A DNA stretch of 64,000 nt from Paludibacter sp. (lineage in GTDB: Bacteria > Bacteroidota > Bacteroidia > Bacteroidales > Paludibacteraceae): NCBI GenBank assembly GCA_028710895.1, contig JAQTTH010000002.1:186001-250000 (forward strand), given 5' to 3'. The notes under the pieces are model-generated. The model searched no databases. It saw only the letters and a list, made by a program, of their open reading frames with translations, and was not told the DNA's origin. Both the position numbers and the translations under genes were made by a program. Below, piece after piece: positions 1 through 64,000 of the stretch (position 1 is the stretch's first letter; each line of letters starts with the position of its first letter).

Positions 1-76
1 AGTACATTTGCTTTCGGTTTGGGAAAATGCTTTTCCGGGCCGGTTTTCAGTTCATCATACCTAATTTTTTCATACA
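1..76. other. Left edge, no assignable gene
   Basis: One plus-strand frame is open from base 3 and stops with TGA at 78-80, overlapping the next ATG as ATGA, the pattern of translational coupling. A minus-strand frame is also open and has reasonable codon use. Too little is present to choose, so no product is named. Confidence 0.25.
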
Positions 77-1309
77 ATGAATTTCTTCAAAACTAACACA
101 CCCCGTTTTATAAAACTGACAATGGTCTTGTTTTTGACCTTTTCAGGAAATGCATACGCTTCGCAATCTTATCAAACTTTGATGGCCGATACGCTCACGG
201 TGCAGGATTCGGTGCTTACCGTTGTGGATAAAATGCCCGAATTCCCGGGTGGCGAAAAAGCCCTGTTTGGCTTTATGAATGAAAATGTGGTCTATCCGAA
301 AGAAGCCATTAAAAAGAAAGAACAGGGCAAAGTAATTATTCGGTTCGTGGTGGGACGCTCCGGAAAGGTTGAAAATGTCAGCATCCTAAAAGGCGTTTCA
401 ACTCTTCTCGATAAGGAAGCATTGCGTGTTGTAGGGCTGTTGCCCGACTGGGCACCCGGCGAACAAAATGGTGTGAAGGTGCCCGTTTATCAGATAATCC
501 CCGTTGTTTTCAAAATTCCAACTGAGGAAGAAGCCTGGACCGTAAACGATAAAACGGTGGTTGTAATAGATAATGTGACTATGCCCGAAGGATTTGATAC
601 CCGTATTTTAAGCCCGACAAGCCTGGCATCCGTTGCCGTTTTAAAACCATTCCCCAAAGAAGAAAAGTCGAGATTGATGGCTAAATATGGTCGTGAAGCG
701 GCTAATGGCGTGATTCTGATTACGAGCAAAAACGACGATCCCGAATATGCACTGGCCGATACACTCAAAGTAAAAGCCGAGTGCAACGAACCCGCTGTGA
801 TGCCGCAGTTCCCAGGTGGTAAAAACGAGATGGCGCGATTCCTCACCGATAGCATTCAGTATCCGTTTGTATCGAAACAACTGAAAACACAGGGCAAGGT
901 AACAGTGCGTTTTAAAGTGGACACTGCCGGTAAAGTAAGCGATGTGCAGGTGGTGAAACATGCCGATTATTATTTAGACCGCGAAGCATTACGGGTAATC
1001 AGCATCATGCCCGACTGGATTCCCGGCGCAAAATGCAGCGAAAAGCTCAGCATTTATGTAACTATGCCCGTTACGTTTAAATTAGACGTGCCTGCCAACG
1101 AAAAGGTTTGGGAGAAAAACGACAAAACCATTGTGTTGCTCAATGGCAAACGTATGCCGTCAAGCTTCGACCTGAAATTGTTGAACTTCACAAGCCTTGC
1201 TTCATACAAAGTACTGCAGCCAACAACGAAAGAAATAACCAAAAAACTCATGTCGCAATATGGGAAAGATGCCGCCAACGGTGTGGTATTAATCACAACG
1301 GCGAAGTAA
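77..1309 (+). CDS. Protein with two TonB C-terminal domains, each followed by a receptor-plug-like tail
   Basis: A 410-residue exported protein. Residues 1-29 look like a signal peptide ending near AYA-SQ. Two TonB C-terminal domains follow, each opening with the family signature MPEFPGG (53-59) or MPQFPGG (242-248) and containing the GKV-I/V-RF and DWxPG strands. After each domain comes about 65 residues ending in YGREAANGVILITSK (204-218) or YGKDAANGVVLITTAK (395-410). These endings resemble the close of the plug domain of SusC-like TonB-dependent receptors. There is no N-terminal transmembrane anchor with a proline-rich linker, so it is not a classical energy transducer. Similar modules occur in BlaR1/M56-type proteins of Bacteroidota, so a periplasmic sensor or partner of a TonB system is possible. 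The domain call is firm and the role is inferred. Confidence 0.8.
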   Translation: MNFFKTNTPRFIKLTMVLFLTFSGNAYASQSYQTLMADTLTVQDSVLTVVDKMPEFPGGEKALFGFMNENVVYPKEAIKKKEQGKVIIRFVVGRSGKVENVSILKGVSTLLDKEALRVVGLLPDWAPGEQNGVKVPVYQIIPVVFKIPTEEEAWTVNDKTVVVIDNVTMPEGFDTRILSPTSLASVAVLKPFPKEEKSRLMAKYGREAANGVILITSKNDDPEYALADTLKVKAECNEPAVMPQFPGGKNEMARFLTDSIQYPFVSKQLKTQGKVTVRFKVDTAGKVSDVQVVKHADYYLDREALRVISIMPDWIPGAKCSEKLSIYVTMPVTFKLDVPANEKVWEKNDKTIVLLNGKRMPSSFDLKLLNFTSLASYKVLQPTTKEITKKLMSQYGKDAANGVVLITTAK

Positions 1310-1331
1310 AACTTACCCTGACTTTTTTAAA

Positions 1332-1369
1332 CAGCCGGAATAAATTGATAATTTATTCCGGCTGTTTTT
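1332..1369 (+). terminator. Rho-independent terminator
   Basis: A perfect 15-base-pair stem (1332-1346 with 1350-1364), a three-base loop and a following T run close the TonB-domain gene. Confidence 0.9.
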
Positions 1370-1379
1370 GAATTTGTTC

Positions 1380-1672
1380 ATTTTTTACATTATATATAAT
1401 TAAAAGTGATTGTAATTAATGTAAATATATAATATTCTTATATATAATTGATTTTAATAAATGTATAATGAAATTTATTTGAGATATTAATTTATCTAAT
1501 TAGATTTATTATACTCTATATTGATATTAAAAATAGAATGATAAAATATATAATGAATTTATTAGATACATATTATGACATATAATAATATTTTATACAT
1601 TTGTATAAAATTATTTGTATTATACTGAATGTAAATAAGAATGTTGATAAACAGACTCAAACAGACTTAATC
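1380..1672 (+). promoter_or_regulatory. Very AT-rich leader with a -7 promoter box
   Basis: About 290 bases are almost free of G and C. A consensus Bacteroidota -7 element, TACATTTG, lies at 1596-1603; no clear -33 TTG is seen at the right distance. The box overlaps the TTG at 1601 that would give a longer reading frame, so that longer start is very unlikely. Confidence 0.5.
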
Positions 1673-2395
1673 ATGAAGATCACTTTATCCCGCCTGAGTG
1701 TTGCTAGCCTCGACTGGCTTGCCGGAATAACAATTGAAGAGTCGATGACTGAAAAGTATGGTGTGGCCAAGGACCATCCTTTGTTGGCAATGCTTCAGAC
1801 AGAGTACGACCGTTACGCCGAAGTATTTGATAAAAAAGCTTACAGCGGTATGGGTAAGCTGGTGGCAAAGGCCGATGTACGACGAAACGAAACATTTGTG
1901 GGACTGAAATTTTGTATTTACGGTCTCTCAAAAGTGGAGGGGAGCAATGCGCAACAAGATGCAGTGGATTTGTACAGTATAATTAAATGGCACGGACTGG
2001 ATTTGAATCGGAAAAATTATATGTCGAAGTCGGCTGTACTCTCCAAGCTGATTGAAGAGTTATCGCTACCCGAAAATAAGCTGAAAATAGAGCGGATTCA
2101 TTTGGCAGAAGTTCTCGGGTTGTTGAGTGCTGCGCAGGATGATTTTGAACGACTGGCGCTGGAACAAATTTCGGCTAATGCACAATTGCGGAAGATGGAG
2201 TCGTCGACTGCACTGCGTGGAAATCTCGAAAAAGCCCTTGGCAATTACTTCAGGATAGTGACAGCTATGAAGGACTTTGATGGGTGGAAAGAATTACACG
2301 GACTGCTGAATGAGTATGCAAAATCGGCGCGCCATTCGCATCGTACCAGGAAAGAACACGAAGAGGTACAGACTGAGGCGAAGAAGGAAGAATAA
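1673..2395 (+). CDS. DUF6261-like hypothetical protein
   Basis: A 240-residue soluble, mostly helical protein without signal peptide or membrane segments. The ATG at 1673 was chosen because the in-frame TTG at 1601 lies inside the promoter -7 box. The C-terminus is strongly charged (RTRKEHEEVQTEAKKEE). Overall make-up recalls the DUF6261 family of Bacteroidota, but this is recognition from memory and no catalytic motif is visible. It stands alone: an AT-rich leader upstream and short palindromic repeats downstream. No function is proposed. Confidence 0.6.
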   Translation: MKITLSRLSVASLDWLAGITIEESMTEKYGVAKDHPLLAMLQTEYDRYAEVFDKKAYSGMGKLVAKADVRRNETFVGLKFCIYGLSKVEGSNAQQDAVDLYSIIKWHGLDLNRKNYMSKSAVLSKLIEELSLPENKLKIERIHLAEVLGLLSAAQDDFERLALEQISANAQLRKMESSTALRGNLEKALGNYFRIVTAMKDFDGWKELHGLLNEYAKSARHSHRTRKEHEEVQTEAKKEE

Positions 2396-2837
2396 AGACC
2401 GGAAACTTGTCATTCAAAATAGATCATTGCGAATATCGGTTTGAGCCATTAAACATTGAAGATCAAGATGTCAGGGCTACGCCCCTAAAAAACATTGTGC
2501 TACATAAAATCTATTAAGATGTCAGGGCTATGCCCCTAATAAAAATTTCATTGCAGAATTTCTCAGGGACGTAGTCCTGTTATCTTTGTAGTAACGTAAT
2601 TTCTATTGTATTTTAGGGGCGTAGCCCTGATATCTTCGTCACAAGAGCCTTATTAGAACAGATAAAGCATTTGGATGTTGAAACGAATATGTATTTAAAA
2701 TATTTTTTAAGCTCCAAATGAAATATTGTTGATCCAGGAACAATCAGGCTCATTTCAATTCTTATTCGTATTTTTGTTTCCACAATTAAACCTGAGTGCA
2801 TCTTTGTGTACTTAGTTCCCTGGTGTTAGAAAAAAAC
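2396..2837. repeat. Intergenic region with four copies of a short quasi-palindromic repeat
   Basis: Copies of TCAGGGCTACGCCCCTAAAA lie at 2471-2490 (plus), 2522-2540 (plus, one C to T change), a diverged copy at about 2562-2580, and an exact reverse-complement copy at 2611-2630. The core AGGGGCGTAGCCCT is nearly self-complementary. A -7-like box TATTTTTG (2769-2776) and CATCTTTG (2799-2806) precede recQ. No gene is seen; the 62-codon minus-strand frame here runs through a repeat copy and is not credible. Confidence 0.75.
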
Positions 2838-4754
2838 ATGCAACAATACCTTTCCATACTCAAGCAATACTGGGGTTACGATGAATTTCGGGCTTTGCAG
2901 GGCGATATTATCCGTAGCATTGCTGCCGGAAAAGATACTCTCGGGCTTATGCCTACCGGGGGTGGAAAGTCGCTGACTTTTCAGGTGCCCACTATGGCTA
3001 TGGATGGCATTTGTATTGTTGTAACGCCGCTTATTGCGTTGATGAAGGATCAGGTAGAGAACCTGAAAAAGCGCGGTATTGCTGCGGCAGCCATTTTCTC
3101 GGGCATGACGCACAACGAGATTTTGATGACACTCGATAATGCCGTTTTCGAGGCCTATAAATTTCTTTATGTTTCGCCCGAACGGTTGGCTACCCCCATT
3201 TTTATGGAGAAAATCAAACAGGCGAATGTTTGCATGATAGCTGTGGACGAGTCGCATTGCATTTCGCAATGGGGTTACGATTTCCGTCCTTCGTACCTTC
3301 GCATTGCTGATATCCGCGAATTGTTGCCCGACGTACCGGTGTTGGCACTAACGGCAACGGCTACTCCCGAAGTGGTGAAGGATATTCAGGAGCAACTGCA
3401 TTTCAGGGAACCCAATCTGTTTCAGAAAAGTTTCAACCGCTCCAACCTGGCTTATGTTGTGCGCACGGTGGAGAATAAAGATGAAAACCTGCTGAAAATT
3501 CTGAACTCTGTTCCGGGTACCTCGGTGGTATATGTTCGTAACCGCAAACGAACCAAAGAGATTTCCGATTTTCTGAATGTAAATGGTATTTCGGCCGAAA
3601 ACTTCCATGCCGGATTGAAAAACGAAACCAAGGATGCCAAGCAAAGCCGCTGGAAAAATGGAGAGACGCGGGTGATTGTTTCCACCAACGCTTTCGGGAT
3701 GGGCATTGATAAAGCCGAAGTGCGCACCGTGGTACACATGGATTTACCCGATTCACTGGAAGCTTACTTTCAGGAAGCAGGCCGCGCAGGGCGCGATGAG
3801 CAAAAGGCCTATGCGGTATTGCTTTACAACAACGGCGATGCGGTGAAGATGCGTAAGCGCGTTTCGGATAGTTTTCCCGGCAAAGAAATGGTGGTGAAGG
3901 TGTACGAGGCGTTGGGGAATTATTTCCAGATTGGCGTTGGCTCGGGGCTGGATGCTGTTTTTGCTTTCGATATAGGCGATTTTTGTACGAAATTTAAATT
4001 GCCGATTCTGATAACCTACAGCAGCCTGAAATTGCTCCAACAAGCAGGTTACATTGAACTGACTGAGGAGCAGGACAGCTCTTCGCGGGTGCTTTTTACA
4101 GTGGGTAAAGACGATTTATATAAGCTGAAACACGACGCCGACCAGGAACGGCTGATTCATATTTTGTTGCGGTCGTACACCGGCTTGTTTACCGATTTGG
4201 CTTCTATAAGCGAGGAAGTGTTGGCGAAACGTCTGGAGTGGACCCGCGATCAGGTATATGAACATTTGGTTGTGCTGGCCAAAGAACGGGTGATTCAGTA
4301 TATCCCGCGTAAGAAAACGCCTTTTCTTACTTTTGTTCGTGAGCGTGAAGCCACCGGACGCGTTGAGCTGACAAAGGAATCGTATGATGATCGTCGGGAT
4401 AGGTACATCAGTCGGGTAAAAAGCGTACTGGATTATGCGCAGGAAGAAAATACCTGCCGGAGTCAGGTATTGCTTTCTTATTTTGGCGAGAAAGACACGA
4501 AGCCTTGCGGCAAATGCGATATATGCCTGAAAAAGAAAGAAACGCAGATTTCTACCGAAGATTTTGAACTGATTCGACAGGCAATAGGCGATGCATTATC
4601 GGTTGAAGAACTTTCCATAAACAGCCTTGTAAAAAAAATCCCTTTCAAAGAACCCAAAGTGCTTCAGGTTATTCGTTACATGCAGGATAACGGGCAGATT
4701 GAAGAAACAGAGTTGATGAAGCTGAAGGTGACGAAAAACGAAATGAACCATTAA
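2838..4754 (+). CDS. recQ: RecQ-family ATP-dependent DNA helicase
   Basis: A 638-residue superfamily 2 helicase unwinding DNA 3' to 5' during recombinational repair. Walker A is TGGGKS (40-45) and the Walker B motif is DESH (137-140) followed by CISQWGYDFRP, the RecQ aromatic-rich loop. The second helicase domain carries the arginine-finger motif QEAGRAGRDEQ. A zinc cluster is formed by Cys540, 557, 560 and 563, followed by a winged helix. The protein ends about 75 residues after the zinc site and lacks an HRDC domain, as many Bacteroidota RecQ paralogues do. The start at 2838 aligns with the family N-terminus; the longer frame from 2796 adds residues unlike RecQ. Family assignment is secure; the organism may have more than one RecQ. 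Confidence 0.95.
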   Translation: MQQYLSILKQYWGYDEFRALQGDIIRSIAAGKDTLGLMPTGGGKSLTFQVPTMAMDGICIVVTPLIALMKDQVENLKKRGIAAAAIFSGMTHNEILMTLDNAVFEAYKFLYVSPERLATPIFMEKIKQANVCMIAVDESHCISQWGYDFRPSYLRIADIRELLPDVPVLALTATATPEVVKDIQEQLHFREPNLFQKSFNRSNLAYVVRTVENKDENLLKILNSVPGTSVVYVRNRKRTKEISDFLNVNGISAENFHAGLKNETKDAKQSRWKNGETRVIVSTNAFGMGIDKAEVRTVVHMDLPDSLEAYFQEAGRAGRDEQKAYAVLLYNNGDAVKMRKRVSDSFPGKEMVVKVYEALGNYFQIGVGSGLDAVFAFDIGDFCTKFKLPILITYSSLKLLQQAGYIELTEEQDSSSRVLFTVGKDDLYKLKHDADQERLIHILLRSYTGLFTDLASISEEVLAKRLEWTRDQVYEHLVVLAKERVIQYIPRKKTPFLTFVREREATGRVELTKESYDDRRDRYISRVKSVLDYAQEENTCRSQVLLSYFGEKDTKPCGKCDICLKKKETQISTEDFELIRQAIGDALSVEELSINSLVKKIPFKEPKVLQVIRYMQDNGQIEETELMKLKVTKNEMNH

Positions 4755-4789
4755 TTTCGGGATTAAATCGTCATTAGTTTGTTTTTTTG

Positions 4790-4797
4790 TATCTTTG
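4790..4797 (+). promoter_or_regulatory. -7 promoter element (TATCTTTG)
   Basis: Consensus TAnnTTTG box 29 bases before the ATG of the first E2-like gene. The -33 element is not obvious. Confidence 0.5.
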
Positions 4798-4825
4798 GTC
4801 TCATTAATAATCAAATGGATATGAG

Positions 4826-5743
4826 ATGAAGAAAGAAGATAAACTGAAATATTACGGTTGGAGTTTGGGCGACAGATACGATGGGTGGCGGGTTCGGAAG
4901 GCAGATGGTATGTTTAGCGTTGTGCCTTTTATTCTTCCCAAACGGGTGGATTCTGAAGTTTTTTTCTCAGTCAAAATTCCCATTGATACTGTCGATAACT
5001 TTATTCGGAGTCACAAAAAGGATATCCCCGGCTTATCTGTCATGCATGTGGTTATGGCAGCTTTAGTTCGCCTCTACTCACAGCGTCCGTTTCTCAATCG
5101 TTTTATCGTTTGGAATAAAGTCTTTTCGCGGAATCACTTAAGCATTTCATTGGTTATTAAACGCTCCATGTCCGACGAGGGTGAGGAAACTGTAGTGAAA
5201 ATATACTTTTTACCAACCGATTCGCTGGAAGATATTGTACGGAAAGTGGCTTTGGTGCTTGAGGAGAATCAACAGGAAGGGCAAGAAAATTCGTCCGACG
5301 AAATTTCAAAGGTACTTGGTTTTCTCCCTGATTTTCTGTTGCGGACTGTTGTTTTCGCCATTAAACAACTCGACCGAATCGGGCTGATGCCCAAACTGTT
5401 TTTCGAAGCCAGTCCGTTTCATGCCAGTCTGTTCCTCACAAACCTTGGTTCTATCGGTATTGAATCCATTTATCACCACCTCTACGAATTTGGAACCTGC
5501 AGCGTGTTTGCTGCCATGGGCAAGAAGAATCGAAAAAATGAAGTGGCTAAAGATGGAACCGTTACAGCAACAAAAAGTATGCAACTGAAATTTGTACTTG
5601 ATGAACGTATCTGCGACGGATTCTACTATGCATCGTCCATGCGTATGCTGGAAAAAATCTTTGCCGATCCGTCGGTGCTTCTGCTTCCTCCCGAACAGGT
5701 AATTGTAGATAAGGGCGTAGGTAAAAAACGAATTGATAAATAA
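4826..5743 (+). CDS. E2 acyltransferase-like protein (PF00198 type), copy 1
   Basis: A 305-residue protein resembling only the catalytic domain of 2-oxoacid dehydrogenase E2 acyltransferases (chloramphenicol-acetyltransferase fold). It has no lipoyl or subunit-binding domain. The segment NLGSIGIESIYHHLYEFG aligns with the E2 trimer region. The active-site motif, DHRVIDG in ordinary E2 proteins, is here DERICDG (259-265): the catalytic His is replaced by Glu while the following Asp-Gly is kept. A second gene of identical length follows. The fold assignment is likely; acyl transfer to lipoate or CoA is doubtful because of the missing His, and the substrate is unknown. Confidence 0.75.
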   Translation: MKKEDKLKYYGWSLGDRYDGWRVRKADGMFSVVPFILPKRVDSEVFFSVKIPIDTVDNFIRSHKKDIPGLSVMHVVMAALVRLYSQRPFLNRFIVWNKVFSRNHLSISLVIKRSMSDEGEETVVKIYFLPTDSLEDIVRKVALVLEENQQEGQENSSDEISKVLGFLPDFLLRTVVFAIKQLDRIGLMPKLFFEASPFHASLFLTNLGSIGIESIYHHLYEFGTCSVFAAMGKKNRKNEVAKDGTVTATKSMQLKFVLDERICDGFYYASSMRMLEKIFADPSVLLLPPEQVIVDKGVGKKRIDK

Positions 5744-5758
5744 ATTGACATAATCAGA

Positions 5759-5790
5759 ACAAAAGCTTCCTGCAACGGAGGCTTTTGTTG
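5759..5790 (+). terminator. Rho-independent terminator between the E2-like paralogues
   Basis: The arms AACAAAAGCTTCC and GGAGGCTTTTGTT pair with one G-T wobble. The hairpin separates the two paralogues, which therefore probably have separate transcripts. Confidence 0.8.
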
Positions 5791-5817
5791 TATATGAATC
5801 AATATAAAAAGAAAGTG

Positions 5818-5825
5818 TATCTTTG
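5818..5825 (+). promoter_or_regulatory. -7 promoter element (TATCTTTG)
   Basis: Consensus box 28 bases upstream of ATG 5854, identical in sequence and near-identical in distance to the one before the first paralogue. It argues against the longer in-frame start at 5785. Confidence 0.55.
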
Positions 5826-5853
5826 GAGTCGTAAACTTTTAATATCTGATTTT

Positions 5854-6771
5854 ATGAATGACTTGAATCGGCTGAAATATTTTAAATGGAAATTTGGCGA
5901 CCGCTATGATGGGTGGCGTGTACGTAAGGTGGATGCTGTTTTTTCGGTAATTCCTTATTTCCTGCGCACCCGTATGGATGCACAGAATTTCTTCGAAGAA
6001 AAGGTTGACATTGACCACATCGAAGAATTCATCAAAGAGCATAAGGAAGATATCCCCGATCTTTCGATCATGCACATTATTATGGCTTCGTTGGTTCGTC
6101 TTATCTCTCAACGTCTGCATCTCAATCGTTATGTAATCTGGAACAAAATATTTGCCCGCAATCATGTCAACTTTTCCATTGCCGTGAAACGATCATTATC
6201 CGACGAAGGGGAAGAAACATTGATTAAACCCTATTTCCTGCCTACCGATACCTTGCAGGATATTGTTAGGAAAACCAGGTTGGAGCAGGAAAGCAATCAG
6301 AAAGTAGGACAGCAGAATTCTTCGGATATGATATCGAAAATTTTGGGATTGTTGCCCGAATTTTTACTCCGTTTTGTGGTTTTCATGCTGTTGCATTTGG
6401 ACAAAGTGGGCATGATGCCGAAGTTTATCAACAAGGCCAGTCCGTGGCATTCAAGTATTTTCCTGACGAATATCGGTTCTATTGGTGTAGAATCTATCTA
6501 CCACCATTTGTATGAGTTTGGGACTTGCAGTATGTTCTGTGCCATGGGAAAGAAATCGAGAAGACATATACTCGACAAAAATGGAGATTTCAAATCGCGT
6601 AAAAGTATTCAACTGAAATTTGTGCTCGACGAGCGTATTTGCGACGGATTCTATTATGCTTCATCCATGCGTTTACTCAATAAAATTCTGATGGATCCAG
6701 CAGTTCTGTTGTTGCCTCCCGAAACGGTAAACATAGATGAAGGTGTTGGTCGCAAACGAATAGATATCTGA
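5854..6771 (+). CDS. E2 acyltransferase-like protein (PF00198 type), copy 2
   Basis: A 305-residue paralogue of the preceding gene, exactly equal in length once the start at 5854 is used. The shared N-terminus is GDRYDGWRVRK and the shared C-terminal block includes DERICDGFYYASSMR (from residue 259). The same His-to-Glu change is present, so it was fixed before the duplication or is characteristic of the subfamily. It has its own promoter box and terminator. It may modify a small substrate or may have lost acyltransferase activity; the sequence does not decide. Confidence 0.75.
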   Translation: MNDLNRLKYFKWKFGDRYDGWRVRKVDAVFSVIPYFLRTRMDAQNFFEEKVDIDHIEEFIKEHKEDIPDLSIMHIIMASLVRLISQRLHLNRYVIWNKIFARNHVNFSIAVKRSLSDEGEETLIKPYFLPTDTLQDIVRKTRLEQESNQKVGQQNSSDMISKILGLLPEFLLRFVVFMLLHLDKVGMMPKFINKASPWHSSIFLTNIGSIGVESIYHHLYEFGTCSMFCAMGKKSRRHILDKNGDFKSRKSIQLKFVLDERICDGFYYASSMRLLNKILMDPAVLLLPPETVNIDEGVGRKRIDI

Positions 6772-6786
6772 TAATTTCTTGTCCTG

Positions 6787-6828
6787 AAACAACAAAAGCC
6801 CTCCATTACGGGGGGCTTTTGTTGTTTG
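6787..6828. terminator. Bidirectional terminator
   Basis: The arm ACAACAAAAGCCCTCC pairs with GGGGGGCTTTTGTTGT between convergent genes, with A and T runs on both sides. Confidence 0.8.
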
Positions 6829-6840
6829 TAATTTCAGAGT

Positions 6841-7632
6841 TTATCTGAATCGTCTTTTTTGCCAGATCAGAATTAAAACGGCACCGAAAAGCATTCCACC
6901 CAGGTGAGCAAAATGGGCAACATTATCGCCGGTAAAATTTGCAACCCCCTGGAATAATTCTATTACACCGTAAATGATTACGAAAATACGGGCCTTGATT
7001 GGTATTGGAATAAACATCAAATACAGTTTTTGTTCAGGGAAAAGCCAGCCAAAGGCCATCAAAAGCCCAAACACTGATCCGGAAGCTCCAACAGTAATCA
7101 GTGAGTTCAGAAACATTTTCTTTAGATCTATCAGCGCCATAGCATTGAATGAACTTAAATCGCCGAAGGACAAAAATTGTCGGAAAGTGCTTTCAAATGG
7201 AATAATTGCATCCGGTGAACCGGCGCTAACAGCTTCTTTGAGGGCGGCAATTACTGAGTGGTATTCAACAGTCCAGAAAATTTGCTGAACAATCCCGGCA
7301 CCAACAGCCGTAACAAGGTAATAAATGAGAAAACGTTTCGTGCCCCACACATGTTCCAAAATGCCTCCGAACATATATAGTCCAAACATATTAAAGAAGA
7401 TATGCATAAGTCCGGAATGCATAAATGCATACGTTATAAGTTGAGCCGGATTGAATTTAGACGATTCCCAGTAGTGCAATCCCAAAATATCGGGTAAATT
7501 GGTGTCGAGTCCCAAACGCGCAAACAGGCCTGGAGTAACAACACTTGCCAAAAACAAAATGATATTGATTGCAATAAGATTTTTTGTAACGGGAGGTATG
7601 TTACTTAGAAACGAAGATTGATTGTTATTCAT
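6841..7632 (-). CDS. Rhomboid-family intramembrane serine protease
   Basis: A 263-residue polytopic inner-membrane protease. The catalytic dyad is visible: Ser184 in GASGSVFG and His243 in HFAHLGGMLFG, with the oxyanion-region motif LMHIFFNMF (His77, Asn81) in the second membrane helix. About six transmembrane segments are evident. An insert of roughly 50 residues (about 122-172) separates helices and is longer than in minimal rhomboids. It is monocistronic, with a convergent partner and a shared terminator. Substrates cannot be predicted. Confidence 0.93.
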   Translation of the reverse strand: MNNNQSSFLSNIPPVTKNLIAINIILFLASVVTPGLFARLGLDTNLPDILGLHYWESSKFNPAQLITYAFMHSGLMHIFFNMFGLYMFGGILEHVWGTKRFLIYYLVTAVGAGIVQQIFWTVEYHSVIAALKEAVSAGSPDAIIPFESTFRQFLSFGDLSSFNAMALIDLKKMFLNSLITVGASGSVFGLLMAFGWLFPEQKLYLMFIPIPIKARIFVIIYGVIELFQGVANFTGDNVAHFAHLGGMLFGAVLILIWQKRRFR

Positions 7633-7952
7633 TTTTTAATAAATTTATCGGCTGTAAGAATAACATATTTTCACAGTCAATTTTTGCTAATTTGATATAT
7701 AAGAAAGAAACAGAATGATATTTAATAAAATAATTTTACTGCTTTGTCGTTCAAAAACAGCTAGTAAGCTTACTTTGTTACACAAAAGTAATGAAAAATA
7801 AGTCAAAAGTATGTTTTCTAACATATTTTTGGAAAAGTTGTAAAAAAAACTCATTTTTTTCAATTTAAATGCTTGGATATTAAGTCCAATCCACTACATT
7901 TGCAAAATCAAAAATCTATGTTTATTGTTTCTAATAAAAAAATCAAAATCTT
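7633..7952. promoter_or_regulatory. Divergent promoter region, rhomboid and HU
   Basis: No gene. For HU there is a complete Bacteroidota promoter: TTG at 7873-7875, a 19-base spacer and TACATTTG at 7895-7902. On the minus strand TACTTTTG (plus 7783-7790) may serve the rhomboid gene with a leader of about 140 bases. The -33 for that one is unclear. Confidence 0.7.
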
Positions 7953-8225
7953 ATGAACAAAACAGAATTAATCAATGCCATCGCTGCTGAAGCAGGTCTT
8001 AGCAAAGTTGATGCAAAAAAAGCTCTTGATGCAGTAGTTAAAAGTGTGTCTGACGCCTTAGTTGCAGGCGACAAAGTTAGTTTAGTTGGTTTCGGTACTT
8101 TCTCAGTTGCTGAACGTTCTGCTCGTCCGGGTATCAACCCTGCAACAAAACAACCAATTACTATTGCTGCAAAGAAAGTAGCTAAATTCAAAGCAGGTGC
8201 TGAATTGACAGCTGCAGTTAACTAA
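7953..8225 (+). CDS. HU-family DNA-binding protein
   Basis: A 90-residue nucleoid protein of the HU/IHF family that bends DNA as a dimer. It starts MNKTELINAIAAEAGLSK and contains the conserved GFGTFSVAERSARPGINPAT segment, the base of the DNA-binding beta arm with its RPGxNP tip. Length is standard for HU. It is preceded by a full consensus promoter and followed by a strong terminator, consistent with a highly expressed single-gene unit. The 83-codon antisense frame over it is a shadow. Confidence 0.97.
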   Translation: MNKTELINAIAAEAGLSKVDAKKALDAVVKSVSDALVAGDKVSLVGFGTFSVAERSARPGINPATKQPITIAAKKVAKFKAGAELTAAVN

Positions 8226-8249
8226 GCTTAGGGCATTGTCTCTAAAAGG

Positions 8250-8283
8250 AAAAAGGAGTATGATGGTCATATTCCTTTTTTCG
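8250..8283 (+). terminator. Rho-independent terminator of the HU gene
   Basis: A 14-base-pair stem (8250-8263 with 8267-8280, one wobble), three-base loop and T run. Confidence 0.88.
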
Positions 8284-8317
8284 TTTTATGTTACTATCGT
8301 GAAAATATGTAGAAGCT

Positions 8318-8860
8318 TTACAGGCAAATTGAATTCGAAATCCGATCTGCTTCTTCCTTTCCTTTTAGCTCTTCCACCAGTCGTAGAGCAAACTGAATAG
8401 CAACTCCGGCTCCTTTGGCTGTGAATATATTGTCGGCTTTTACAATTTTACTTCCCGAAATAATGGCTCCGGTCAGTTCTTTTTCAAATCCGGGATAACA
8501 GATAGCCTCTTTTCCTTCTAATAATCCCATTTTGCCGGGTATAGATGGTGCGGCGCAGATAGCGGCTAATCTTTCACCTTTTTGTACTTGCAAGCTAATT
8601 AGATTTTTCAACCCGGCGTGTGCATCCAGATTTTTTGTTCCCGGCATTCCGCCCGGTAAAAACAATAGGTCGTTTTCGGCCAACTTAACATCAGAAAAAA
8701 GACAGTCGGCTAAAACAGCAATCCCATGTGCTCCACTCACTTCTTTTTGGGCCGAAATAGAAACTGTAACAACTTCAATTCCTGCCCGTCTGAAAATATC
8801 GATAGGAGCAATGGCTTCAATTTCTTCAAAACCATCGGCGAGAAACACTAAAATCTTCAT
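8318..8860 (-). CDS. DJ-1/PfpI-family protein
   Basis: A 180-residue DJ-1 superfamily protein. The nucleophile-elbow Cys102 lies in AAICAAPS and the partner Glu15 in FADGFEEIEAIAP-like context, the pair typical of DJ-1/YajL/ThiJ proteins. Family members have been described as glyoxalases or redox-sensing chaperones, and the sequence does not discriminate between them. Its start lies one base beyond the stop of the upstream tonB-like gene, so the two are co-transcribed and probably translationally coupled. No signal peptide; cytoplasmic. Confidence 0.92.
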   Translation of the reverse strand: MKILVFLADGFEEIEAIAPIDIFRRAGIEVVTVSISAQKEVSGAHGIAVLADCLFSDVKLAENDLLFLPGGMPGTKNLDAHAGLKNLISLQVQKGERLAAICAAPSIPGKMGLLEGKEAICYPGFEKELTGAIISGSKIVKADNIFTAKGAGVAIQFALRLVEELKGKEEADRISNSICL

Positions 8861-8861
8861 A

Positions 8862-9728
8862 TTATTTGAGTTTGAAGTTGTAAGTAATCGTTCCGGTCAC
8901 AATTCCGCTGCCTGCTGAAAATCGGGTATTATTGGCTGCCGAGATTGCTGCATTGCGGGTTTGAGTATCTGATATAGTTGTTGGTGAACCAATAGATGCA
9001 CTGTATACGCGACCATTTTCGTCAACACGTATGGTTACCGTGATTTTGCCTTCCACATCTTTATCGTAGTTGGGCGATACAAGTCGTCCGGTTAGCGAAC
9101 GACCATTCAGAGACCAGGAGTTTCCGCCCAGATTTCCATGACCTGCAGGATTTCCCTGTATGCCGGCTCCTGAGCCATTACCACTTCCGCTGCCAGTTCC
9201 GTTGCCACTACCTTTTCCGTTGCCAGTTCCGCTGGTTGTGGAGCCATTGCTAAATAATCCGTTTACCGTTGCATTGGCTTTATTGATAGCGTCTTGCTCT
9301 TTCTTTTTTTGTTGAGCAATTGCTTTGTCGGCTTCTATTTTCTGTTGGTCAATCCGTTGTTTCTCCTTTTGTTGCTGAATCTTCTGTTTTTGCTCGTTGA
9401 TAGCATTTGAATTGTCATTTTGAGTGATTAACTGCTCTTTTACAGGAGGTGCAGGTGTTGTTTTTTGCGGAACAACGGGAGCCAGGGTTTCAGATTCGGG
9501 AGCAGCTAATGGTTCGGACAACGAACCCATACCACCTGCATCGTCGCTATTGCCGAAACTAATCATTAAACCTTCCTCTTCGACGGGTTGAATTGGTGCA
9601 GTGTAAGGCATAACATAAAACCACATAATAAGGAATAGTACTATGCAGGATAATACAGATCCAAGCAAACCATATAGATTTGATTTACTTCCGTTTCTGT
9701 TATTCTGATTACTGATTGAATATGTCAT
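8862..9728 (-). CDS. TonB-family energy transducer
   Basis: A 288-residue protein with one N-terminal transmembrane helix (about 20-42), a short Pro-rich stretch, a long Gln/Lys-rich coiled-coil-like region (about 105-150), a Gly/Ser/Asn-rich linker (about 155-200) and a TonB/TolA-like C-terminal domain containing GRLVSPNYDKDVEGKITV and a final beta strand. It should span the periplasm and pass proton-motive-force energy to outer-membrane receptors. ExbB and ExbD partners are not next to it: pdxJ lies only 84 bases upstream. TolA-like function is an alternative given the coiled coil. Confidence 0.85.
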   Translation of the reverse strand: MTYSISNQNNRNGSKSNLYGLLGSVLSCIVLFLIMWFYVMPYTAPIQPVEEEGLMISFGNSDDAGGMGSLSEPLAAPESETLAPVVPQKTTPAPPVKEQLITQNDNSNAINEQKQKIQQQKEKQRIDQQKIEADKAIAQQKKKEQDAINKANATVNGLFSNGSTTSGTGNGKGSGNGTGSGSGNGSGAGIQGNPAGHGNLGGNSWSLNGRSLTGRLVSPNYDKDVEGKITVTIRVDENGRVYSASIGSPTTISDTQTRNAAISAANNTRFSAGSGIVTGTITYNFKLK

Positions 9729-9812
9729 TTTTCAGTGTATGGCTAATTGTTTTGGTGTATTATTTTTCAGGATAACGAAATCATCAAATTTCGTACCTCA
9801 AATCTCCGACAC

Positions 9813-10526
9813 TTAAACTAACTGATTTTTATAGCGCTTTATTGTGTCTTCGAGTCCAAAATACAGCGCATCGGCAATAAGTGCATGCCCAATCGACACT
9901 TCATCCAGCCACGGAATTAATGTGTGCAGATAAGCCAGATTCTCAAGGCTTAAATCGTGTCCGGCATTTAATCCAAGTCCCAGTTTCTTGGCTAGTTTTG
10001 CTGCTTCCACAAATGGGGCTACAGCTTGTTCGCGGTCTTTTGGATAGTTTGTTGCATAAGGTTCTGTATACAGCTCTACACGGTCGGTTCCGGTTTTTGC
10101 AGCATATTCTATATTCTTTAAATCCGTATCAACAAAAATAGAAACCCGGATGCCAACGCTTTGGAAATCGGAAACAACTTCCTGCAGAAATTCCAGATTC
10201 TTTACTGTATCCCAACCGGCACTTGAAGTGATTGCTTCCGGTGGATCGGGAACCAGTGTTACCTGATGCGGTTTTACGGATTTTACTAATTTAATAAAAT
10301 CGGGAGAAGGATAGCCCTCTATATTGAACTCTGTTTTCAGAATGGGTTTTAAATCCCACACATCCTGAAAACGAATATGTCTTTCGTCGGGACGTGGGTG
10401 AACGGTAATGCCTTGGGCACCAAATTTCTCGCAGTCCAATGCTACCTGACATACATCCGGAACATTCCCTCCACGAGCATTGCGTATGGTGGCTATTTTA
10501 TTGATATTGACGCTTAGTTTTGTCAT
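9813..10526 (-). CDS. pdxJ: Pyridoxine 5'-phosphate synthase
   Basis: A 237-residue enzyme condensing 3-amino-2-oxopropyl phosphate with deoxyxylulose 5-phosphate in the DXP-dependent vitamin B6 pathway. Family signatures are [16 protein letters not shown] at the N-terminus, [38 protein letters not shown] and [14 protein letters not shown]. Length is standard. It is transcribed away from nadK and towards the tonB-like and DJ-1 genes, with an 84-base gap. In several Bacteroidota pdxJ sits beside nadK and TonB-system genes, which matches this arrangement from memory. Confidence 0.97.
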
Positions 10527-10753
10527 TTTTGAGGTTGATTTGTTTACTTCGTTCTAAATATTTGCAGGTTTCATTTTCATTTAGTTCCTTTGCAATGCAT
10601 TTAGATTTTACAGTTCTATTGTGCCACAAAAATAGCTAAAAAAAACAGAAGGTAGTCCGTATGTGTTTATCTTTCAATTTTTTTTAATTATTTGTGTACT
10701 AATATCAAGTATTATTTTTAGTCTTTTTGTTGTTGTAAATAACAGTTAACGGT
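10527..10753. other. Divergent intergenic region, pdxJ and nadK
   Basis: An AT-rich 227-base spacer that must hold both promoters. No exact TTG-N19/20-TAnnTTTG pair was found on either strand, and no gene or hairpin stands out. Confidence 0.4.
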
Positions 10754-11626
10754 ATGAGGATAGCTATTTTTGGAAACATATACAGAACAGTAATTTTGTC
10801 TCACATAGAGGTGTTGTTTAATTACTTCGAGGGAAAGGATGTGAAACTGTTACTTGATGATAAATTGTATGATTTTGTGCGTGAACGCAGCAGTTGTTGC
10901 ACAGAAAATGTCGAGAAAATAGAGAATGATGACTTTGAAGCCGACTTGGCTTTGAGTATTGGTGGTGATGGAACTTTTTTGAATACGGCTGCCCGCATTG
11001 GCAGGAAGCAAATCCCAATTTTAGGAATTAATACCGGGCGTTTGGGCTTTTTGGCCGATGTGGCGAGCGAAGATATTATTCCTGCTTTGGATGCTGTCTT
11101 GTCGAAACAATATATTGTTCAGGAACGGACGTTGCTTTATGTAGAAACCTCGGATGGAACGACTTTCGACTATCCGTATGCGTTGAACGAGGTTTCGGTT
11201 TTGAAGCAGGATAGTTCGTCGATGATGAGTATCACAGCCAGTGTAAACGGAGAGATGGTTCATACCTATCACGCTGATGGTTTGCTTGTGGCTACCCCGA
11301 CCGGTTCTACTGCTTATTCGATGAGTGTTGGCGGTCCGCTTGTTGCTCCCGAATCGGAAAACTTTATTCTTTCGCCTATCGCATCGCATAGTTTGAATGT
11401 TCGCCCATTGATTGTTCCCGATACATGGGAGTTTGAGTTGGAAGTTCATAGCCGGAGTCAGTGTTATCTGGTGGCGTTGGATGGACGTTCGAAAGTATTG
11501 GACCTGACGGCTAAATTGAAAATAACTAAGGCCGATTATACGGTGAAAATTGTAAAACAAATGAATCATACCTTCTTTGATACCTTGAAGAATAAGTTGA
11601 TGTGGGGCGTTGATAAGAGGAATTAA
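10754..11626 (+). CDS. nadK: NAD kinase
   Basis: A 290-residue ATP-NAD kinase that makes NADP. The diagnostic GGDGT motif is at 70-74, followed by GINTGRLGFLA and, in the C-terminal domain, LVATPTGSTAYSMSVGGP. Length and motif spacing are typical. It is divergent from pdxJ and 58 bases upstream of fmt, with a 16-base tandem repeat in the gap, so co-transcription with fmt is likely. Confidence 0.96.
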   Translation: MRIAIFGNIYRTVILSHIEVLFNYFEGKDVKLLLDDKLYDFVRERSSCCTENVEKIENDDFEADLALSIGGDGTFLNTAARIGRKQIPILGINTGRLGFLADVASEDIIPALDAVLSKQYIVQERTLLYVETSDGTTFDYPYALNEVSVLKQDSSSMMSITASVNGEMVHTYHADGLLVATPTGSTAYSMSVGGPLVAPESENFILSPIASHSLNVRPLIVPDTWEFELEVHSRSQCYLVALDGRSKVLDLTAKLKITKADYTVKIVKQMNHTFFDTLKNKLMWGVDKRN

Positions 11627-11658
11627 TTGATGTGATGATTTGTTGATGTGATGATTTG
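11627..11658. repeat. Exact 16-base tandem repeat, two units
   Basis: TTGATGTGATGATTTG occurs at 11627-11642 and again at 11643-11658, between nadK and fmt. It shares its core with the inverted repeat at 12635-12701. Confidence 0.9.
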
Positions 11659-11684
11659 CTAATCCATAAATTGTTGATTAAAAG

Positions 11685-12623
11685 ATGAGAATAGTTTTTA
11701 TGGGCACACCGGATTTTGCGGTGGCGAGCCTAAAGATATTAGTTGAGAATAAATATGATGTTGTCGGGGTGATTACTATGCCCGATAAACCTGCCGGACG
11801 TGGACACAAAGTTCAGTATTCGGCGGTAAAACAATATGCGCTCGATCAAAACCTGCGGTTACTGCAACCCGAGAAACTGAAAGACGAGGCTTTTTTGGAA
11901 GAATTGCGCAGCTTGCAAGCCGATTTGCAAATTGTGGTGGCATTCCGCATGTTGCCCGAGGTGGTTTGGAATATGCCAAAATACGGAACATTTAATTTAC
12001 ACGCTTCGCTGCTTCCGCAATATCGCGGTGCTGCACCCATCAATTGGGCCATCATCAACGGTGATAAAGAAACAGGTGCAACAACTTTTTTCCTCACGCA
12101 CGAAATTGATACAGGTAAGATTATCCAACAAGAGAAAATTGCCATTGCCGAAACCGATAATGCGGGTATTGTACACGACAGATTGATGGAAATGGGAGCA
12201 AAGCTGGTGAAGAAAACAGTGGATATACTTATCGAAGGGAAAATTGATGCGGTAGATCAGGCGCAGTTTATTCATCCGGATATGGAGCTGAGAACTGCTC
12301 CAAAGATTTTCAAAGAGACTTGTCAGATAGATTTATCGTGGGGTGTGGAGCGGGTATATAATTTTGTTCGTGGACTGTCGCCTTATCCGGCAGCGTGGGT
12401 GGAACTTCAGTTTCCGGGACAAGCCGAAACCGTTGTGCTGAAAGTTTATGAAACAGAAAAAGAATTTGAAAAACACGACTTACCAGTAGGGGCAATTGTA
12501 ACCGACGGAAAGAAACTTGCTAAAATTGCTTTGACCGATGGATTTATTCAACTAAAATCGGTTCAGGCACCGGGCAAAAAACGCATGGAAATAGGCGAAT
12601 TGCTTCGGGGAATGCGGTTTTGA
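11685..12623 (+). CDS. fmt: Methionyl-tRNA formyltransferase
   Basis: A 312-residue enzyme that formylates initiator Met-tRNA. The N-terminus MRIVFMGTPDFAVASL is typical, and catalytic residues are in place: Asn104, His106 in FNLHASLLPQYRGAAPINWAI, and Asp142. The C-terminal domain is complete and ends LLRGMRF. It follows nadK and converges with ridA over a large inverted repeat. Confidence 0.97.
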   Translation: MRIVFMGTPDFAVASLKILVENKYDVVGVITMPDKPAGRGHKVQYSAVKQYALDQNLRLLQPEKLKDEAFLEELRSLQADLQIVVAFRMLPEVVWNMPKYGTFNLHASLLPQYRGAAPINWAIINGDKETGATTFFLTHEIDTGKIIQQEKIAIAETDNAGIVHDRLMEMGAKLVKKTVDILIEGKIDAVDQAQFIHPDMELRTAPKIFKETCQIDLSWGVERVYNFVRGLSPYPAAWVELQFPGQAETVVLKVYETEKEFEKHDLPVGAIVTDGKKLAKIALTDGFIQLKSVQAPGKKRMEIGELLRGMRF

Positions 12624-12634
12624 TTATCTGATGT

Positions 12635-12701
12635 GATGATGTGGTAATGTGATAATTAAGTACGCACTGGACTTTTTAAATTATCACATTACCACATCAT
12701 C
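12635..12701. repeat. 23-base perfect inverted repeat between convergent genes
   Basis: The arm at 12635-12657 (begins GATGATGTGGTAATGTG) is perfectly complementary to 12679-12701 with a 21-base loop. A further partial copy ACCACATCAT follows. It lacks a classical T tail but sits where both fmt and ridA must terminate, so a bidirectional terminator or a mobile palindrome are both possible. Confidence 0.85.
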
Positions 12702-12712
12702 TTATTACCACA

Positions 12713-13090
12713 TCATTTTACCGCTATTGTTTCAATCTCTACCAAAGCACCCAATGGCAATGCTTTTACCGCAAAAGCCGAGCGAGCCGGACATTCTGTT
12801 TGGTAGTGTTTTTTGTACACTTCGTTCATGGCTGCAAAATCCGCAATATCGGCAATGAAAACAGTAGATTTCACTACGTCGGCAAAAGTGTATCCTGCCT
12901 CAGTTAAGATGGCGTTGATGTTGGCAAAAACCTGTTCGGTTTGAGCAGTAATATCAGTTGCCTCAATTTTTCCCACAGCCGGATTAATCGGAATTTGACC
13001 TGAAATGTAAAGTGTGCCGTTGGCTTCAACTGCCTGACTGTATGGGCCAATAGCTGCCGGTGCGTTTACTGTATTGATAATTTTCTTCAT
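12713..13090 (-). CDS. ridA: RidA-family reactive enamine/imine deaminase
   Basis: A 125-residue member of the YjgF/YER057c/UK114 family that hydrolyses reactive 2-aminoacrylate-type intermediates. Motifs are AIGPYSQAV, LYISGQIPINP and the substrate-binding Arg in CPARSAFAV, with the final VEIETIAVK strand. The start at 13090 (MKKIINTVNAP) fits the family; a longer frame from 13117 overlaps its promoter box. Confidence 0.95.
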   Translation of the reverse strand: MKKIINTVNAPAAIGPYSQAVEANGTLYISGQIPINPAVGKIEATDITAQTEQVFANINAILTEAGYTFADVVKSTVFIADIADFAAMNEVYKKHYQTECPARSAFAVKALPLGALVEIETIAVK

Positions 13091-13116
13091 GTTTTTTGTT
13101 CTTAATAATTTGACCA

Positions 13117-13166
13117 CAAAGATAAATATTTTTATTTTCTAATACCCTCATTTTTTTTTATCTTTG
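13117..13166. promoter_or_regulatory. Divergent -7 boxes for ridA and valS
   Basis: TATCTTTG occurs on the minus strand (plus 13117-13124) for ridA and on the plus strand (13159-13166) for valS. Neither has a clear -33. The minus box overlaps the upstream alternative ridA start, favouring the ATG at 13090. Confidence 0.5.
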
Positions 13167-13273
13167 CAGTCTTGAAAAATTCAGAACAAAAAGTTTTTAT
13201 AGCTCTGAAAAAGAATTGATTGTAACTTTCAATGCAATCTCAAATCGTAAATTCGTAAATCAACAATTATAAA

Positions 13274-15910
13274 ATGGAACTCGCAAGTAAGTACAATCCC
13301 ACCGACATCGAATCGAAATGGTATCAATATTGGCTAGACAATGGTTTTTTTAGTTCAAAACCTGATGGTCGTGAGCCTTACACCATTGTTATTCCTCCGC
13401 CAAATGTAACCGGTGTGTTGCACATGGGGCACATGCTCAACAATACCATTCAGGATGTGTTGGTTCGCCGGGCGCGTATGCAGGGCAAAAATGCTTGTTG
13501 GGTTCCGGGAACGGACCACGCTTCTATTGCTACCGAAGCCAAAGTGGTAGGAAAACTGGCTGCCGAAGGAATCAAGAAAACCGACCTGACCCGCGAAGAA
13601 TTCTTGAGTCATGCCTGGGACTGGACACACAAACACGGTGGAATTATTCTGGAGCAGTTGAAAAAACTGGGTGCTTCGTGCGACTGGGATCGTACGGCGT
13701 TCACCATGGACGAGCCCCGTTCGGAAAGTGTATTGAAAGTTTTCGCCGATTTATACGAAAAAGGACTTATTTACCGCGGAGTACGCATGGTAAACTGGGA
13801 TCCGAAAGCGTTGACAGCACTCTCGGACGAAGAAGTTATTTTTAAAGAACAACAAGGTAAATTGTTTTACCTGCGCTATAAAATTGAAGGCGAAGATGGT
13901 TATGCTGCTGTGGCAACTACCCGTCCGGAAACTATCATGGGCGATACCGCTATGTGTATCAACCCGAACGACCCGAAAAATGCACATTTGAAAGGCAAAA
14001 AGGTAATTGTGCCATTGATTAACCATGTAATTCCGGTAATTGAAGACGATTATGTGGACGTTGAATTCGGAACCGGTTGTCTGAAAGTAACTCCGGCACA
14101 CGATGTAAACGATTATATATTGGGCGAGAAATACAATTTGCCTTCTATCGATATTTTCAATGATAACGGAACGTTGAACGAAAATGGTGCGCAATATGCA
14201 GGACTCGATCGTTTTGATGTTCGCAAACAAATAGAAAAAGACCTTGAGGCGGTGGGCTTACTAGAAAAAGTAGAGCCATACACCAATAAAGTTGGGTTCT
14301 CTGAACGTACCGACGCAGTTATCGAACCAAAGCTTTCGATGCAATGGTTTATGAAAATGGAAGAGTTGGCAAAACCGGCTCTCAATGCTGTAATGAGCGA
14401 CGATATTCAGTTGTATCCTGCCAAATTTAAAAACACCTACCGCCACTGGATGGAGAACGTGAAAGACTGGTGTATTTCGCGTCAACTTTGGTGGGGACAT
14501 CGCATTCCGGCATATTTCCTGCCTCAGGGTGGTTTTGTAGTTGCATTATCAAAAGAAGAAGCTTACGAAAAAGCATTGGCCATTGTCAACTATCCATTAT
14601 CCATTGATGACCTGCGTCAGGACGAAGATTGTCTGGATACATGGTTCTCGTCATGGTTGTGGCCAATCTCGGTTTTTGATGGTATCAATAATCCCGAAAA
14701 CGAGGAAATCAACTATTACTATCCAACCAATGATTTGGTGACCGCTCCTGAAATTTTGTTTTTCTGGGTAGCGCGTATGATCATTGCCGGATACGAATAT
14801 AAAGGCGAAATGCCGTTCAAAAATGTATATCTGACAGGTATCGTTCGTGATAAATTGGGCCGTAAAATGTCGAAATCGTTGGGTAACTCGCCCGATCCGT
14901 TGGATTTGATTGCGCAATATGGTGCCGATGCAGTACGTCTGGGAATGTTGCTCACTTCGCCTGCCGGAAACGATTTGCCGTACGACGATAGCCTTTGCGA
15001 ACAAGGTCGTAACTTCAACAATAAAATATGGAATGCTTTCCGCTTAGTAAAAGGTTGGGAAGTGGCTGATATTGAACAACCGGAATCGGCTCGCATGGCG
15101 GTAAAATGGTTCGAGGCGCAATTGAACAAAACATTGCTCGAAATTGAAGATTTATTCTCAAAATACCGTTTGTCGGAAGCCTTGATGGCGGTTTACAAAC
15201 TGTTCTGGGATGAATTCTCGTCATGGTATTTGGAAATGGCTAAACCGGCTTACCAAAAGCCAATCGACCGTACCACCTACGAAGCTACCCTTGGTTTCTT
15301 CGATTCGTTGTTGAAAGTATTGCATCCGTTTATGCCGTTTATCACCGAGGAACTCTGGCAAGCGCTTGAAGACCGCAAAGATGGCGAAAGTATTATGGTG
15401 GCATTGCAACCAAAAGCCACGGAAGTAAATGAAAAACTGATTACGGAGTTTGAATATGCAAAAGAAATTATAGCAGGAATCCGTACCGTGCGTCTGCAGA
15501 AAAACATTCCGAATAAAGAAAGTTTGAGTTTGCAGATAATACCTAGCGAGGCCGTCACTGAAAGTGACAGTCTCACTCAGTTCAACGCTGTAGTGGCTAA
15601 ATTAGGTAACCTGGAAACAATAGAAAATGTGACAGACAAAGCAGCCGGTTCTATTTCATTTCTTGTTGGTACAACCGAATTTTCCATCCCAATGGGCAGC
15701 CTGATTAATGCCGAAGAAGAAATCGCCAAGATGGAAGCTGAGATCAACTACTTCGACGGATTTATCGAATCGGTAATGAAAAAACTGGGCAACGAACGCT
15801 TTGTGGCAAATGCTAAACCTGAAGTGGTAGAAGCCGAACACAAGAAAAAGGCGGACGCTGAAAGTAAAATTGCTTCGTTGAAAGAAGGAATTGAAGCGTT
15901 GAAGAAATAG
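13274..15910 (+). CDS. valS: Valyl-tRNA synthetase
   Basis: An 878-residue class I synthetase charging tRNA-Val. The HIGH-type motif is HMGH (50-53) in [17 protein letters not shown], the editing domain is present (around 200-330, with [12 protein letters not shown]), and KMSKS is at 531-535. The C-terminal coiled coil (from about 810) is Lys/Glu-rich as usual. It has its own promoter box and terminator. Confidence 0.98.
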
Positions 15911-15932
15911 ACTTTTCTAAAATCAAATATAT

Positions 15933-15969
15933 AAAGCCGTACATACTAATAAATTTGTACGGCTTTTAT
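15933..15969 (+). terminator. Rho-independent terminator of valS
   Basis: AAAGCCGTACA (15933-15943) pairs perfectly with TGTACGGCTTT (15956-15966), followed by T-rich sequence. Confidence 0.87.
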
Positions 15970-15983
15970 TTTATCCATTACAC

Positions 15984-16014
15984 TTGCCAGTCTATACAGA
16001 AAACTATAACTTTG
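15984..16014 (+). promoter_or_regulatory. Promoter (TTG-N20-TAACTTTG)
   Basis: TTG at 15984-15986 and TAACTTTG at 16007-16014 with a 20-base spacer. Transcription would begin near 16020, beyond the upstream in-frame ATGs at 15984 and 16017, which decides for the ATG at 16038. Confidence 0.75.
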
Positions 16015-16037
16015 CAATGACTAAAAATGATAGAATT

Positions 16038-16835
16038 ATGACACCCACATATAAAGAACTTTGCGAATTTACCTGCGAAATTGCCCGTTCTACAGGTCAG
16101 TTTATGGCTGAAGAGCGCAAGAGTTTTGACGCATCGAAGATTGAGAATAAAGGCTTACACGACTTGGTAAGCTATGTGGATAAAGAATCGGAACAACGTA
16201 TTATTGCAGCTTTACAAGTGTTGTTGCCCGAATCGGGCTTTATTGCCGAAGAAGGTACGAACGACAAACGGGGCGAACGATTCAACTGGGTGATTGACCC
16301 GTTGGATGGAACCACTAACTTTATTCAGGGTGTGCCCATTTATGCGGTTAGCATTGGTTTATTGGATGGTGAAGAACTTGTATTGGGCGTGGTTTACGAA
16401 GTTGGTCGTGATGAGTGTTTTTATGCATGGAAAGATGGTGGTGCTTATCTGAACGGCGAACCGATTCACGTTTCGGACAGAAACGATATTCATGATACAT
16501 TGTTGGCAACCGGTTTCCCTTACAACGATTTCAGTAAAATGGGAACCTACATGCAATTTTTGGAATGGACCATGAAAAATGCCCGTGGCGTTCGTCGGTT
16601 AGGCTCTGCAGCTACCGATATGGCCTATGTGGCTTGTGGGCGCTTTGATGCATTTTGGGAATACGACCTCAAGCCATGGGATGTAGCTGCCGGAGCTGTT
16701 ATTGTAAAAGAAGCCGGCGGAACAGTAACTGATTACAAAGGTGATGATAACTATTTGTTCGGAAGGGAAATAGTTGCAGGAAATGGTCTGTTGAATGAAT
16801 TGATACTCGCAAAAATAAAAGAATATAACTCATAA
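16038..16835 (+). CDS. Inositol-monophosphatase-family phosphatase
   Basis: A 265-residue metal-dependent phosphatase of the IMPase/SuhB family. Metal-binding residues are visible in AEEGT, WVIDPLDGTTNF and, near the C-terminus, KPWDVAAGAVIVKEAGG. The start follows the promoter position. Substrates in the family include inositol phosphates and 3'-phosphoadenosine phosphates; this sequence looks like the SuhB/IMPase branch rather than CysQ, but that is inference. The DUF2148 gene follows after five bases, so they form an operon. Confidence 0.93.
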   Translation: MTPTYKELCEFTCEIARSTGQFMAEERKSFDASKIENKGLHDLVSYVDKESEQRIIAALQVLLPESGFIAEEGTNDKRGERFNWVIDPLDGTTNFIQGVPIYAVSIGLLDGEELVLGVVYEVGRDECFYAWKDGGAYLNGEPIHVSDRNDIHDTLLATGFPYNDFSKMGTYMQFLEWTMKNARGVRRLGSAATDMAYVACGRFDAFWEYDLKPWDVAAGAVIVKEAGGTVTDYKGDDNYLFGREIVAGNGLLNELILAKIKEYNS

Positions 16836-16840
16836 TATCC

Positions 16841-17416
16841 ATGCTAATAAACGAAAGAGATACACGCCGCGAACGACTGCTACAAGTAGCCAACGAAATG
16901 ATGACGGCCGCACGTACGGCACCGAAAGGGAAAGGTTTTGATATTATTGAAGTAGCCTTGGTTGCCGATGAAACCATCGAAGAATTGTCGAAAGCCATGT
17001 TGGAGTACAGTCAGAAAACCGGGATGAAATTTATAACGCGCGATGCTGAAAATATTCTACAAGCCGAAGCTATTATGTTGGTTGGAACTGCTCAGAAAAT
17101 GCACAGTTTGAATTGTGGTTATTGCGGTTTTGCTACTTGTACCGAAAAAAATGAATTTCCGGAGGTGCCTTGTGCCATCAATACAGTGGATGTGGGAATT
17201 GCCATTGGTTCGGCTTGCTCTGTTGCGACCGATCATCGGGTTGATAGTCGTGTAATGTTCTCGGTGGGTCGGGTAGCTCAGGAACTGGGCATGATGCCCG
17301 GTTGTAGCTCGGTTTATGGTATTCCCATTAGTTGCTCTTCGAAAAGCCCTTTTTTCGACCGGATATCGAAAAGCCCTTTTTTCGACCGGATATCGAAAAC
17401 TCCGCCAGTTCTTTAA
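16841..17416 (+). CDS. DUF2148 ferredoxin-like iron-sulfur protein with a duplicated C-terminal tail
   Basis: A 191-residue protein of the DUF2148 family. A Cys cluster in LNCGYCGFATC, a further Cys in PEVPCAINTVD and another in GSACS suggest an Fe-S site. The family normally ends close to a SxKxPFFDR sequence. Here a 27-base unit encoding SKSPFFDRI is present twice in exact tandem (residues 167-175 and 176-184), followed by SKTPPVL, so the tail looks extended by a duplication. It is the second gene of an operon with the IMPase. Function is not established for the family. Confidence 0.85.
   Translation: MLINERDTRRERLLQVANEMMTAARTAPKGKGFDIIEVALVADETIEELSKAMLEYSQKTGMKFITRDAENILQAEAIMLVGTAQKMHSLNCGYCGFATCTEKNEFPEVPCAINTVDVGIAIGSACSVATDHRVDSRVMFSVGRVAQELGMMPGCSSVYGIPISCSSKSPFFDRISKSPFFDRISKTPPVL
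17339..17392 (+). repeat. Exact 27-base tandem duplication inside the DUF2148 gene
   Basis: Units 17339-17365 and 17366-17392 are identical; a third partial copy (TCGAAAA) follows. The unit is nine codons, so the frame is kept. Confidence 0.97.
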
Positions 17417-17431
17417 ATAGTTGTTGAGTTG

Positions 17432-18190
17432 TTATTCAATTTCTTCGTCAACCCCGTAGACTTTTGTTGCAGCAACAAATTCTGCGATTTTGCCTGGTTG
17501 ATCCTCAAAAACATTTCCAACTACTACCAGGTCAGCTCCCGCATCGAATGCATCGAGTAGTTGTTCTATTGTTTTAATGCCACCACCTACAATCAGAGGC
17601 AAAGATAATCCGGCACTTACATATTCAATCATTTCGGCAGGGACAGGTATGTTGGCGCCACTACCAGCTTCGAGATATACGATTCTCATACCTAATAACT
17701 CACCAGCCACAGCTGTTGAAAGGGCTATTTCTTTTTTGTCGCGTGGGATGGGGCGTGTGTTGCTGATATATTCTACTGAGCTTGGTTTCCCACCATCAAT
17801 CAATAGGTATCCGGTTGGAATTACCTCTATGTTGGATTTCTTGATGGCGATTGCAGATGTCAGATGTTGACCAATCAAGAATTCGGCATTTCGACCCGAT
17901 AAAAGCGATAGATATAATAATGCATCGGCGTGCGAACTAAATTGCGAAGCATTTCCGGGGAATAAAACCACGCTTGTTTTTACTTCATCCTTCAAAAGTT
18001 CAATAAATGAATCATTGGATGTAACTGTGTGACTGCCTCCTACAAACACAAAATCAGGGGTATTTGATTTGAGTGCGGCTATGGTACTCGACAAAACACT
18101 TCCTCTGCACTGATCGGGATCAAGCAAAACGGCTAACATTTTTCGGTTCAATTCCCGATTAATAAGAATGGTTTTGTATATGTTATTCAT
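17432..18190 (-). CDS. Geranylgeranylglyceryl/heptaprenylglyceryl phosphate synthase
   Basis: A 252-residue TIM-barrel prenyltransferase of the GGGP synthase/PcrB family, which joins glycerol 1-phosphate to a polyprenyl diphosphate. Motifs are LAVLLDPDQ at the N-terminus, FVGGSHTV, the YLEAGSGA loop and the phosphate-binding LIVGGGIKT plus VVGNVFED. Bacteroidota carry group II enzymes of this type; the prenyl length and biological product are not shown by the sequence. It is the last gene of a minus-strand run with the PPTase, gldD and gldE. Confidence 0.93.
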   Translation of the reverse strand: MNNIYKTILINRELNRKMLAVLLDPDQCRGSVLSSTIAALKSNTPDFVFVGGSHTVTSNDSFIELLKDEVKTSVVLFPGNASQFSSHADALLYLSLLSGRNAEFLIGQHLTSAIAIKKSNIEVIPTGYLLIDGGKPSSVEYISNTRPIPRDKKEIALSTAVAGELLGMRIVYLEAGSGANIPVPAEMIEYVSAGLSLPLIVGGGIKTIEQLLDAFDAGADLVVVGNVFEDQPGKIAEFVAATKVYGVDEEIE

Positions 18191-18205
18191 AGCGTAATCA
18201 GTAGT

Positions 18206-18832
18206 TTATGCCAGGCAATATACCAATGTATACGCCGGATTTTGAATATAATGTAAGTGATAAGGTGTATTACTCTCAATGTGTAAAGCCGAAATTTCAC
18301 CCACCGGCTTTACCTCAAATGGAAAAATACGTAATTGCTTTGCAAAGTCAACTGCCTCCTTACCTATGATTTTGTATAAAGCTTCTTTGGCCGACCAGGC
18401 CAGTTGTAACTGACTGATATTATTCCCATTCGATAGCGCTTCCTGCTCGGTTGTACTCAGAAAACGTTTGTATATTTTCTGAATCTTATCGGTTGGAATT
18501 TCAATGTCGATACCAACCAATTGGGTTGGATGCGCCATTACAGCTATCCATTTTCCGCTGTGCGTAACACTTATGTGATAGCTGTTATCTGCCAGAAAGG
18601 GTTTCCCATCAGCATCGTATTTCACGATTATTTCTTTCCCCAACAATGCTTTCAGAGCTATTCTGACTCCCAAAAACTCACGTTTGCGTTTTTCAGAAAT
18701 GTGTTTCTCCAATTCGGTGATATCAAGTTCAGGCAATTGAAGCAATAAATCATCTATGTTTTCAGTCACCTCCAAAACCAATATCCGGGCCTCGTCAATC
18801 GTGATGATATTATTGTGTTCCTTTTTCGACAT
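18206..18832 (-). CDS. 4'-phosphopantetheinyl transferase superfamily protein
   Basis: A 208-residue Sfp/AcpT-type enzyme that loads the phosphopantetheine arm onto carrier proteins. The magnesium-binding motif VGIDIEIP and the WSAKEALYK motif are both present at the usual spacing. Carrier-protein partner is unknown; no polyketide or peptide synthetase lies nearby. It sits 15 bases upstream of the GGGP synthase and 27 bases downstream of gldD, consistent with one transcript. Confidence 0.93.
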   Translation of the reverse strand: MSKKEHNNIITIDEARILVLEVTENIDDLLLQLPELDITELEKHISEKRKREFLGVRIALKALLGKEIIVKYDADGKPFLADNSYHISVTHSGKWIAVMAHPTQLVGIDIEIPTDKIQKIYKRFLSTTEQEALSNGNNISQLQLAWSAKEALYKIIGKEAVDFAKQLRIFPFEVKPVGEISALHIESNTPYHLHYIQNPAYTLVYCLA

Positions 18833-18859
18833 TTTTCTGTTTCTATAAATGTCCGTTCC

Positions 18860-19441
18860 TTATTTCTTCCATTCAAAACTTTCCATCATCCGAATCACAT
18901 CCTCACGTATAAATTCAGCCATTGGAGCAATGGAATCTTTGTTGGGAACATTATTGAAGTACAGAGCTCCACGGAAGAAATTACGTGTGCTGTCGGTGAG
19001 TATGAATTGTACTGACGATGCCGTATTCCCCTTTAAATCGTATAGTATTCCATAAACGTTTTTGTCCGGTTTTTCAAATACTTTTTCGCCAATGCCATCT
19101 GCTTTAATGCTGTGTTTGTAGACAATTTTACGGGTATCTTCCAGCAAATTTATCAGGTTTCCTTTCACTGGCTTGTAGCTACAATAAATGCATGCATTCA
19201 ATTGTGGATAATACAAATCAATCCAGTATTTTTCGCCATCAGCGTGGCGACTGATTATTTGGGCAGTTTTAGGCAAATCAAACCGATATGGCAACCCAAG
19301 TGTATCGATGGTGCGATAGGTGTGTGCCGGCAAATCGACACGGAAATAACCATAGGGCTTAGGAATCATGGTTTCGCCACAAGATGCTAACACAGTAACA
19401 CAAATTATAAGCAAAATATTTATAGAACGGAAAATCTTCAT
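18860..19441 (-). CDS. gldD: Gliding motility/T9SS lipoprotein GldD
   Basis: A 193-residue lipoprotein with a type II signal ending LASC (Cys21). The following IPKPYGYFRVDLP and the WIDLYYPQLNACIYCSY-like segment match the GldD family, which is needed for gliding in Flavobacterium johnsoniae and is associated with the type IX secretion apparatus. It lies directly downstream of gldE, the conserved order in Bacteroidota. In a Bacteroidales host the role is more likely secretion than motility (inference). Confidence 0.92.
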   Translation of the reverse strand: MKIFRSINILLIICVTVLASCGETMIPKPYGYFRVDLPAHTYRTIDTLGLPYRFDLPKTAQIISRHADGEKYWIDLYYPQLNACIYCSYKPVKGNLINLLEDTRKIVYKHSIKADGIGEKVFEKPDKNVYGILYDLKGNTASSVQFILTDSTRNFFRGALYFNNVPNKDSIAPMAEFIREDVIRMMESFEWKK

Positions 19442-19474
19442 TTGTTTCTTGTTTTAATTAATCAGTATTACTGA

Positions 19475-20815
19475 CTATATCTTATGCTCTGATTTTTCAA
19501 AATCATCTTTAATGTACAGCTTCACTTTTTTTATGCGGCGGTTATCAACTGCAATAATCTCAAACACATATCTACCGTATCCAATTCGTTCGTTTTTTGC
19601 CGGAATATCCCCCTTTAATTCCAGTATCAGTCCGGCAAGTGTTTCTACCTCTTCGGTAACTTTCACAAAGTCATCTTCTTCAATTTCGGCTATTTTGAAA
19701 AAGTCATTCAACAGAATTTTTGCTTCAAAAATGAATGTGTGATTGTCTATTTTGGTGAACAGGACTTCTTCTTCATCGTATTCGTCGCTAATATCGCCAA
19801 CAATTTCTTCCATAATATCTTCGAGTGTAACCAATCCCGAAGTACCACCGTATTCATCAACCACCAATGCCAGGTGAACGTGATTTTCCTGAAATTCAAT
19901 TAGTAAATCGTCAATCATCTTGGTTTCGGGCACATAATACGCCTGACGAACGAGGCTTTGCCAACGGAAATTAGCCGGTTTGTCGAGGTGGGGCAGGAGG
20001 TCTTTGCTGTAAAGCAATCCTTTAATGTTGTCGCGCGTTCCGGCGTACACCGGAATGCGTGAATAACCCGATTTAATGATTATGTCCAGTAGTTGTTTGT
20101 AGTTCGATTTAATATCAACAACAACCATATCCACCCGCGATGTCATTATATCCACCACCTGAATGTTTCCGAATTTGATAATACCTTCCAGAATTTCAGT
20201 GTCTTCGTCCTTCATGTTCGAGGTTAGTTCGAGAGCCTGTGACAATTCGTCCATCGAAATATTTGAACGATTGTGTTTGGCAAGTCGGGTATTGACAACC
20301 GACGTGGAGTTAACCAACAGACTAACAAAGGGACCGAATAATTTCCCAAGGGCAGCCAGGAATGGAACCGTATACAAAGCAGTTTTTTTTGCAAATTGTG
20401 TTGCATATACTTTCGGCATTATTTCTCCGAAAAGTAATAATGCAAAAGTGATTATAACTGTTTGAAATATAAACCCAAATATGGGGGCGCTGTCGAAATT
20501 GAGAATTGTTGTGGTGACATGAGTAAGAAGCAGAATGACGGCCACGTTCACAAAGTTGATACCGATAAGCATGGTTGCAAGCAGTCGTTGCGGGGTTTTC
20601 AGTAACTGAAGGATGTTCTGATCCGATTTAATATCACTTTCTTCTAATTCATTGAGCGTTTGCGGATCGAGTGAAAAAAAAGCTACTTCGGCGGCTGATA
20701 TGATGGCCGAACACGCCAGCAGAACCATGCTGATTAAAAGCGAAATTGCGGCAGTAACTGTCATGGGATGAATAGTTACGCCTGCAAGTATTGAATTTAA
20801 GAGGTCAGTTTCCAA
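19475..20815 (-). CDS. gldE: GldE, CNNM/CorC-type membrane protein with CBS domains
   Basis: A 446-residue inner-membrane protein: N-terminal DUF21 membrane domain with about four helices (20-165), a CBS pair (about 215-345, with SRIPVYAGTRDNIKGLLYSKD and VDEYGGTSGLVTLEDIMEEIVGDI), and a C-terminal CorC/HlyC domain. Linkage to gldD identifies it as GldE rather than a generic CorC homologue. It is the first gene of the gldE-gldD-PPTase-GGGPS run. Confidence 0.92.
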   Translation of the reverse strand: METDLLNSILAGVTIHPMTVTAAISLLISMVLLACSAIISAAEVAFFSLDPQTLNELEESDIKSDQNILQLLKTPQRLLATMLIGINFVNVAVILLLTHVTTTILNFDSAPIFGFIFQTVIITFALLLFGEIMPKVYATQFAKKTALYTVPFLAALGKLFGPFVSLLVNSTSVVNTRLAKHNRSNISMDELSQALELTSNMKDEDTEILEGIIKFGNIQVVDIMTSRVDMVVVDIKSNYKQLLDIIIKSGYSRIPVYAGTRDNIKGLLYSKDLLPHLDKPANFRWQSLVRQAYYVPETKMIDDLLIEFQENHVHLALVVDEYGGTSGLVTLEDIMEEIVGDISDEYDEEEVLFTKIDNHTFIFEAKILLNDFFKIAEIEEDDFVKVTEEVETLAGLILELKGDIPAKNERIGYGRYVFEIIAVDNRRIKKVKLYIKDDFEKSEHKI

Positions 20816-20865
20816 TGAAATAGGTTTAAAATGAGTATCCCAACAGGATAAAATGTCTTAAAGTG

Positions 20866-20873
20866 CAAAAGTA
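20866..20873 (-). promoter_or_regulatory. -7 promoter element for the gldE operon
   Basis: TACTTTTG on the minus strand, about 50 bases before the gldE start. The -33 is unclear. Confidence 0.5.
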
Positions 20874-20917
20874 ATGAATTTTTTTGAGATAGTATGAAGA
20901 GTAAAATACGCTCTCAG

Positions 20918-21295
20918 TTACTTTACAGAAACGATTTTGTCGACTACAAACTTATTTACACCACGCCATGGCAAAGTTCCGAGGTATTCTTTGTAATGAA
21001 GTTCAACCTGTTTTCCACTACAACGCATAAGCGAATCGGCAACAGATTTATCTTCTACCGAAAACGGAAATTCATAGGATTGTATTGTCCCGGCTGACTG
21101 AGCACGAAAACCGGCCTGAATCATCTTGCCTTCATAGGTTTTGAACACATAGCCTTTGTAAACGAAATAATTCAATTCGCCCGCTTTTACACCTTCACCA
21201 AATACAAAATAGAATCTGAAAAATATCCAGAAACCGAACACTAATACGGCGATAAGTGTTCCAATAGTAAGTCCTTTCTTCAGTATGGGTTTCAT
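20918..21295 (-). CDS. Small membrane-anchored hypothetical protein
   Basis: A 125-residue protein with an N-terminal transmembrane helix (about 7-27) and a soluble extracytoplasmic domain of about 95 residues. Start at 21295 (MKPILKKG) puts a Lys-rich positively charged turn before the helix; a start at 21325 would place the ATG on the -7 box (TATATTTG, plus 21323-21330). Homologues in Bacteroidota are sometimes labelled 6-phosphogluconate dehydrogenase, but nothing here supports that enzyme. It stands alone. Confidence 0.75.
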   Translation of the reverse strand: MKPILKKGLTIGTLIAVLVFGFWIFFRFYFVFGEGVKAGELNYFVYKGYVFKTYEGKMIQAGFRAQSAGTIQSYEFPFSVEDKSVADSLMRCSGKQVELHYKEYLGTLPWRGVNKFVVDKIVSVK

Positions 21296-21471
21296 ATTAT
21301 TTGTGATAAATTGATTTGAATACAAATATAGCGTTATTTTCCCGTTGAACTTGAAATTTTGTCAAAAAACAGATTCAATGAATCTCTAAAATAGCTATCT
21401 TTACCCCGTAGAATGAGTTATAACCCCAATTTCACTAACTGACCTGCAAAACCATTTAAATTTAATGTATT

Positions 21472-22575
21472 ATGGACGATAAATTAGTAACACTCGCCAT
21501 TCGCACCTACCAACGGGCGCAAATGATAAAGAATGTATTAGAGGAAAATGGAATTGAAACAGTGATTCACAACCTGAATTTGGAACAACCCGAAATGGCT
21601 GTAGGAGTTAGAGTTCGAATCAAAGAGAGTGACTTGCCACGCGCACTGAAAATTGTGGAAGAAATGGAAAGTGCCTGGGAAAAGCAAAATGAAACTGAGG
21701 TAAGCACCGTAAAACAAGTGCTTATACCGATTGACTTTTCTGATCAGATAGCAAAGGTGACCGATTTTGGATTTCATTTTGCCGAAGTTCTCGCTGCCGA
21801 AGTAGTTTTCTTGCATGTATATTTTAGTCCTGCTTTTACCATTTCGTCGAACAACGAAATGAGCACGTACAGCATTAGCGACAGCGAATTGCTTCGTCGG
21901 ATTATAAGTTCAGCCAATGCTGATGTAGAGAATATGACCAATTTGATTAATAAGCGAATTGAAAAAGGTGAACTTCCTGATATTCCGTTTAGTTTTGAGT
22001 TGAAAGAAGGAGTTCCTGAAGATCAGATCCTTGATTTTTGCAAGAAGAACACTCCTGATTTGGTGGTAATGGGAACTCATGGCCGGAAAGTGACAAACGA
22101 ACTTATTGGTAGTGTGACAGCTGAAGTGATGGAGTCATGTATGTCGCCGGTGTTTGCTGTTCCTGTTCAAATGACTCTCGAATCGCCGGATGAAATTAAG
22201 CGTGTAGCTTTTCTGACCAACTTCGATCAGAAGGACCTGATTGCAATTGATCGGGCTATTTCTTTGCTCGGTACTGATAATCTGGAAATGTTCTTCATTC
22301 ACACTTCGCAAAAGAACGAACCCTGGGATGAAGTGATGCTTGCGGGAATAAAAGCCTATTTTGCTAATCATTATCCTAATCTGACAACCAATTACGGATT
22401 AATTAAAGCTGTTGATAGTCCTGAAATATTAGATAATTATTTGGCTAATCAAAATATCAATGTGCTGGCATTCAATACAAAGAGAAGAAATATTTTTGCC
22501 CGCTTGTTTAGTCAGGGACTTGTATATAAAATGGTAATGCATTCGGATACACCACTTTTTGTAACGCATGTTTAA
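21472..22575 (+). CDS. Universal stress protein with an N-terminal DUF2007-like domain
   Basis: A 367-residue fusion. Residues 1-70 resemble the DUF2007/putative signal-transducing fold (RAQMIKNVLEENGIETVI). Residues 83-220 form a UspA domain with the ATP-binding signature VVMGTHGRKVTNELIGSVTAEV. Residues 227-365 are a second, degenerate Usp-like domain without the glycine loop. Cytoplasmic, with no operon partner. The likely role is nucleotide-sensing in stress; the exact ligand is not visible. Confidence 0.88.
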   Translation: MDDKLVTLAIRTYQRAQMIKNVLEENGIETVIHNLNLEQPEMAVGVRVRIKESDLPRALKIVEEMESAWEKQNETEVSTVKQVLIPIDFSDQIAKVTDFGFHFAEVLAAEVVFLHVYFSPAFTISSNNEMSTYSISDSELLRRIISSANADVENMTNLINKRIEKGELPDIPFSFELKEGVPEDQILDFCKKNTPDLVVMGTHGRKVTNELIGSVTAEVMESCMSPVFAVPVQMTLESPDEIKRVAFLTNFDQKDLIAIDRAISLLGTDNLEMFFIHTSQKNEPWDEVMLAGIKAYFANHYPNLTTNYGLIKAVDSPEILDNYLANQNINVLAFNTKRRNIFARLFSQGLVYKMVMHSDTPLFVTHV

Positions 22576-22594
22576 TAGATAAATTGAGAATATA

Positions 22595-22631
22595 AAAAAT
22601 GGGAGCTTGTTATCAAGCTCCCATTTTTTAT
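22595..22631. terminator. Bidirectional terminator
   Basis: AAAAATGGGAGCTTG (22595-22609) pairs perfectly with 22614-22628; a four-base loop and T/A runs serve both the plus-strand stress gene and the minus-strand GH28 gene. Confidence 0.9.
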
Positions 22632-22645
22632 TAGTAATGTCGTTG

Positions 22646-24205
22646 TTATTCCTTTACTATTTTCCCTGTTATTTGTTGGGTGTCTATATCCTTGCAATTA
22701 AGAATCTTAAGCTCCGGTCCTTCGGTTGCTTTTATCGCAATGTTTTTCAGTACAATTTGCTTACTTTGTTTAATTTCACCACCACGTTGTGAGGTAATGG
22801 TGGCATTCTCCACATAAATGCCTTCAATCGGATTCTCGAGTAAGCCGTTGAAATACATAGCGCGGTTGGCGCCACTGCAACTGATATTTTTTATATGAAT
22901 GTTTCTGAAAGTAGGAGTTGTTTCGTCCACTTTCGGAAGCACGGGTTTTGCAACAATTGTATCGTTCTGCGCTTCTACAGCCGATTTTCCACCATAATAC
23001 AAATCGAACAATAGCGGTTCGGTTACAATGTCAATCATCGCAATGTTTTCAATGAAGATGTTTTCGACCACACCGCCACGACCACGTTTACTTTTAAACC
23101 GCAAGCCAACATCCGTTCCTAAAAATTTACAGTTGGCTACCTTTATATTTTTGACTCCGCCTGACATTTCGCTACCCACTACAAAGCCACCATGTCCTTT
23201 GAAAACAGTACAATTATCAACTATCAGGTTCTCGCACGGACGAGCCCTGCGGCGGCCTTCTTCATCTTTTCCGCTTTTTATACAAATGCCATCGTCGCCG
23301 GCATCGAATGTTGAATTGATGATCAGGGTATTTTTGCAGGATTCCAAATCTATAGCATCTCCATTTTCGGCATAACTGGGGTTACGGGCCTGCACATTTT
23401 CTACAATAACATTTTCGCACATAAGTGGATGAAGATTCCATGCAGGTGAATTTTGAAATAATACACCTTGTAAATACAGGTTTTTACACTCGATGAAACT
23501 CACCATTACCGGACGAAGAAAATCACGAATTGAATTCCATTCTGCATCAGTTTTGACACCACGGGGAACATTCAGTTCTGCGTTTTGTTGCCCTTTCAGG
23601 TATTGTTCCGAAGGATACCAGTAATCGGCACGTTTAAAAACGCCGCGATTTGCAGTAAACTTTTTCCAATAGCTTTCAGGCACACTTTGTTTTTTTAATG
23701 CCCTCCAAAATTGTCCATTTCCATCGATTGCTCCATCGCCGGTTATGGCAACATTAGTCAGATTGCGTCCTGAAATCGGAGACTGACAGCGCTTTGTTGC
23801 CAATCCTTCAAAGATTGTTTCGACCAACGGATATAAATCCTTATTAGGCGAGAAGAGTATGACTGCCCCCTTATCCAAATGAAGATTGATATTACTTTTG
23901 AATACAATAGGCCCTGTGAACCAAACTCCAACGGGTACATTCACTGTTCCACCGCCTTTTGAAGCGACAGTTTCGATGGCTTTTGAAAATGCATCGGTAC
24001 ATAAATCAATGCCATTCCCAACTGCACCAAAGTCGGTTATCGACACTGTTCTGTCAGGGAAAACCGGAGCTTCAACCTTTGGCATGTCGAAAGGAAGATT
24101 TTTGTACAAATAAGCATATTTGTAATCTTTCTGTGCCTGAGCACCAGCTAAACCTGAGGTGATGATCGCTATTGCTAACGATAATTTCAACATTGTGTAA
24201 TTCAT
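22646..24205 (-). CDS. Exported GH28 polygalacturonase-type glycosidase
   Basis: A 519-residue protein with a signal peptide (about 1-24). The GH28 right-handed beta-helix shows the catalytic Asp segments GDAIDLESC and DAGDDGICIKSGKD, the GHGGFVVGSE motif and RFKSKRGRGG, all diagnostic of polygalacturonases and rhamnogalacturonan hydrolases. It acts on galacturonic-acid linkages in pectin in the periplasm. It lies 18 bases downstream of the GH106 gene and is the last member of a GH2-GH106-GH28 operon. Confidence 0.95.
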   Translation of the reverse strand: MNYTMLKLSLAIAIITSGLAGAQAQKDYKYAYLYKNLPFDMPKVEAPVFPDRTVSITDFGAVGNGIDLCTDAFSKAIETVASKGGGTVNVPVGVWFTGPIVFKSNINLHLDKGAVILFSPNKDLYPLVETIFEGLATKRCQSPISGRNLTNVAITGDGAIDGNGQFWRALKKQSVPESYWKKFTANRGVFKRADYWYPSEQYLKGQQNAELNVPRGVKTDAEWNSIRDFLRPVMVSFIECKNLYLQGVLFQNSPAWNLHPLMCENVIVENVQARNPSYAENGDAIDLESCKNTLIINSTFDAGDDGICIKSGKDEEGRRRARPCENLIVDNCTVFKGHGGFVVGSEMSGGVKNIKVANCKFLGTDVGLRFKSKRGRGGVVENIFIENIAMIDIVTEPLLFDLYYGGKSAVEAQNDTIVAKPVLPKVDETTPTFRNIHIKNISCSGANRAMYFNGLLENPIEGIYVENATITSQRGGEIKQSKQIVLKNIAIKATEGPELKILNCKDIDTQQITGKIVKE

Positions 24206-24223
24206 TGTTGTTTTTGTGTGAGT

Positions 24224-26992
24224 TTATAATTTGATTTGAGTTTTTATGGTTACGGGTCCAAGTAACCCACTTGGAACAGGTTTCCACGAGCTGTAGTCAC
24301 TCTTTTTGTAATTTATATCTACTATATTTATTTCCTTGAAAATACGCCATTCAACTTTTCTACGGTCATAATCAGCAATGGCATTAGCCGGTAAATTCGT
24401 GACTTCAATTTGCAAAGAATTGAGACCTTGTTTAAGATACTTAGTAATGTTGCATTCAAACGGAACTGACCAAAGAGTTGCAACGGCTTGACTGTTCACA
24501 AGAACACGGGCACTTTCGCGCACATCACCTAAATCGAGAACATAATCGTTGGAGCCAAGAGATTCGATGAGAAATTCGGTTGTGTAAATCCCGGTTCCCC
24601 GATTCACTTTCGCTTCGGGAACATTCAGTTCGGTCCATGAACTCAGTGATTTTGAGTCAAAATTTCCTTCAATTTTAGGAATACTTTGTTCGAAATGCAG
24701 ATTCCAATTGGTTTTCAACTCATTAATCTGAATCGGTGCCTGAAGGTAATTCCATGATGGTGCATCTGCATTTGCTTGAGTGAAAGTTTTCAGAATAAGC
24801 GATGTGCCGGATTTTAGTTGCAGATAGACCTGTGTTTTTCCATGTTGTTCGCGAAGTTTTGCTTTTCCGCTTTCACCTGTCAATGGGTCGAATATCATGG
24901 CTGATTTTGCCGGAACGGTTAATGTTACCCAATCGTCAACATCATTTTTCTGCAGGCATGCAATAAAGTAATGATATCCCTCATCATTGGCTCGGCGAAT
25001 GGCACTAAGACCAAATTTGGTTTTCATTTCTTCCGGTTCTTTGCCAATAACACCAAGTGTTTTCTCATAATCTCTTCCGGTAATAATTTTACCTTTCTTG
25101 AATAAGCTTACAGAAGTCAGATTGAAATCGGTTTTTGTATCGAGTTTTTTCAATAAACTTTTCAGCTCGTTTCGTCTGCTTGTCAATTGATTTAGTCCGG
25201 GAACATCATCTGGGTAATTTTCCATGAATACAATCTTAGCACCTTGTTCGGCCAGCGAAATAAGATGTTTCAATACATCAACCGGCATTTTGTGCACCGC
25301 CGGCAATATTAATGCTTCATAGCTACTACCACTCTGAGTTATAAGTTTGCCATTTACACAGGTTGTAGAGCGGATAAACTGATCGGAGATGTAATCAACA
25401 TCGTAACCACCTTTGTAAATTGATTGAACAATATGGATGAATTTTGGCATTTTTTTGTCCATGTCGTGAATGCCAAATTGTAATAAACGTCCGGTTTGGT
25501 CGTTCCAGATGTCGTACACAGGCAGGTAAATCAGAAAATCATTATCAGGTTTGCCCATTTGCATAAACGACTGACAACGGGTGATGTAGGAGAACATGGC
25601 AGGAGCATCGTGCCAAATGCTATTGGTTGGCGACATATCAATGGAAGCATAAAATTTCCAGCCCGGCCACGCAGCTTCTTTGGGTGAGTAAGTTGTGCCG
25701 TGGAAGTTCATGTGATTAACGCCGGCCACAAACATCAAGTCCAAATCGGGTTTGCATTGCGACAACGAAGTGCGGAAATGTTCTGTTAGCCAAGTGAATG
25801 TTTCTGAAGAAGTGTACTGCTTCCCGGCAATATGAGCAGCCGACGAAGCATATTTAAGCATCGAAATATCAGAGAAATTCTTAATCGTCAATGTGTCTTT
25901 GCGCAAACCTTTGATGCCAAAGTCCGACAATCCAAATCCTTCGCATTCGGGAACATCCACAGTTGCATATAAATCAATCAGATTGCCCGGAGAACCATGT
26001 GCCTGATTTCGGGTTTTACTGCCATGATTGTGTGCCCAGTTTGTCCATTGTTGCGTGAAGTTTTCGAGCAACAAATCTGACAACGTTTCGCGGTAATCAG
26101 AAACCACTCGTGCAGTTTCGTCGGTTCTTTCAGTCGCCAGAAATGCAGGCAGGTGTTCTTCCAGTTTATATCCCCGACGTTTATAAAACTGTTCAAATAA
26201 ATCTTCGGTCCAGTCGGCTCCGTAAACCTCATAAGAATCGTTGAAAAAGTTGTGTGGATAAGGTGTATTGCTGGCAGTGAAAGCTTTTTCGAATCTGGTT
26301 AGGTAATTCTTCACTGCTTTTTGCGAAAAATGATTCATAACATAACCTTCGCCTCCTGGGGCAGCGCGTTTCACTTTCTGGAATGTCTTGCCACAGAATA
26401 CGGCAATAATCCTCCAGTCTCCTCCGGGAGTTTTCCAGGTAAGTTTTCCCGCTGCATCTACCTTGTTTGTAAGCTCTATACATCGTTTTTTTGATCCAAA
26501 AGCCATTACTTTTGATAGTTTGGCAGTGCCAATCTGACTTTTATCCTCAGGAGTAAAAGTAACTGTGAACGTTTCCCCTCCTTTACACTTATATTCATTC
26601 GTCACGAGTTTGGAAGCAGCATCGTCAATAGTAACCTCCGGTCCTCCAAATGGCCAGCCGGTTCCTGTATTCATGTCGGTTTGCATTCCAAGTCGTTTCG
26701 TTTCAGTTAAATTGTGCTGAAGCATTTCCATCCATTTTTCAGATAGAAATTTAATTTCGTTGGCATCGTTTTTTTGCACGCCATAAATAGGTGTAATCTC
26801 CACGGTTCCAATCCCAGCCCGCGCATATTCCTCCAGATTATAAGTCAGATTTGTCTTATCAACTGCATTTCCCATCCACCACCAACGTGCACCAGGTTTC
26901 ATCTCAGTTGATATTTCCGGCCATGAGGTAATTTGTGAGAAAAGAAACAAAGGAAGAGCGAACAATGAAAGAACTAAATAAGCTTTTTTCAT
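24224..26992 (-). CDS. Exported GH106 alpha-L-rhamnosidase
   Basis: A 922-residue protein with signal peptide (MKKAYLVLSLFALPLFLFS). The start at 26992 gives the standard signal; the longer frame to 27052 overlaps the upstream gene. Motifs PGARWWWMGNAVD near the N-terminus, MQTDMNTGTGWPFGGP, FFNDSYEVYGADWTEDLFEQF and TSSETFTWLTEHF match family GH106, whose characterised members cleave alpha-L-rhamnose from rhamnogalacturonans. The C-terminal 150 residues form a galactose-binding-like beta domain. Catalytic Glu residues probably lie in the SETFTW region (inference). Confidence 0.9.
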   Translation of the reverse strand: MKKAYLVLSLFALPLFLFSQITSWPEISTEMKPGARWWWMGNAVDKTNLTYNLEEYARAGIGTVEITPIYGVQKNDANEIKFLSEKWMEMLQHNLTETKRLGMQTDMNTGTGWPFGGPEVTIDDAASKLVTNEYKCKGGETFTVTFTPEDKSQIGTAKLSKVMAFGSKKRCIELTNKVDAAGKLTWKTPGGDWRIIAVFCGKTFQKVKRAAPGGEGYVMNHFSQKAVKNYLTRFEKAFTASNTPYPHNFFNDSYEVYGADWTEDLFEQFYKRRGYKLEEHLPAFLATERTDETARVVSDYRETLSDLLLENFTQQWTNWAHNHGSKTRNQAHGSPGNLIDLYATVDVPECEGFGLSDFGIKGLRKDTLTIKNFSDISMLKYASSAAHIAGKQYTSSETFTWLTEHFRTSLSQCKPDLDLMFVAGVNHMNFHGTTYSPKEAAWPGWKFYASIDMSPTNSIWHDAPAMFSYITRCQSFMQMGKPDNDFLIYLPVYDIWNDQTGRLLQFGIHDMDKKMPKFIHIVQSIYKGGYDVDYISDQFIRSTTCVNGKLITQSGSSYEALILPAVHKMPVDVLKHLISLAEQGAKIVFMENYPDDVPGLNQLTSRRNELKSLLKKLDTKTDFNLTSVSLFKKGKIITGRDYEKTLGVIGKEPEEMKTKFGLSAIRRANDEGYHYFIACLQKNDVDDWVTLTVPAKSAMIFDPLTGESGKAKLREQHGKTQVYLQLKSGTSLILKTFTQANADAPSWNYLQAPIQINELKTNWNLHFEQSIPKIEGNFDSKSLSSWTELNVPEAKVNRGTGIYTTEFLIESLGSNDYVLDLGDVRESARVLVNSQAVATLWSVPFECNITKYLKQGLNSLQIEVTNLPANAIADYDRRKVEWRIFKEINIVDINYKKSDYSSWKPVPSGLLGPVTIKTQIKL

Positions 26993-27033
26993 GATGTTTA
27001 TTGAAAAAATAATTTTATATTCTGGTTTAAAAA

Positions 27034-29859
27034 TCATCGAAAATCGAACCAAAGTTTCATGCTGATTCCTTCGTCGCCTTTCTTTATTCTTATCGACGAA
27101 GGTTGGCTTTGTGGTCCTTGTTGTGCAATGGGTTTAAAGTCCCTGATGGCCGGAATTTCATATAAAAACGAAATATCACCAACTGGAAAATCGGGCATAG
27201 TATTTATACCATCCTGTCTTTTCTTTGGTTCTTCAGGTGTAAAGATACGAAAGAAAACGCCATCGCTTTCACTATAAATGCTGAAGGAAGATTCTTTTGT
27301 TTGTAGGTTAGCCCAATATAAATTGGCATGATAGCCTTTGAATTCAGGATAAACCATATTTTCAAAATTCTCCCCGGTAATGGTATTATTGTAAGCCTTC
27401 TCCCAGAGTCCGTAATTTGTTCCGGGGATTCTGTTTTTCCAAACCCTGTAAGGACCACGTCCAAACCATTTCATACCTTCCACTTTCGATTCGGGGTACG
27501 AAAATGTAAGACCGAGATTGGATATATTACTATCGGTAAATGCGTCATCAAATCCACCGCCACCGGAGCTTTTGTTCAACATAAGTGCGCTCATGTGCAA
27601 TAAGCCGCTTGGAGTCATTTCCCAGCGAATAGAGTCAATTCCGCCAAAATAATAAAATGTGAGAATAGCATCGTTACCTTCCTGGCGAAGTTTGCATTCT
27701 TTCAGTTTTACTTTCATTCCAACAGCAACTGGTCCGTTGGTGAAAGAAATATTTCCAGTATTGTTTTTTACTTCGGTTATGAGCCCAGACTTCGAATTAA
27801 ACTTTACTGAGATATTTTTAGCTGAAAGAATGATGGTGCTGTCTTTTTGCAAGAAATCAGCCTTACCACCTTGATCAATCGCTTTAAGTTCCTTTTGTGT
27901 GTATTTCTTTGCTAAAGTTATTGGCCAGGTCCAGTTACATATTGATTTTCCGTCGGCATCAAAGGCTTCCAGCTCCAATACATCTGCCTGAAAGAATTGA
28001 GAAGTAAGTGGCATTTTTGCTTTTCCTGCATTTCCCGGTTCTAAGTCTGGCAAACTTACAATTCCTTCTTCCAATAATTTCTTCGATACTTTTTGGAGTG
28101 GTGAGGTTACTGAATAAAGTCGATACTTCATCCTGCATTGTGCAAAGTTGGTATAAAGATAGTGATTTGAGACTCCTATTTCGCCCTTAAACGACGGAGT
28201 TATCATCATTTTTTTTATCTGAATGGGCGACCATATTTCGCGAACACTGTAGAAGCTTGCTTCCTTTTCACGATGCGGGCCAACAATCCCATCGGGAGCA
28301 TTAAATCCATCCGAATCCAGAATTCCGTTTTTATCTACCCTCTTTACGGCTTCATCTACATATGCCCACATAAAACCACCCGCAAAAAGCGGACTTTCTG
28401 TATATTTGTTCCAAAAATCTTCCAGACCGGCTCCATGACCCTGATCGTAAAGACCGTGCATAAACTCGGTTGGCATAAATACATTGTAACCATTTGCAAA
28501 GCGGGCAATACCTGTTTGATATTCGGGGTAATGATGCGTGTCTATGCCATCGAAGTCGGCCCATGGATGGATAACATGTCGGTTTTGTGGATCGTATTTG
28601 GCAAATTCTTTATCTAATTGCGTATTCCAACCACCTTCATTTCCATTATCCCACAGCACGATACACGGATGATTTACATCCCGTTCAACCATTTCTTTCA
28701 CTAATTTCTCTCCGGTTTGGGTGTCATAAGCATTTTGCCATCCGGCCAGCTCATCGAGGTAAAATAATCCGAGAGAATCGCACATGTCTAGAAAATGCTT
28801 ATCGGGTGGATAATGAGAACGAACGGCATTCATGTTCATTTCTTTTATCAGTTTAGCATCTTGCAGACTGATTTCGCGATTAGTGGTACGACCACCATCC
28901 GGATGAAACGAGTGACGATTTATGCCTTTCATAATAATTTTTACAGCATTTACATATATGCCATCATGTCGACGAAACTCAACAGTTCTGAATCCAATTC
29001 GCTCGGTGTAAATATGCACTACTTCTTTTTTCTCGTTGCGTAATTCAAGAGTTAGATTGTACAGATTTGGTGTTTCGGGAGTCCAGTTCTCCACATTTTT
29101 CCAATTGGCTGTAATTTGTTGTATGCTGACTCCTGCTTTTAGTTCTGAGACTTGTGAATCAAATTTCCCAATACCTTTTACCGGTGCAATGCTCGTAGTT
29201 ATGGAATAATGTTCGGGCAGGGGAGTTGTGAATATTTTTGCAGATAAATTTCCATTCATTTGGGCATCTACTGCAATGCGTTCAATGTGGAGCAGTGGTT
29301 TAGTTTCCAGATAAACAGGGCGATAAATACCTCCAAATAACCACCAGTCGGCACGGCGTTCGGCACCATTCACCGATTTGTTAGCCGATTGTTTCGAAAC
29401 CTTTACTTCTAATTTATTATTTGCTCCGGCTTTTAATTTGTCGGTAATATCATACGAAAATTGATAGAAACCTCCCTGATGAACTTCGCCGGCCAACTTA
29501 CCGTTGATTTTCACTTCGGTATCGGTCATTGATCCTTCGAAAATGATAGAGATTTGTTTGCCTTTCCAGTCGGCAGGAATCTTGAACGAATATTCGTACA
29601 AACCCTCTTCCATACTGGGGTTTTTCAATCCTGCTTTGTACCAACGTCCATACGTGTATTCACCATATCCTTGCAGCTCCCATTGAGTTGGAACTTTTAT
29701 TTTGCTCCATTTTTTACTGTTTGAACCACCTGTGCAATAAAACTTCCAGATTTTTTCGCTACCAAGTCCGGTTCCAGAGAGGTATAATGTCTCGGTTTGT
29801 TGTGCAAAAAGGGTTGCCGTTAATAGTGAAAATATAAAAATTCGAAGTGTAATTCTCAT
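27034..29859 (-). CDS. Exported GH2 beta-galactosidase-like glycosidase
   Basis: A 941-residue protein with signal peptide (ending TLFA-QQ). Domains are a sugar-binding jelly roll (about 40-190), an immunoglobulin-like domain (190-310), the TIM barrel (310-590, with KGINRHSFHPDGGRTT and MNAVRSHYPPD), and C-terminal beta domains. The acid/base Glu is in LWDNGNEGGWN and the nucleophile is probably Glu in PTEFMHG. A GH2 enzyme next to GH106 and GH28 fits removal of beta-galactosyl or related side chains of rhamnogalacturonan I; specificity is inferred. It is the first gene of the three-gene operon. Confidence 0.92.
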   Translation of the reverse strand: MRITLRIFIFSLLTATLFAQQTETLYLSGTGLGSEKIWKFYCTGGSNSKKWSKIKVPTQWELQGYGEYTYGRWYKAGLKNPSMEEGLYEYSFKIPADWKGKQISIIFEGSMTDTEVKINGKLAGEVHQGGFYQFSYDITDKLKAGANNKLEVKVSKQSANKSVNGAERRADWWLFGGIYRPVYLETKPLLHIERIAVDAQMNGNLSAKIFTTPLPEHYSITTSIAPVKGIGKFDSQVSELKAGVSIQQITANWKNVENWTPETPNLYNLTLELRNEKKEVVHIYTERIGFRTVEFRRHDGIYVNAVKIIMKGINRHSFHPDGGRTTNREISLQDAKLIKEMNMNAVRSHYPPDKHFLDMCDSLGLFYLDELAGWQNAYDTQTGEKLVKEMVERDVNHPCIVLWDNGNEGGWNTQLDKEFAKYDPQNRHVIHPWADFDGIDTHHYPEYQTGIARFANGYNVFMPTEFMHGLYDQGHGAGLEDFWNKYTESPLFAGGFMWAYVDEAVKRVDKNGILDSDGFNAPDGIVGPHREKEASFYSVREIWSPIQIKKMMITPSFKGEIGVSNHYLYTNFAQCRMKYRLYSVTSPLQKVSKKLLEEGIVSLPDLEPGNAGKAKMPLTSQFFQADVLELEAFDADGKSICNWTWPITLAKKYTQKELKAIDQGGKADFLQKDSTIILSAKNISVKFNSKSGLITEVKNNTGNISFTNGPVAVGMKVKLKECKLRQEGNDAILTFYYFGGIDSIRWEMTPSGLLHMSALMLNKSSGGGGFDDAFTDSNISNLGLTFSYPESKVEGMKWFGRGPYRVWKNRIPGTNYGLWEKAYNNTITGENFENMVYPEFKGYHANLYWANLQTKESSFSIYSESDGVFFRIFTPEEPKKRQDGINTMPDFPVGDISFLYEIPAIRDFKPIAQQGPQSQPSSIRIKKGDEGISMKLWFDFR

Positions 29860-30066
29860 GTTTTTGTATTATTATTCATCAAAGATTGTACAAATCTAAT
29901 AAATCAAATTGGATTTTAATAAGCACTTGTGTTGTTCAAGTTCAAAATGAATAATTGGCAGTAATATTGTACAAATTTCAATGAAAAAATAAGCCCTGTG
30001 AAAATGAAATCCGGCAAAAAAGAATTGAGATAACACATTCTTTTTTGCCGGATAAACAATATTGAC
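29860..30066. terminator. Intergenic region with terminator of the pectate lyase gene
   Basis: A perfect 15-base-pair inverted repeat (30011-30025 with 30037-30051, arm CCGGCAAAAAAGAAT) ends the minus-strand pectate lyase gene. A minus-strand -7 box TAGATTTG (plus 29891-29898) may start the GH2 operon. Nothing else is seen. Confidence 0.8.
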
Positions 30067-32910
30067 TTATTTGATCACTCTGAATGATATTTGTTTGTTA
30101 TTGACTGATCTTAAGCTGCATACATAGATTCCGGATTTCAATACTTCCAATCCGTTAATCTGGATTTGATTGTTTTCAACTACTGCATTGCTTGTAAATA
30201 CTAGTTGTCCGGTTGTACAATATATCCTCACAGTTGCGGTTGATCCTTCTAATTCATCTGATTTAATATTCATCTTGTTTTTAAATGGTAAAGGATATAC
30301 ACTTACATTGGAATTGTATGATGCATTTGCAAATCCGGTTTTCAATCCTTTTTGGTAATTTTCAAGAATTTCTTCGGGGGTTAAAACTGAATTATATATG
30401 GACACTTCATCTAGCTGACCAGCATAAGTACTTGTAAATGCAACGTTGGCATTTCCTAATACTATATCTTCTATTTGGCTGATATCACCTGTTTTGTCGG
30501 CAACTGAACCTTTCAACACTCCATTTATATACACTTGCAGCAAGGCAGTTTCTTTGTTGCGGATACAAACAATATGTGTCCAGGCATTATTGAAATAAGT
30601 TGAACCCGGTTTAATGTCCAATGCAGTTTTGGTTACATTATCGTCCACCGCCCAGGTAACGCGGTCGTTACTTCCAACTTTGTTGTATTGAATGCCAAAC
30701 CATTTTCCGGTAGCTCCCGTGGCTGTATTTGCCACAAAACTGCCTTTGTTGATAAGATAATAATCAACAGTTCCACCACTTGACTTAAACCAAAGTTCCA
30801 CTGTAAATGACTTATTGTCCAGCGAAACTGCGCTATAATGACTTTGAACCATTCCTGAACCAGCAGCTCCGGGGAATGTGATGGAGTTGTCAAACTTACC
30901 CGGGCTCCATGTTGGTGTAAATCCTTTAGCTGTAGCTACGCCATATACTTCATTTACAGCTGTTGTTCCTGTTGTTTCGTTGAGAGGCCAATATGCAATT
31001 TTTTCACGTTCTGGTTTTTTACCGGATGTAAATGACCATAAATCTCCTTGTTGACTACCGAAATAATTGATGGCATCAACTCTCCAATAATAAATTTTTG
31101 ATGGAATGATATTAATTGTACAGTTTGTTCCGACAATACTGTCGGCAACCATTACTAATGAATCAGGAGAAGTCCCAGCAAAAACATCATAATGTAAAAC
31201 ACCCCCAAAATTTCCTGTTAGATTTGTCCAACTCAATGTTGTTTGAGTGTATGATGTTATAAGCGATTGATTTGCCGGAACAGGTTCGGTACAAGCTATT
31301 GGTGCAGATGCAGTGCCTAATGTTTTTACTTTTAATGCAGTAGAATATAGTGACTCAAGTGTTCCGTTTATCGTTTTAAGCCTGTAATAATATGTTGTTA
31401 CCTGTGAGAGTCCACTGATTTTGTATTCGGATAAAGATGGATCTAATCGTATAATTTCATTGAAGTTTATGTTATCTGTCGATTGTTCGAGGACAATACT
31501 TGTAGCAGCAGATGCATTATTAGCCCATTTTAAAGTTATGAAATCTGTTCCAATCGCTTTAACTGCAACTAAATTTGGGTATTTTACAAAAGCCGGACCA
31601 GAAGTTATTCCATTTATATACTTCTCAATATTTAAATAGCCATCAGCATTTGATAGAAGGGCATCAGAAGCCAAATTTTTATTCAGTCCGTTAGCATCTT
31701 CCCATGAGTCAGGCATGCCATCATTGTCGGTGTCTACTTGTTTGATTGCAGAAAAAACATACCCAACTCCACCGGGTAAACCTAAATCTGCTTCAGCATT
31801 TATTAGTGCCCCTGTAGTTCCAAGAGATTTTAATTCATTAATCATGTATTTATCAACCTCATCACGGGCAGGTATACATGCTCCAACGCTATCAATTACC
31901 CAATTGTAAGCAGCTGCCGGACTTAGTACATTGCTCAATGTTGGATGTGTACCCGGTGAGTTGCTGAATGAATTGTATGAATTTACAATAGTTACAGAGC
32001 CCAGTACACTATCAGGGGCAATTGATCCTCCAAGTACTCCATCAACATTATAATCAAGTATATTCTCCTTGTTATATGCCTGAAAATTTGAATTTCCACG
32101 GGTAATTGCATCTGTTCCACCGGTACTTGGTCCTTTTATAAAATAGTTATCTTCAATTACGCCCCACGAAGGTCCTTCTGAGTCTCCGCCAAGAATGTAT
32201 CCGCCTCCTGATCCCCAGTTATATACAATGTTATTTGAAAATTGGTTCAATCCTTTTACTTTCGGGTTACGGGTTTTATTATCAATGTACAAATTCTTGT
32301 AAATTGTGACACCGCCAGTGGTTTGTATTAAACCACCTGCCGAATGCACCATTAACCCCTGACCAATAATAGATTTTTGAATTGTTATGTTATTTGGTTC
32401 TGAGCCTTTACCATCCCAGTTTATCGAAAAATTTTCGTCTAATCCCCAGGAAACTGAAACGTGGTCAAAAATCATATTACTTCCATTGGCAATTCCTGCA
32501 GCATCTTTCCCGGATTCGCCACCACTTCCCATTCTGAATCGCATATAACGAACAATTATGTCATTTGCGGCAGAAAATGTCACACCATTTCCATATACAG
32601 TCACACCATCGCCAGGTGCTGTTTGACCAGCAATTGTTAGATTTTGTGAAAATATTAAGCGCGATGATAATTTTATTACTCCGCCAACATCAAACACGAC
32701 AATTCGATTTGGTTGACTAATTGCATCGCGTAGTGATCCGGTTCCCGAATCGTTTAATGTGGTTACATGGTAAATACTTGGTATTCCGGCTGCTCGGGCT
32801 CCTTTTGCAAATCGACCGAAACCTTCTGCCCCGGGGAATGCAATTGTTTGAGCTTGAATAATAAATAGTGACGAAGCCAGCAGGGATATAAAAAGTAAAT
32901 GTTTTTTCAT
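30067..32910 (-). CDS. Secreted pectate lyase with fibronectin III, LamG and T9SS sorting domains
   Basis: A 947-residue multidomain protein. Signal peptide 1-20; pectate-lyase beta helix (about 25-330, with AFPGAEGFGRFAKGARAA, RDAISQPNRIVVFDVGG, TIAGQTAPGDGV and DHVSVSWGLDENFSI), resembling PL1; a DTDNDGMPDSWEDANGL calcium-repeat-like segment; one clear and one likely fibronectin III domain; a LamG/concanavalin domain from about 640 (IAYWPLNETTG); and a T9SS type A sorting domain at the C-terminus (NVSVYPLPFKNKMNI ... SGIYVCSLRS). It should be released or surface-attached through the type IX system and cut pectin outside the cell. Own terminator; separate from the GH2 operon. Confidence 0.92.
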   Translation of the reverse strand: MKKHLLFISLLASSLFIIQAQTIAFPGAEGFGRFAKGARAAGIPSIYHVTTLNDSGTGSLRDAISQPNRIVVFDVGGVIKLSSRLIFSQNLTIAGQTAPGDGVTVYGNGVTFSAANDIIVRYMRFRMGSGGESGKDAAGIANGSNMIFDHVSVSWGLDENFSINWDGKGSEPNNITIQKSIIGQGLMVHSAGGLIQTTGGVTIYKNLYIDNKTRNPKVKGLNQFSNNIVYNWGSGGGYILGGDSEGPSWGVIEDNYFIKGPSTGGTDAITRGNSNFQAYNKENILDYNVDGVLGGSIAPDSVLGSVTIVNSYNSFSNSPGTHPTLSNVLSPAAAYNWVIDSVGACIPARDEVDKYMINELKSLGTTGALINAEADLGLPGGVGYVFSAIKQVDTDNDGMPDSWEDANGLNKNLASDALLSNADGYLNIEKYINGITSGPAFVKYPNLVAVKAIGTDFITLKWANNASAATSIVLEQSTDNINFNEIIRLDPSLSEYKISGLSQVTTYYYRLKTINGTLESLYSTALKVKTLGTASAPIACTEPVPANQSLITSYTQTTLSWTNLTGNFGGVLHYDVFAGTSPDSLVMVADSIVGTNCTINIIPSKIYYWRVDAINYFGSQQGDLWSFTSGKKPEREKIAYWPLNETTGTTAVNEVYGVATAKGFTPTWSPGKFDNSITFPGAAGSGMVQSHYSAVSLDNKSFTVELWFKSSGGTVDYYLINKGSFVANTATGATGKWFGIQYNKVGSNDRVTWAVDDNVTKTALDIKPGSTYFNNAWTHIVCIRNKETALLQVYINGVLKGSVADKTGDISQIEDIVLGNANVAFTSTYAGQLDEVSIYNSVLTPEEILENYQKGLKTGFANASYNSNVSVYPLPFKNKMNIKSDELEGSTATVRIYCTTGQLVFTSNAVVENNQIQINGLEVLKSGIYVCSLRSVNNKQISFRVIK

Positions 32911-32922
32911 TGTAAATTGCAT

Positions 32923-33101
32923 TAGAGGTTAATATACAGTAGGATACAAATATAAAGCTAATTTTCAATTACCTAACTATGGATAATGATAGTTTAATTT
33001 TAAAATTTGATAAATTTGGACTATAGGCACTTGAGAGAATAAAAAGGCTGTCTTCTCAAATAAAGACAGCCTTTTCAATTTACTTGTAGTGTAATCACTA
33101 C
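32923..33101. terminator. Intergenic region with terminator of the beta-strand-repeat gene
   Basis: AAAAGGCTGTCTT (33042-33054) pairs with 33063-33075 and, read on the minus strand, is followed by T residues. A minus-strand -7 box TATATTTG (plus 32947-32954) precedes the pectate lyase gene. Confidence 0.82.
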
Positions 33102-35201
33102 TTATTGAACAACCAGTTTGTCTACTTTGGTACCCTTAGCTGTAGATACTTTTGTGTAATAAACACCTGAGCTGAGCTTATCTAAATTTAATTGTACGGT
33201 AGTCGAGTTCATTTCTTTTCTCATAATCACTTGACCTTGTATGTTGATTATTTCGATAGAAGTTATTTCTGCATCGCTCGAAGTAAAGTTTACGTTACCC
33301 CTTGTTGGGTTTGGATAAACTGAAATTGTGTTTTTTGTAGTTGGAGCAGCAAGACCTGTTTTTACAGAGGCTGTAAGAACTACATGATATGAAATTTTCA
33401 TTGTATCGGGAGTTACATTAGTTACTGCCATTGAATCAGTCATTGTATAAGTGGTAACTTTATTTGTAAAGGTAATTACTTCTTTATCTAATTTTGTTGT
33501 GTCGGCTTTTGTATCTACCGTCCAGGTTATTCCATTTGCAGTAGGATATTCAATATCAAAACCATTGGAATTTGCTGCATCTAAACTTTTTGCAGTGATA
33601 ATTTCAAACTTGTCACCATCTTTAATATTATACCCACTAGCCAGTTTGATTTTTAATTTTGGTTTTCCTGCTGAAAGTGTATCCTTACTAAAACGAATTT
33701 TTCCTGTAGCGATAACTTTATCATATGAAGTTGCAGATCCAATTTCAAATTCGCTTACAGAACCTTCGCGAAGAGTTAAATCAACTGCACGGGTTCCACC
33801 AACCTGGAATGAATAGGTAGATGACGTTGTTGCTGTTGGTTTGTATGTGAATGAATATTTAAATGGGGTTCCATATTTACTGTATGTTTTTGCAGTAATA
33901 GAGTCAGACAGCAACAAAGTGCCAATACCATCTGCACCCGGTTGTAAAGTTCCATAAACATCTACATTGCCTGCAATACGACCTGTACCACCAATTGTTC
34001 CGTTTTTTCTTACATTTACAGAATAACCTGTTCCACCATTTTTAGAACCTTTAATGTTTTTGTCGCAAATCAAAACTCTTCCTTCTCGTACTGATAAACC
34101 TGCTGTCATTTGGTTATCATTGTTTGTGAAAGTGTAAGTTCCGGTACCTACTTTTACAATTCCGGTAAGATTATAGGCTTTTGTTCCAATATAGCCAATT
34201 CTTCCGGGAAATATAACGCTTGTATTTAAACCTCCAATGTAGTAGAAAATTTGTGGAGTTGTAGAATCTTTATAATATCCAGCGATTAGGTTTGTACTGT
34301 CTGTTGTAACTAATTCGCCGATTGCATAGGCACGTGTTCCTGATTCTGCACCAATTGTAGTACCTGTTCCCAGAGTTAATCTTCTATTGTAGAATACAGA
34401 ATCAACGCCTTTGCCATATGTAAGTGTATCTTTGTATGTTTTATTTGAATTAAATAAAAGGCCATAAAAACCAGGAACAACACCGGTTCCGGTATATTTA
34501 TCAACTTTCACATTCCCTGTGAATGCAGTCCAAACTGGTGGAACATTTTTTTGTCCTAAATAGGTTCTTTCACCTGCAGCATAAATTTGTAAATCACCAC
34601 TCCCTGTGATTGGGCTCGACCAGTAACTGTAACGCGAAAGTTCAACAATTCCTGTTTTTCCAGCTGGAATTTCAACAGGCAAAGTTACACTTGGGTATGT
34701 AGATGAAGTTGTAGTTGCGAAATTGGCAGTCCCTCCATTAAGTACAAGTTTAGCGCCAAATGCATTTGGAGAAGTTTGGTTAAGCATTTTCACTTTACCT
34801 TCGTAGATTATCGTACCACCTAACAATGAGTTTTTTACGTTCATTTCAAATGTACCTGTACCTTTTTTGATTAGAATGCCTTTTCCGGTAATTTCTGCAC
34901 CGGTTGCATTTACATCAATCAGGTAGTTTTTCGAAGAGTTTACAACTATACTGTCAGCAATCATAGTTCCAACAACCTTCACTTTTAGAGAATCGGTATT
35001 GTCGTCGAAAAATGCAGTGGCACTATCTACTGTAGTAGTAGGAAGAAATGATAATACAGAATTTGGATCGGACCAGTTAGGATTAGCTAAATCCCAGAGT
35101 TTGTTGGTGGCTCCAGTCCATATTCGTTGTTCTTTAGCATACAAAGAAGTCGCAACAACAAAAGCAACTCCTAAGAAAGAAAAAAGAGTAATTTTTTTCA
35201 T
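33102..35201 (-). CDS. Secreted beta-strand-repeat protein with T9SS sorting domain
   Basis: A 699-residue protein with a signal peptide (1-22) and a T9SS type A C-terminal domain (NTISVYPNPTRGNVNFTS ... LSSGVYYTKVST). The middle contains repeats like those of autotransporter-associated beta strands: GTGTFEMNV, GEGRVLI-type turns and IGGTGRIAGNVDVYGTLQPG, predicting a beta helix or solenoid. No catalytic motif is visible. The position between a pectate lyase and GH105 suggests binding or holding pectic polymer at the surface, but the role is unknown. Low-complexity Thr/Ser/Gly composition is higher than in its neighbours. Confidence 0.82.
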   Translation of the reverse strand: MKKITLFSFLGVAFVVATSLYAKEQRIWTGATNKLWDLANPNWSDPNSVLSFLPTTTVDSATAFFDDNTDSLKVKVVGTMIADSIVVNSSKNYLIDVNATGAEITGKGILIKKGTGTFEMNVKNSLLGGTIIYEGKVKMLNQTSPNAFGAKLVLNGGTANFATTTSSTYPSVTLPVEIPAGKTGIVELSRYSYWSSPITGSGDLQIYAAGERTYLGQKNVPPVWTAFTGNVKVDKYTGTGVVPGFYGLLFNSNKTYKDTLTYGKGVDSVFYNRRLTLGTGTTIGAESGTRAYAIGELVTTDSTNLIAGYYKDSTTPQIFYYIGGLNTSVIFPGRIGYIGTKAYNLTGIVKVGTGTYTFTNNDNQMTAGLSVREGRVLICDKNIKGSKNGGTGYSVNVRKNGTIGGTGRIAGNVDVYGTLQPGADGIGTLLLSDSITAKTYSKYGTPFKYSFTYKPTATTSSTYSFQVGGTRAVDLTLREGSVSEFEIGSATSYDKVIATGKIRFSKDTLSAGKPKLKIKLASGYNIKDGDKFEIITAKSLDAANSNGFDIEYPTANGITWTVDTKADTTKLDKEVITFTNKVTTYTMTDSMAVTNVTPDTMKISYHVVLTASVKTGLAAPTTKNTISVYPNPTRGNVNFTSSDAEITSIEIINIQGQVIMRKEMNSTTVQLNLDKLSSGVYYTKVSTAKGTKVDKLVVQ

Positions 35202-35399
35202 GATATTAAATATTAATTAGTGTTAGATTGAATATATGCAAATTAAACGATTCTGAGCTTCGATTAGATTATCTATTTTGACCGATACACTCTTTTTTTT
35301 GATATTTATATTATTGTAGTAAATGTTTTATTGTTTATTAATTTGCTGTATTTTAGATGGTTTAATCTTCAATGTGAATTTCAATGACACTGTTTATTG
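35202..35399. other. Intergenic region upstream of the beta-strand-repeat gene
   Basis: AT-rich spacer of 198 bases. No exact promoter pair, hairpin or gene was recognised. Confidence 0.3.
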
Positions 35400-36608
35400 C
35401 TATTTCTTCAGTTCAATACACCCCATTATAAACGGGCCCGTAGCTTTAGCATCGTTGTCCCGCATTTTTTCCCCAATATAATACCCGAAACTTCCATCCC
35501 GATATGGGTTGCCTCCAAGCCCACCCACAGCACAGCAACGTGTCAGGGAAATTGTTCCGTCTGCATTTTTTCTCAATAAGTTATTCTGTATTCCTTCAAA
35601 AGCCTTTAGGGCAAATATGCGGTATTTTTCACTAACATATCCTTTGTTTACCGCTTTGGCATAAGCATACATGCATTGCGTCGTAACGGATGCTTCCGGG
35701 AAGTTTCCCGCTCTTTCCGGTTGATCAATAACCTGATACCAAAGTCCATTCCGTTGATATGTTGGAAGCGCATCGGCAAGTCCACGAACAATTGAAATTA
35801 ATTTTTCGCGTTGAGGATGGTTTTTGGGAATAAAATCGAGCGCATCGACTACTGCCATAAAATACCAACCAATGCTTCGTCCCCAAAAGTTCGGAGAAAG
35901 TCCCGTTTTGGGATCAGCCCAGCGCTGGCTTTTGCTTTCATCCCATGCATGATAATAGAGTCCGGTTATAGAGTCGTGCGTATGTTTATGGCATAAGATT
36001 ATTTGTTTAACAGCTTCATCAATCCATTGTGGTTGGTTGAATGTGGCACCATATTGTGCCATAAAAGGCGATGCCATGTATATACCATCCAACCATATTT
36101 GGTTTTCGTATATTTTTTTGTGCCAGTATCCACCTTCAGATGTTCGGGGTTGTTTTTTTAATTGGTCAATCAGGTTGTCCATTGCCAATCGGTATTTGTT
36201 ATTACCGGTTTGTTTGTAAATAGAAAAAAGTATTTTCCCGGAATTTACATAATCGATGTTGTAGCTTTCCTTGTCATATAACTTTATATCTCCATTGTCG
36301 CTTATCAGACTATCGGCATATTCTTTTACGTAATCGAAATATTGTTTGTTACCTGTGGATTTCCAAAGTTGTATCATAGCAGAACAGCCCACACCTTGTG
36401 CATAGCCAAAAAATGGTCGTTTGCCATAATCCAATTGCCATGCCTTTGGGAAGCGTGTGATTTCTGATTGTGCAAACTGAATTGCAATTGAAGTTTTCTG
36501 TTTTAGCTTCTTTGATTGAACAGATCTGTTGTGATGACTTGCATTTACAGGGCCAATGTAAAGTAAAAAGGTGAGAATAAGTGAGAATGATAAAATGTGT
36601 GTTTTCAT
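35400..36608 (-). CDS. Exported GH105 (GH88-like) unsaturated rhamnogalacturonyl hydrolase
   Basis: A 402-residue alpha/alpha-barrel protein with signal peptide (ending VNA-SHH). Motifs are GYAQGVGCSAMIQLW, QIWLDGIYMASPFMAQYG with the likely catalytic Asp, and SPNFWGRSIGWYFMAVVDALDF, close to YteR/YesR enzymes. These remove the 4,5-unsaturated galacturonyl residue left by rhamnogalacturonan lyases. It therefore fits downstream of the pectate lyase in the same cluster. Own promoter box upstream. Confidence 0.93.
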   Translation of the reverse strand: MKTHILSFSLILTFLLYIGPVNASHHNRSVQSKKLKQKTSIAIQFAQSEITRFPKAWQLDYGKRPFFGYAQGVGCSAMIQLWKSTGNKQYFDYVKEYADSLISDNGDIKLYDKESYNIDYVNSGKILFSIYKQTGNNKYRLAMDNLIDQLKKQPRTSEGGYWHKKIYENQIWLDGIYMASPFMAQYGATFNQPQWIDEAVKQIILCHKHTHDSITGLYYHAWDESKSQRWADPKTGLSPNFWGRSIGWYFMAVVDALDFIPKNHPQREKLISIVRGLADALPTYQRNGLWYQVIDQPERAGNFPEASVTTQCMYAYAKAVNKGYVSEKYRIFALKAFEGIQNNLLRKNADGTISLTRCCAVGGLGGNPYRDGSFGYYIGEKMRDNDAKATGPFIMGCIELKK

Positions 36609-36645
36609 TGAAATTGAATATTCAGGGGTGCTAATGATTTTAATA

Positions 36646-36653
36646 CAAAAATA
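36646..36653 (-). promoter_or_regulatory. -7 promoter element for the GH105 gene
   Basis: TATTTTTG on the minus strand, 38 bases before the start codon. The -33 is weak. Confidence 0.45.
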
Positions 36654-36730
36654 CCAAGTTCATGCACATTAGATGTCGAAATTTTGACTATTATATTGTA
36701 GTTTTTGTCATTTCGGCTCTTAGTAAAAAA

Positions 36731-36766
36731 GAAAAGGCGAATGAAAACTCATTCGCCTTTTCTTTT
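36731..36766 (-). terminator. Rho-independent terminator of the phosphate-transport operon
   Basis: A perfect 14-base-pair stem (36731-36744 with 36749-36762), four-base loop and a T run on the minus strand. Confidence 0.9.
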
Positions 36767-36781
36767 AATAGTATTAGTTGC

Positions 36782-37798
36782 TTATACCATTGCTCCGAAC
36801 AGAAAGTATATCAATGCTGCCAATGCTGCACTAACAGGAATTGTAAGAATCCAGGCAACCATTAAGCTGCGGGTTACTCCCCAGCGAACTGCTGAAAGTC
36901 GTTTTACGGCTCCAACACCTATGATAGAACCAGTGATTGTATGGGTTGTACTTACCGGAATTTTCAAGATTTCTGTAATATATAGCGTTATTGCTCCGGC
37001 TGTTTCAGCAGCTACACCTTCGAGTGGAGTTACTTTCGTGATTCTAGAACCCATGGTCTTGATAATTCTCCATCCGCCTGACATGGTACCAACCGAAATG
37101 GCTGCAAAACAGGCAAATGCAACCCAATCTGGGATGTTTTTGATATCATGAATTCCCATGTCAATTCCGTTTTTATGGTATGCGGCATATAGCGCAGCTG
37201 CAATGATACCCATAACTTTTTGAGAATCATTCAGACCATGACCAATACTAAATAAACCAGAGGAAACCAACTGTAACTTTTTAAACCATTGATTTGCCTT
37301 GTGTGGATTTACCTTTTTGAAAATGTATAGAATCATAATCGTAATAAGCGTCGAAATAAGCATCCCAATTAATGGGGCCAGTACAATAAAGGATGCAATT
37401 TTGACAATTACATCTGCTTTTATAGCTCCGAATCCGGAAGCAGCAATAGCAGCACCTGCAAAACCACCAATTAAGGTATGAGAAGAAGATGATGGTATAC
37501 CCAGCCACCAGGTTGCTAAATTCCACATTATAGCAGCAACAATTCCCGAAAATATAATTGGAAGAGTTATGTATTGCTCAAGTACAGCTTTCGAAACTGT
37601 ATTTGCAATACCAAATCCGCTAAAGTATTTTGCAATAAAAAAGGCTACAAAATTAAAAGCTGCTGCCCACAAAACAGCTTTGAAAGGTGTAAGAACTTTG
37701 GTGGAAACGATTGTGGCTATTGAATTGGCCGCATCGTGAAACCCATTGATAAAGTCAAATATCAATGCGAGGGCAATTACTGTTATTAATAGCGTCAT
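36782..37798 (-). CDS. PiT-family inorganic phosphate transporter
   Basis: A 338-residue membrane protein with about ten helices. The duplicated PiT signatures are present: FINGFHDAANSIATIVSTKVLTP at the N-terminus (GFHDAANSI) and GHGLNDSQKVMGI in the second half. It imports phosphate with H+ or Na+. It is 18 bases downstream of the DUF47 gene, the usual pairing for PiT transporters. Confidence 0.95.
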   Translation of the reverse strand: MTLLITVIALALIFDFINGFHDAANSIATIVSTKVLTPFKAVLWAAAFNFVAFFIAKYFSGFGIANTVSKAVLEQYITLPIIFSGIVAAIMWNLATWWLGIPSSSSHTLIGGFAGAAIAASGFGAIKADVIVKIASFIVLAPLIGMLISTLITIMILYIFKKVNPHKANQWFKKLQLVSSGLFSIGHGLNDSQKVMGIIAAALYAAYHKNGIDMGIHDIKNIPDWVAFACFAAISVGTMSGGWRIIKTMGSRITKVTPLEGVAAETAGAITLYITEILKIPVSTTHTITGSIIGVGAVKRLSAVRWGVTRSLMVAWILTIPVSAALAALIYFLFGAMV

Positions 37799-37816
37799 TT
37801 TTTTTGTTTGAAGTTA

Positions 37817-38464
37817 TTATGCATACTTAACAATAATCGTCTTGATAATTTTACCAACAATCTCGGCAGCATCTGTGGCTCTTTCAAGTTCGCTCATAAT
37901 TTCTTTAAGCTTGATAACTTCAATCGCATCTTTTTGATTTTCAAATAAATCAATTAAGAAGTTTTCATATACATCATCAGCTTTATTTTCGGTTACTTTA
38001 AGTTCCTGGCAGTATTCTTTGATTTTTTTAGAGTTCTTCTTCAAAACATCCAATTGGTCAACGGCTTTACCAATACTAATCGCGCCTTCTTTAATGAGTT
38101 TTGCAACTTCAATAGCACTTGCAGGTAATTGTTTTGGGTTATAAAGCACAATTCTTTTTGCACTGCTGTTGATGTAATCTGTTACATCATCAAGTTTGTC
38201 AGCCAAATGGTGAATGTCTTCACGATCAAAAGGGGTGATAAATGTAGAGTTCAATTCATTAAAAACGCGAGCAGAAAGGGCATCGCCCATTTTTTCCTGT
38301 TCTTTAATTTTTTTGTAGTATTCAATTGCTTTTTCGTGATCGTAGTCTTGAACACATTCGATAATTAAATCAGATGCAACCAATAATACATCAGCCATTT
38401 CTTTCAAGATTGGAAAGAATTTTGGTTCTTTGGGAGTGAATTTGCTGAAAAATGAATTGTTCAT
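37817..38464 (-). CDS. DUF47/PhoU-like protein
   Basis: A 215-residue all-helical protein of the DUF47 family (TIGR00153 type), distant from PhoU. Characteristic segments are FFPILKEMADVLLVASDL, DREDIHHLADKLDDVTDYI and ELERATDAAEIVGKIIKTI. These proteins accompany PiT transporters and are thought to control them. The acidic DDVTD segment may bind metal. First gene of the operon. Confidence 0.93.
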   Translation of the reverse strand: MNNSFFSKFTPKEPKFFPILKEMADVLLVASDLIIECVQDYDHEKAIEYYKKIKEQEKMGDALSARVFNELNSTFITPFDREDIHHLADKLDDVTDYINSSAKRIVLYNPKQLPASAIEVAKLIKEGAISIGKAVDQLDVLKKNSKKIKEYCQELKVTENKADDVYENFLIDLFENQKDAIEVIKLKEIMSELERATDAAEIVGKIIKTIIVKYA

Positions 38465-38916
38465 AACAGAGTGTTTTGAGTAAATTATGAATTTTTAGTT
38501 TGTTTCTTAGTTTTTTGCCTGATTGAATTACAGTGACTAAATTGTATAAATTCGTTTAAATTCAATTACGAGTGCAAATGTACAAAAACTGTAGTAATGA
38601 GTTAGCATTTTCATGTAAATTTAATACATTTGTAACATCGGACTAAATTCAAGATTATAAGGGGAATATGAATTCGTATTTGAATAAAAATTTATTGAGT
38701 ATACTTTTGTTTGAAGAAAGTGTCTGAATTTTGTCTAAATCATAAGTTTTAGTTCAACTTAAAGACAAACAACATATTGAATATGAGTTTGGACAGACTG
38801 GAAGTCTTACTCTTTTTTCTACTTTAACATGAAAAAAACGGAGAAATGCTTTTTTTGAATTGGAAAAAGTTATACTTTTGCAGAACTAATTAGTACTAAC
38901 AAAAAAAATAAAGAAA
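38465..38916. promoter_or_regulatory. Gene-poor region with three promoter-like boxes
   Basis: A 450-base AT-rich stretch. Minus-strand TACATTTG (plus 38575-38582) probably starts the DUF47-PiT operon. A plus-strand TACATTTG at 38625-38632 has no gene within 280 bases. Plus-strand TACTTTTG at 38873-38880 starts the ferredoxin gene. A 19-codon frame at 38668 shows no sign of being real. No RNA gene was recognised. Confidence 0.45.
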
Positions 38917-39084
38917 ATGGCTTACGTAATTTCAGAAGATTGTATTGCTTGCGGTTCATGTATCAGCGAATGTCCAGTTGAAGCAATTGCAGAAGGTGAT
39001 ATCTATGTGATTGACGCTGACGTATGTACAGACTGTGGCACTTGTGCTGATGTTTGTCCTTCAGAAGCAATTAGTCCGGTATAA
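38917..39084 (+). CDS. Two-cluster [4Fe-4S] ferredoxin
   Basis: A 55-residue protein with two CxxCxxCxxxCP-type motifs: CIACGSCISECP and CTDCGTCADVCP, each binding one [4Fe-4S] cluster. Size and pseudo-twofold sequence match clostridial-type bacterial ferredoxins that carry electrons for anaerobic enzymes such as pyruvate:ferredoxin oxidoreductase. It supports an anaerobic metabolism. It has its own -7 box 36 bases upstream and a strong terminator, so it is monocistronic. Confidence 0.97.
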   Translation: MAYVISEDCIACGSCISECPVEAIAEGDIYVIDADVCTDCGTCADVCPSEAISPV

Positions 39085-39103
39085 TCAGACAGATGCATAA
39101 AAT

Positions 39104-39141
39104 GTAAGACCTGCTTGCTTTTGCAAGCGGGTCTTTTTTTT
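39104..39141. terminator. Bidirectional terminator, ferredoxin and gldB
   Basis: AAGACC-T-GCTTGC (39106-39118) pairs with GCAAGC-G-GGTCTT (39123-39135), with one wobble, a TTTT loop and a run of eight T. Confidence 0.9.
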
Positions 39142-39149
39142 GTTCTGAA

Positions 39150-40163
39150 TTAAGGTCTGTAACCCGAATTTTCCAACATTTTCTGATAGTTATTGTCGCT
39201 CATTAAGTCGGTTAAGCTTACGTTCACGTTCTTCTCCATGTAGCTTTTCACAATCTGCCAACCCATGTAACTACCAAGTCTCCCCGGTGATTCCTGCGAA
39301 ACAGGTGCTGTAAAAGGTGCTTCATTCATGTACTTTCGAATAAGGATTAAATCTGTTGAGAAGAGATGTTTTTTATCGATTATACTAGCCCATATTTCTT
39401 TTTCGTATTTTTTACTCCACTTCCATTGCTCAGGTGTATAACCCATCAACACTTCCGGTTTTTCATCAGGCATAATGACCGAAAGCAGATACATTACTTT
39501 ACCTCTGAATAGCATATTGTCCAGTAAACGGTAATCCTGACCATCCATCACAAACATTCTAAACAAAGTAGTTGACACCAAATCAGTGGCTAAGCACTCC
39601 CGACGCATGTTGTAAATTAAATATTCATAGTTGAGATCTTTATACATGGGGAAGTCATTACCCAGATAAAAATCAGTCCCAATTCCAATGAATTTATCGT
39701 TCATCATTATCGCCCTGTTCAGTCCTGAAACATAGAAGTAGATTTCGGGTAATTTGACGTTGGGGAAATAATAATGCATGTACGTGTAGGCATTCGAAAC
39801 TTTTGTTTCAATATCAGAAATGTCATTAAAAGTTTCAAGCGTTTTTTTGTTTAGTTGAGCGAAGGTTTTGTCCGTTAGGTATTGATGAATCAAATTAGAT
39901 ACAGCTGTGGTATCTGTTGCAGCTGTATCAAGAATGTTTTCTGTAAAATCTTGTATGAATTCAGGATAATGCTTGTACAAACTTTCTACTCCTTTTTGTG
40001 TATTGGTAGTGTCAATAGACAGTAAATCTTTGTCGAAGCGATGAATTTTCACGTCTACCCTGTTCCTGGTCGTATCAATCTCAAAACGGCTACTTTTCTG
40101 ACATGAAGCAAGTATTAGGATTGCGAAACTTAAAAGAATAAATGTTGAATTACGTTTTTTCAT
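39150..40163 (-). CDS. gldB: Gliding motility/T9SS lipoprotein GldB
   Basis: A 337-residue lipoprotein. Start at 40163 (MKKRNSTFIL) yields a type II signal with LASC (Cys21); the longer frame to 40394 overlaps yidC and has no such signal. The family features are VKIHRFDKDLLSID near the N-terminus, the YYFPNVKLPEIYFYVSGLNRAI segment, FIGIGTDFYLG, and SPGRLGSYMGWQIVKSYM near the C-terminus. GldB is required for gliding and linked to T9SS in Flavobacterium. It follows yidC by 85 bases and likely shares its transcript. Confidence 0.92.
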   Translation of the reverse strand: MKKRNSTFILLSFAILILASCQKSSRFEIDTTRNRVDVKIHRFDKDLLSIDTTNTQKGVESLYKHYPEFIQDFTENILDTAATDTTAVSNLIHQYLTDKTFAQLNKKTLETFNDISDIETKVSNAYTYMHYYFPNVKLPEIYFYVSGLNRAIMMNDKFIGIGTDFYLGNDFPMYKDLNYEYLIYNMRRECLATDLVSTTLFRMFVMDGQDYRLLDNMLFRGKVMYLLSVIMPDEKPEVLMGYTPEQWKWSKKYEKEIWASIIDKKHLFSTDLILIRKYMNEAPFTAPVSQESPGRLGSYMGWQIVKSYMEKNVNVSLTDLMSDNNYQKMLENSGYRP

Positions 40164-40248
40164 TTTATAGCTGATATTGTACATATCTGAAAAAAGCGCA
40201 AAGGCAAAGTGAATTTGCATATTGCGCTTTTTAAATATTTGAAATAAA

Positions 40249-42135
40249 TTATTTGCGTTTTTGTGCTTGTTGTTGCTCGCGTTGCATTTTTTCAAGACGT
40301 TCCATAAATCCCGATTTTTTTGGAGGATTTTTGCTGTTGCTGTTACGTTTTGCGTGAAGTTGAGCCAAAATTTTCTTTTCGTCAACTGTAGCACGAATAA
40401 TGTATGTTTGCAAGATTGAGATCAAAGTAGCAATAAAGTAGTAGTAGCTCAAACCTGAAGCATAATTGTTGAACATGAATAAGAACATCAACGGCATAAG
40501 ATACATCATCCATTTCATCATGGCACCACCCGGTTGATCTGTGGTAGCCGTGTTGGCCATATTCAATTTGGTGTAAACAATGTTAGTCACTGTCATCAAC
40601 AGACAGAATAAACTAACGTGATCGCCAAAACCAAATGGAATTGTAAATGGTAGATGCATGATTGAATCGTAGGTCGAAAGGTCAGTAGCCCACAAGAAGC
40701 TTTGCTGACGAAGCTCAATGGCTGCCGGGAAGAAGCTGAACATGGCGAACAGTAATGGCATTTGTAAGAGTGAAGGAACACAGCCGCTTAGCGGACTTAC
40801 TCCCACTTTGCTGTATAAATCCATCGTTGCTTTTTGACGTTCTGCTGCTTTTTCTGCAGGAATTTTTGCATGAATTTCGTCAATCTCAGGTTTCAATACA
40901 CGCATTTTGGCACTTGAAACATAAGACTTGTAAGTCAATGGGAAAAGAACAACTTTGATAACCAGTGTCAACAACAAAATGATAAGTCCGAAGTTGCTGA
41001 TAAACTGACTGAATAAGTTGAACATTGGGATAATGGCAAACTGATTTATCCAACCAAAAATACCCCAGCCCAGTGGAATTATTTTGTTCAGTTTCAGTTC
41101 TGAATCACCGCTTACACCTTTGTCGTAAGCTGCAAGAACTTTAAACTGATTTGGTCCAAAGTACATGCGGAAAGTAGTTGGTTTTTTTCCTGTTGGGTCA
41201 AATCCAACTACCAGGTCGGCAGCATATGATTTTAAGTAATTAGTTTCTTCTTTTTCTAAGGTGCTTTTTAATTTAGCTGATGAAAAATCTTCATTGGCAA
41301 TTAAAATGCTGCTAAAGAACTGATCTTTAAAGGCAACCCATTTTACTTTGTTCGGAAGATCTTTTTGATCATCTTTGCTTTCGCTCATCTTTTCAACATC
41401 ATCGGCTACATATTTGTATTCGATGGACGAGTAACGATCTTCGAACTTACGGCCTTTCTCCTGTTGACGGATTTTTGAAGTCCACTGCATATCAAGCGAA
41501 TTGATTCCGGCAGGCATAACAGTAGTCATGTTATTGGCTTTTATTCCAAAGCTAACCATATAATTGTTTGCCGGCAAAGTGTAGGCAAAATCAATGTAAC
41601 TATCTCCGGTAGTTTTTAATCGGAGAATAAGTGTTTGATTGCCCTGAGCATCTTTTATGACAGACGAAACAGGTTCGAAATACAAACTGGAACTGTTGAT
41701 TACACGATTATTATTTGTAACAAAAGTAAAGCCCATTGAACTTTCTTTTTCATCGAAAAGAACCAATGGCAATGAGTCGTGTGTGCGATATTTTTTGAGT
41801 TGTACCGAAGAAACTCTACCACCTTTGTTGCTTAAAGTGAGCTTGATAAGCTCATTTTCGAGTGTGTAGAATTTTTCCTGACCTTTAGCTGACGGGCTGA
41901 AGCCACCAAATGCATCTGCTAGCTTAGTTGTGTCGGTTACGGCAGTTGAATCGGCAGTTTTTGTGCTGGTTGATCCCGCTACGGGAGTGGCCTGTGCTTT
42001 GTTTTGTTCTACTAGAGCGATTGAATCATTGTAATGCTTAAGTGCGATTTCTTTTTCGCTTGGCTTATTCAGTTGCGAAAATCCCAAAACAATGAGTGCG
42101 ATAAGCACAAATCCCAGAATCGTATTTTTATCCAT
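40249..42135 (-). CDS. yidC: Membrane protein insertase YidC
   Basis: A 628-residue Oxa1/YidC-family insertase. N-terminal membrane anchor (about 5-20), a long periplasmic beta domain (60-350), then the conserved helical core with FPLTYKSYVSSAKMRVLKPEI, GVSPLSGCVPSLLQMPLLFAMF and SYYYFIATLISILQTYIIR. The C-terminal tail is Lys/Arg/Gln-rich and probably contacts ribosomes. It lies 74 bases downstream of pyrG on the same strand, a common arrangement in Bacteroidota. Confidence 0.96.
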   Translation of the reverse strand: MDKNTILGFVLIALIVLGFSQLNKPSEKEIALKHYNDSIALVEQNKAQATPVAGSTSTKTADSTAVTDTTKLADAFGGFSPSAKGQEKFYTLENELIKLTLSNKGGRVSSVQLKKYRTHDSLPLVLFDEKESSMGFTFVTNNNRVINSSSLYFEPVSSVIKDAQGNQTLILRLKTTGDSYIDFAYTLPANNYMVSFGIKANNMTTVMPAGINSLDMQWTSKIRQQEKGRKFEDRYSSIEYKYVADDVEKMSESKDDQKDLPNKVKWVAFKDQFFSSILIANEDFSSAKLKSTLEKEETNYLKSYAADLVVGFDPTGKKPTTFRMYFGPNQFKVLAAYDKGVSGDSELKLNKIIPLGWGIFGWINQFAIIPMFNLFSQFISNFGLIILLLTLVIKVVLFPLTYKSYVSSAKMRVLKPEIDEIHAKIPAEKAAERQKATMDLYSKVGVSPLSGCVPSLLQMPLLFAMFSFFPAAIELRQQSFLWATDLSTYDSIMHLPFTIPFGFGDHVSLFCLLMTVTNIVYTKLNMANTATTDQPGGAMMKWMMYLMPLMFLFMFNNYASGLSYYYFIATLISILQTYIIRATVDEKKILAQLHAKRNSNSKNPPKKSGFMERLEKMQREQQQAQKRK

Positions 42136-42209
42136 ATTTAGTTGTTTCGGCCTTCAATACTTTTAGTTGGTAAGGCTTTTATAGTGTAATAACTAATTTT
42201 TTATTCGTT

Positions 42210-43817
42210 TTATTTCTCAATTGCGGCTTTCACAAAGCTTATAAACAGTGGATGTGGGTTTACAACCGTACTGCTGTATTCAGGGTGAAATTGAACACCA
42301 ATATACCATTTGTGCGAAGTGAGTTCAATGATTTCGACTAAATCTGACTCAACGTTCAATCCGCTGCAAAGCATTCCTGCTTTTTCAAAATCCTGTTTGT
42401 AAGCATTGTTGAATTCGTACCGATGACGATGACGTTCGCTTATGTTTTCTTTTTTATAAATGTCAAATGCTTTAGAACCCTTTTTCAATTTGCATTTGTA
42501 AGCTCCTAATCGCATGCTTCCACCTAAATCCAAAATGTCCTTTTGTTCATCCATAATATCAACAATATTGTGTGTTGTACTTGGATCAATTTCGGTACTG
42601 TTGGCGTCAGTGTAATTCAATACATTACGGGCAAATTCTATCGACATAGTTTGCATTCCCATACAAATTCCCAAACAAGGAATATTGTTTTCGCGGGCAT
42701 ATTTCAATGCAACAAACTTTCCATCCATTCCGCGTTGTCCGAAACCCGGAGCAACAACAATGCCATTTACTTTTTGGAGCTTTTTCTCTACATTTTCTTC
42801 TGACAATTTGTCCGATAGAATAAGTTCGAGTTTTAGCTTCTTGTTGTTGTAAGCACTTGCATGAAGTAATGATTCGATGATAGATTTGTAAGCATCAGGT
42901 AGTTGGACGTATTTTCCAATGATGGCAATATGAACTTCTTCTTTGGCATTTTCCAGTTTTTCAACAAAAGCTGTCCATTTTTCCATGTCAGCTTTTGGAG
43001 TTTTTTCCAGATCAAACCCCATTTTTGTCAGTACCACTTCATCCAGTTTTTCATCCTGCATGTTTAATGGCACACGATAAATAGTTGGTACATCAATAGA
43101 TTGCATTACAGCTGATTGTTCTACGTTACAGAACAATGCCACTTTTTTGCGAATATCGGCAGAAATATTATGCTCTGTACGCAATACCAAAATGTCGGCT
43201 TGTACGCCTTGTTCCTGCAATGCTTTTACCGAGTGCTGTGTTGGTTTTGTTTTAAGTTCTTTGGCGGCTGCCAGGTAGGGTACGTAGGTGAGGTGTACAA
43301 TCAGACACTTGTTTCCAAGTTCCCATTTCAATTGACGCACACTTTCAATATATGGAAGTGATTCAATATCACCAACTGTTCCACCAATTTCAGTAATTAC
43401 AAAGTCGAAATCGCCTTTGCTACCCAACTGTTTGATGTTTCGTTTGATTTCGTCGGTAATGTGAGGGATGATCTGCACAGTTTTCCCCAAAAAATCGCCG
43501 CGGCGTTCCTTGTTGATAACATTTTGGTAGATACGTCCGGTGGTAACATTATTTGCTTTGTGGGTTTCAACTCCCAAAAAGCGTTCGTAGTGACCGAGGT
43601 CAAGGTCGGCTTCATGTCCATCCACGGTAACATAACATTCACCGTGTTCATACGGGTTGAGCGTTCCCGGGTCAACATTGATGTAAGGATCTAATTTTTG
43701 GTTAGTAACCTTGAAACCACGGGCTTGCAATAGTTTGCCTAGCGAAGCCGCTATAATTCCTTTACCCAACGAAGATGTAACGCCACCGGTTACGAAAATG
43801 TACTTTGTATCTTTCAC
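42210..43817 (-). CDS. pyrG: CTP synthase
   Basis: A 535-residue enzyme converting UTP to CTP with glutamine. The synthetase domain starts YIFVTGGVTSSLGKGI (P-loop) and includes the DPYINVDPGTLNPYEHGE segment. The glutaminase domain has the nucleophile Cys in CLGICMGMQ and the His-Glu pair in VQFHPEYSS. Length is standard. First gene of the pyrG-yidC-gldB run. Confidence 0.98.
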   Translation of the reverse strand: MKDTKYIFVTGGVTSSLGKGIIAASLGKLLQARGFKVTNQKLDPYINVDPGTLNPYEHGECYVTVDGHEADLDLGHYERFLGVETHKANNVTTGRIYQNVINKERRGDFLGKTVQIIPHITDEIKRNIKQLGSKGDFDFVITEIGGTVGDIESLPYIESVRQLKWELGNKCLIVHLTYVPYLAAAKELKTKPTQHSVKALQEQGVQADILVLRTEHNISADIRKKVALFCNVEQSAVMQSIDVPTIYRVPLNMQDEKLDEVVLTKMGFDLEKTPKADMEKWTAFVEKLENAKEEVHIAIIGKYVQLPDAYKSIIESLLHASAYNNKKLKLELILSDKLSEENVEKKLQKVNGIVVAPGFGQRGMDGKFVALKYARENNIPCLGICMGMQTMSIEFARNVLNYTDANSTEIDPSTTHNIVDIMDEQKDILDLGGSMRLGAYKCKLKKGSKAFDIYKKENISERHRHRYEFNNAYKQDFEKAGMLCSGLNVESDLVEIIELTSHKWYIGVQFHPEYSSTVVNPHPLFISFVKAAIEK

Positions 43818-44084
43818 CTTATTTTTTCCTTAAAATTACTTGCTTTTGTTTCGCATTTTTAAGTCCGCAAAGTTCGGAAAAAAAACTGAATAACGAAAGT
43901 GCTTCTAACAAATTAATAAATTTATATAACTTGTTCCAAATGAGGAAGAAACTGAAATCAAAAATAATTGAAAGTTTTGACTGAATTAGTTGCTTTTTAG
44001 TTATCTAATTCAAAAAAATGATATTCTTCTTGCACAAATAAAATAAATTTATCATCTTTGCACCCGAAAATAAATCAAAAAGAA
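43818..44084 (+). promoter_or_regulatory. trp operon promoter region
   Basis: TTG at 44030-44032, a 20-base spacer and CATCTTTG at 44053-44060 give a near-consensus promoter, placing transcription start near 44067, just before the leader peptide. Upstream is an 8-base inverted repeat, TGAATTAG (43982-43989) and CTAATTCA (44005-44012), that could be an operator. No gene lies in this stretch. Confidence 0.65.
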
Positions 44085-44141
44085 ATGAACACGGTTTTGA
44101 CAGTAAATAAATTTTGGTGGTGGCACTTGCAGATTAGCTAA
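44085..44141 (+). CDS. trp leader peptide with three consecutive Trp codons
   Basis: An 18-codon frame, MNTVLTVNKFWWWHLQIS, with TGG-TGG-TGG at 44115-44123 and TAA at 44139-44141. Three adjacent Trp codons in an 18-residue peptide directly before a terminator and trpB are the hallmark of ribosome-mediated attenuation. The peptide itself needs no function; its translation speed senses charged tRNA-Trp. Confidence 0.93.
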   Translation: MNTVLTVNKFWWWHLQIS

Positions 44142-44228
44142 TCGTGAGATGTAACACCTGTGTATATTGTCAAATTAAAAAGATATTACAAAAAGGCTTG
44201 TCGGACTCACGATAAGCCTTTTTTATTT
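44137..44228 (+). promoter_or_regulatory. trp attenuator: antiterminator arm and terminator
   Basis: Terminator: 44190-44203 pairs with 44210-44223 (14 pairs, one wobble, loop of six), followed by T residues. Antiterminator: GCTAATCGTGAG (44137-44148), which overlaps the leader stop codon, is complementary at 11 of 12 positions to CTCACGATAAGC (44206-44217), the distal half of the terminator. A ribosome stalled on the Trp codons leaves 44137-44148 free to block the terminator; a ribosome reaching the stop codon covers it and lets the terminator form. Confidence 0.88.
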
Positions 44229-44262
44229 ACAATTTATTCATTTACAATTTACCATTTTAAAG

Positions 44263-45447
44263 ATGGATTACTCAATTGACAACAATGGCTACTATGGCAA
44301 CTTTGGCGGAGCCTATATTCCTGAAATTCTGCATGGAACAGTAGAACGACTAAAGGAAGCTTTTTATGCTATTAAAGACGATGCTTCGTTCAAAGCTGAA
44401 TATTACGACTTACTGAAAAACTACGTGGGACGTCCGTCGCCACTGTATTTTGCAAAGCGTTTATCGGCTGAATACGGCACAAATGTCTATCTGAAACGCG
44501 AAGATTTGAACCATACCGGCGCACACAAAATCAACAATGCATTGGGGCAAATTCTGTTGGCTAAACGCATGGGCAAAACCCGCATTATTGCCGAAACAGG
44601 TGCCGGACAACACGGTGTGGCTACAGCTACTGCTTGTGCATTGATGGGTTTGGAATGCATTGTGTTTATGGGCAAAACGGATGTGGAACGTCAGTTTTTG
44701 AACGTACAAAAGATGCGCATGTTGGGTGCAACGGTTGAACCAGTAACCAGTGGAAACTGGACGCTGAAAGATGCTACCAACGAAGCAATTCGTTATTGGT
44801 GTTCAAATCCCGATTCGTTTTATATAATTGGTTCTACGGTTGGTCCTCATCCTTATCCCGATATGGTTGGATTCTTTCAATCAGTTATCAGCGAAGAAAT
44901 AAAATGGCAATTGCAGGAGCAGATTGGTCGCGATTATCCTGATTACTTAATGGCTTGTGTTGGGGGTGGAAGTAACGCCATGGGAACCTACTATCATTAC
45001 ATTAATGATGAACGTGTGAAAATTATCTCAGCCGAGGCAGGTGGGCTGGGTGTTGAAACCGGTGAAACGGCTGCAACGATAAGCATTGGAACGGTTGGGA
45101 TTATTCATGGATTCCGCACATTGCTGATGCAGGACGAAGATGGTCAGATTACAGAGCCTTACTCTATTTCTGCCGGACTTGATTATCCGGGAATTGGACC
45201 TGCCCATGCGTACTTTGCGGAGATTGGTCGCACCAAGGTACACGCCATTAATGATGATGAAGCATTGGAAGCCGCCTTTGAGTTGACCCGATTGGAAGGA
45301 ATTATTCCTGCGATTGAATCGGCACACGCATTGGCATTGCTCAAAAAAGAAAAAGCTACTTTTAAACCCGACGATATTGTGGTTCTTACAGTTTCAGGTC
45401 GTGGTGATAAAGATATGGATACTTATGTTAAGCATTTTGCAAAATAA
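44263..45447 (+). CDS. trpB: Tryptophan synthase beta subunit
   Basis: A 394-residue PLP enzyme condensing indole with serine. The PLP lysine is Lys89 in HTGAHKINNALGQ, with the glycine-rich phosphate loop CVGGGSNAMG near 233 and the GAGQHGVATATA segment. First gene of trpBEGDCFA, 35 bases after the attenuator. Length is standard for the TrpB1 type that pairs with TrpA. Confidence 0.98.
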   Translation: MDYSIDNNGYYGNFGGAYIPEILHGTVERLKEAFYAIKDDASFKAEYYDLLKNYVGRPSPLYFAKRLSAEYGTNVYLKREDLNHTGAHKINNALGQILLAKRMGKTRIIAETGAGQHGVATATACALMGLECIVFMGKTDVERQFLNVQKMRMLGATVEPVTSGNWTLKDATNEAIRYWCSNPDSFYIIGSTVGPHPYPDMVGFFQSVISEEIKWQLQEQIGRDYPDYLMACVGGGSNAMGTYYHYINDERVKIISAEAGGLGVETGETAATISIGTVGIIHGFRTLLMQDEDGQITEPYSISAGLDYPGIGPAHAYFAEIGRTKVHAINDDEALEAAFELTRLEGIIPAIESAHALALLKKEKATFKPDDIVVLTVSGRGDKDMDTYVKHFAK

Positions 45448-45453
45448 AGAATT

Positions 45454-46857
45454 ATGAAACTATTCGTAAACTCAAAAAAGATGCTGGCTGATTTGCAGAC
45501 GCCGGTAGGAATTTATCTCAAAATACGCGATTTATATACGAACTCGGTACTGTTGGAAAGTTCCGATTATCATGGCGTTGAAAACAGTTATTCGTATATC
45601 GGTTTTTGTCCGATTGGTGGAATTTCGGTGAATCAGTTTGTGATAAAAGAAGAATATCCTGATGGGACAAAACTGGAAACTCCTGTTACCGGCAAGCTGA
45701 CTGTGGCTGAACGTTTTGATGCGTTCCTGAAATCAGTTGACCTGGTGAAAAATGACAATCCGGTTGGTGTGAATGGCCTGTTTGGGTATTCGTCGTACGA
45801 ATCGGTGCAGTACTTCGAGGACGTAAAACTCAAAGCGCGCGAAACGGTGCCGGGAAGTATGCCGGGCTTGCATTACGTGCTGTTTAAGTACATTATTGCC
45901 GTAAACCATTTCAACAACGAACTGACAATCATCGAGAATTTGCTTGAAGGTGAAACCTCTGCTATTGCCGATATTGAAGAAATTCTTACCAATAATAATA
46001 TTGCCACGTACGAATTTTCGGCTGTTGGCGAAGAAAAATCGGATATAACCAACGAAGAATATAAAGCCATGGTGGCGAAAGGTAAAAAGGAATGTTACAA
46101 AGGAAACGTGTTCCAGATTGTACTTTCGCGCCGCTTTTATCAGAAATACAAAGGCGATGACTTTATGCTGTACCGCACCTTGCGCTCAGTAAATCCGTCG
46201 CCGTATTTGTTTTACTTCAACTTTGGAGATTTCCGTATCTTCGGTTCCTCTCCGGAGGCTCACCTTGTGGTTGATGCCAAGAAACAAAAAGCCTATATCA
46301 AACCAATTGCCGGAACATTCCGCCGCACGGGTGATGATGAAAAAGATTTCCAACTGGCAGAGAAACTCCGGGTCGACAAAAAAGAAAATGCCGAGCATGT
46401 GATGTTGGTTGATTTGGCCCGCAATGATTTAAGTCGCAATGCTGACCACGTGGAAGTAGAAGTGTTCCGCGAAGTGCAGTATTATTCTCACGTGTTGCAT
46501 TTGGTTTCGAGCGTAAGTGGCAAGCTGAAACCCGATACCAAAATCATCAAACTTTTTGCCGATACGTTCCCTGCCGGAACACTCTCGGGAGCACCAAAAA
46601 TCAAAGCCATGCAACTGATTGATAGCATTGAACCTCACGACCGTGGTCCTTATGGTGGTTGCTTGGGCTATATCGGCTTCGACGGAAGTTTCAATCAAGC
46701 CATTACGATTCGCTCGTTCGTAAGTAAAAATAATACACTTTACTATCAGGCCGGTGCCGGCATCGTTGCCAAATCCGACGAAGAAAGCGAATTGCAGGAA
46801 GTGAATAATAAATTAGCTGCTCTGAAACGTGCAGTGGAAGTAGCATCAGGAAGATAA
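45454..46857 (+). CDS. trpE: Anthranilate synthase component I
   Basis: A 467-residue chorismate-utilising enzyme forming anthranilate with TrpG. Motifs are the feedback-site-like LLESSDYHGVENSYSYIG near the N-terminus (the LLES element that binds Trp), GNVFQIVLSRRF, IFGSSPEAHLVV, PIAGTFRRTGDDEKD and FPAGTLSGAPKIKAMQLID. Six bases after trpB. Confidence 0.97.
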   Translation: MKLFVNSKKMLADLQTPVGIYLKIRDLYTNSVLLESSDYHGVENSYSYIGFCPIGGISVNQFVIKEEYPDGTKLETPVTGKLTVAERFDAFLKSVDLVKNDNPVGVNGLFGYSSYESVQYFEDVKLKARETVPGSMPGLHYVLFKYIIAVNHFNNELTIIENLLEGETSAIADIEEILTNNNIATYEFSAVGEEKSDITNEEYKAMVAKGKKECYKGNVFQIVLSRRFYQKYKGDDFMLYRTLRSVNPSPYLFYFNFGDFRIFGSSPEAHLVVDAKKQKAYIKPIAGTFRRTGDDEKDFQLAEKLRVDKKENAEHVMLVDLARNDLSRNADHVEVEVFREVQYYSHVLHLVSSVSGKLKPDTKIIKLFADTFPAGTLSGAPKIKAMQLIDSIEPHDRGPYGGCLGYIGFDGSFNQAITIRSFVSKNNTLYYQAGAGIVAKSDEESELQEVNNKLAALKRAVEVASGR

Positions 46858-46865
46858 ATAAGAAT

Positions 46866-47432
46866 ATGAAAATATTAGTTTTTGATAATTACGACTCGTT
46901 TACCTACAACCTGGTACACGCAGTAAAAAAGTTGGGATATACCGACGTGGAAGTACATCGTAACGACCAGATAGCATTGGAAGACATTGCACGATTTGAC
47001 AAAATAATCCTTTCGCCGGGACCTGGTGTTCCGTCGGAGTCGGGTATTTTGCTCGATGTGATTCGTACTTATGCACCAACAAAGCCAATTTTGGGTGTTT
47101 GCCTTGGCGAACAAGCCATTGCAGAAGCATTTGGCGGAACATTGATTAACCTGACTGATGTTCATCACGGCGTAAGCTCTATGGTGAATGTATTAGAAGA
47201 GGATGTGCTTTTCAACGGATTAGCAAAACAACTGGAAGTGGGACGGTATCATTCGTGGGCAGCTGAAAAATCGACTTTGCCCGAGTGCCTGACCATTACG
47301 GCTGTGGACGAAGAAGGTATGATTATGGCATTGGCGCATAAAACATATGACGTGCGTGGTGTTCAGTTTCATCCGGAATCGGTTTTGACGCCCGACGGGG
47401 AGCAAATGTTGAAGAACTGGCTGGAAAGCTAA
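46866..47432 (+). CDS. trpG: Anthranilate synthase component II (glutamine amidotransferase)
   Basis: A 188-residue class I amidotransferase supplying ammonia to TrpE. The nucleophile is Cys79 in GVCLGEQAIAEAFGG and the His-Glu pair is in VQFHPESVLTP. DNYDSFTYNLVH at the N-terminus is typical. It could also serve folate synthesis, but its place eight bases after trpE makes tryptophan the main role. Confidence 0.97.
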   Translation: MKILVFDNYDSFTYNLVHAVKKLGYTDVEVHRNDQIALEDIARFDKIILSPGPGVPSESGILLDVIRTYAPTKPILGVCLGEQAIAEAFGGTLINLTDVHHGVSSMVNVLEEDVLFNGLAKQLEVGRYHSWAAEKSTLPECLTITAVDEEGMIMALAHKTYDVRGVQFHPESVLTPDGEQMLKNWLES

Positions 47433-47690
47433 CTTGACAGACGTCATTGTTTGATTGTCAGGCACTATTGTTTTCATGACAAATGCAATTGTTTTAACTT
47501 CTGATACAATTGTTTGGGTGACAGACATTATTGTTTCGGCGACAGGCGTTATTGTTTTAAGTTCTTTTACTATTGTTTGAGTGTTCGACGTTATTGCTTT
47601 AACTTCTACCACCATTGATTTAACTTCTGACACAATTGTTTAGACGACAGACGCTATTGTTTGGAAAACAGATGCGATTTCTATATATTC
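47432..47690. repeat. Degenerate 21-base tandem array between trpG and trpD
   Basis: The core ATTGTTT starts at 47446, 47467, 47488, 47509, 47530, 47551, 47572, 47593 (ATTGCTT), 47614 (ATTGATT), 47635, 47656 and, degraded, 47677. Every step is exactly 21 bases. The preceding 14 bases come in two flavours, one near GACAGACGNN and one near TAACTTCTGACACA. The minus strand reads as seven-residue repeats of the kind SEVKTIV for nine units; the plus strand has stops. It is neither CRISPR-like (no spacers) nor an obvious gene. Confidence 0.9.
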
Positions 47691-47725
47691 TTATAGTATA
47701 TTTCTTTTGAACACAATAATATTTT

Positions 47726-48721
47726 ATGAAACAAATACTTAATCAATTGTTCAATCACCAGTCCCTTACGAAGCAGGAGGCTGCAGAAGTAATGGCCAAT
47801 ATGGCCGGGGGCAAATACAACGAATCCCAGATTGCGGCGTTTATTTCGGTTTACCTGATGCGCAGCATTGAGCTGGACGAGGTAATCGGCTTTCGGGATG
47901 CACTGCTGAATACAGCTGTGCAGATCGATTTATCTGAGTTCGATCCATTGGATATTGTTGGAACTGGAGGTGACGGAAAAAATACATTCAACATTTCTAC
48001 TTGCAGCTGTTTTGCTGTAGCCGGTGCAGGTTACAAAGTGGCTAAACACGGTAACTATGGAGCAACTTCGGTAAGCGGCTCGTCGAACGTGCTGGAGTAT
48101 TTCGGAGCGAAATTTACTACCGATACCGACATTATCAAGCGTTCGTTGGACGAAGCGGGTTTTGCTTATTTGCATGCGCCTTTTTGCAACCCGGCTATGA
48201 AAAATGTGGCTCCGGTGCGTAAAAGTCTCGGGGTTCGTACATTCTTCAATGTGCTTGGACCACTAATCAGCCCTGCACGACCCAATTACCAATGTCTGGG
48301 TGTGTACGATTTGAAAATGATGCGACTTTACAATTATATCTACCAAAATTTAGGTTGCCAGTACTCGGTGGTTCACTCGCTGGATGGTTACGATGAAATT
48401 TCGTTGACTGATACCTGCAAAGTATCCAATAATCAGGGAGAATTTGTCTATACACCCGAGCAATTGGGCTTCAGAAGGCTCAAACAGGAAGAACTTTGGG
48501 GTGGAAATACGGTGGACGAAGCGGCTCAGATATTTATGAATGTATTGGATAATAAAGCAACAGAAGCTCAACGCAATGCTGTAATCATAAATACGGCCTT
48601 TGCTATTCAGACACGTAGTTCTTACAAACCATTGGAACAATGCAAAGCCGAAGCAGCCGAATCGCTCGAAAGCGGTCATGCCAAAAAGGCGTTTGAGAAG
48701 TTTGTGGAGATATATAAATAA
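47726..48721 (+). CDS. trpD: Anthranilate phosphoribosyltransferase
   Basis: A 331-residue enzyme transferring phosphoribose from PRPP to anthranilate. The PRPP-binding GTGGDGKNTFNIS motif, KHGNYGATSVSGSSNVLEYFG, the HAPFCNPAMKNVAPVRKSLGVRT segment and FNVLGPL are diagnostic. It is separated from trpG by 293 bases holding the 21-base array, unusually far for this operon. Confidence 0.97.
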   Translation: MKQILNQLFNHQSLTKQEAAEVMANMAGGKYNESQIAAFISVYLMRSIELDEVIGFRDALLNTAVQIDLSEFDPLDIVGTGGDGKNTFNISTCSCFAVAGAGYKVAKHGNYGATSVSGSSNVLEYFGAKFTTDTDIIKRSLDEAGFAYLHAPFCNPAMKNVAPVRKSLGVRTFFNVLGPLISPARPNYQCLGVYDLKMMRLYNYIYQNLGCQYSVVHSLDGYDEISLTDTCKVSNNQGEFVYTPEQLGFRRLKQEELWGGNTVDEAAQIFMNVLDNKATEAQRNAVIINTAFAIQTRSSYKPLEQCKAEAAESLESGHAKKAFEKFVEIYK

Positions 48722-48728
48722 GCCAATT

Positions 48729-48793
48729 TGAAAATATGCCAATGTGCCAATTAATTAGCTCATTAGCATTTTGGCACATTAGCACATTGAAAT
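48729..48793. repeat. Inverted repeat in the trpD-trpC gap
   Basis: AATGTGCCAA (48741-48750) and TTGGCACATT (48771-48780) are perfect 10-base inverted arms, flanked by further GCACATT and ATGCCAAT copies. There is no T tail, so it is not a typical terminator. Confidence 0.8.
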
Positions 48794-49573
48794 ATGACAA
48801 TATTAGATAAAATAATAGAAAGTAAAAAAGTTGAAGTTGCTTCGCGCAAACTATCAACTCCAATCTCGACTTTAGAAAAAGCACCGGCTTTTTCGCGCAA
48901 ATGCTTGTCGATGAAGCAAAGCTTGCTGAACTCTGAATCGGGAATTATTTCGGAGTTTAAACGTAAGTCGCCATCGCTTGGTTGGATTCACGAAGATGCC
49001 GACGTGGTGGATGTGACCTCGGGTTATAGTGCTGCGGGTGCTTCGGGTATTTCTATTCTGACGGATTTGGAGTATTTCGGAGGTACCCCCATGGATCTGA
49101 TGGCTGCCCGACAATTTATTACTTGTCCGGTATTGCGTAAAGACTTTGTGATTGATGAATATCAGCTTTACGAAGCGAAAGCGATGGGTGCCGATGTGGT
49201 GTTGCTTATTGCTGCCGCATTGACGGTAGAGCAAACTTTTGAACTTGCCTGCAAAGCGCATGAACTGGGTTTGGAAGTATTGCTGGAAGTACATAACGCC
49301 GAAGAACTTGGTCACGCCAACGACTATGTGGATATGTTGGGCGTAAACAACCGCAACCTGAAGACTTTCGAACAAAGCATTCAGACTTCGTTTGATTTGG
49401 CTGCATTAATCCCCGATAAGTTTGTAAAAGTAAGCGAAAGCGGCATATCCAAAACGGAAACCGTAAAAGAACTCCGCAAAGTGGGTTACAAAGGCTTCCT
49501 GATGGGCGAGAATTTTATGAAGGAAGAAAATCCGGCGGAAGCGTTGGTGAGATTTATTTCAAATTTACAGTAG
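48794..49573 (+). CDS. trpC: Indole-3-glycerol-phosphate synthase
   Basis: A 259-residue TIM-barrel enzyme closing the indole ring. Motifs are ILDKIIESKKVEV at the N-terminus, IISEFKRKSPSLGWI with catalytic Lys, VLRKDFVIDEYQ, LLEVHNAEEL, LGVNNRNLKTF and VSESGISKTETV. It is monofunctional, as trpF is separate. Confidence 0.97.
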   Translation: MTILDKIIESKKVEVASRKLSTPISTLEKAPAFSRKCLSMKQSLLNSESGIISEFKRKSPSLGWIHEDADVVDVTSGYSAAGASGISILTDLEYFGGTPMDLMAARQFITCPVLRKDFVIDEYQLYEAKAMGADVVLLIAAALTVEQTFELACKAHELGLEVLLEVHNAEELGHANDYVDMLGVNNRNLKTFEQSIQTSFDLAALIPDKFVKVSESGISKTETVKELRKVGYKGFLMGENFMKEENPAEALVRFISNLQ

Positions 49574-49582
49574 AAACGCTAG

Positions 49583-49608
49583 TAGAGACGCAAGGCCTTG
49601 CGTCTCTA
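49583..49608. repeat. Perfect 26-base palindrome in the trpC-trpF gap
   Basis: The half AGAGACGCAAGG is followed immediately by its reverse complement; with one more pair it spans 49583-49608 without a loop. No T tail follows. Confidence 0.92.
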
Positions 49609-49622
49609 ACAAAAGACGAAAC

Positions 49623-50240
49623 ATGAAAATAAAAATCTGCGGGATGAAAATCCCCGAAAACATACGGGCAATTGCGGCGTTACAGCCCGATTTCATGGGT
49701 TTTATTTTTTACCCGAAATCGCCACGCTATGCCGAGCCGCTGGATATTGCCACGTTGAATGCATTGCCAAAATCAATAAAAAAGATTGGTGTATTTGTAA
49801 ACGAAAATCTGGAGAATATCCTGACTACTGTCACTAAATACGACCTTGACGGCGTGCAACTGCATGGAACCGAATTGGTGGAAATGTGTAAGGAACTTCG
49901 CAAGGCAGGCTATGTTGTGATTAAGGCATTCCCAATTGCCGAGGCTTACAATTTCAAGGTGACGAAAACCTATGAAGGATCGTGTGATTATTTTTTGTTC
50001 GATACCAAGACCGATGCTTACGGTGGCTCGGGACTAAAATTTAATTGGGGTATGCTCGATGAATACGTAGGCGAAACGCCTTTTCTGCTAAGTGGTGGTA
50101 TTGCTGCCGATGATGCCGAAGCTATTCTGAAAATTGAGCACCCAAAGTTTGCCGGAATTGATTTGAACAGCAAGTTTGAGGTAAAACCGGGTGAAAAGAA
50201 TGTGGAATTATTAAAAGGATTTATACAACAATTATTGTAG
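49623..50240 (+). CDS. trpF: Phosphoribosylanthranilate isomerase
   Basis: A 205-residue TIM-barrel isomerase. The catalytic Cys is in MKIKICGMK and the catalytic Asp in FDTKTDAYGGSGLKFNW; GFIFYPKSPRY and LLSGGIAADDA also match. Its stop codon TAG lies against the palindromic repeat that follows. Confidence 0.96.
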   Translation: MKIKICGMKIPENIRAIAALQPDFMGFIFYPKSPRYAEPLDIATLNALPKSIKKIGVFVNENLENILTTVTKYDLDGVQLHGTELVEMCKELRKAGYVVIKAFPIAEAYNFKVTKTYEGSCDYFLFDTKTDAYGGSGLKFNWGMLDEYVGETPFLLSGGIAADDAEAILKIEHPKFAGIDLNSKFEVKPGEKNVELLKGFIQQLL

Positions 50241-50309
50241 GGACAGGTCGTGACCTGTCCAACGTCTACCAAATATAACATATATCAGGGCAGGTCGCGA
50301 CCTGTCCCT
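50241..50309. repeat. Two GGACAGGTCGCGACCTGTCC-type palindromes in the trpF-trpA gap
   Basis: GGACAGGTCGTGACCTGTCC at 50241-50260 and GGGCAGGTCGCGACCTGTCC at 50288-50307. The second lacks one A in its left arm. A related palindrome lies at 63937-63960. Confidence 0.92.
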
Positions 50310-50324
50310 ACGAAAATAAAAATC

Positions 50325-51095
50325 ATGAACAGAATTAATCAATTGTTTGAAACAAAGAAGGAAAATATCCTTTCGGTATATTTCACGGCCGGTTTCCCAA
50401 AACTGGAAGATACATTACCAACTCTTAGAACCTTGCAGGCTAATGGTGTGGATTTAGTGGAAGTAGGTGTGCCATTTTCCGATCCAATGGCCGATGGTAT
50501 TGTCATTCAGAACAGCAGTCATGTAGCATTGCAAAACGGCATGAGTATTCGTAAGTTGTTCGATCAGTTGACTTCTGTGCGTGCTGAAATCCACATTCCC
50601 TTAATCATGATGGGTTACCTGAATCCGATTATGCAGTTTGGTTTCGAAGAGTTTTGCAAAGAATGCCATCGGGTAGGAGTAGACGGTATGATTATTCCTG
50701 ATCTACCCATGGCCGATTTTTTGGCAGAATACAAAGAAATTGCCGTGTGTTACGGACTGGAATTTATTTTTCTCATTACGCCCGAAACGTCAGAAGTACG
50801 TATCCGCGAAATAGACGGTCATACAAATGGTTTTATTTACATGGTTTCGTCGGCTGCCACTACCGGAACGCAAACCTCGTTCGACAACAAGGTGGACTAT
50901 TTCAATCGGATCAATTCCATGAATCTGAAAAATCCCCGCCTCGTTGGTTTTGGCATTTCTAATAAATCCACCCGCGATATGGTAAACCGTTATTCGTCGG
51001 GAGCCATTATCGGTAGTGCGTTTATCAAAGCGTTGGAAGAAACACAAGATGTTGAAAAAGGGGTAAAATTGTTGTTGGAGAGATTGGAGAAATAA
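50325..51095 (+). CDS. trpA: Tryptophan synthase alpha subunit
   Basis: A 256-residue TIM-barrel subunit that cleaves indole-3-glycerol phosphate and channels indole to TrpB. Catalytic Glu is in LVEVGVPFSDPMADG and Asp in GMIIPDLPMADF; the phosphate site is GFGISNKS and GAIIGSAF. The start at 50325 was preferred because the longer frame from 50250 would translate the palindromic repeats. Last gene of the operon, with a strong terminator. Confidence 0.97.
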   Translation: MNRINQLFETKKENILSVYFTAGFPKLEDTLPTLRTLQANGVDLVEVGVPFSDPMADGIVIQNSSHVALQNGMSIRKLFDQLTSVRAEIHIPLIMMGYLNPIMQFGFEEFCKECHRVGVDGMIIPDLPMADFLAEYKEIAVCYGLEFIFLITPETSEVRIREIDGHTNGFIYMVSSAATTGTQTSFDNKVDYFNRINSMNLKNPRLVGFGISNKSTRDMVNRYSSGAIIGSAFIKALEETQDVEKGVKLLLERLEK

Positions 51096-51109
51096 ATTAT
51101 TATAAGTCC

Positions 51110-51158
51110 AAAACAAGAAACGGAAGATGCAATACATCTTCCGTTTCTTGTTTTAATA
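51110..51158. terminator. Bidirectional terminator, trp operon and GH25 gene
   Basis: A perfect 20-base-pair stem (51110-51129 with 51135-51154) with a five-base loop between convergent genes. Its arm contains AAAACAAGAAACGGAAGATG. Confidence 0.93.
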
Positions 51159-51839
51159 CAATATACTTTTCAGTTTTTTCTTCGTACCATTGAACAGATT
51201 GAAGTCCACATTTCCACGAATTCCGGCAATTTTGAATTTATTGGTTGTTTGCCAGAATGTCCATTTGCAGTCGGGTTTGCTCTTGTAATCTACTATCCAA
51301 AGCTTACATTTTGTGTGTAAGCGGTCCTTCAGATACAGTTTGTAGTAGTCGTAATCGCAATAAATCATGGGGTAATGTCCGGTGCGTCTGTACACTACAT
51401 TGATAAACGTAATCAACTCATTACCCACCAACCTGTTGGCAGGCATTTTACGCGCAAATTCGGCATCGAGCACCAGTGGTAAATCTCCGCTTTTGTGTTT
51501 GGCAACCGAAAGAAAATTGTTGGCCTGATCCTTCCCGCTGCTTTTGTAGGTGAAGAAATGGTACGATCCTACCAAAATGCCCAGCTTTTTTGCCGCTTTG
51601 TAGTTTTCGGAGTATTTCCCATCTTGCCGGGTGGCTCCTTCCGAAGCTTTCAGGAAAATAAAATAGGGTTTCTGCGTTTTGAGTTTTTCCCATTTGATCG
51701 TACTCTGATGATGCGATACGTCGATACCCCAGATTTTACCCTGCGCTTTTATTTCGCCAAATGTAACATTGTGCGGATTGAGTGCATAGGCCGGGCTAAG
51801 CAGTATGGAAAACAGAATTAGAATAAAAATTTTCTGCAT
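51153..51839 (-). CDS. GH25 lysozyme-like protein 1, exported
   Basis: A 228-residue GH25 muramidase domain behind a signal peptide (1-19, ending AYA-LN). Catalytic residues are seen in WGIDVSHHQ (Asp40) and in LVLDAEF (Asp125 and Glu127), with SYHFFTYKSSGKDQANNFLS and FWQTTNKFKIAGIRGNVDFNLF as family blocks. It should cleave the MurNAc-GlcNAc bond of peptidoglycan. It is 16 bases downstream of a paralogue, so the two are co-transcribed. Confidence 0.93.
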   Translation of the reverse strand: MQKIFILILFSILLSPAYALNPHNVTFGEIKAQGKIWGIDVSHHQSTIKWEKLKTQKPYFIFLKASEGATRQDGKYSENYKAAKKLGILVGSYHFFTYKSSGKDQANNFLSVAKHKSGDLPLVLDAEFARKMPANRLVGNELITFINVVYRRTGHYPMIYCDYDYYKLYLKDRLHTKCKLWIVDYKSKPDCKWTFWQTTNKFKIAGIRGNVDFNLFNGTKKKLKSILY

Positions 51840-51855
51840 ACTATTCGTTTGTTTT

Positions 51856-52548
51856 TCAGTATAAAAGGCTTTTCAGTTTCTTTTTCGAACCATAAAACAG
51901 GTTAAAGTCAACATATCCTTTGATACCTGCCACCGTGTATTTTTCGGTTGTTTGCCAGAATGTCCAGTCGCAGTTTGGGTTACTTTTATAATCCACTATC
52001 CAGAGTTTACACTCTTTTGGCAGCTTATCTTTTAAGTAGGCCAGGTAGTATTTATACGGACAATAAATAATCGGATAATGTCCTTTTTTGTTGCGGATAA
52101 TCGTCATGAAATCAATCAACTCCTTTTCAACCTGTGTTTTGTCGGGCATAGTTTTGGCAAATTCCGCGTCGAGCACCAAAGGTAAATCTCCGTGTTGATA
52201 TTTTACGGTGGATAAAAAGTTATTGGCCTGATCTTTTCCGGTGCTTTTGTAAGTAAAAAAATGATAGGAACCTACGGGAATTTTTAAGTTTCGGATGGTT
52301 GTATAATATTCCGTATACTTTGGATCCTGAATGGTGCTTCCCTCGGTGGCTTTTACGAATATGAAACCCGGTTCGTGCTGCTGCAATTTATACCAATCAA
52401 CAATTTCCTGATAATGGGAAATATCTATTCCCCACACTTTGTCGGCTTCTGTTGCTTCGTCGGCAGTTGTGCCGGTGTTCTTCTGAAGAGCACACGATTG
52501 AAAGAGTATTATCAGAAAAAAACAGAAAAGGTAATGTTTAAAGTGCAT
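51856..52548 (-). CDS. GH25 lysozyme-like protein 2, lipoprotein
   Basis: A 230-residue paralogue with a lipoprotein signal (LFQSC, MHFKHYLFCFFLIILFQSC from the start at 52548), predicting membrane attachment. The GH25 core has WGIDISHYQ, LPLVLDAEF and FWQTTEKYTVAGIKGYVDFNLF. The ATG at 52548 is chosen over 52569 because it gives a compact signal. A -7 box (TACCTTTG, plus 52702-52709, minus strand) would give a leader of about 145 bases. Confidence 0.92.
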   Translation of the reverse strand: MHFKHYLFCFFLIILFQSCALQKNTGTTADEATEADKVWGIDISHYQEIVDWYKLQQHEPGFIFVKATEGSTIQDPKYTEYYTTIRNLKIPVGSYHFFTYKSTGKDQANNFLSTVKYQHGDLPLVLDAEFAKTMPDKTQVEKELIDFMTIIRNKKGHYPIIYCPYKYYLAYLKDKLPKECKLWIVDYKSNPNCDWTFWQTTEKYTVAGIKGYVDFNLFYGSKKKLKSLLY

Positions 52549-52569
52549 GATTTCAGTTGAGTAATTCAT

Positions 52570-52854
52570 AAATCGTTTTATGCAGAGCCACGCGTATTGC
52601 TCCGATAAAAGCTGTTTGTATTATGTCACCGGAAATTTATAGAAGCACGAAAAACTTCGTTTGACTTTAGCACGAGTGTGCTGTGGGTAACAATTCGGTT
52701 GCAAAGGTAAGACTTTTTAAGGAGATTGTAAGCACGGAACTTACTGAAATTACGCTTGTAGATTTAAATAAAAAAGTAGTATGAACGCTCGGAAGTAAAA
52801 AACAAAAGCGATCTTATTGATCGCTTTTGTCATGAGTTTGTCATGAGTTTGTTG
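52570..52854. terminator. Intergenic region with terminator of GH25 gene 3
   Basis: ACAAAAGCGATC (52802-52813) pairs perfectly with 52819-52830 and, on the minus strand, is followed by T residues. It separates the third GH25 gene from the other two. A minus-strand -7 box lies at 52702-52709. Nothing else is seen. Confidence 0.8.
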
Positions 52855-53634
52855 TCAGTTTAATGTCTTTGAATTATTAACCGTGTAATACAGCATGTTC
52901 TTTAAGTTCGTTATCGGACCATTAAACATGTTGAGGTCAACGTAGCCACTGATACCTTCAAGTTTCAATCTGTCTGTTGTTTGCCAGAATGCCCAGTCGC
53001 AGTTTGGTTTTTCCTTGTAGTTGACTATCCACAGTTTGCACTTATCACTAAAATGTTCTTCTAAGTACATTTTGTAGAATCTGTAATCGCAATATACAAT
53101 CGGGTAATGCCCCAGTTTCTCATAGATGGTGTTGATAAAACTTATCAGCTCGATAACTACTTCCGTTCTTTGAGGCATTTTCTTTGTAAATTCAACATCC
53201 AACACGGGCAGCAGGTCGCTGTCTTTGTGCTGAGCTACCGACAGAAAGTTATTTGCCTGATCTTTTCCGGTGCTTTTGTAGGAGAAAAAATGATAAGAAC
53301 CTACTAAAATCTTGCGTTTTCTGGCTTCGGAATAGTTCTCGAGGTATTTCGAATCCTTGAGGTCGATGCCTTCAGATGCTTTTATAAACATGAAGTTTGG
53401 CTTCTGTTGGCCCAGTTTTTCCCAGTTGATATTGTTCTGATAATGCGAAACATCTATTCCCCAGACATTCTCGAGTGGTTTTACGTCATCGAGCGTTAGG
53501 GTGGGTTGTGTGTGGTGAACGACTTTGTGTGTCGTCTTATGTTTCTTGTGCGATGATTTATGCTGTTTTTTTGCAAAAACAGAAAATTGCATCAGAAGCA
53601 TAAGGCATAATATGGAAATAAGTCGTTTTTGCAT
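52855..53634 (-). CDS. GH25 lysozyme-like protein 3, exported with a His/Lys-rich linker
   Basis: A 259-residue paralogue. Signal peptide 1-19 (ending VFA-KKQ), then a His/Lys-rich linker of about 25 residues (KKQHKSSHKKHKTTHKVVHH) and the GH25 domain with WGIDVSHYQ, LLPVLDVEF and FWQTTDRLKLEGISGYVDLNMF. In the second motif Ala is replaced by Val but both acidic residues remain. The basic linker may bind envelope polyanions or metal (inference). Separate transcript. Confidence 0.92.
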   Translation of the reverse strand: MQKRLISILCLMLLMQFSVFAKKQHKSSHKKHKTTHKVVHHTQPTLTLDDVKPLENVWGIDVSHYQNNINWEKLGQQKPNFMFIKASEGIDLKDSKYLENYSEARKRKILVGSYHFFSYKSTGKDQANNFLSVAQHKDSDLLPVLDVEFTKKMPQRTEVVIELISFINTIYEKLGHYPIVYCDYRFYKMYLEEHFSDKCKLWIVNYKEKPNCDWAFWQTTDRLKLEGISGYVDLNMFNGPITNLKNMLYYTVNNSKTLN

Positions 53635-53767
53635 AGTGATTTTTAAAGTAAATAATACTGCCCGCAAGATATTCATACTGGTTGACATATGAAAGCGAAT
53701 CGGGCTTTTATTGATATTCTTTGTGTTTTTTCTCTTTTGTTCAGTTAATACGATTATTCAAATAAAA

Positions 53768-53806
53768 CTGACGAAGCAGCTTAATGCTACTCCGTCAGTA
53801 TGTATT
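53768..53806 (-). terminator. Probable terminator of alaS
   Basis: CTGACGAAGCAGC pairs imperfectly with GCTACTCCGTCAG (two mismatches) around a TTAAT loop, with a T-rich tail on the minus strand. Confidence 0.6.
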
Positions 53807-53848
53807 ATCGTAGGATTATCCGATTGAACAATCCCGCTTTAATGAATC

Positions 53849-56458
53849 TTATAATGCTTCCAGTGCTTTTTCGATAGCTTTCTGAATTCCGGCAGCATTT
53901 TTACCACCTGCCGAAGCGAAGAATGGTTGGCCTCCACCACCGCCCTGAATTTCTTTGGCAGCATCGCGGGCAATGTTTACAGCGTTTAATCCACCTGCAA
54001 CTAAGTCGTCAGAAAGCAGAATAGTTAACGATGGTTTGCCATCGAATACGCATCCGGCAACGAAGAACAATTTTTCGCTCACCACGTTGCGAATCTGGAA
54101 TGCAAGAGTTTTTACAGCATCGGCGGGCAATTCTGCATCAACCCGAATAACCTTAACGCCATTTACTTCGCTGGCTTCCTCAATCAAAATGTCGCGCAGG
54201 TTCATGATCTTTTCGTGCATGAAATTCTCAACACGTTTCTTCAAGTCTGCATTTTCTTCGATTGATTTCTGGATAGCCGACATCAAATCGGGCGTATTAT
54301 TGAAAAACTCGCGGGCATCGGCAATAAAATCCTGTTGCTCGTCAAGCAGTTTTTCTACACCTTTGGCCGATATAGCTTCCAAACGACGGATACCGGCAGC
54401 AATGGAAGTTTCAGCCACAATGCGCACCAAACCAATTTCGCCGGTAGCTCTTACGTGTGTACCACCACAAAGCTCGGTAGAAGTTCCAAACTGAATTACA
54501 CGAACCGTTTCTCCGTATTTTTCGCCAAACAAAGCCATAGCACCCATAGCCTGTGCTTCGGCAATCGGGGTGTCGCGCATTTCAATCAACGTGTAGTTTT
54601 CGCGTATTTTGCGGTTGGCAATAGCTTCCACAGCGCGAATCTCTTCTTTCGTCAGTTTTTGGAAATGCGAGAAGTCGAAACGCAATGCATCTGGACTTAC
54701 GTACGAACCTTTTTGCTCAACATGTGTACCCAGCACTTCGCGTAAAGCTTCGTGAAGTAAGTGAGTAGCAGAGTGATTACATTCGGTAGCCTTGCGTTTT
54801 TCGGTATCAATAGTAGCCGTAAAGGTTGCCGTAACGTCCGAAGGAAGTTGTTTGGCAATATGAACCGCTAAGTTGTTTTCTTTTTTAGTATCGAGAATTT
54901 CGATTGTTTCGTCATCCGAAACCAATACGCCGCTGTCGCCAACCTGACCTCCCATTTCGGCATAGAAAGGGGTGTTTGAAAGTACGAGTTGGTAGTATTC
55001 CTGATTCTTTTGTTTCACCTTGCGGTAACGCAGAATTTCGGTGTCGAATGACGTGAAATCGTAACCCACAAACACGCTGTCACCTTCGCGAACGGTTACC
55101 CAGTCGCCGGTCTCGGTAGCAGCAGCATTGCGCGCACGTTCTTTTTGTTTTTGCATTTCGGAGGTAAACTCGTCGATATTCACCGTGAAATTGTTTTCAC
55201 GCAAAATCAATTCGGTCAAATCCAATGGAAATCCAAACGTGTCGTATAATGTAAAGGCTACTTTGCCTTCAATCTCAGTTTTAGCAGCAGCTTTCGAGTC
55301 GGCCATCACTTTGTCGAGCAAACGGATACCGGTTTCGAGCGTGCGCAGGAATGATTCTTCTTCCTCCTTGATTACTTTTTCAATCAGCGTTTTTTGCGAA
55401 ATCAGTTCCGGATAGGCTTTACCCATGTTTTCGCTCAACACATTGATCAATTTGAACATGAAAGCGTGGCGTTGTCCGAGGAAAGTATAACCGTAACGCA
55501 CTGCACGGCGCAAAATACGACGAATTACATAACCGGCTTTGGCATTCGAAGGCAATTGACCGTCTGTAATAGAAAATGCAATGGTGCGAACGTGGTCGGC
55601 AATAACGCGCATGGCGATATCCACTTTTTCATCTTTGCCATATTCGGCACCACACACACGACCAATTTCGGCAATGATAGGCGTGAAAACGTCGGTGTCG
55701 TAGTTAGATTGAACGCGCTGCATAGCCATACACAAGCGTTCGAAGCCCATACCGGTATCAATTACCTTGGCAGGAAGCCCTTCGAGCGAGCCGTCGGCTT
55801 TGCGGTTGTATTGCATGAATACGTTGTTCCAAATCTCAATTACTTGTGGGTGACTTCCGTTTACGAGCGTCAAACCGTCAATTTTGGCGCGTTCTTCGTT
55901 GTCACGAATGTCGATATGTATTTCGGAACAAGGGCCACAAGGTCCTGTATCGCCCATTTCCCAGAAATTGTCTTTTTTGTTTCCGTTGATAATACGGCTT
56001 GCAGGCAGGAATTGCTCCCAGATTTTGGCAGCTTCGTCGTCGCGCTCCAATCCTTCGGGTGCGTAACCTTCGAAAACGGTTACATAAAGGCGGTCGGTAT
56101 CCAGTTTCAATACGTCAACCAGGTATTCCCAGGCCCATTCAATGGCTTCTTTTTTGAAATAATCGCCAAACGACCAGTTACCCAACATCTCGAACATGGT
56201 GTGGTGATAGGTGTCGTGACCAACTTCTTCGAGGTCGTTATGTTTTCCGCTTACGCGAAGGCATTTCTGCGAGTCAGCAACCCTTGAATACTTAATCGGG
56301 TCGTTACCAAGAATGATATTTTTGAATTGGTTCATTCCGGCATTGGTAAACATCAAAGTAGGATCATCTTTGATTACCATGGGGGCCGACGGAACAATTT
56401 TGTGCCCTTTCGATGCAAAAAAATCGAGAAAAGATTGACGAATTTCTTGTGAAGTCAT
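53849..56458 (-). CDS. alaS: Alanyl-tRNA synthetase
   Basis: An 869-residue class II synthetase. It opens [26 protein letters not shown], has the editing-domain zinc/active-site motifs [14 protein letters not shown] and [15 protein letters not shown], and ends with the DHHA1-like C-Ala domain containing [16 protein letters not shown]. Length is standard. A -7 box TACTTTTG (minus, plus 56558-56565) lies about 100 bases upstream, beyond a palindromic repeat. Confidence 0.98.
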
Positions 56459-56600
56459 TTTATAATTTGCTATGACCCCCTGCCCCCTGAAGGGGGTTCA
56501 AAGAGTCCCCTTTAGGGGATTTAGGGGTTCTAGGTTAATAATATCAAATAAAGACTGCAAAAGTAGCTCAAATTTATTATTTTTGCAGCAATTGTTGATA
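56459..56600. repeat. CCCCCTGAAGGGGG / TCCCCTTTAGGGGA repeat and divergent -7 boxes
   Basis: Two adjacent palindromes, 56483-56496 and 56506-56519, followed by ATTTAGGGG, form a compound repeat of a kind common between genes in Bacteroidota (recognised from memory). Beyond it are divergent -7 boxes: TACTTTTG on the minus strand (56558-56565) for alaS and TATTTTTG on the plus strand (56578-56585) for the M23 gene. The repeat would be inside the alaS leader. Confidence 0.8.
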
Positions 56601-56712
56601 TAAAAATTGTGATGACCTGTTGATTTTCTTGTAGAAACGGTTGATTTACTTTCATTTTCTCAAAATTCCCGGCTGCTGTGTTTCATTTTACGCGGAGCAA
56701 AAAAAATCTCTT

Positions 56713-57681
56713 ATGGCTAAGAAAAAATTTCACTTCAATCCCGAAACTCTGAGTTACGAGCAGATTGAGCATACAATAACACATTTTCTCAAACAGGTTA
56801 TGATTCATGCCCTTTCGGGGGTGTCGTTGGGTGCAGTATTTTTCTTTATTTTTGTTTCTACAGTTCAATCGCCGGAAGAAAAGCAACTCACCGAAGAAAA
56901 GCGCAATATGCAGGCACAGTACAAAGTGCTTGAGCGGCAGTTTGAAGATATGCAAACCGTAATGACTGATATGCAACAACGGGACGACAATATGTATCGC
57001 GTTGTTTTCCAGGCCGATCCTATTCCTCTTTCTGTTCGTAAAGGAACTTCTGCGAATACACAATACTATCAGCAACTGTTGGACATGACTAATTCGGAAG
57101 TGGTGGTTTCGACGACCAAAAAACTGAATGAATTGAAGAAAGAATTGTACATTCAGTCGAAATCGTTCGACGATTTAGTGGTAATGGCCAAGAATAAGGA
57201 TGCCATGCTTTTGTGTTTACCTGCCATTCAGCCGGTAATGAATAAAAACCTGAAATATATGGCTTCGGGTTATGGCTGGCGTATCGACCCGGTGTATCAT
57301 ACCCGTCGTTTCCATGCAGGCATGGACTTTACGGCTCCAACCGGTACCAATATTTATGCAACGGCTAATGGCTCGGTGATGAGTGCAGGTTGGAAGCAGG
57401 GATATGGAAATTGCGTGGAGATAAACCATGGTTTCGGTTATGTGACTTTGTATGGTCATATGAGTGCCATCAAAGTTCGAATGGGACAACCTGTGAAACG
57501 CGGGGATGTAATCGGATTAGTGGGAAGTACTGGTAAATCGACTGGCCCACACTTACATTATGAAGTGCATCTACGTGGCGAGATTATGAATCCGGCCAAT
57601 TATTATTACCTGGATTTATCGCCGGCTGATTACGACCGTATGATTCAGATGAGTAATAACTCCGGACAAATGTTTGATTAA
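56713..57681 (+). CDS. M23-family metallopeptidase, membrane-anchored
   Basis: A 322-residue peptidoglycan endopeptidase-like protein. One transmembrane helix (about 32-53), a coiled coil (about 58-90), then the LytM domain with zinc ligands in RFHAGMDF and GPHLHYEVHLRG. All LytM zinc-binding residues are visible, so it is probably active rather than an EnvC-type activator. Start at 56713 (MAKKKFHFNPE) fits homologues. murI follows 36 bases later, suggesting a cell-wall operon. Confidence 0.93.
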   Translation: MAKKKFHFNPETLSYEQIEHTITHFLKQVMIHALSGVSLGAVFFFIFVSTVQSPEEKQLTEEKRNMQAQYKVLERQFEDMQTVMTDMQQRDDNMYRVVFQADPIPLSVRKGTSANTQYYQQLLDMTNSEVVVSTTKKLNELKKELYIQSKSFDDLVVMAKNKDAMLLCLPAIQPVMNKNLKYMASGYGWRIDPVYHTRRFHAGMDFTAPTGTNIYATANGSVMSAGWKQGYGNCVEINHGFGYVTLYGHMSAIKVRMGQPVKRGDVIGLVGSTGKSTGPHLHYEVHLRGEIMNPANYYYLDLSPADYDRMIQMSNNSGQMFD

Positions 57682-57717
57682 ATTTAGTTACGAGTTACAA
57701 GAAAGAACCCATCGAAC

Positions 57718-58566
57718 ATGAAACAAGAAGCATTACCTTCATCTCCGGGACCTATCGGTATTTTCGATTCAGGTTATGGTGGCTTGACAATTTTGGAGAA
57801 AATCCGAACAGAGTTGCCCGGTTACGACTATATTTATTTGGGCGATAATGCCCGAACTCCTTACGGTACGCGCTCATTTGAAGTGGTTTATAAATTCACG
57901 CTCGAATGTGTGACTCGTCTGTTCGAAATGGGTTGTCAGTTGGTGGTGTTGGCTTGCAATACGGCTTCAGCCAAAGCGCTGCGCAGCATTCAGCAACGGG
58001 ATTTACCCCTTCTTGATCCGAATCGTCGTGTATTGGGAGTTATCAGACCTACGGTAGAAGCAGTAGGAACAATGTCTCAAACCAAGCACATTGGTTTGCT
58101 GGCAACGCTGGGAACTGTCCAATCCAACTCGTATCCACTTGAAATTGATAAGCTTCACGAAGGAATTTCAGTTATTTCCGAAGCTTGCCCTATGTGGGTT
58201 CCACTTATTGAAAACAACGAACATAACTCCGAAGGTGCTGATTATTTTATTCGGAAGAATGTGGAGCACTTGCTTGCTGCCGACGGGCTAATTGACACGG
58301 TGATGCTTGGTTGTACGCATTATCCTTTGTTGGCTGATAAAATCAAATCGTTACTTCCCGAAGGAGTTTCGATTGTGTCGCAAGGTGAAATTGTGGCTAA
58401 GAGCCTGGTTGATTATCTCCAACGTCATCCGGATATGGATAACCGCTGTACCAAAAATGGTTCAGTTCGTTACCTCACTACCGAGTCGGTCGAAAAGTTT
58501 GCTTCGTCGGCCTCCATTTTTCTGAATCAGGTGATTCAGGCTGAGCATATTGATTTGGACAAATAA
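57718..58566 (+). CDS. murI: Glutamate racemase
   Basis: A 282-residue racemase supplying D-glutamate for peptidoglycan. IGIFDSGYGGLTI carries Asp17-Ser18, and the two catalytic Cys residues are Cys80 in LACNTASAKA and Cys199 in GCTHYPLL. Cytoplasmic. It converges with the LytTR gene with only five bases between stops. Confidence 0.97.
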   Translation: MKQEALPSSPGPIGIFDSGYGGLTILEKIRTELPGYDYIYLGDNARTPYGTRSFEVVYKFTLECVTRLFEMGCQLVVLACNTASAKALRSIQQRDLPLLDPNRRVLGVIRPTVEAVGTMSQTKHIGLLATLGTVQSNSYPLEIDKLHEGISVISEACPMWVPLIENNEHNSEGADYFIRKNVEHLLAADGLIDTVMLGCTHYPLLADKIKSLLPEGVSIVSQGEIVAKSLVDYLQRHPDMDNRCTKNGSVRYLTTESVEKFASSASIFLNQVIQAEHIDLDK

Positions 58567-58571
58567 CCGGC

Positions 58572-59294
58572 CTATAACAATACCTGTTTTCCCATGAATT
58601 CCTGAAATGGTTCTTTGTACGAATCGGAAATTGGAATGTGTATTTTTCCGAAAATTATCCGGTTGCGCTCTATTTCCTTAATTTTATTCTTCTGAACTAT
58701 AAATGAACGGTGAACGCGTATAAACGCTTTTGCAGGGAGCATTTCAGCCATTGTTCGCATGGTAATGTGCGATACAATAGGCTGTGCTTCGCCTTCTATA
58801 AATATCTTCAGATAATCTTTTAATCCTTCGATATACAAAATCCGGCGTAGTTCAATCTGAATCAATCGGTAATCGGACTTCACATAGATACAATCAGCCG
58901 ATGTATTTTGAGTCTCAGTTGTTGCTTTTACGTTTAGCTGATACCATTGAAGGGCTTTGTTGGCAGCAAGTAGAAAGTCGTTGTAGCTGAAAGGTTTTAG
59001 CAGATAATGAAGTGCATTTACATCATAACTTTGCAGGGCATATTTCTCAAAAGCCGTACTGAATATTATCCGTGTTTTATGTGGAACAAGTTGTGCAAAT
59101 TCCATTCCGTTGAGTTCTGCCATTTGAATATCGAGGAAAATGACATCAGGTGGAGTTTCGCGCACAGCTGTTAAAGCTCCCATGGCCGAAGAAAACTTTC
59201 CTGTTAGGTTCAAAAATGGTGTTCTACCCACATAACTTTCCAGCAATCCGAGTGCCAGTGGTTCATCGTCTATAATAAAGCAACTTAGTTTCAT
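58572..59294 (-). CDS. LytTR-family response regulator
   Basis: A 240-residue regulator. Receiver domain 1-120 with Asp9, Asp10 and phosphoacceptor Asp55 (VIFLDIQMAELNGM) and Lys in LLKPF; LytTR DNA-binding domain from about 135 (YVKSDYRLIQIELRRILYIEG ... FIRVHRSFIVQKNKIKEIERNRI). It overlaps the histidine kinase gene by four bases (ATGA type), so the pair is translationally coupled. Confidence 0.95.
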   Translation of the reverse strand: MKLSCFIIDDEPLALGLLESYVGRTPFLNLTGKFSSAMGALTAVRETPPDVIFLDIQMAELNGMEFAQLVPHKTRIIFSTAFEKYALQSYDVNALHYLLKPFSYNDFLLAANKALQWYQLNVKATTETQNTSADCIYVKSDYRLIQIELRRILYIEGLKDYLKIFIEGEAQPIVSHITMRTMAEMLPAKAFIRVHRSFIVQKNKIKEIERNRIIFGKIHIPISDSYKEPFQEFMGKQVLL

Positions 59295-60373
59295 AATCTA
59301 TCTTCCTGGTTTAGTGGAACAATGAGTTCGGCAACAAATGTTTTACCTTCTTTTTCAGTTCGTAATATATACCTGTCCGCATACAGAATTTCCAATCGCC
59401 GACGAAGGTTTTCCAACCCGATACCTGAGCCACTTTGATCGGATTCACTTTTGGGGAAATAACTGTTCTTTATCATGCAGCGTATTTCTTTGTTGTTGAT
59501 ATCCTGAATGCTGATGTGGATAAAAGATTGTTTATCGGGGCTTGTGCCATGTTTAAATGCGTTTTCAATGAGTGGGATAAACAACAGTGGCGCAATTGTT
59601 TTATGCTCTACCGAAACATTGACATACATTTTTAAATCAACTTCCGCCTGAAGTCTGATGCGCATTAACTCCACGTAATTGTGTACGAAATTCAATTCCC
59701 GATCGAGCGATACAAAATTATCACTGTTTTCGTAAAGCACATAGCGCAATAATTTACTCAGTTCCAGTGTTGCATCCTGCGCTTTTTCGGGACTAATGGC
59801 TATCAGTGCATAAATATTATTCAGTGTGTTGAATAAAAAATGGGGATTAATCTGTTGACGAAGGTTGCTGAGTTCTGCTTCCGTACGTTTTTTCTCTTCT
59901 TCCTGACGTTCCACCTCGCTTGTATACCATTTTCCCGTCATTCTCACAGCAATGCTTAGTCCTCCAATGATAAAGAGCGTAATCAAGTCTCGTATCAAAA
60001 ATGATACTCCCATTGGGATTAGCTCATGATGCATTTTGGGTGGCCGCGGCATATGCAATATGTGTGCAGGTGGTGGCATTGTTGCTTCCTGCCAAAAATG
60101 AACTACCGTACCAACCAATAGGATTAATACGAGGTTGTAGAAGAGGAACTTTCCAATTTTACGCTGAAAAAGAATCTTATCAATGAATATGGAATAATTG
60201 AGGTAAAACACAAGCATCATCGATAAAACAACACCACCGTGGTGAAGCATTTTGTCCGGCAGGTTGATATTGTCGTCTTTCCCGAAAATCAGCAGTGGTA
60301 ACCCGGCAACCAACCCCCATGCAATAAAATGTATGAGAAATTGAAGTGTATTTTTTGTATTTATCCGGTTCAT
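59291..60373 (-). CDS. LytS/YehU-type sensor histidine kinase
   Basis: A 360-residue membrane kinase with four predicted helices (about 10-30, 45-62, 75-93, 125-145) and a short coiled coil before the His_kinase domain. The phosphoacceptor is His178 in LRQQINPHFLFNTLNNIYAL, and the ATP-binding Asn box is LIENAFKHGTS with GSGIGLENLRRRL. A Pro/His/Met-rich periplasmic loop (PPPAHILHMPRPPKMHHE, about 100-117) could bind metal (inference). Confidence 0.95.
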   Translation of the reverse strand: MNRINTKNTLQFLIHFIAWGLVAGLPLLIFGKDDNINLPDKMLHHGGVVLSMMLVFYLNYSIFIDKILFQRKIGKFLFYNLVLILLVGTVVHFWQEATMPPPAHILHMPRPPKMHHELIPMGVSFLIRDLITLFIIGGLSIAVRMTGKWYTSEVERQEEEKKRTEAELSNLRQQINPHFLFNTLNNIYALIAISPEKAQDATLELSKLLRYVLYENSDNFVSLDRELNFVHNYVELMRIRLQAEVDLKMYVNVSVEHKTIAPLLFIPLIENAFKHGTSPDKQSFIHISIQDINNKEIRCMIKNSYFPKSESDQSGSGIGLENLRRRLEILYADRYILRTEKEGKTFVAELIVPLNQEDRL

Positions 60374-60436
60374 GCTGCTTGATTAATTGAGTTGGCTGCG
60401 AAAATACCTGTTTCGCAATCCTTCTGATTCGGCGGA

Positions 60437-60467
60437 CAAAAGTAAAGCAGTTGAAATTCTCCTGCAA
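60437..60467 (-). promoter_or_regulatory. Promoter of the two-component operon
   Basis: On the minus strand TTG (plus 60465-60467), a 20-base spacer and TACTTTTG (plus 60437-60444). The start of transcription would be near 60430, about 57 bases before the kinase gene. Confidence 0.75.
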
Positions 60468-60514
60468 TTAAATTAGACGAATAGGGTGTTTTTGTCTGCG
60501 AAATGGTCTGAAAC

Positions 60515-60558
60515 AAAAAACAGTTGCTCTGCGAAATTGCAAAACAACTGTTTTTACT
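60515..60558 (-). terminator. Terminator of the small HTH gene
   Basis: AAAAACAGTTG (60515-60525) pairs with CAACTGTTTTT (60545-60555); the 19-base loop is long, but T residues follow on the minus strand. Confidence 0.65.
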
Positions 60559-60573
60559 TTTTGTGAGTGTTTC

Positions 60574-60750
60574 TCAGGCTGGTTGCCAGAAGCAAACTTT
60601 AGGCGATACGATTGCACCTTCTGTTTTCAAAGCTTTCATGGCTTTGTCCACTTCTTTGCGATCCAAACCTGTAAGTTCTACCAATTTTCCTGCATTTACA
60701 GGAGCGCCAACTTTTTTCATGGCTTCCAATACGATTTCTTTAGTTTCCAT
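60574..60750 (-). CDS. Small winged-helix-like protein
   Basis: A 58-residue protein: [18 protein letters not shown], then [21 protein letters not shown], then the wing-like [14 protein letters not shown]. The pattern is a MarR/ArsR-style helix-turn-helix in minimal form. Very similar short proteins exist in Bacteroidales (from memory) and have no established role. Start at 60750 is preferred over 60762. It may regulate the neighbouring two-component genes, but that is only positional. Confidence 0.8.
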
Positions 60751-60833
60751 AAATAAATACAATTTACACGAATTAATACGAATTTCACTAATTTATAAGA
60801 GTTTTTTATGTCTTTGATCTCGGCTCTGTTGTC

Positions 60834-61607
60834 TTATTCAATATTTTTTCTAACCATTTTCAAAAATACCTGCATGCGTTCGGTATCTTTGTCATCGATA
60901 ATCTCCATCAATGTTTTCAGTTCTGCACGAATTTTCTCCACCTGATTGTGTGTATGCGGATTGAAAAGAATTTCGGTAAGCAGGTAGTCATCCTCACTCA
61001 ACAAGCCTTTGGCAATATCCATGTGGCGCTTAAAAGTTGTTCCGGGAGCTTCCTGTGGCACCATTACCGACGCAAAAACCAGTGTTGAAGCAAACGGAAT
61101 TGACAGCGAATAAGCAATTGTTTCGTCGTGCTCGTCGAAAGTATATTCGAAAATCCGAAGTTTCAACGAACCGTATAAATCTTTGAAAAATGCCTTGCCC
61201 ATGTGGTCGGACTCTGAAATAATAATGGCACTTTGAGTACTCAGGTTATCGAGTGTGGCAAAGGTAGGGCCGAACATGGGGTGAGTAGAAACGTAGCGCA
61301 TTCCGGTGCTTTCGTAATACTCCTGAATGCCTGTTTTTACCGAAGTAATATCTGATAAAATACAGTTTTTTGGTAAATAAGGCACAACCTGTTGAAACGC
61401 ATCGATTGTGAACTTCAACGTTACACAATTGATAACCAACTCCGGTTCAAACTCGCGGATTTCTTCGTATTCTGTCATGCGCAGCGTGTTGAACACAAAA
61501 CGCAGACGCTTTGGGTCGGTATCGAAAAGTGCCACTTCGTGATTAATACACATCACATCGGTCAGGAATGTGCCCATTTTTCCGGCACCAAGAACTAATA
61601 TCTTCAT
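60834..61607 (-). CDS. Prephenate dehydrogenase-family protein
   Basis: A 257-residue TyrA-like oxidoreductase. The Rossmann motif is MKILVLGAGKMGTFLTDVM (GxGxxG at 7-12), with the family blocks SDITSVKTGI, STHPMFGPTF and HDETIAYSLSIPFAS. It lacks chorismate mutase and ACT domains. It should oxidise prephenate or arogenate on the way to tyrosine. Start at 61607 is fixed by the Rossmann strand. A -7 box TACCTTTG (minus, plus 61630-61637) lies close upstream. Confidence 0.9.
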   Translation of the reverse strand: MKILVLGAGKMGTFLTDVMCINHEVALFDTDPKRLRFVFNTLRMTEYEEIREFEPELVINCVTLKFTIDAFQQVVPYLPKNCILSDITSVKTGIQEYYESTGMRYVSTHPMFGPTFATLDNLSTQSAIIISESDHMGKAFFKDLYGSLKLRIFEYTFDEHDETIAYSLSIPFASTLVFASVMVPQEAPGTTFKRHMDIAKGLLSEDDYLLTEILFNPHTHNQVEKIRAELKTLMEIIDDKDTERMQVFLKMVRKNIE

Positions 61608-61660
61608 TTCTATTCTAAAATTTGAACTGCAAAGGTAAGGAAAATGTGCCAAAAATTATT

Positions 61661-61690
61661 CAATCAACACATCATCACATAACCATATCA
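61661..61690. repeat. Copy of the GATGTGATGATGTG repeat family
   Basis: The minus strand reads GGTTATGTGATGATGTGTTG, sharing its core with the repeats near 11627 and 12635. It lies at the end of the MFS gene. Confidence 0.6.
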
Positions 61691-62974
61691 TTGTATTTTC
61701 TTCTTCCCAAACTCTTTGTCAATCTTCAAAAACGGAATAACAGCCAGTGTAGGAATTGCCAGAATCATAATCCAGATAAAGAAATGCTGGTAGCCGAACA
61801 TGTCCTGAAGTTTTCCGGCTATCATTCCCGGAAGCATCATGCCTAGTGCCATAAATCCGGTGCAGATGGCATAATGAGCCGTTTTGTGTTCGCCATCAGC
61901 AAAATAAATCATGTAAAGCATATAGGCGGTAAATCCAAATCCGTAACCAAATTGCTCAATAGCAACAGCCGCATTTATTAGCAGAAAACTGGTGGGGGTA
62001 AACCACGATAAATAGACATAAGCCAAATGAGGTAGCGTTATACTCAGTGCCATAGGCCAAATCCAGTATTTCAATCCTTTGCGCGAAGCAGCTATTCCTC
62101 CTACAATTCCCCCTAAAGATAAAGCTATAATTCCAACCGTTCCATAAACCAATCCTACTTGCTCGGTACTTAATCCAAGTCCTCCAACATTCCGTGCATC
62201 CAACAAAAATGGTGAAGCCATTTTTACAAGCATAGCTTCACCAAGGCGGTATAGTAGCATGAAAATGATAGCCAGAACGATACCTTTTTTCTGAAAGAAT
62301 GAAGTGAATGTGACCCCAAATTCCCTAAAGATTTCTTTGGGTTTGTTTTCCACTTTGGTGATGTCTGAATCAGGACGCGGAAGTACAAAGCGGTGGTAAA
62401 TAAAGAACAGCAAAAACAAACCCGAAAGGATAAAAAATGTGATGCTCCAGGCCATTCTGAGATTGCCCGTGTAATGTTCCAATGCGCCGGCGGCTATAAT
62501 TAGTAATCCTTGTCCCGAAACCATTGCAAAGCGATAAAATAAGCTGCGGATGCCTACAAAAAAAGATTGCTCGGAACTATCCAGTGCCAGCATATAAAAT
62601 CCATCGGCTGCTATATCGTGTGTGGCAGAGCTGAATGCAATCAACCACAATACCGCTAGCGTAGCCTGAAAGAAAAACGTCGTAGGAATAAGAAAAGCTA
62701 CTCCTGCCAGTCCGGCACCAATCAACAATTGCATACTGGCAATCCACCAACGTTTGGTTTTGATAATATCCACAAACGGACTCCAGAACGGTTTTATCAC
62801 CCACGGCAAATACAACCAACTGGTATAGAGTGCTATGTCGGTATTGGAAATACCCAGCCGTTTGTACATGATTACTGCTACGGTCATAGCAACTACATAC
62901 GGAATTCCTTCTGCAAAATACAAGGTTGGTATCCAGGACCAGGGGGAGCGTTTATTTAGTTTATTGTTTGCCAT
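61688..62974 (-). CDS. AmpG-like major facilitator transporter
   Basis: A 428-residue MFS protein with about 12 membrane helices. PWSWIPTLYFAEGIPYVVAMTVAVIMYKRLG at the N-terminus and the LYTSWLYLPWVIKPFWSPFVD motif are typical of the AmpG branch that imports anhydromuropeptides or MurNAc. The adjacent SpoIID-domain gene upstream on the same strand (127-base gap) supports a role in cell-wall recycling. Exact substrate is inferred. Confidence 0.88.
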   Translation of the reverse strand: MANNKLNKRSPWSWIPTLYFAEGIPYVVAMTVAVIMYKRLGISNTDIALYTSWLYLPWVIKPFWSPFVDIIKTKRWWIASMQLLIGAGLAGVAFLIPTTFFFQATLAVLWLIAFSSATHDIAADGFYMLALDSSEQSFFVGIRSLFYRFAMVSGQGLLIIAAGALEHYTGNLRMAWSITFFILSGLFLLFFIYHRFVLPRPDSDITKVENKPKEIFREFGVTFTSFFQKKGIVLAIIFMLLYRLGEAMLVKMASPFLLDARNVGGLGLSTEQVGLVYGTVGIIALSLGGIVGGIAASRKGLKYWIWPMALSITLPHLAYVYLSWFTPTSFLLINAAVAIEQFGYGFGFTAYMLYMIYFADGEHKTAHYAICTGFMALGMMLPGMIAGKLQDMFGYQHFFIWIMILAIPTLAVIPFLKIDKEFGKKKIQ

Positions 62975-63101
62975 ATTTTGATTTTATTCTCCGCAAATAA
63001 TGCAGCGAATGATTCGATTATTCTCCGCAAAGATTGTTTTTTCGTCAAAGCTTTTCTAAAGTTTAATACTTTGGAAAAGTCGAATTGTTCCTTTTTAGGG
63101 A

Positions 63102-64000
63102 TTAGGAGTATATTCGTTTCATATCAGCTCCCTTAAAGTAATGCATCAAAATCTCGTCGTATGTATATCCTTTTTCGCCCATTACGGCAGCACCAATCTG
63201 ACATAGACCTACGCCATGTCCCCAACCGGCACCGGTAAGGGTGAAATGTTGCGGTATGCCGTCAATAATTTCTGCTTTGTCCAGCACAAAAGCTGAACTG
63301 TATAAATGTGACTCCGACAACCATTTGCGTATTTCAAGCTCTTTCCCCACGATGACGGTTTGCTTTGTGCCAACAATTTTTAGTTCGATAATGCGTCCCG
63401 AATCACCGCGTTTTACGGGGATTAAATCTATAATTTGTCCGAAATCAATTTTTGCTTTACGAGCCAGGAGCTCTGAAATTTCGTCCTGGGTGTATTGCAC
63501 TTTCCAGCGATAAAAGTCGGTTGTTTCCTGATCGTAATTATTGAGTACCTGTCCTAAAATTTGTTTATCCGTTGTGTTGCAAAAGGCCTCGGGACTTTCA
63601 CGAATCCACTTTTCAGCATTTGCCTCAATAGTCAGGTCCTGCTCAAAACCTTCCGGAAAAGTTGGATTGTCAACCACCTTCGTCAGATAAGCATGGTGTT
63701 TGGGCTCCCAGCAATTTTCAAACGATTCGGAAATTCCACCACACGATTTACTGAAACGGGCATTGCATATTTTGTTGCCGGATGTCAATACTTCGCCACG
63801 CGTACTTTTGACAGCTATCTCTGCCCTGTTATTTGTAATTCGACTTATTCCCTGGTAGCGCTGGCAATGGTCGTCGGCACACACATCGAAATTGGTATGA
63901 GCATCGCGTTCGTACCATTTTATGATACGATTCGGTAAGGACGGGTCGCGACCAGTCCTTGTGATTTTTGCGGGTTGATTCAATATTGGATTCAACAACC
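63102..64000 (-). CDS. SpoIID/LytB-domain protein, truncated by the window edge
   Basis: The last 298-299 codons of a SpoIID-domain protein; the start is outside the window. The family signature is LTGAGWGHGVGLCQIGA near the C-terminus, and paired Cys residues occur in DVCADDHCQRY and KSCGGIS. SpoIID proteins cut peptidoglycan glycan strands or stimulate amidases. Just upstream of IIKWYERDAHTNFDVCADD the frame reads ITRTGRDPSLPN, which is encoded by a palindromic repeat (63937-63960) and looks like an in-frame insertion. If so the gene may also be a disrupted copy; the missing N-terminus prevents a decision. Confidence 0.85.
   Translation of the reverse strand, partial: LLNPILNQPAKITRTGRDPSLPNRIIKWYERDAHTNFDVCADDHCQRYQGISRITNNRAEIAVKSTRGEVLTSGNKICNARFSKSCGGISESFENCWEPKHHAYLTKVVDNPTFPEGFEQDLTIEANAEKWIRESPEAFCNTTDKQILGQVLNNYDQETTDFYRWKVQYTQDEISELLARKAKIDFGQIIDLIPVKRGDSGRIIELKIVGTKQTVIVGKELEIRKWLSESHLYSSAFVLDKAEIIDGIPQHFTLTGAGWGHGVGLCQIGAAVMGEKGYTYDEILMHYFKGADMKRIYS
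63937..63960. repeat. Palindromic repeat inside the SpoIID reading frame
   Basis: AAGGACGGGTCGCGACCAGTCCTT is a palindrome with one mismatched pair and shares the GGTCGCGACC core with the repeats in the trpF-trpA gap. Confidence 0.9.

Follow-up and report, generated by a model that had tools for sequence, protein, structure and literature searches.

A 21-bp phase-locked repeat array between trpG- and trpD-like genes of Paludibacter sp., most likely a gene-less member of a class of arrays found upstream of small-protein families

The window analysed here, a 64-kb stretch of Paludibacter sp. DNA (64,000 nucleotides of contig JAQTTH010000002.1), carries a trp operon in which gaps of 6 and 8 bases separate the earlier genes, 293 bases separate the genes that we take to be trpG and trpD, and 72 bases follow before the next gene. 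These sizes agree with what an earlier reading of the sequence alone (hereafter the sequence-only reading) had reported, and it is also from that reading that we take the two gene names. The leader RNA upstream, which scores 54.6 bits against a cut-off of 49, agrees with the name of the first. The features at this locus are the following.

44065..44202, plus strand: Bacteroid-trp leader RNA (RF01692), leader of the operon that the array interrupts
46866..47432, plus strand: trpG-like gene, glutamine amidotransferase component
47220..47633, minus strand: antisense open frame of SEVKTIV-like heptads, judged not to be a gene because of a stop and because periods in the class are not always multiples of 3
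47437..47445, plus strand: leftover of another unit left of the array, spacer only (GACAGACG-like), read from the sequence, the position of its core being taken by the end of the trpG-like gene
47446..47697, plus strand: direct-repeat array of twelve 21-bp units, the last one decayed
47726..48721, plus strand: trpD-like gene, anthranilate phosphoribosyltransferase, which starts 28 bases past the array

Each unit of the array begins with a core, ATTGTTT, followed by 14 degenerate bases, and the core starts run from 47446 to 47677 in steps of exactly 21 bases, with no insertion or deletion. Nine of the twelve cores read ATTGTTT, two are single-base variants (ATTGCTT at 47593 and ATTGATT at 47614), and the twelfth, ATTTCTA at 47677, matches at four of seven positions, so we count eleven good cores and one decayed core. 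The phase is as given in the earlier description of twelve cores that are ATTGTTT or close to it, and the two spacer flavours that it distinguished within the 14 bases are both real. Over 47446-47697 the identity is 0.59 at lag 21, 0.55 at lag 42, and 0.63 at lag 63, and at most 0.36 at the remaining lags from 10 to 69. When the whole window was scanned for periods (252-bp windows, step 10 bp, lags 15-34), the top 25 values all fell on or beside the array, and the highest value outside 47000-48000 was 0.44. A pattern of three cores spaced 21 bp apart, allowing 3 mismatches at most, matched 11 times in the window, 10 of them in the array, as against a mean of 0.95 and a maximum of 4 in 100 shuffles. 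The array is real and lies far above chance.

We searched 60 relatives, a set that includes the genome of the window, for the trpG-like gene and found matches in 45 genomes, from which 30 loci were taken. One locus runs off its contig, leaving the gap to trpD readable in 29, the window's own included. None of the 28 readable gaps of relatives contains an array. These gaps (L029-L057) range from 3 to 1417 bases, and their content differs between species: some are short spacers, and others contain, as named by eye, small RelE/ParE-like genes, a methyltransferase-like gene, or an ATPase-like gene. We also scanned 58 segments flanking the trpG loci of 29 relatives for periods, gaps included, and obtained a single weak match, outside the gap. 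The gap is hypervariable and lacks the array in these relatives, which suggests that the array arose recently and locally at a site prone to insertions. In one relative (L049), the gap starts with 16 bases, TTGACAGACGTAATTG, which resemble the left end of the array, either by chance or as a trace of common origin.

The sequence itself appears to be confined to this site in its genome: BLAST of the own genome with the array returned only the array, and a pair of exact cores with 21-bp spacing was found at one further position. Short BLAST matches to the unit, of 19-36 bp, were obtained in 17 other genomes of 300. No clear 21-bp array was seen at the 18 loci concerned, among which L010 has two cores 21 bp apart and L011 lies at a contig end where it cannot be judged. 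A common origin of this unit with arrays elsewhere in the family was therefore rejected, given the shortness of the matches and the lack of a clear 21-bp array around them. The sequence-only reading had stated that absence from every relative and from the rest of the genome would reduce the array to a chance or decaying minisatellite. Half of this is what we found, since the array is absent at the site in the readable relatives and has no second copy in sequence, yet the genome does contain other arrays of this kind.

We scanned one genome per species (84,980 species) for three cores at 21-bp spacing, which gave at least 118 stretches, many of them simple repeats. Several Bacteroidota contigs and a few others carry long arrays with conserved cores and divergent 14-base spacers (L150, L151, L101, L106, L126, L133, and L142, as well as L111 from a Limisphaerales bin), the core being common to these arrays by choice of the query. 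We set aside runs of a simple heptamer, repeats of the Nostoc type, and arrays within open frames. Among 109 listed arrays of at least four units, we chose by eye 17 degenerate loci, 7 of which lie beside a gene for a small protein of one of two families, or one resembling them. Family A (L133, L117, L150) comprises proteins of about 210-300 aa, the longest with a CarbopepD_reg_2 domain. Family B (L166, L112) comprises proteins of about 205-235 aa with a weakly FN3-like end, and more loosely includes L058 and L115, which phmmer does not find similar to B and which were grouped by layout and weak FN3 matches. ATTGTTT is antisense to the gene in L133, L166, L112, L058, and L115, and sense in L117; L150 is an exception, with the array downstream of the A gene.

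Profiles of the two families matched 20 (A) and 13 (B) of the 60 relatives. The window's own genome has seven A and seven B genes, one of each broken, and 13 of these 14 loci carry an array (lags 20-23), all upstream and none downstream. Over relatives and own genome together (60 loci, 7 of them own), 45 of the 59 loci that extend 300 bases or more upstream have an array there, and 1 of 57 has one downstream; by family, the counts are 23/29 upstream and 0/28 downstream for A, and 22/30 and 1/29 for B. The flanks of trpG, used as a control, gave 1/58. When lags 42 and 43 were admitted as well, under a more relaxed rule, 62 of 67 A and B loci had an array, although in a few cases it is weak or distant from the gene. 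The periods are 21 (38 loci, to which the window array adds a 39th array), 42 (17), 22 (4), 43 (2), and 20 bp (1). Across the phylum (296 genomes, own included), 12 genomes match A and 10 match B, 4 of the latter through only a stretch of the FN3 end. Outside the genus, the array lies upstream in 27/30 loci and downstream in 3/29, a count that leaves out four weak partial B matches (L276-L279), the matches of the own genome, and three A matches without loci. The base rate can be taken from an 850-kb sample of the own genome (400 kb from contig C14 plus a 450-kb part of contig C22 that includes the window), where 55 of 542 open reading frames of at least 150 aa have an array.

A period scan of the same 850 kb revealed further arrays, several of which precede genes of the family DUF6261 (PF19775) and one of which precedes a gene of another family, D. 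DUF6261 occurs in 24 of the 60 relatives, with 12 matches in the own genome, and its loci (30, from 102 matches) have an array upstream in 26/28 and downstream in 5/30. In all 26 upstream arrays, the strongest lag is 41 or 42, and lag 21 is among the top three only once. Family D, from which two broken pieces were kept apart, has an array upstream at 6 of 8 loci and downstream at 1 of 8, mostly with a period of 21 bp, L388 having 14/28. The window contains one of the 12 own DUF6261 matches.

1673..2395, plus strand: DUF6261 (PF19775) gene
1353..1555, no strand assigned: AT-rich stretch upstream of the DUF6261 gene with a weak 42-bp lag identity of 0.54, doubtful as an array

Tandem Repeats Finder reports no such array at 1353..1555. 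The DNA of the gene next upstream of this DUF6261 locus was matched in just 3 of 39 other genomes.

Fourteen arrays of the 850 kb are strong under a stricter threshold, with strongest lags of 21 (3 arrays), 41 (3), 42 (4), 63 (2), 45 (1), and 13 (1), so that 21, 41, 42, or 63 is the strongest lag in 12 of 14. Median array lengths, with borders as set by the script, are 333 bp for A, 350 for B, 318 for DUF6261, and 298 for D. The period goes with the gene family. We thus observe a class of arrays in which the period is kept, at 21-22 or 41-42 bp, or two or four helical turns, as is a length of about 300-350 bp, the unit being mostly specific to its locus. Other properties are less uniform. A dyad test is significant (p≤0.05) for 13/26 DUF6261, 6/32 B, 1/28 A, and 2/7 D arrays, indicating palindromes in DUF6261 arrays and in fewer B arrays. 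Predicted curvature, computed with wedge parameters and compared with column-permuted arrays, is higher for A and not clearly higher for B, DUF6261, D, or the window array, which gives no support to selection on DNA curvature except in A. A family-wide unit motif is weak at best, with TCTGACA in 3/28 A arrays and TCATCCA in 5/26 DUF6261 arrays, where shuffled maxima are mostly 2. Conserved columns cluster into a core (p≤0.05) in 8 of 66 arrays, about 3 being expected; the window array is among the 8 and in this respect is an extreme and not the rule.

The units turn over in sequence between loci. Comparison of 61 unit consensuses gave one near-identical pair, L241/L267 (19/21, best in opposite orientations), whose unit is partly palindromic, and the consensuses of L199/L204 agree at 13 of 14 determined positions. 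DNA alignments run through the array for L246/L252, L203/L207, L199/L204, and weakly L256/L262, and through the gene only for most other homologous pairs in that listing. Two paralogous B loci of one genome (L251 and L255 in G301) encode proteins with 94.6% identity and have upstream flanks that are 94% identical, yet inspection by eye shows a concerted change in the central block of almost all units, whose outer portions the two loci have in common. Such similar proteins next to different array cores make it unlikely that the neighbouring protein reads the sequence of the array, an idea which this pair weakens. These comparisons bear out the earlier view that phase is kept while sequence diverges, and spacing, more than sequence, seems to be what is maintained. 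Averaged over 57 arrays, the identity of units to the array consensus from left end to right end is 0.36, 0.42, 0.61, 0.77, 0.68, 0.49, and 0.38. This decay toward the ends fits a likely, less firmly shown, renewal by exchange of whole units, as the sequence-only reading had proposed, but the borders were set generously and part of the fall in the outer units reflects flanking DNA.

Two features of the DNA beside arrays were recorded. Seven array loci (L223, L242, L256, L258, L265, L266, and L267) have in their vicinity a dispersed repeat of about 120-290 bp, whose position and strand vary. The arrays at C22:116459-116945, C14:31681-32097, and L258 end at much the same IS-like sequence, GGTCTRTTCAATAAACTGTGTCAGAAA.

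As members of the class, we took non-coding direct repeats with a period of 20-23 or 41-43 bp over at least about 150 bp. The trpG-trpD array has the period, the length, and the non-coding character, and its unit is unlike those of the other arrays of the genome. The gene directly downstream is trpD, after 28 bases, and no gene or remnant of A, B, D, or DUF6261 was found near the array, so that its class membership is read from period and structure. Other arrays also stand apart from these genes. At C14:209012-209416 (in L342), a 21-bp array splits a pair of metabolic genes on one strand, kbl- and tdh-like, and so is a second case of an operon with a gene-less array inside it. The gene-less array at C14:99577-100100 has, by eye, the same unit as C14:183676, an array linked to an A gene. 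In the own genome, asnB is followed by an array and an A gene; one relative (G182) has there a degenerate 21-bp array of other sequence with no A-D gene within 1.5 kb, and another (G001) has neither array nor A-D gene within 1.5 kb, an A gene standing 2.4 kb beyond that. The asnB loci examined in the remaining relatives yielded no A-D gene, in a comparison that leaves out three distant loci and in which three contigs end less than 500 bp from asnB. The window array is most likely a gene-less member of the class.

The main rival for this copy is an inert minisatellite, generated by slippage or unequal exchange in a tolerant gap and exact in phase only because exchange removes units with insertions or deletions. 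Much at the site agrees with it: the absence from all 28 readable gaps of relatives, the hypervariability of the gap with its different inserts, the decay of the last unit and of the left border, and the uniqueness of the sequence in the genome. The array likewise contains no terminator-like site, has 3 promoter-like sites against 1.3 in shuffles, and on the sense strand folds as RNA with a z-score of -0.75, which is not notable. A neutral process would nevertheless hardly yield two narrow period classes among 12 of 14 strong arrays, and would hardly place arrays upstream of these particular families with a family-specific period. Both points weigh for the class and much less for the gene-less copy between trpG and trpD, for which we regard a functionless minisatellite as a serious possibility, with a probability clearly below even.

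A miniature transposable element carrying a minisatellite is improbable by comparison with the family of elements it would have to resemble. In Porphyromonas gingivalis, also a member of the Bacteroidales, tandem arrays of 23 nt (BrickBuilt) and 41 nt (PgRS/MITE464) lie inside miniature transposons, and 22-nt repeats are mentioned as well (PMC4596501). BrickBuilt copies share one unit, a leader, a tail, and IS5-like terminal repeats, both repeats being intact in 4 of 19 copies (PMC4596501). The shared IS-like ends of three arrays (C22:116459, C14:31681, and L258) and the dispersed repeat near seven array loci might point in the same direction. Units, however, mostly differ between loci, and the dispersed repeat, whose place varies from array to array, is neither a leader nor a tail. 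A search for framing inverted repeats around the trpG-trpD array found six pairs, of 10-16 nt and 75-91% complementarity, and no pair has one arm at each end of the array. For the trpG-trpD copy, this reading is largely refuted.

Slightly less probable again is an RNA system like a type III toxin-antitoxin module, in which a transcribed repeat RNA would bind the protein encoded downstream. Its layout, with a tandem array upstream of a small gene and a period tied to the protein family, is what we observe for the class, and B and DUF6261 arrays fold better than column-permuted ones (mean z-scores of -1.5 to -2.4 over two strands), as does the antisense strand of the window array (z-score of -2.4). 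Folding is nevertheless alike on both strands of the B and DUF6261 arrays, which points to palindromes and not to one RNA, and A arrays, D arrays, and the sense strand of the window array fold no better than controls. At asnB, moreover, a promoter-like motif lies between array and gene, and the proteins of the class have no significant match to Pfam or PADLOC toxins. No such small gene is present at the trpG-trpD site, and no RNase gene of the ToxN/CptN/TenpN type stands downstream of the array, the position being occupied by the trpD-like gene.

The sequence-only reading had also proposed that the unit might be seven codons, and a minus-strand gene for a heptad-repeat coiled-coil protein, or the remains of one, is very hard to believe: the SEVKTIV-like frame is indeed open over nine units, with hydrophobic residues at coiled-coil spacing by eye, but the unit at 47635 contains a stop in this frame, chance alone often leaves a repeated 21-mer open in one frame or another, arrays of 22, 41, and 43 bp occur in the same gene context, and the ATTGTTT arrays L150, L058, and L101 have stops in all six frames. 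Coding on either strand of the array is excluded by these stops and by the 22-, 41-, and 43-bp periods.

The reading that we favour, at a confidence a little short of even, is that of a non-coding, phase-locked array acting in cis, which would serve as an upstream regulatory platform where it is linked to a gene, the trpG-trpD copy being gene-less and maybe inert. In the asnB case, a terminator-like hairpin of the upstream gene precedes the array and a TAnnTTTG motif of the A gene follows it, TAnnTTTG being the -7 motif of Bacteroidota. Of the 37 loci whose gap is 98 bases or longer, 20 have this motif after the array, and three control strings score 7, 4, and 14 of 37, which makes it modest evidence for a promoter. 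The position upstream of a promoter-like motif and the occurrence of ATTGTTT in both orientations to the gene favour a DNA element upstream of the promoter. The arrays would then act as DNA, offering a DNA-binding protein a series of contacts along one side of the helix, through which it might modulate the downstream gene, and they could be renewed by slippage or unequal exchange of whole units. The earlier remark that 21 bases equal two helical turns and place the cores on one face is supported as geometry only.

Possible regulators are encoded beside some arrays. A LuxR-like gene lies on the far side of the array at 8 B loci (L261, L267-L270, L229, L241, and L243), where these divergent LuxR/GerE-like regulators share about 21-34% identity, and a LytTR-like gene at 2 A loci, both by similarity. 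Pfam, run on the 76 nearest upstream open reading frames of 101 loci (76 of 78 listed, L257 and L267 being left out, and some being spurious frames inside arrays), found GerE in 6 and LytTR in 2. A regulator beside every array was accordingly discarded as an explanation, since regulator domains at so few loci indicate that a neighbouring regulator is not general. At trpG-trpD, no regulator gene was seen.

For the trpG-trpD copy, the cis-acting reading would mean that the array arose, or was left, in an insertion-prone gap of the operon and, if active, would act on the expression of trpD and of the genes that follow. The structural evidence supports class membership well, cis action is something we infer, and the copy at this site may well be inert. 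More speculatively, families A, B, D, and DUF6261 may form two-part systems with their arrays, in which the period of the DNA (two or four turns, over about 320 bp) would be read and the sequence not, the array being a hypervariable scaffold tuned to the protein family and the trpG-trpD copy a gene-less satellite before a metabolic gene; we consider this doubtful.

If the favoured reading is true, what appears to be a stray minisatellite belongs to a phylum-wide layout in which length is conserved and sequence mostly is not, and in which repeat length tracks the uncharacterised protein family involved. This would make DUF6261 and the unnamed families accessible to functional tests, and tandem arrays might be under selection for phase alone. 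No publication on the association of arrays with these genes, or on its parts, was found by title and opening of the abstract, in a search that most subscription journals lay outside.

Among known systems, origin iterons of plasmids and phages are direct repeats of about 19-22 bp on a common face of the helix, whereas the window array sits in a chromosomal trp operon, flanked by trp-like genes, and no gene for replication was noticed next to it. The earlier statement that no named element fits is nearly right, the closest being BrickBuilt and PgRS/MITE464 of P. gingivalis, whose defining features are lacking here. Like those elements, the arrays described here occur in Bacteroidales, are intergenic and tandem without spacers, and are present in several copies per genome, and the 22, 23, and 41 nt of P. 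gingivalis lie near our classes of 21-22 and 41-42 bp. Unlike them, the arrays of the class have units that mostly differ between loci, with no common unit, leader, or tail, the trpG-trpD array is not framed by terminal repeats, and the class goes with families A, B, D, and DUF6261.

Heptamer direct repeats, TAACTGA among others, are described from Beggiatoaceae, Cyanobacteria, and Bacteroidetes, including Paludibacter propionicigenes (PMC4679880). They resemble our arrays in being intergenic direct repeats upstream of genes; nevertheless, theirs is a fixed heptamer, and most arrays here have no strong lag 14, with exceptions such as L306, L378, and L388. The operators of LytTR regulators, such as CoxC and RcoM, consist of short direct repeats two helical turns apart (PMC11347149). 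The 7-bp cores of the window array, 21 bases or about two turns apart, are similar in arrangement, the core being of 7 and not 8-9 bp, and by eye ATTGTTT is unlike the RcoM1 motif TTCNNGCA. LytTR operators have two or three repeats with a known regulator and promoter, whereas the arrays described here have about 6 to 20 units.
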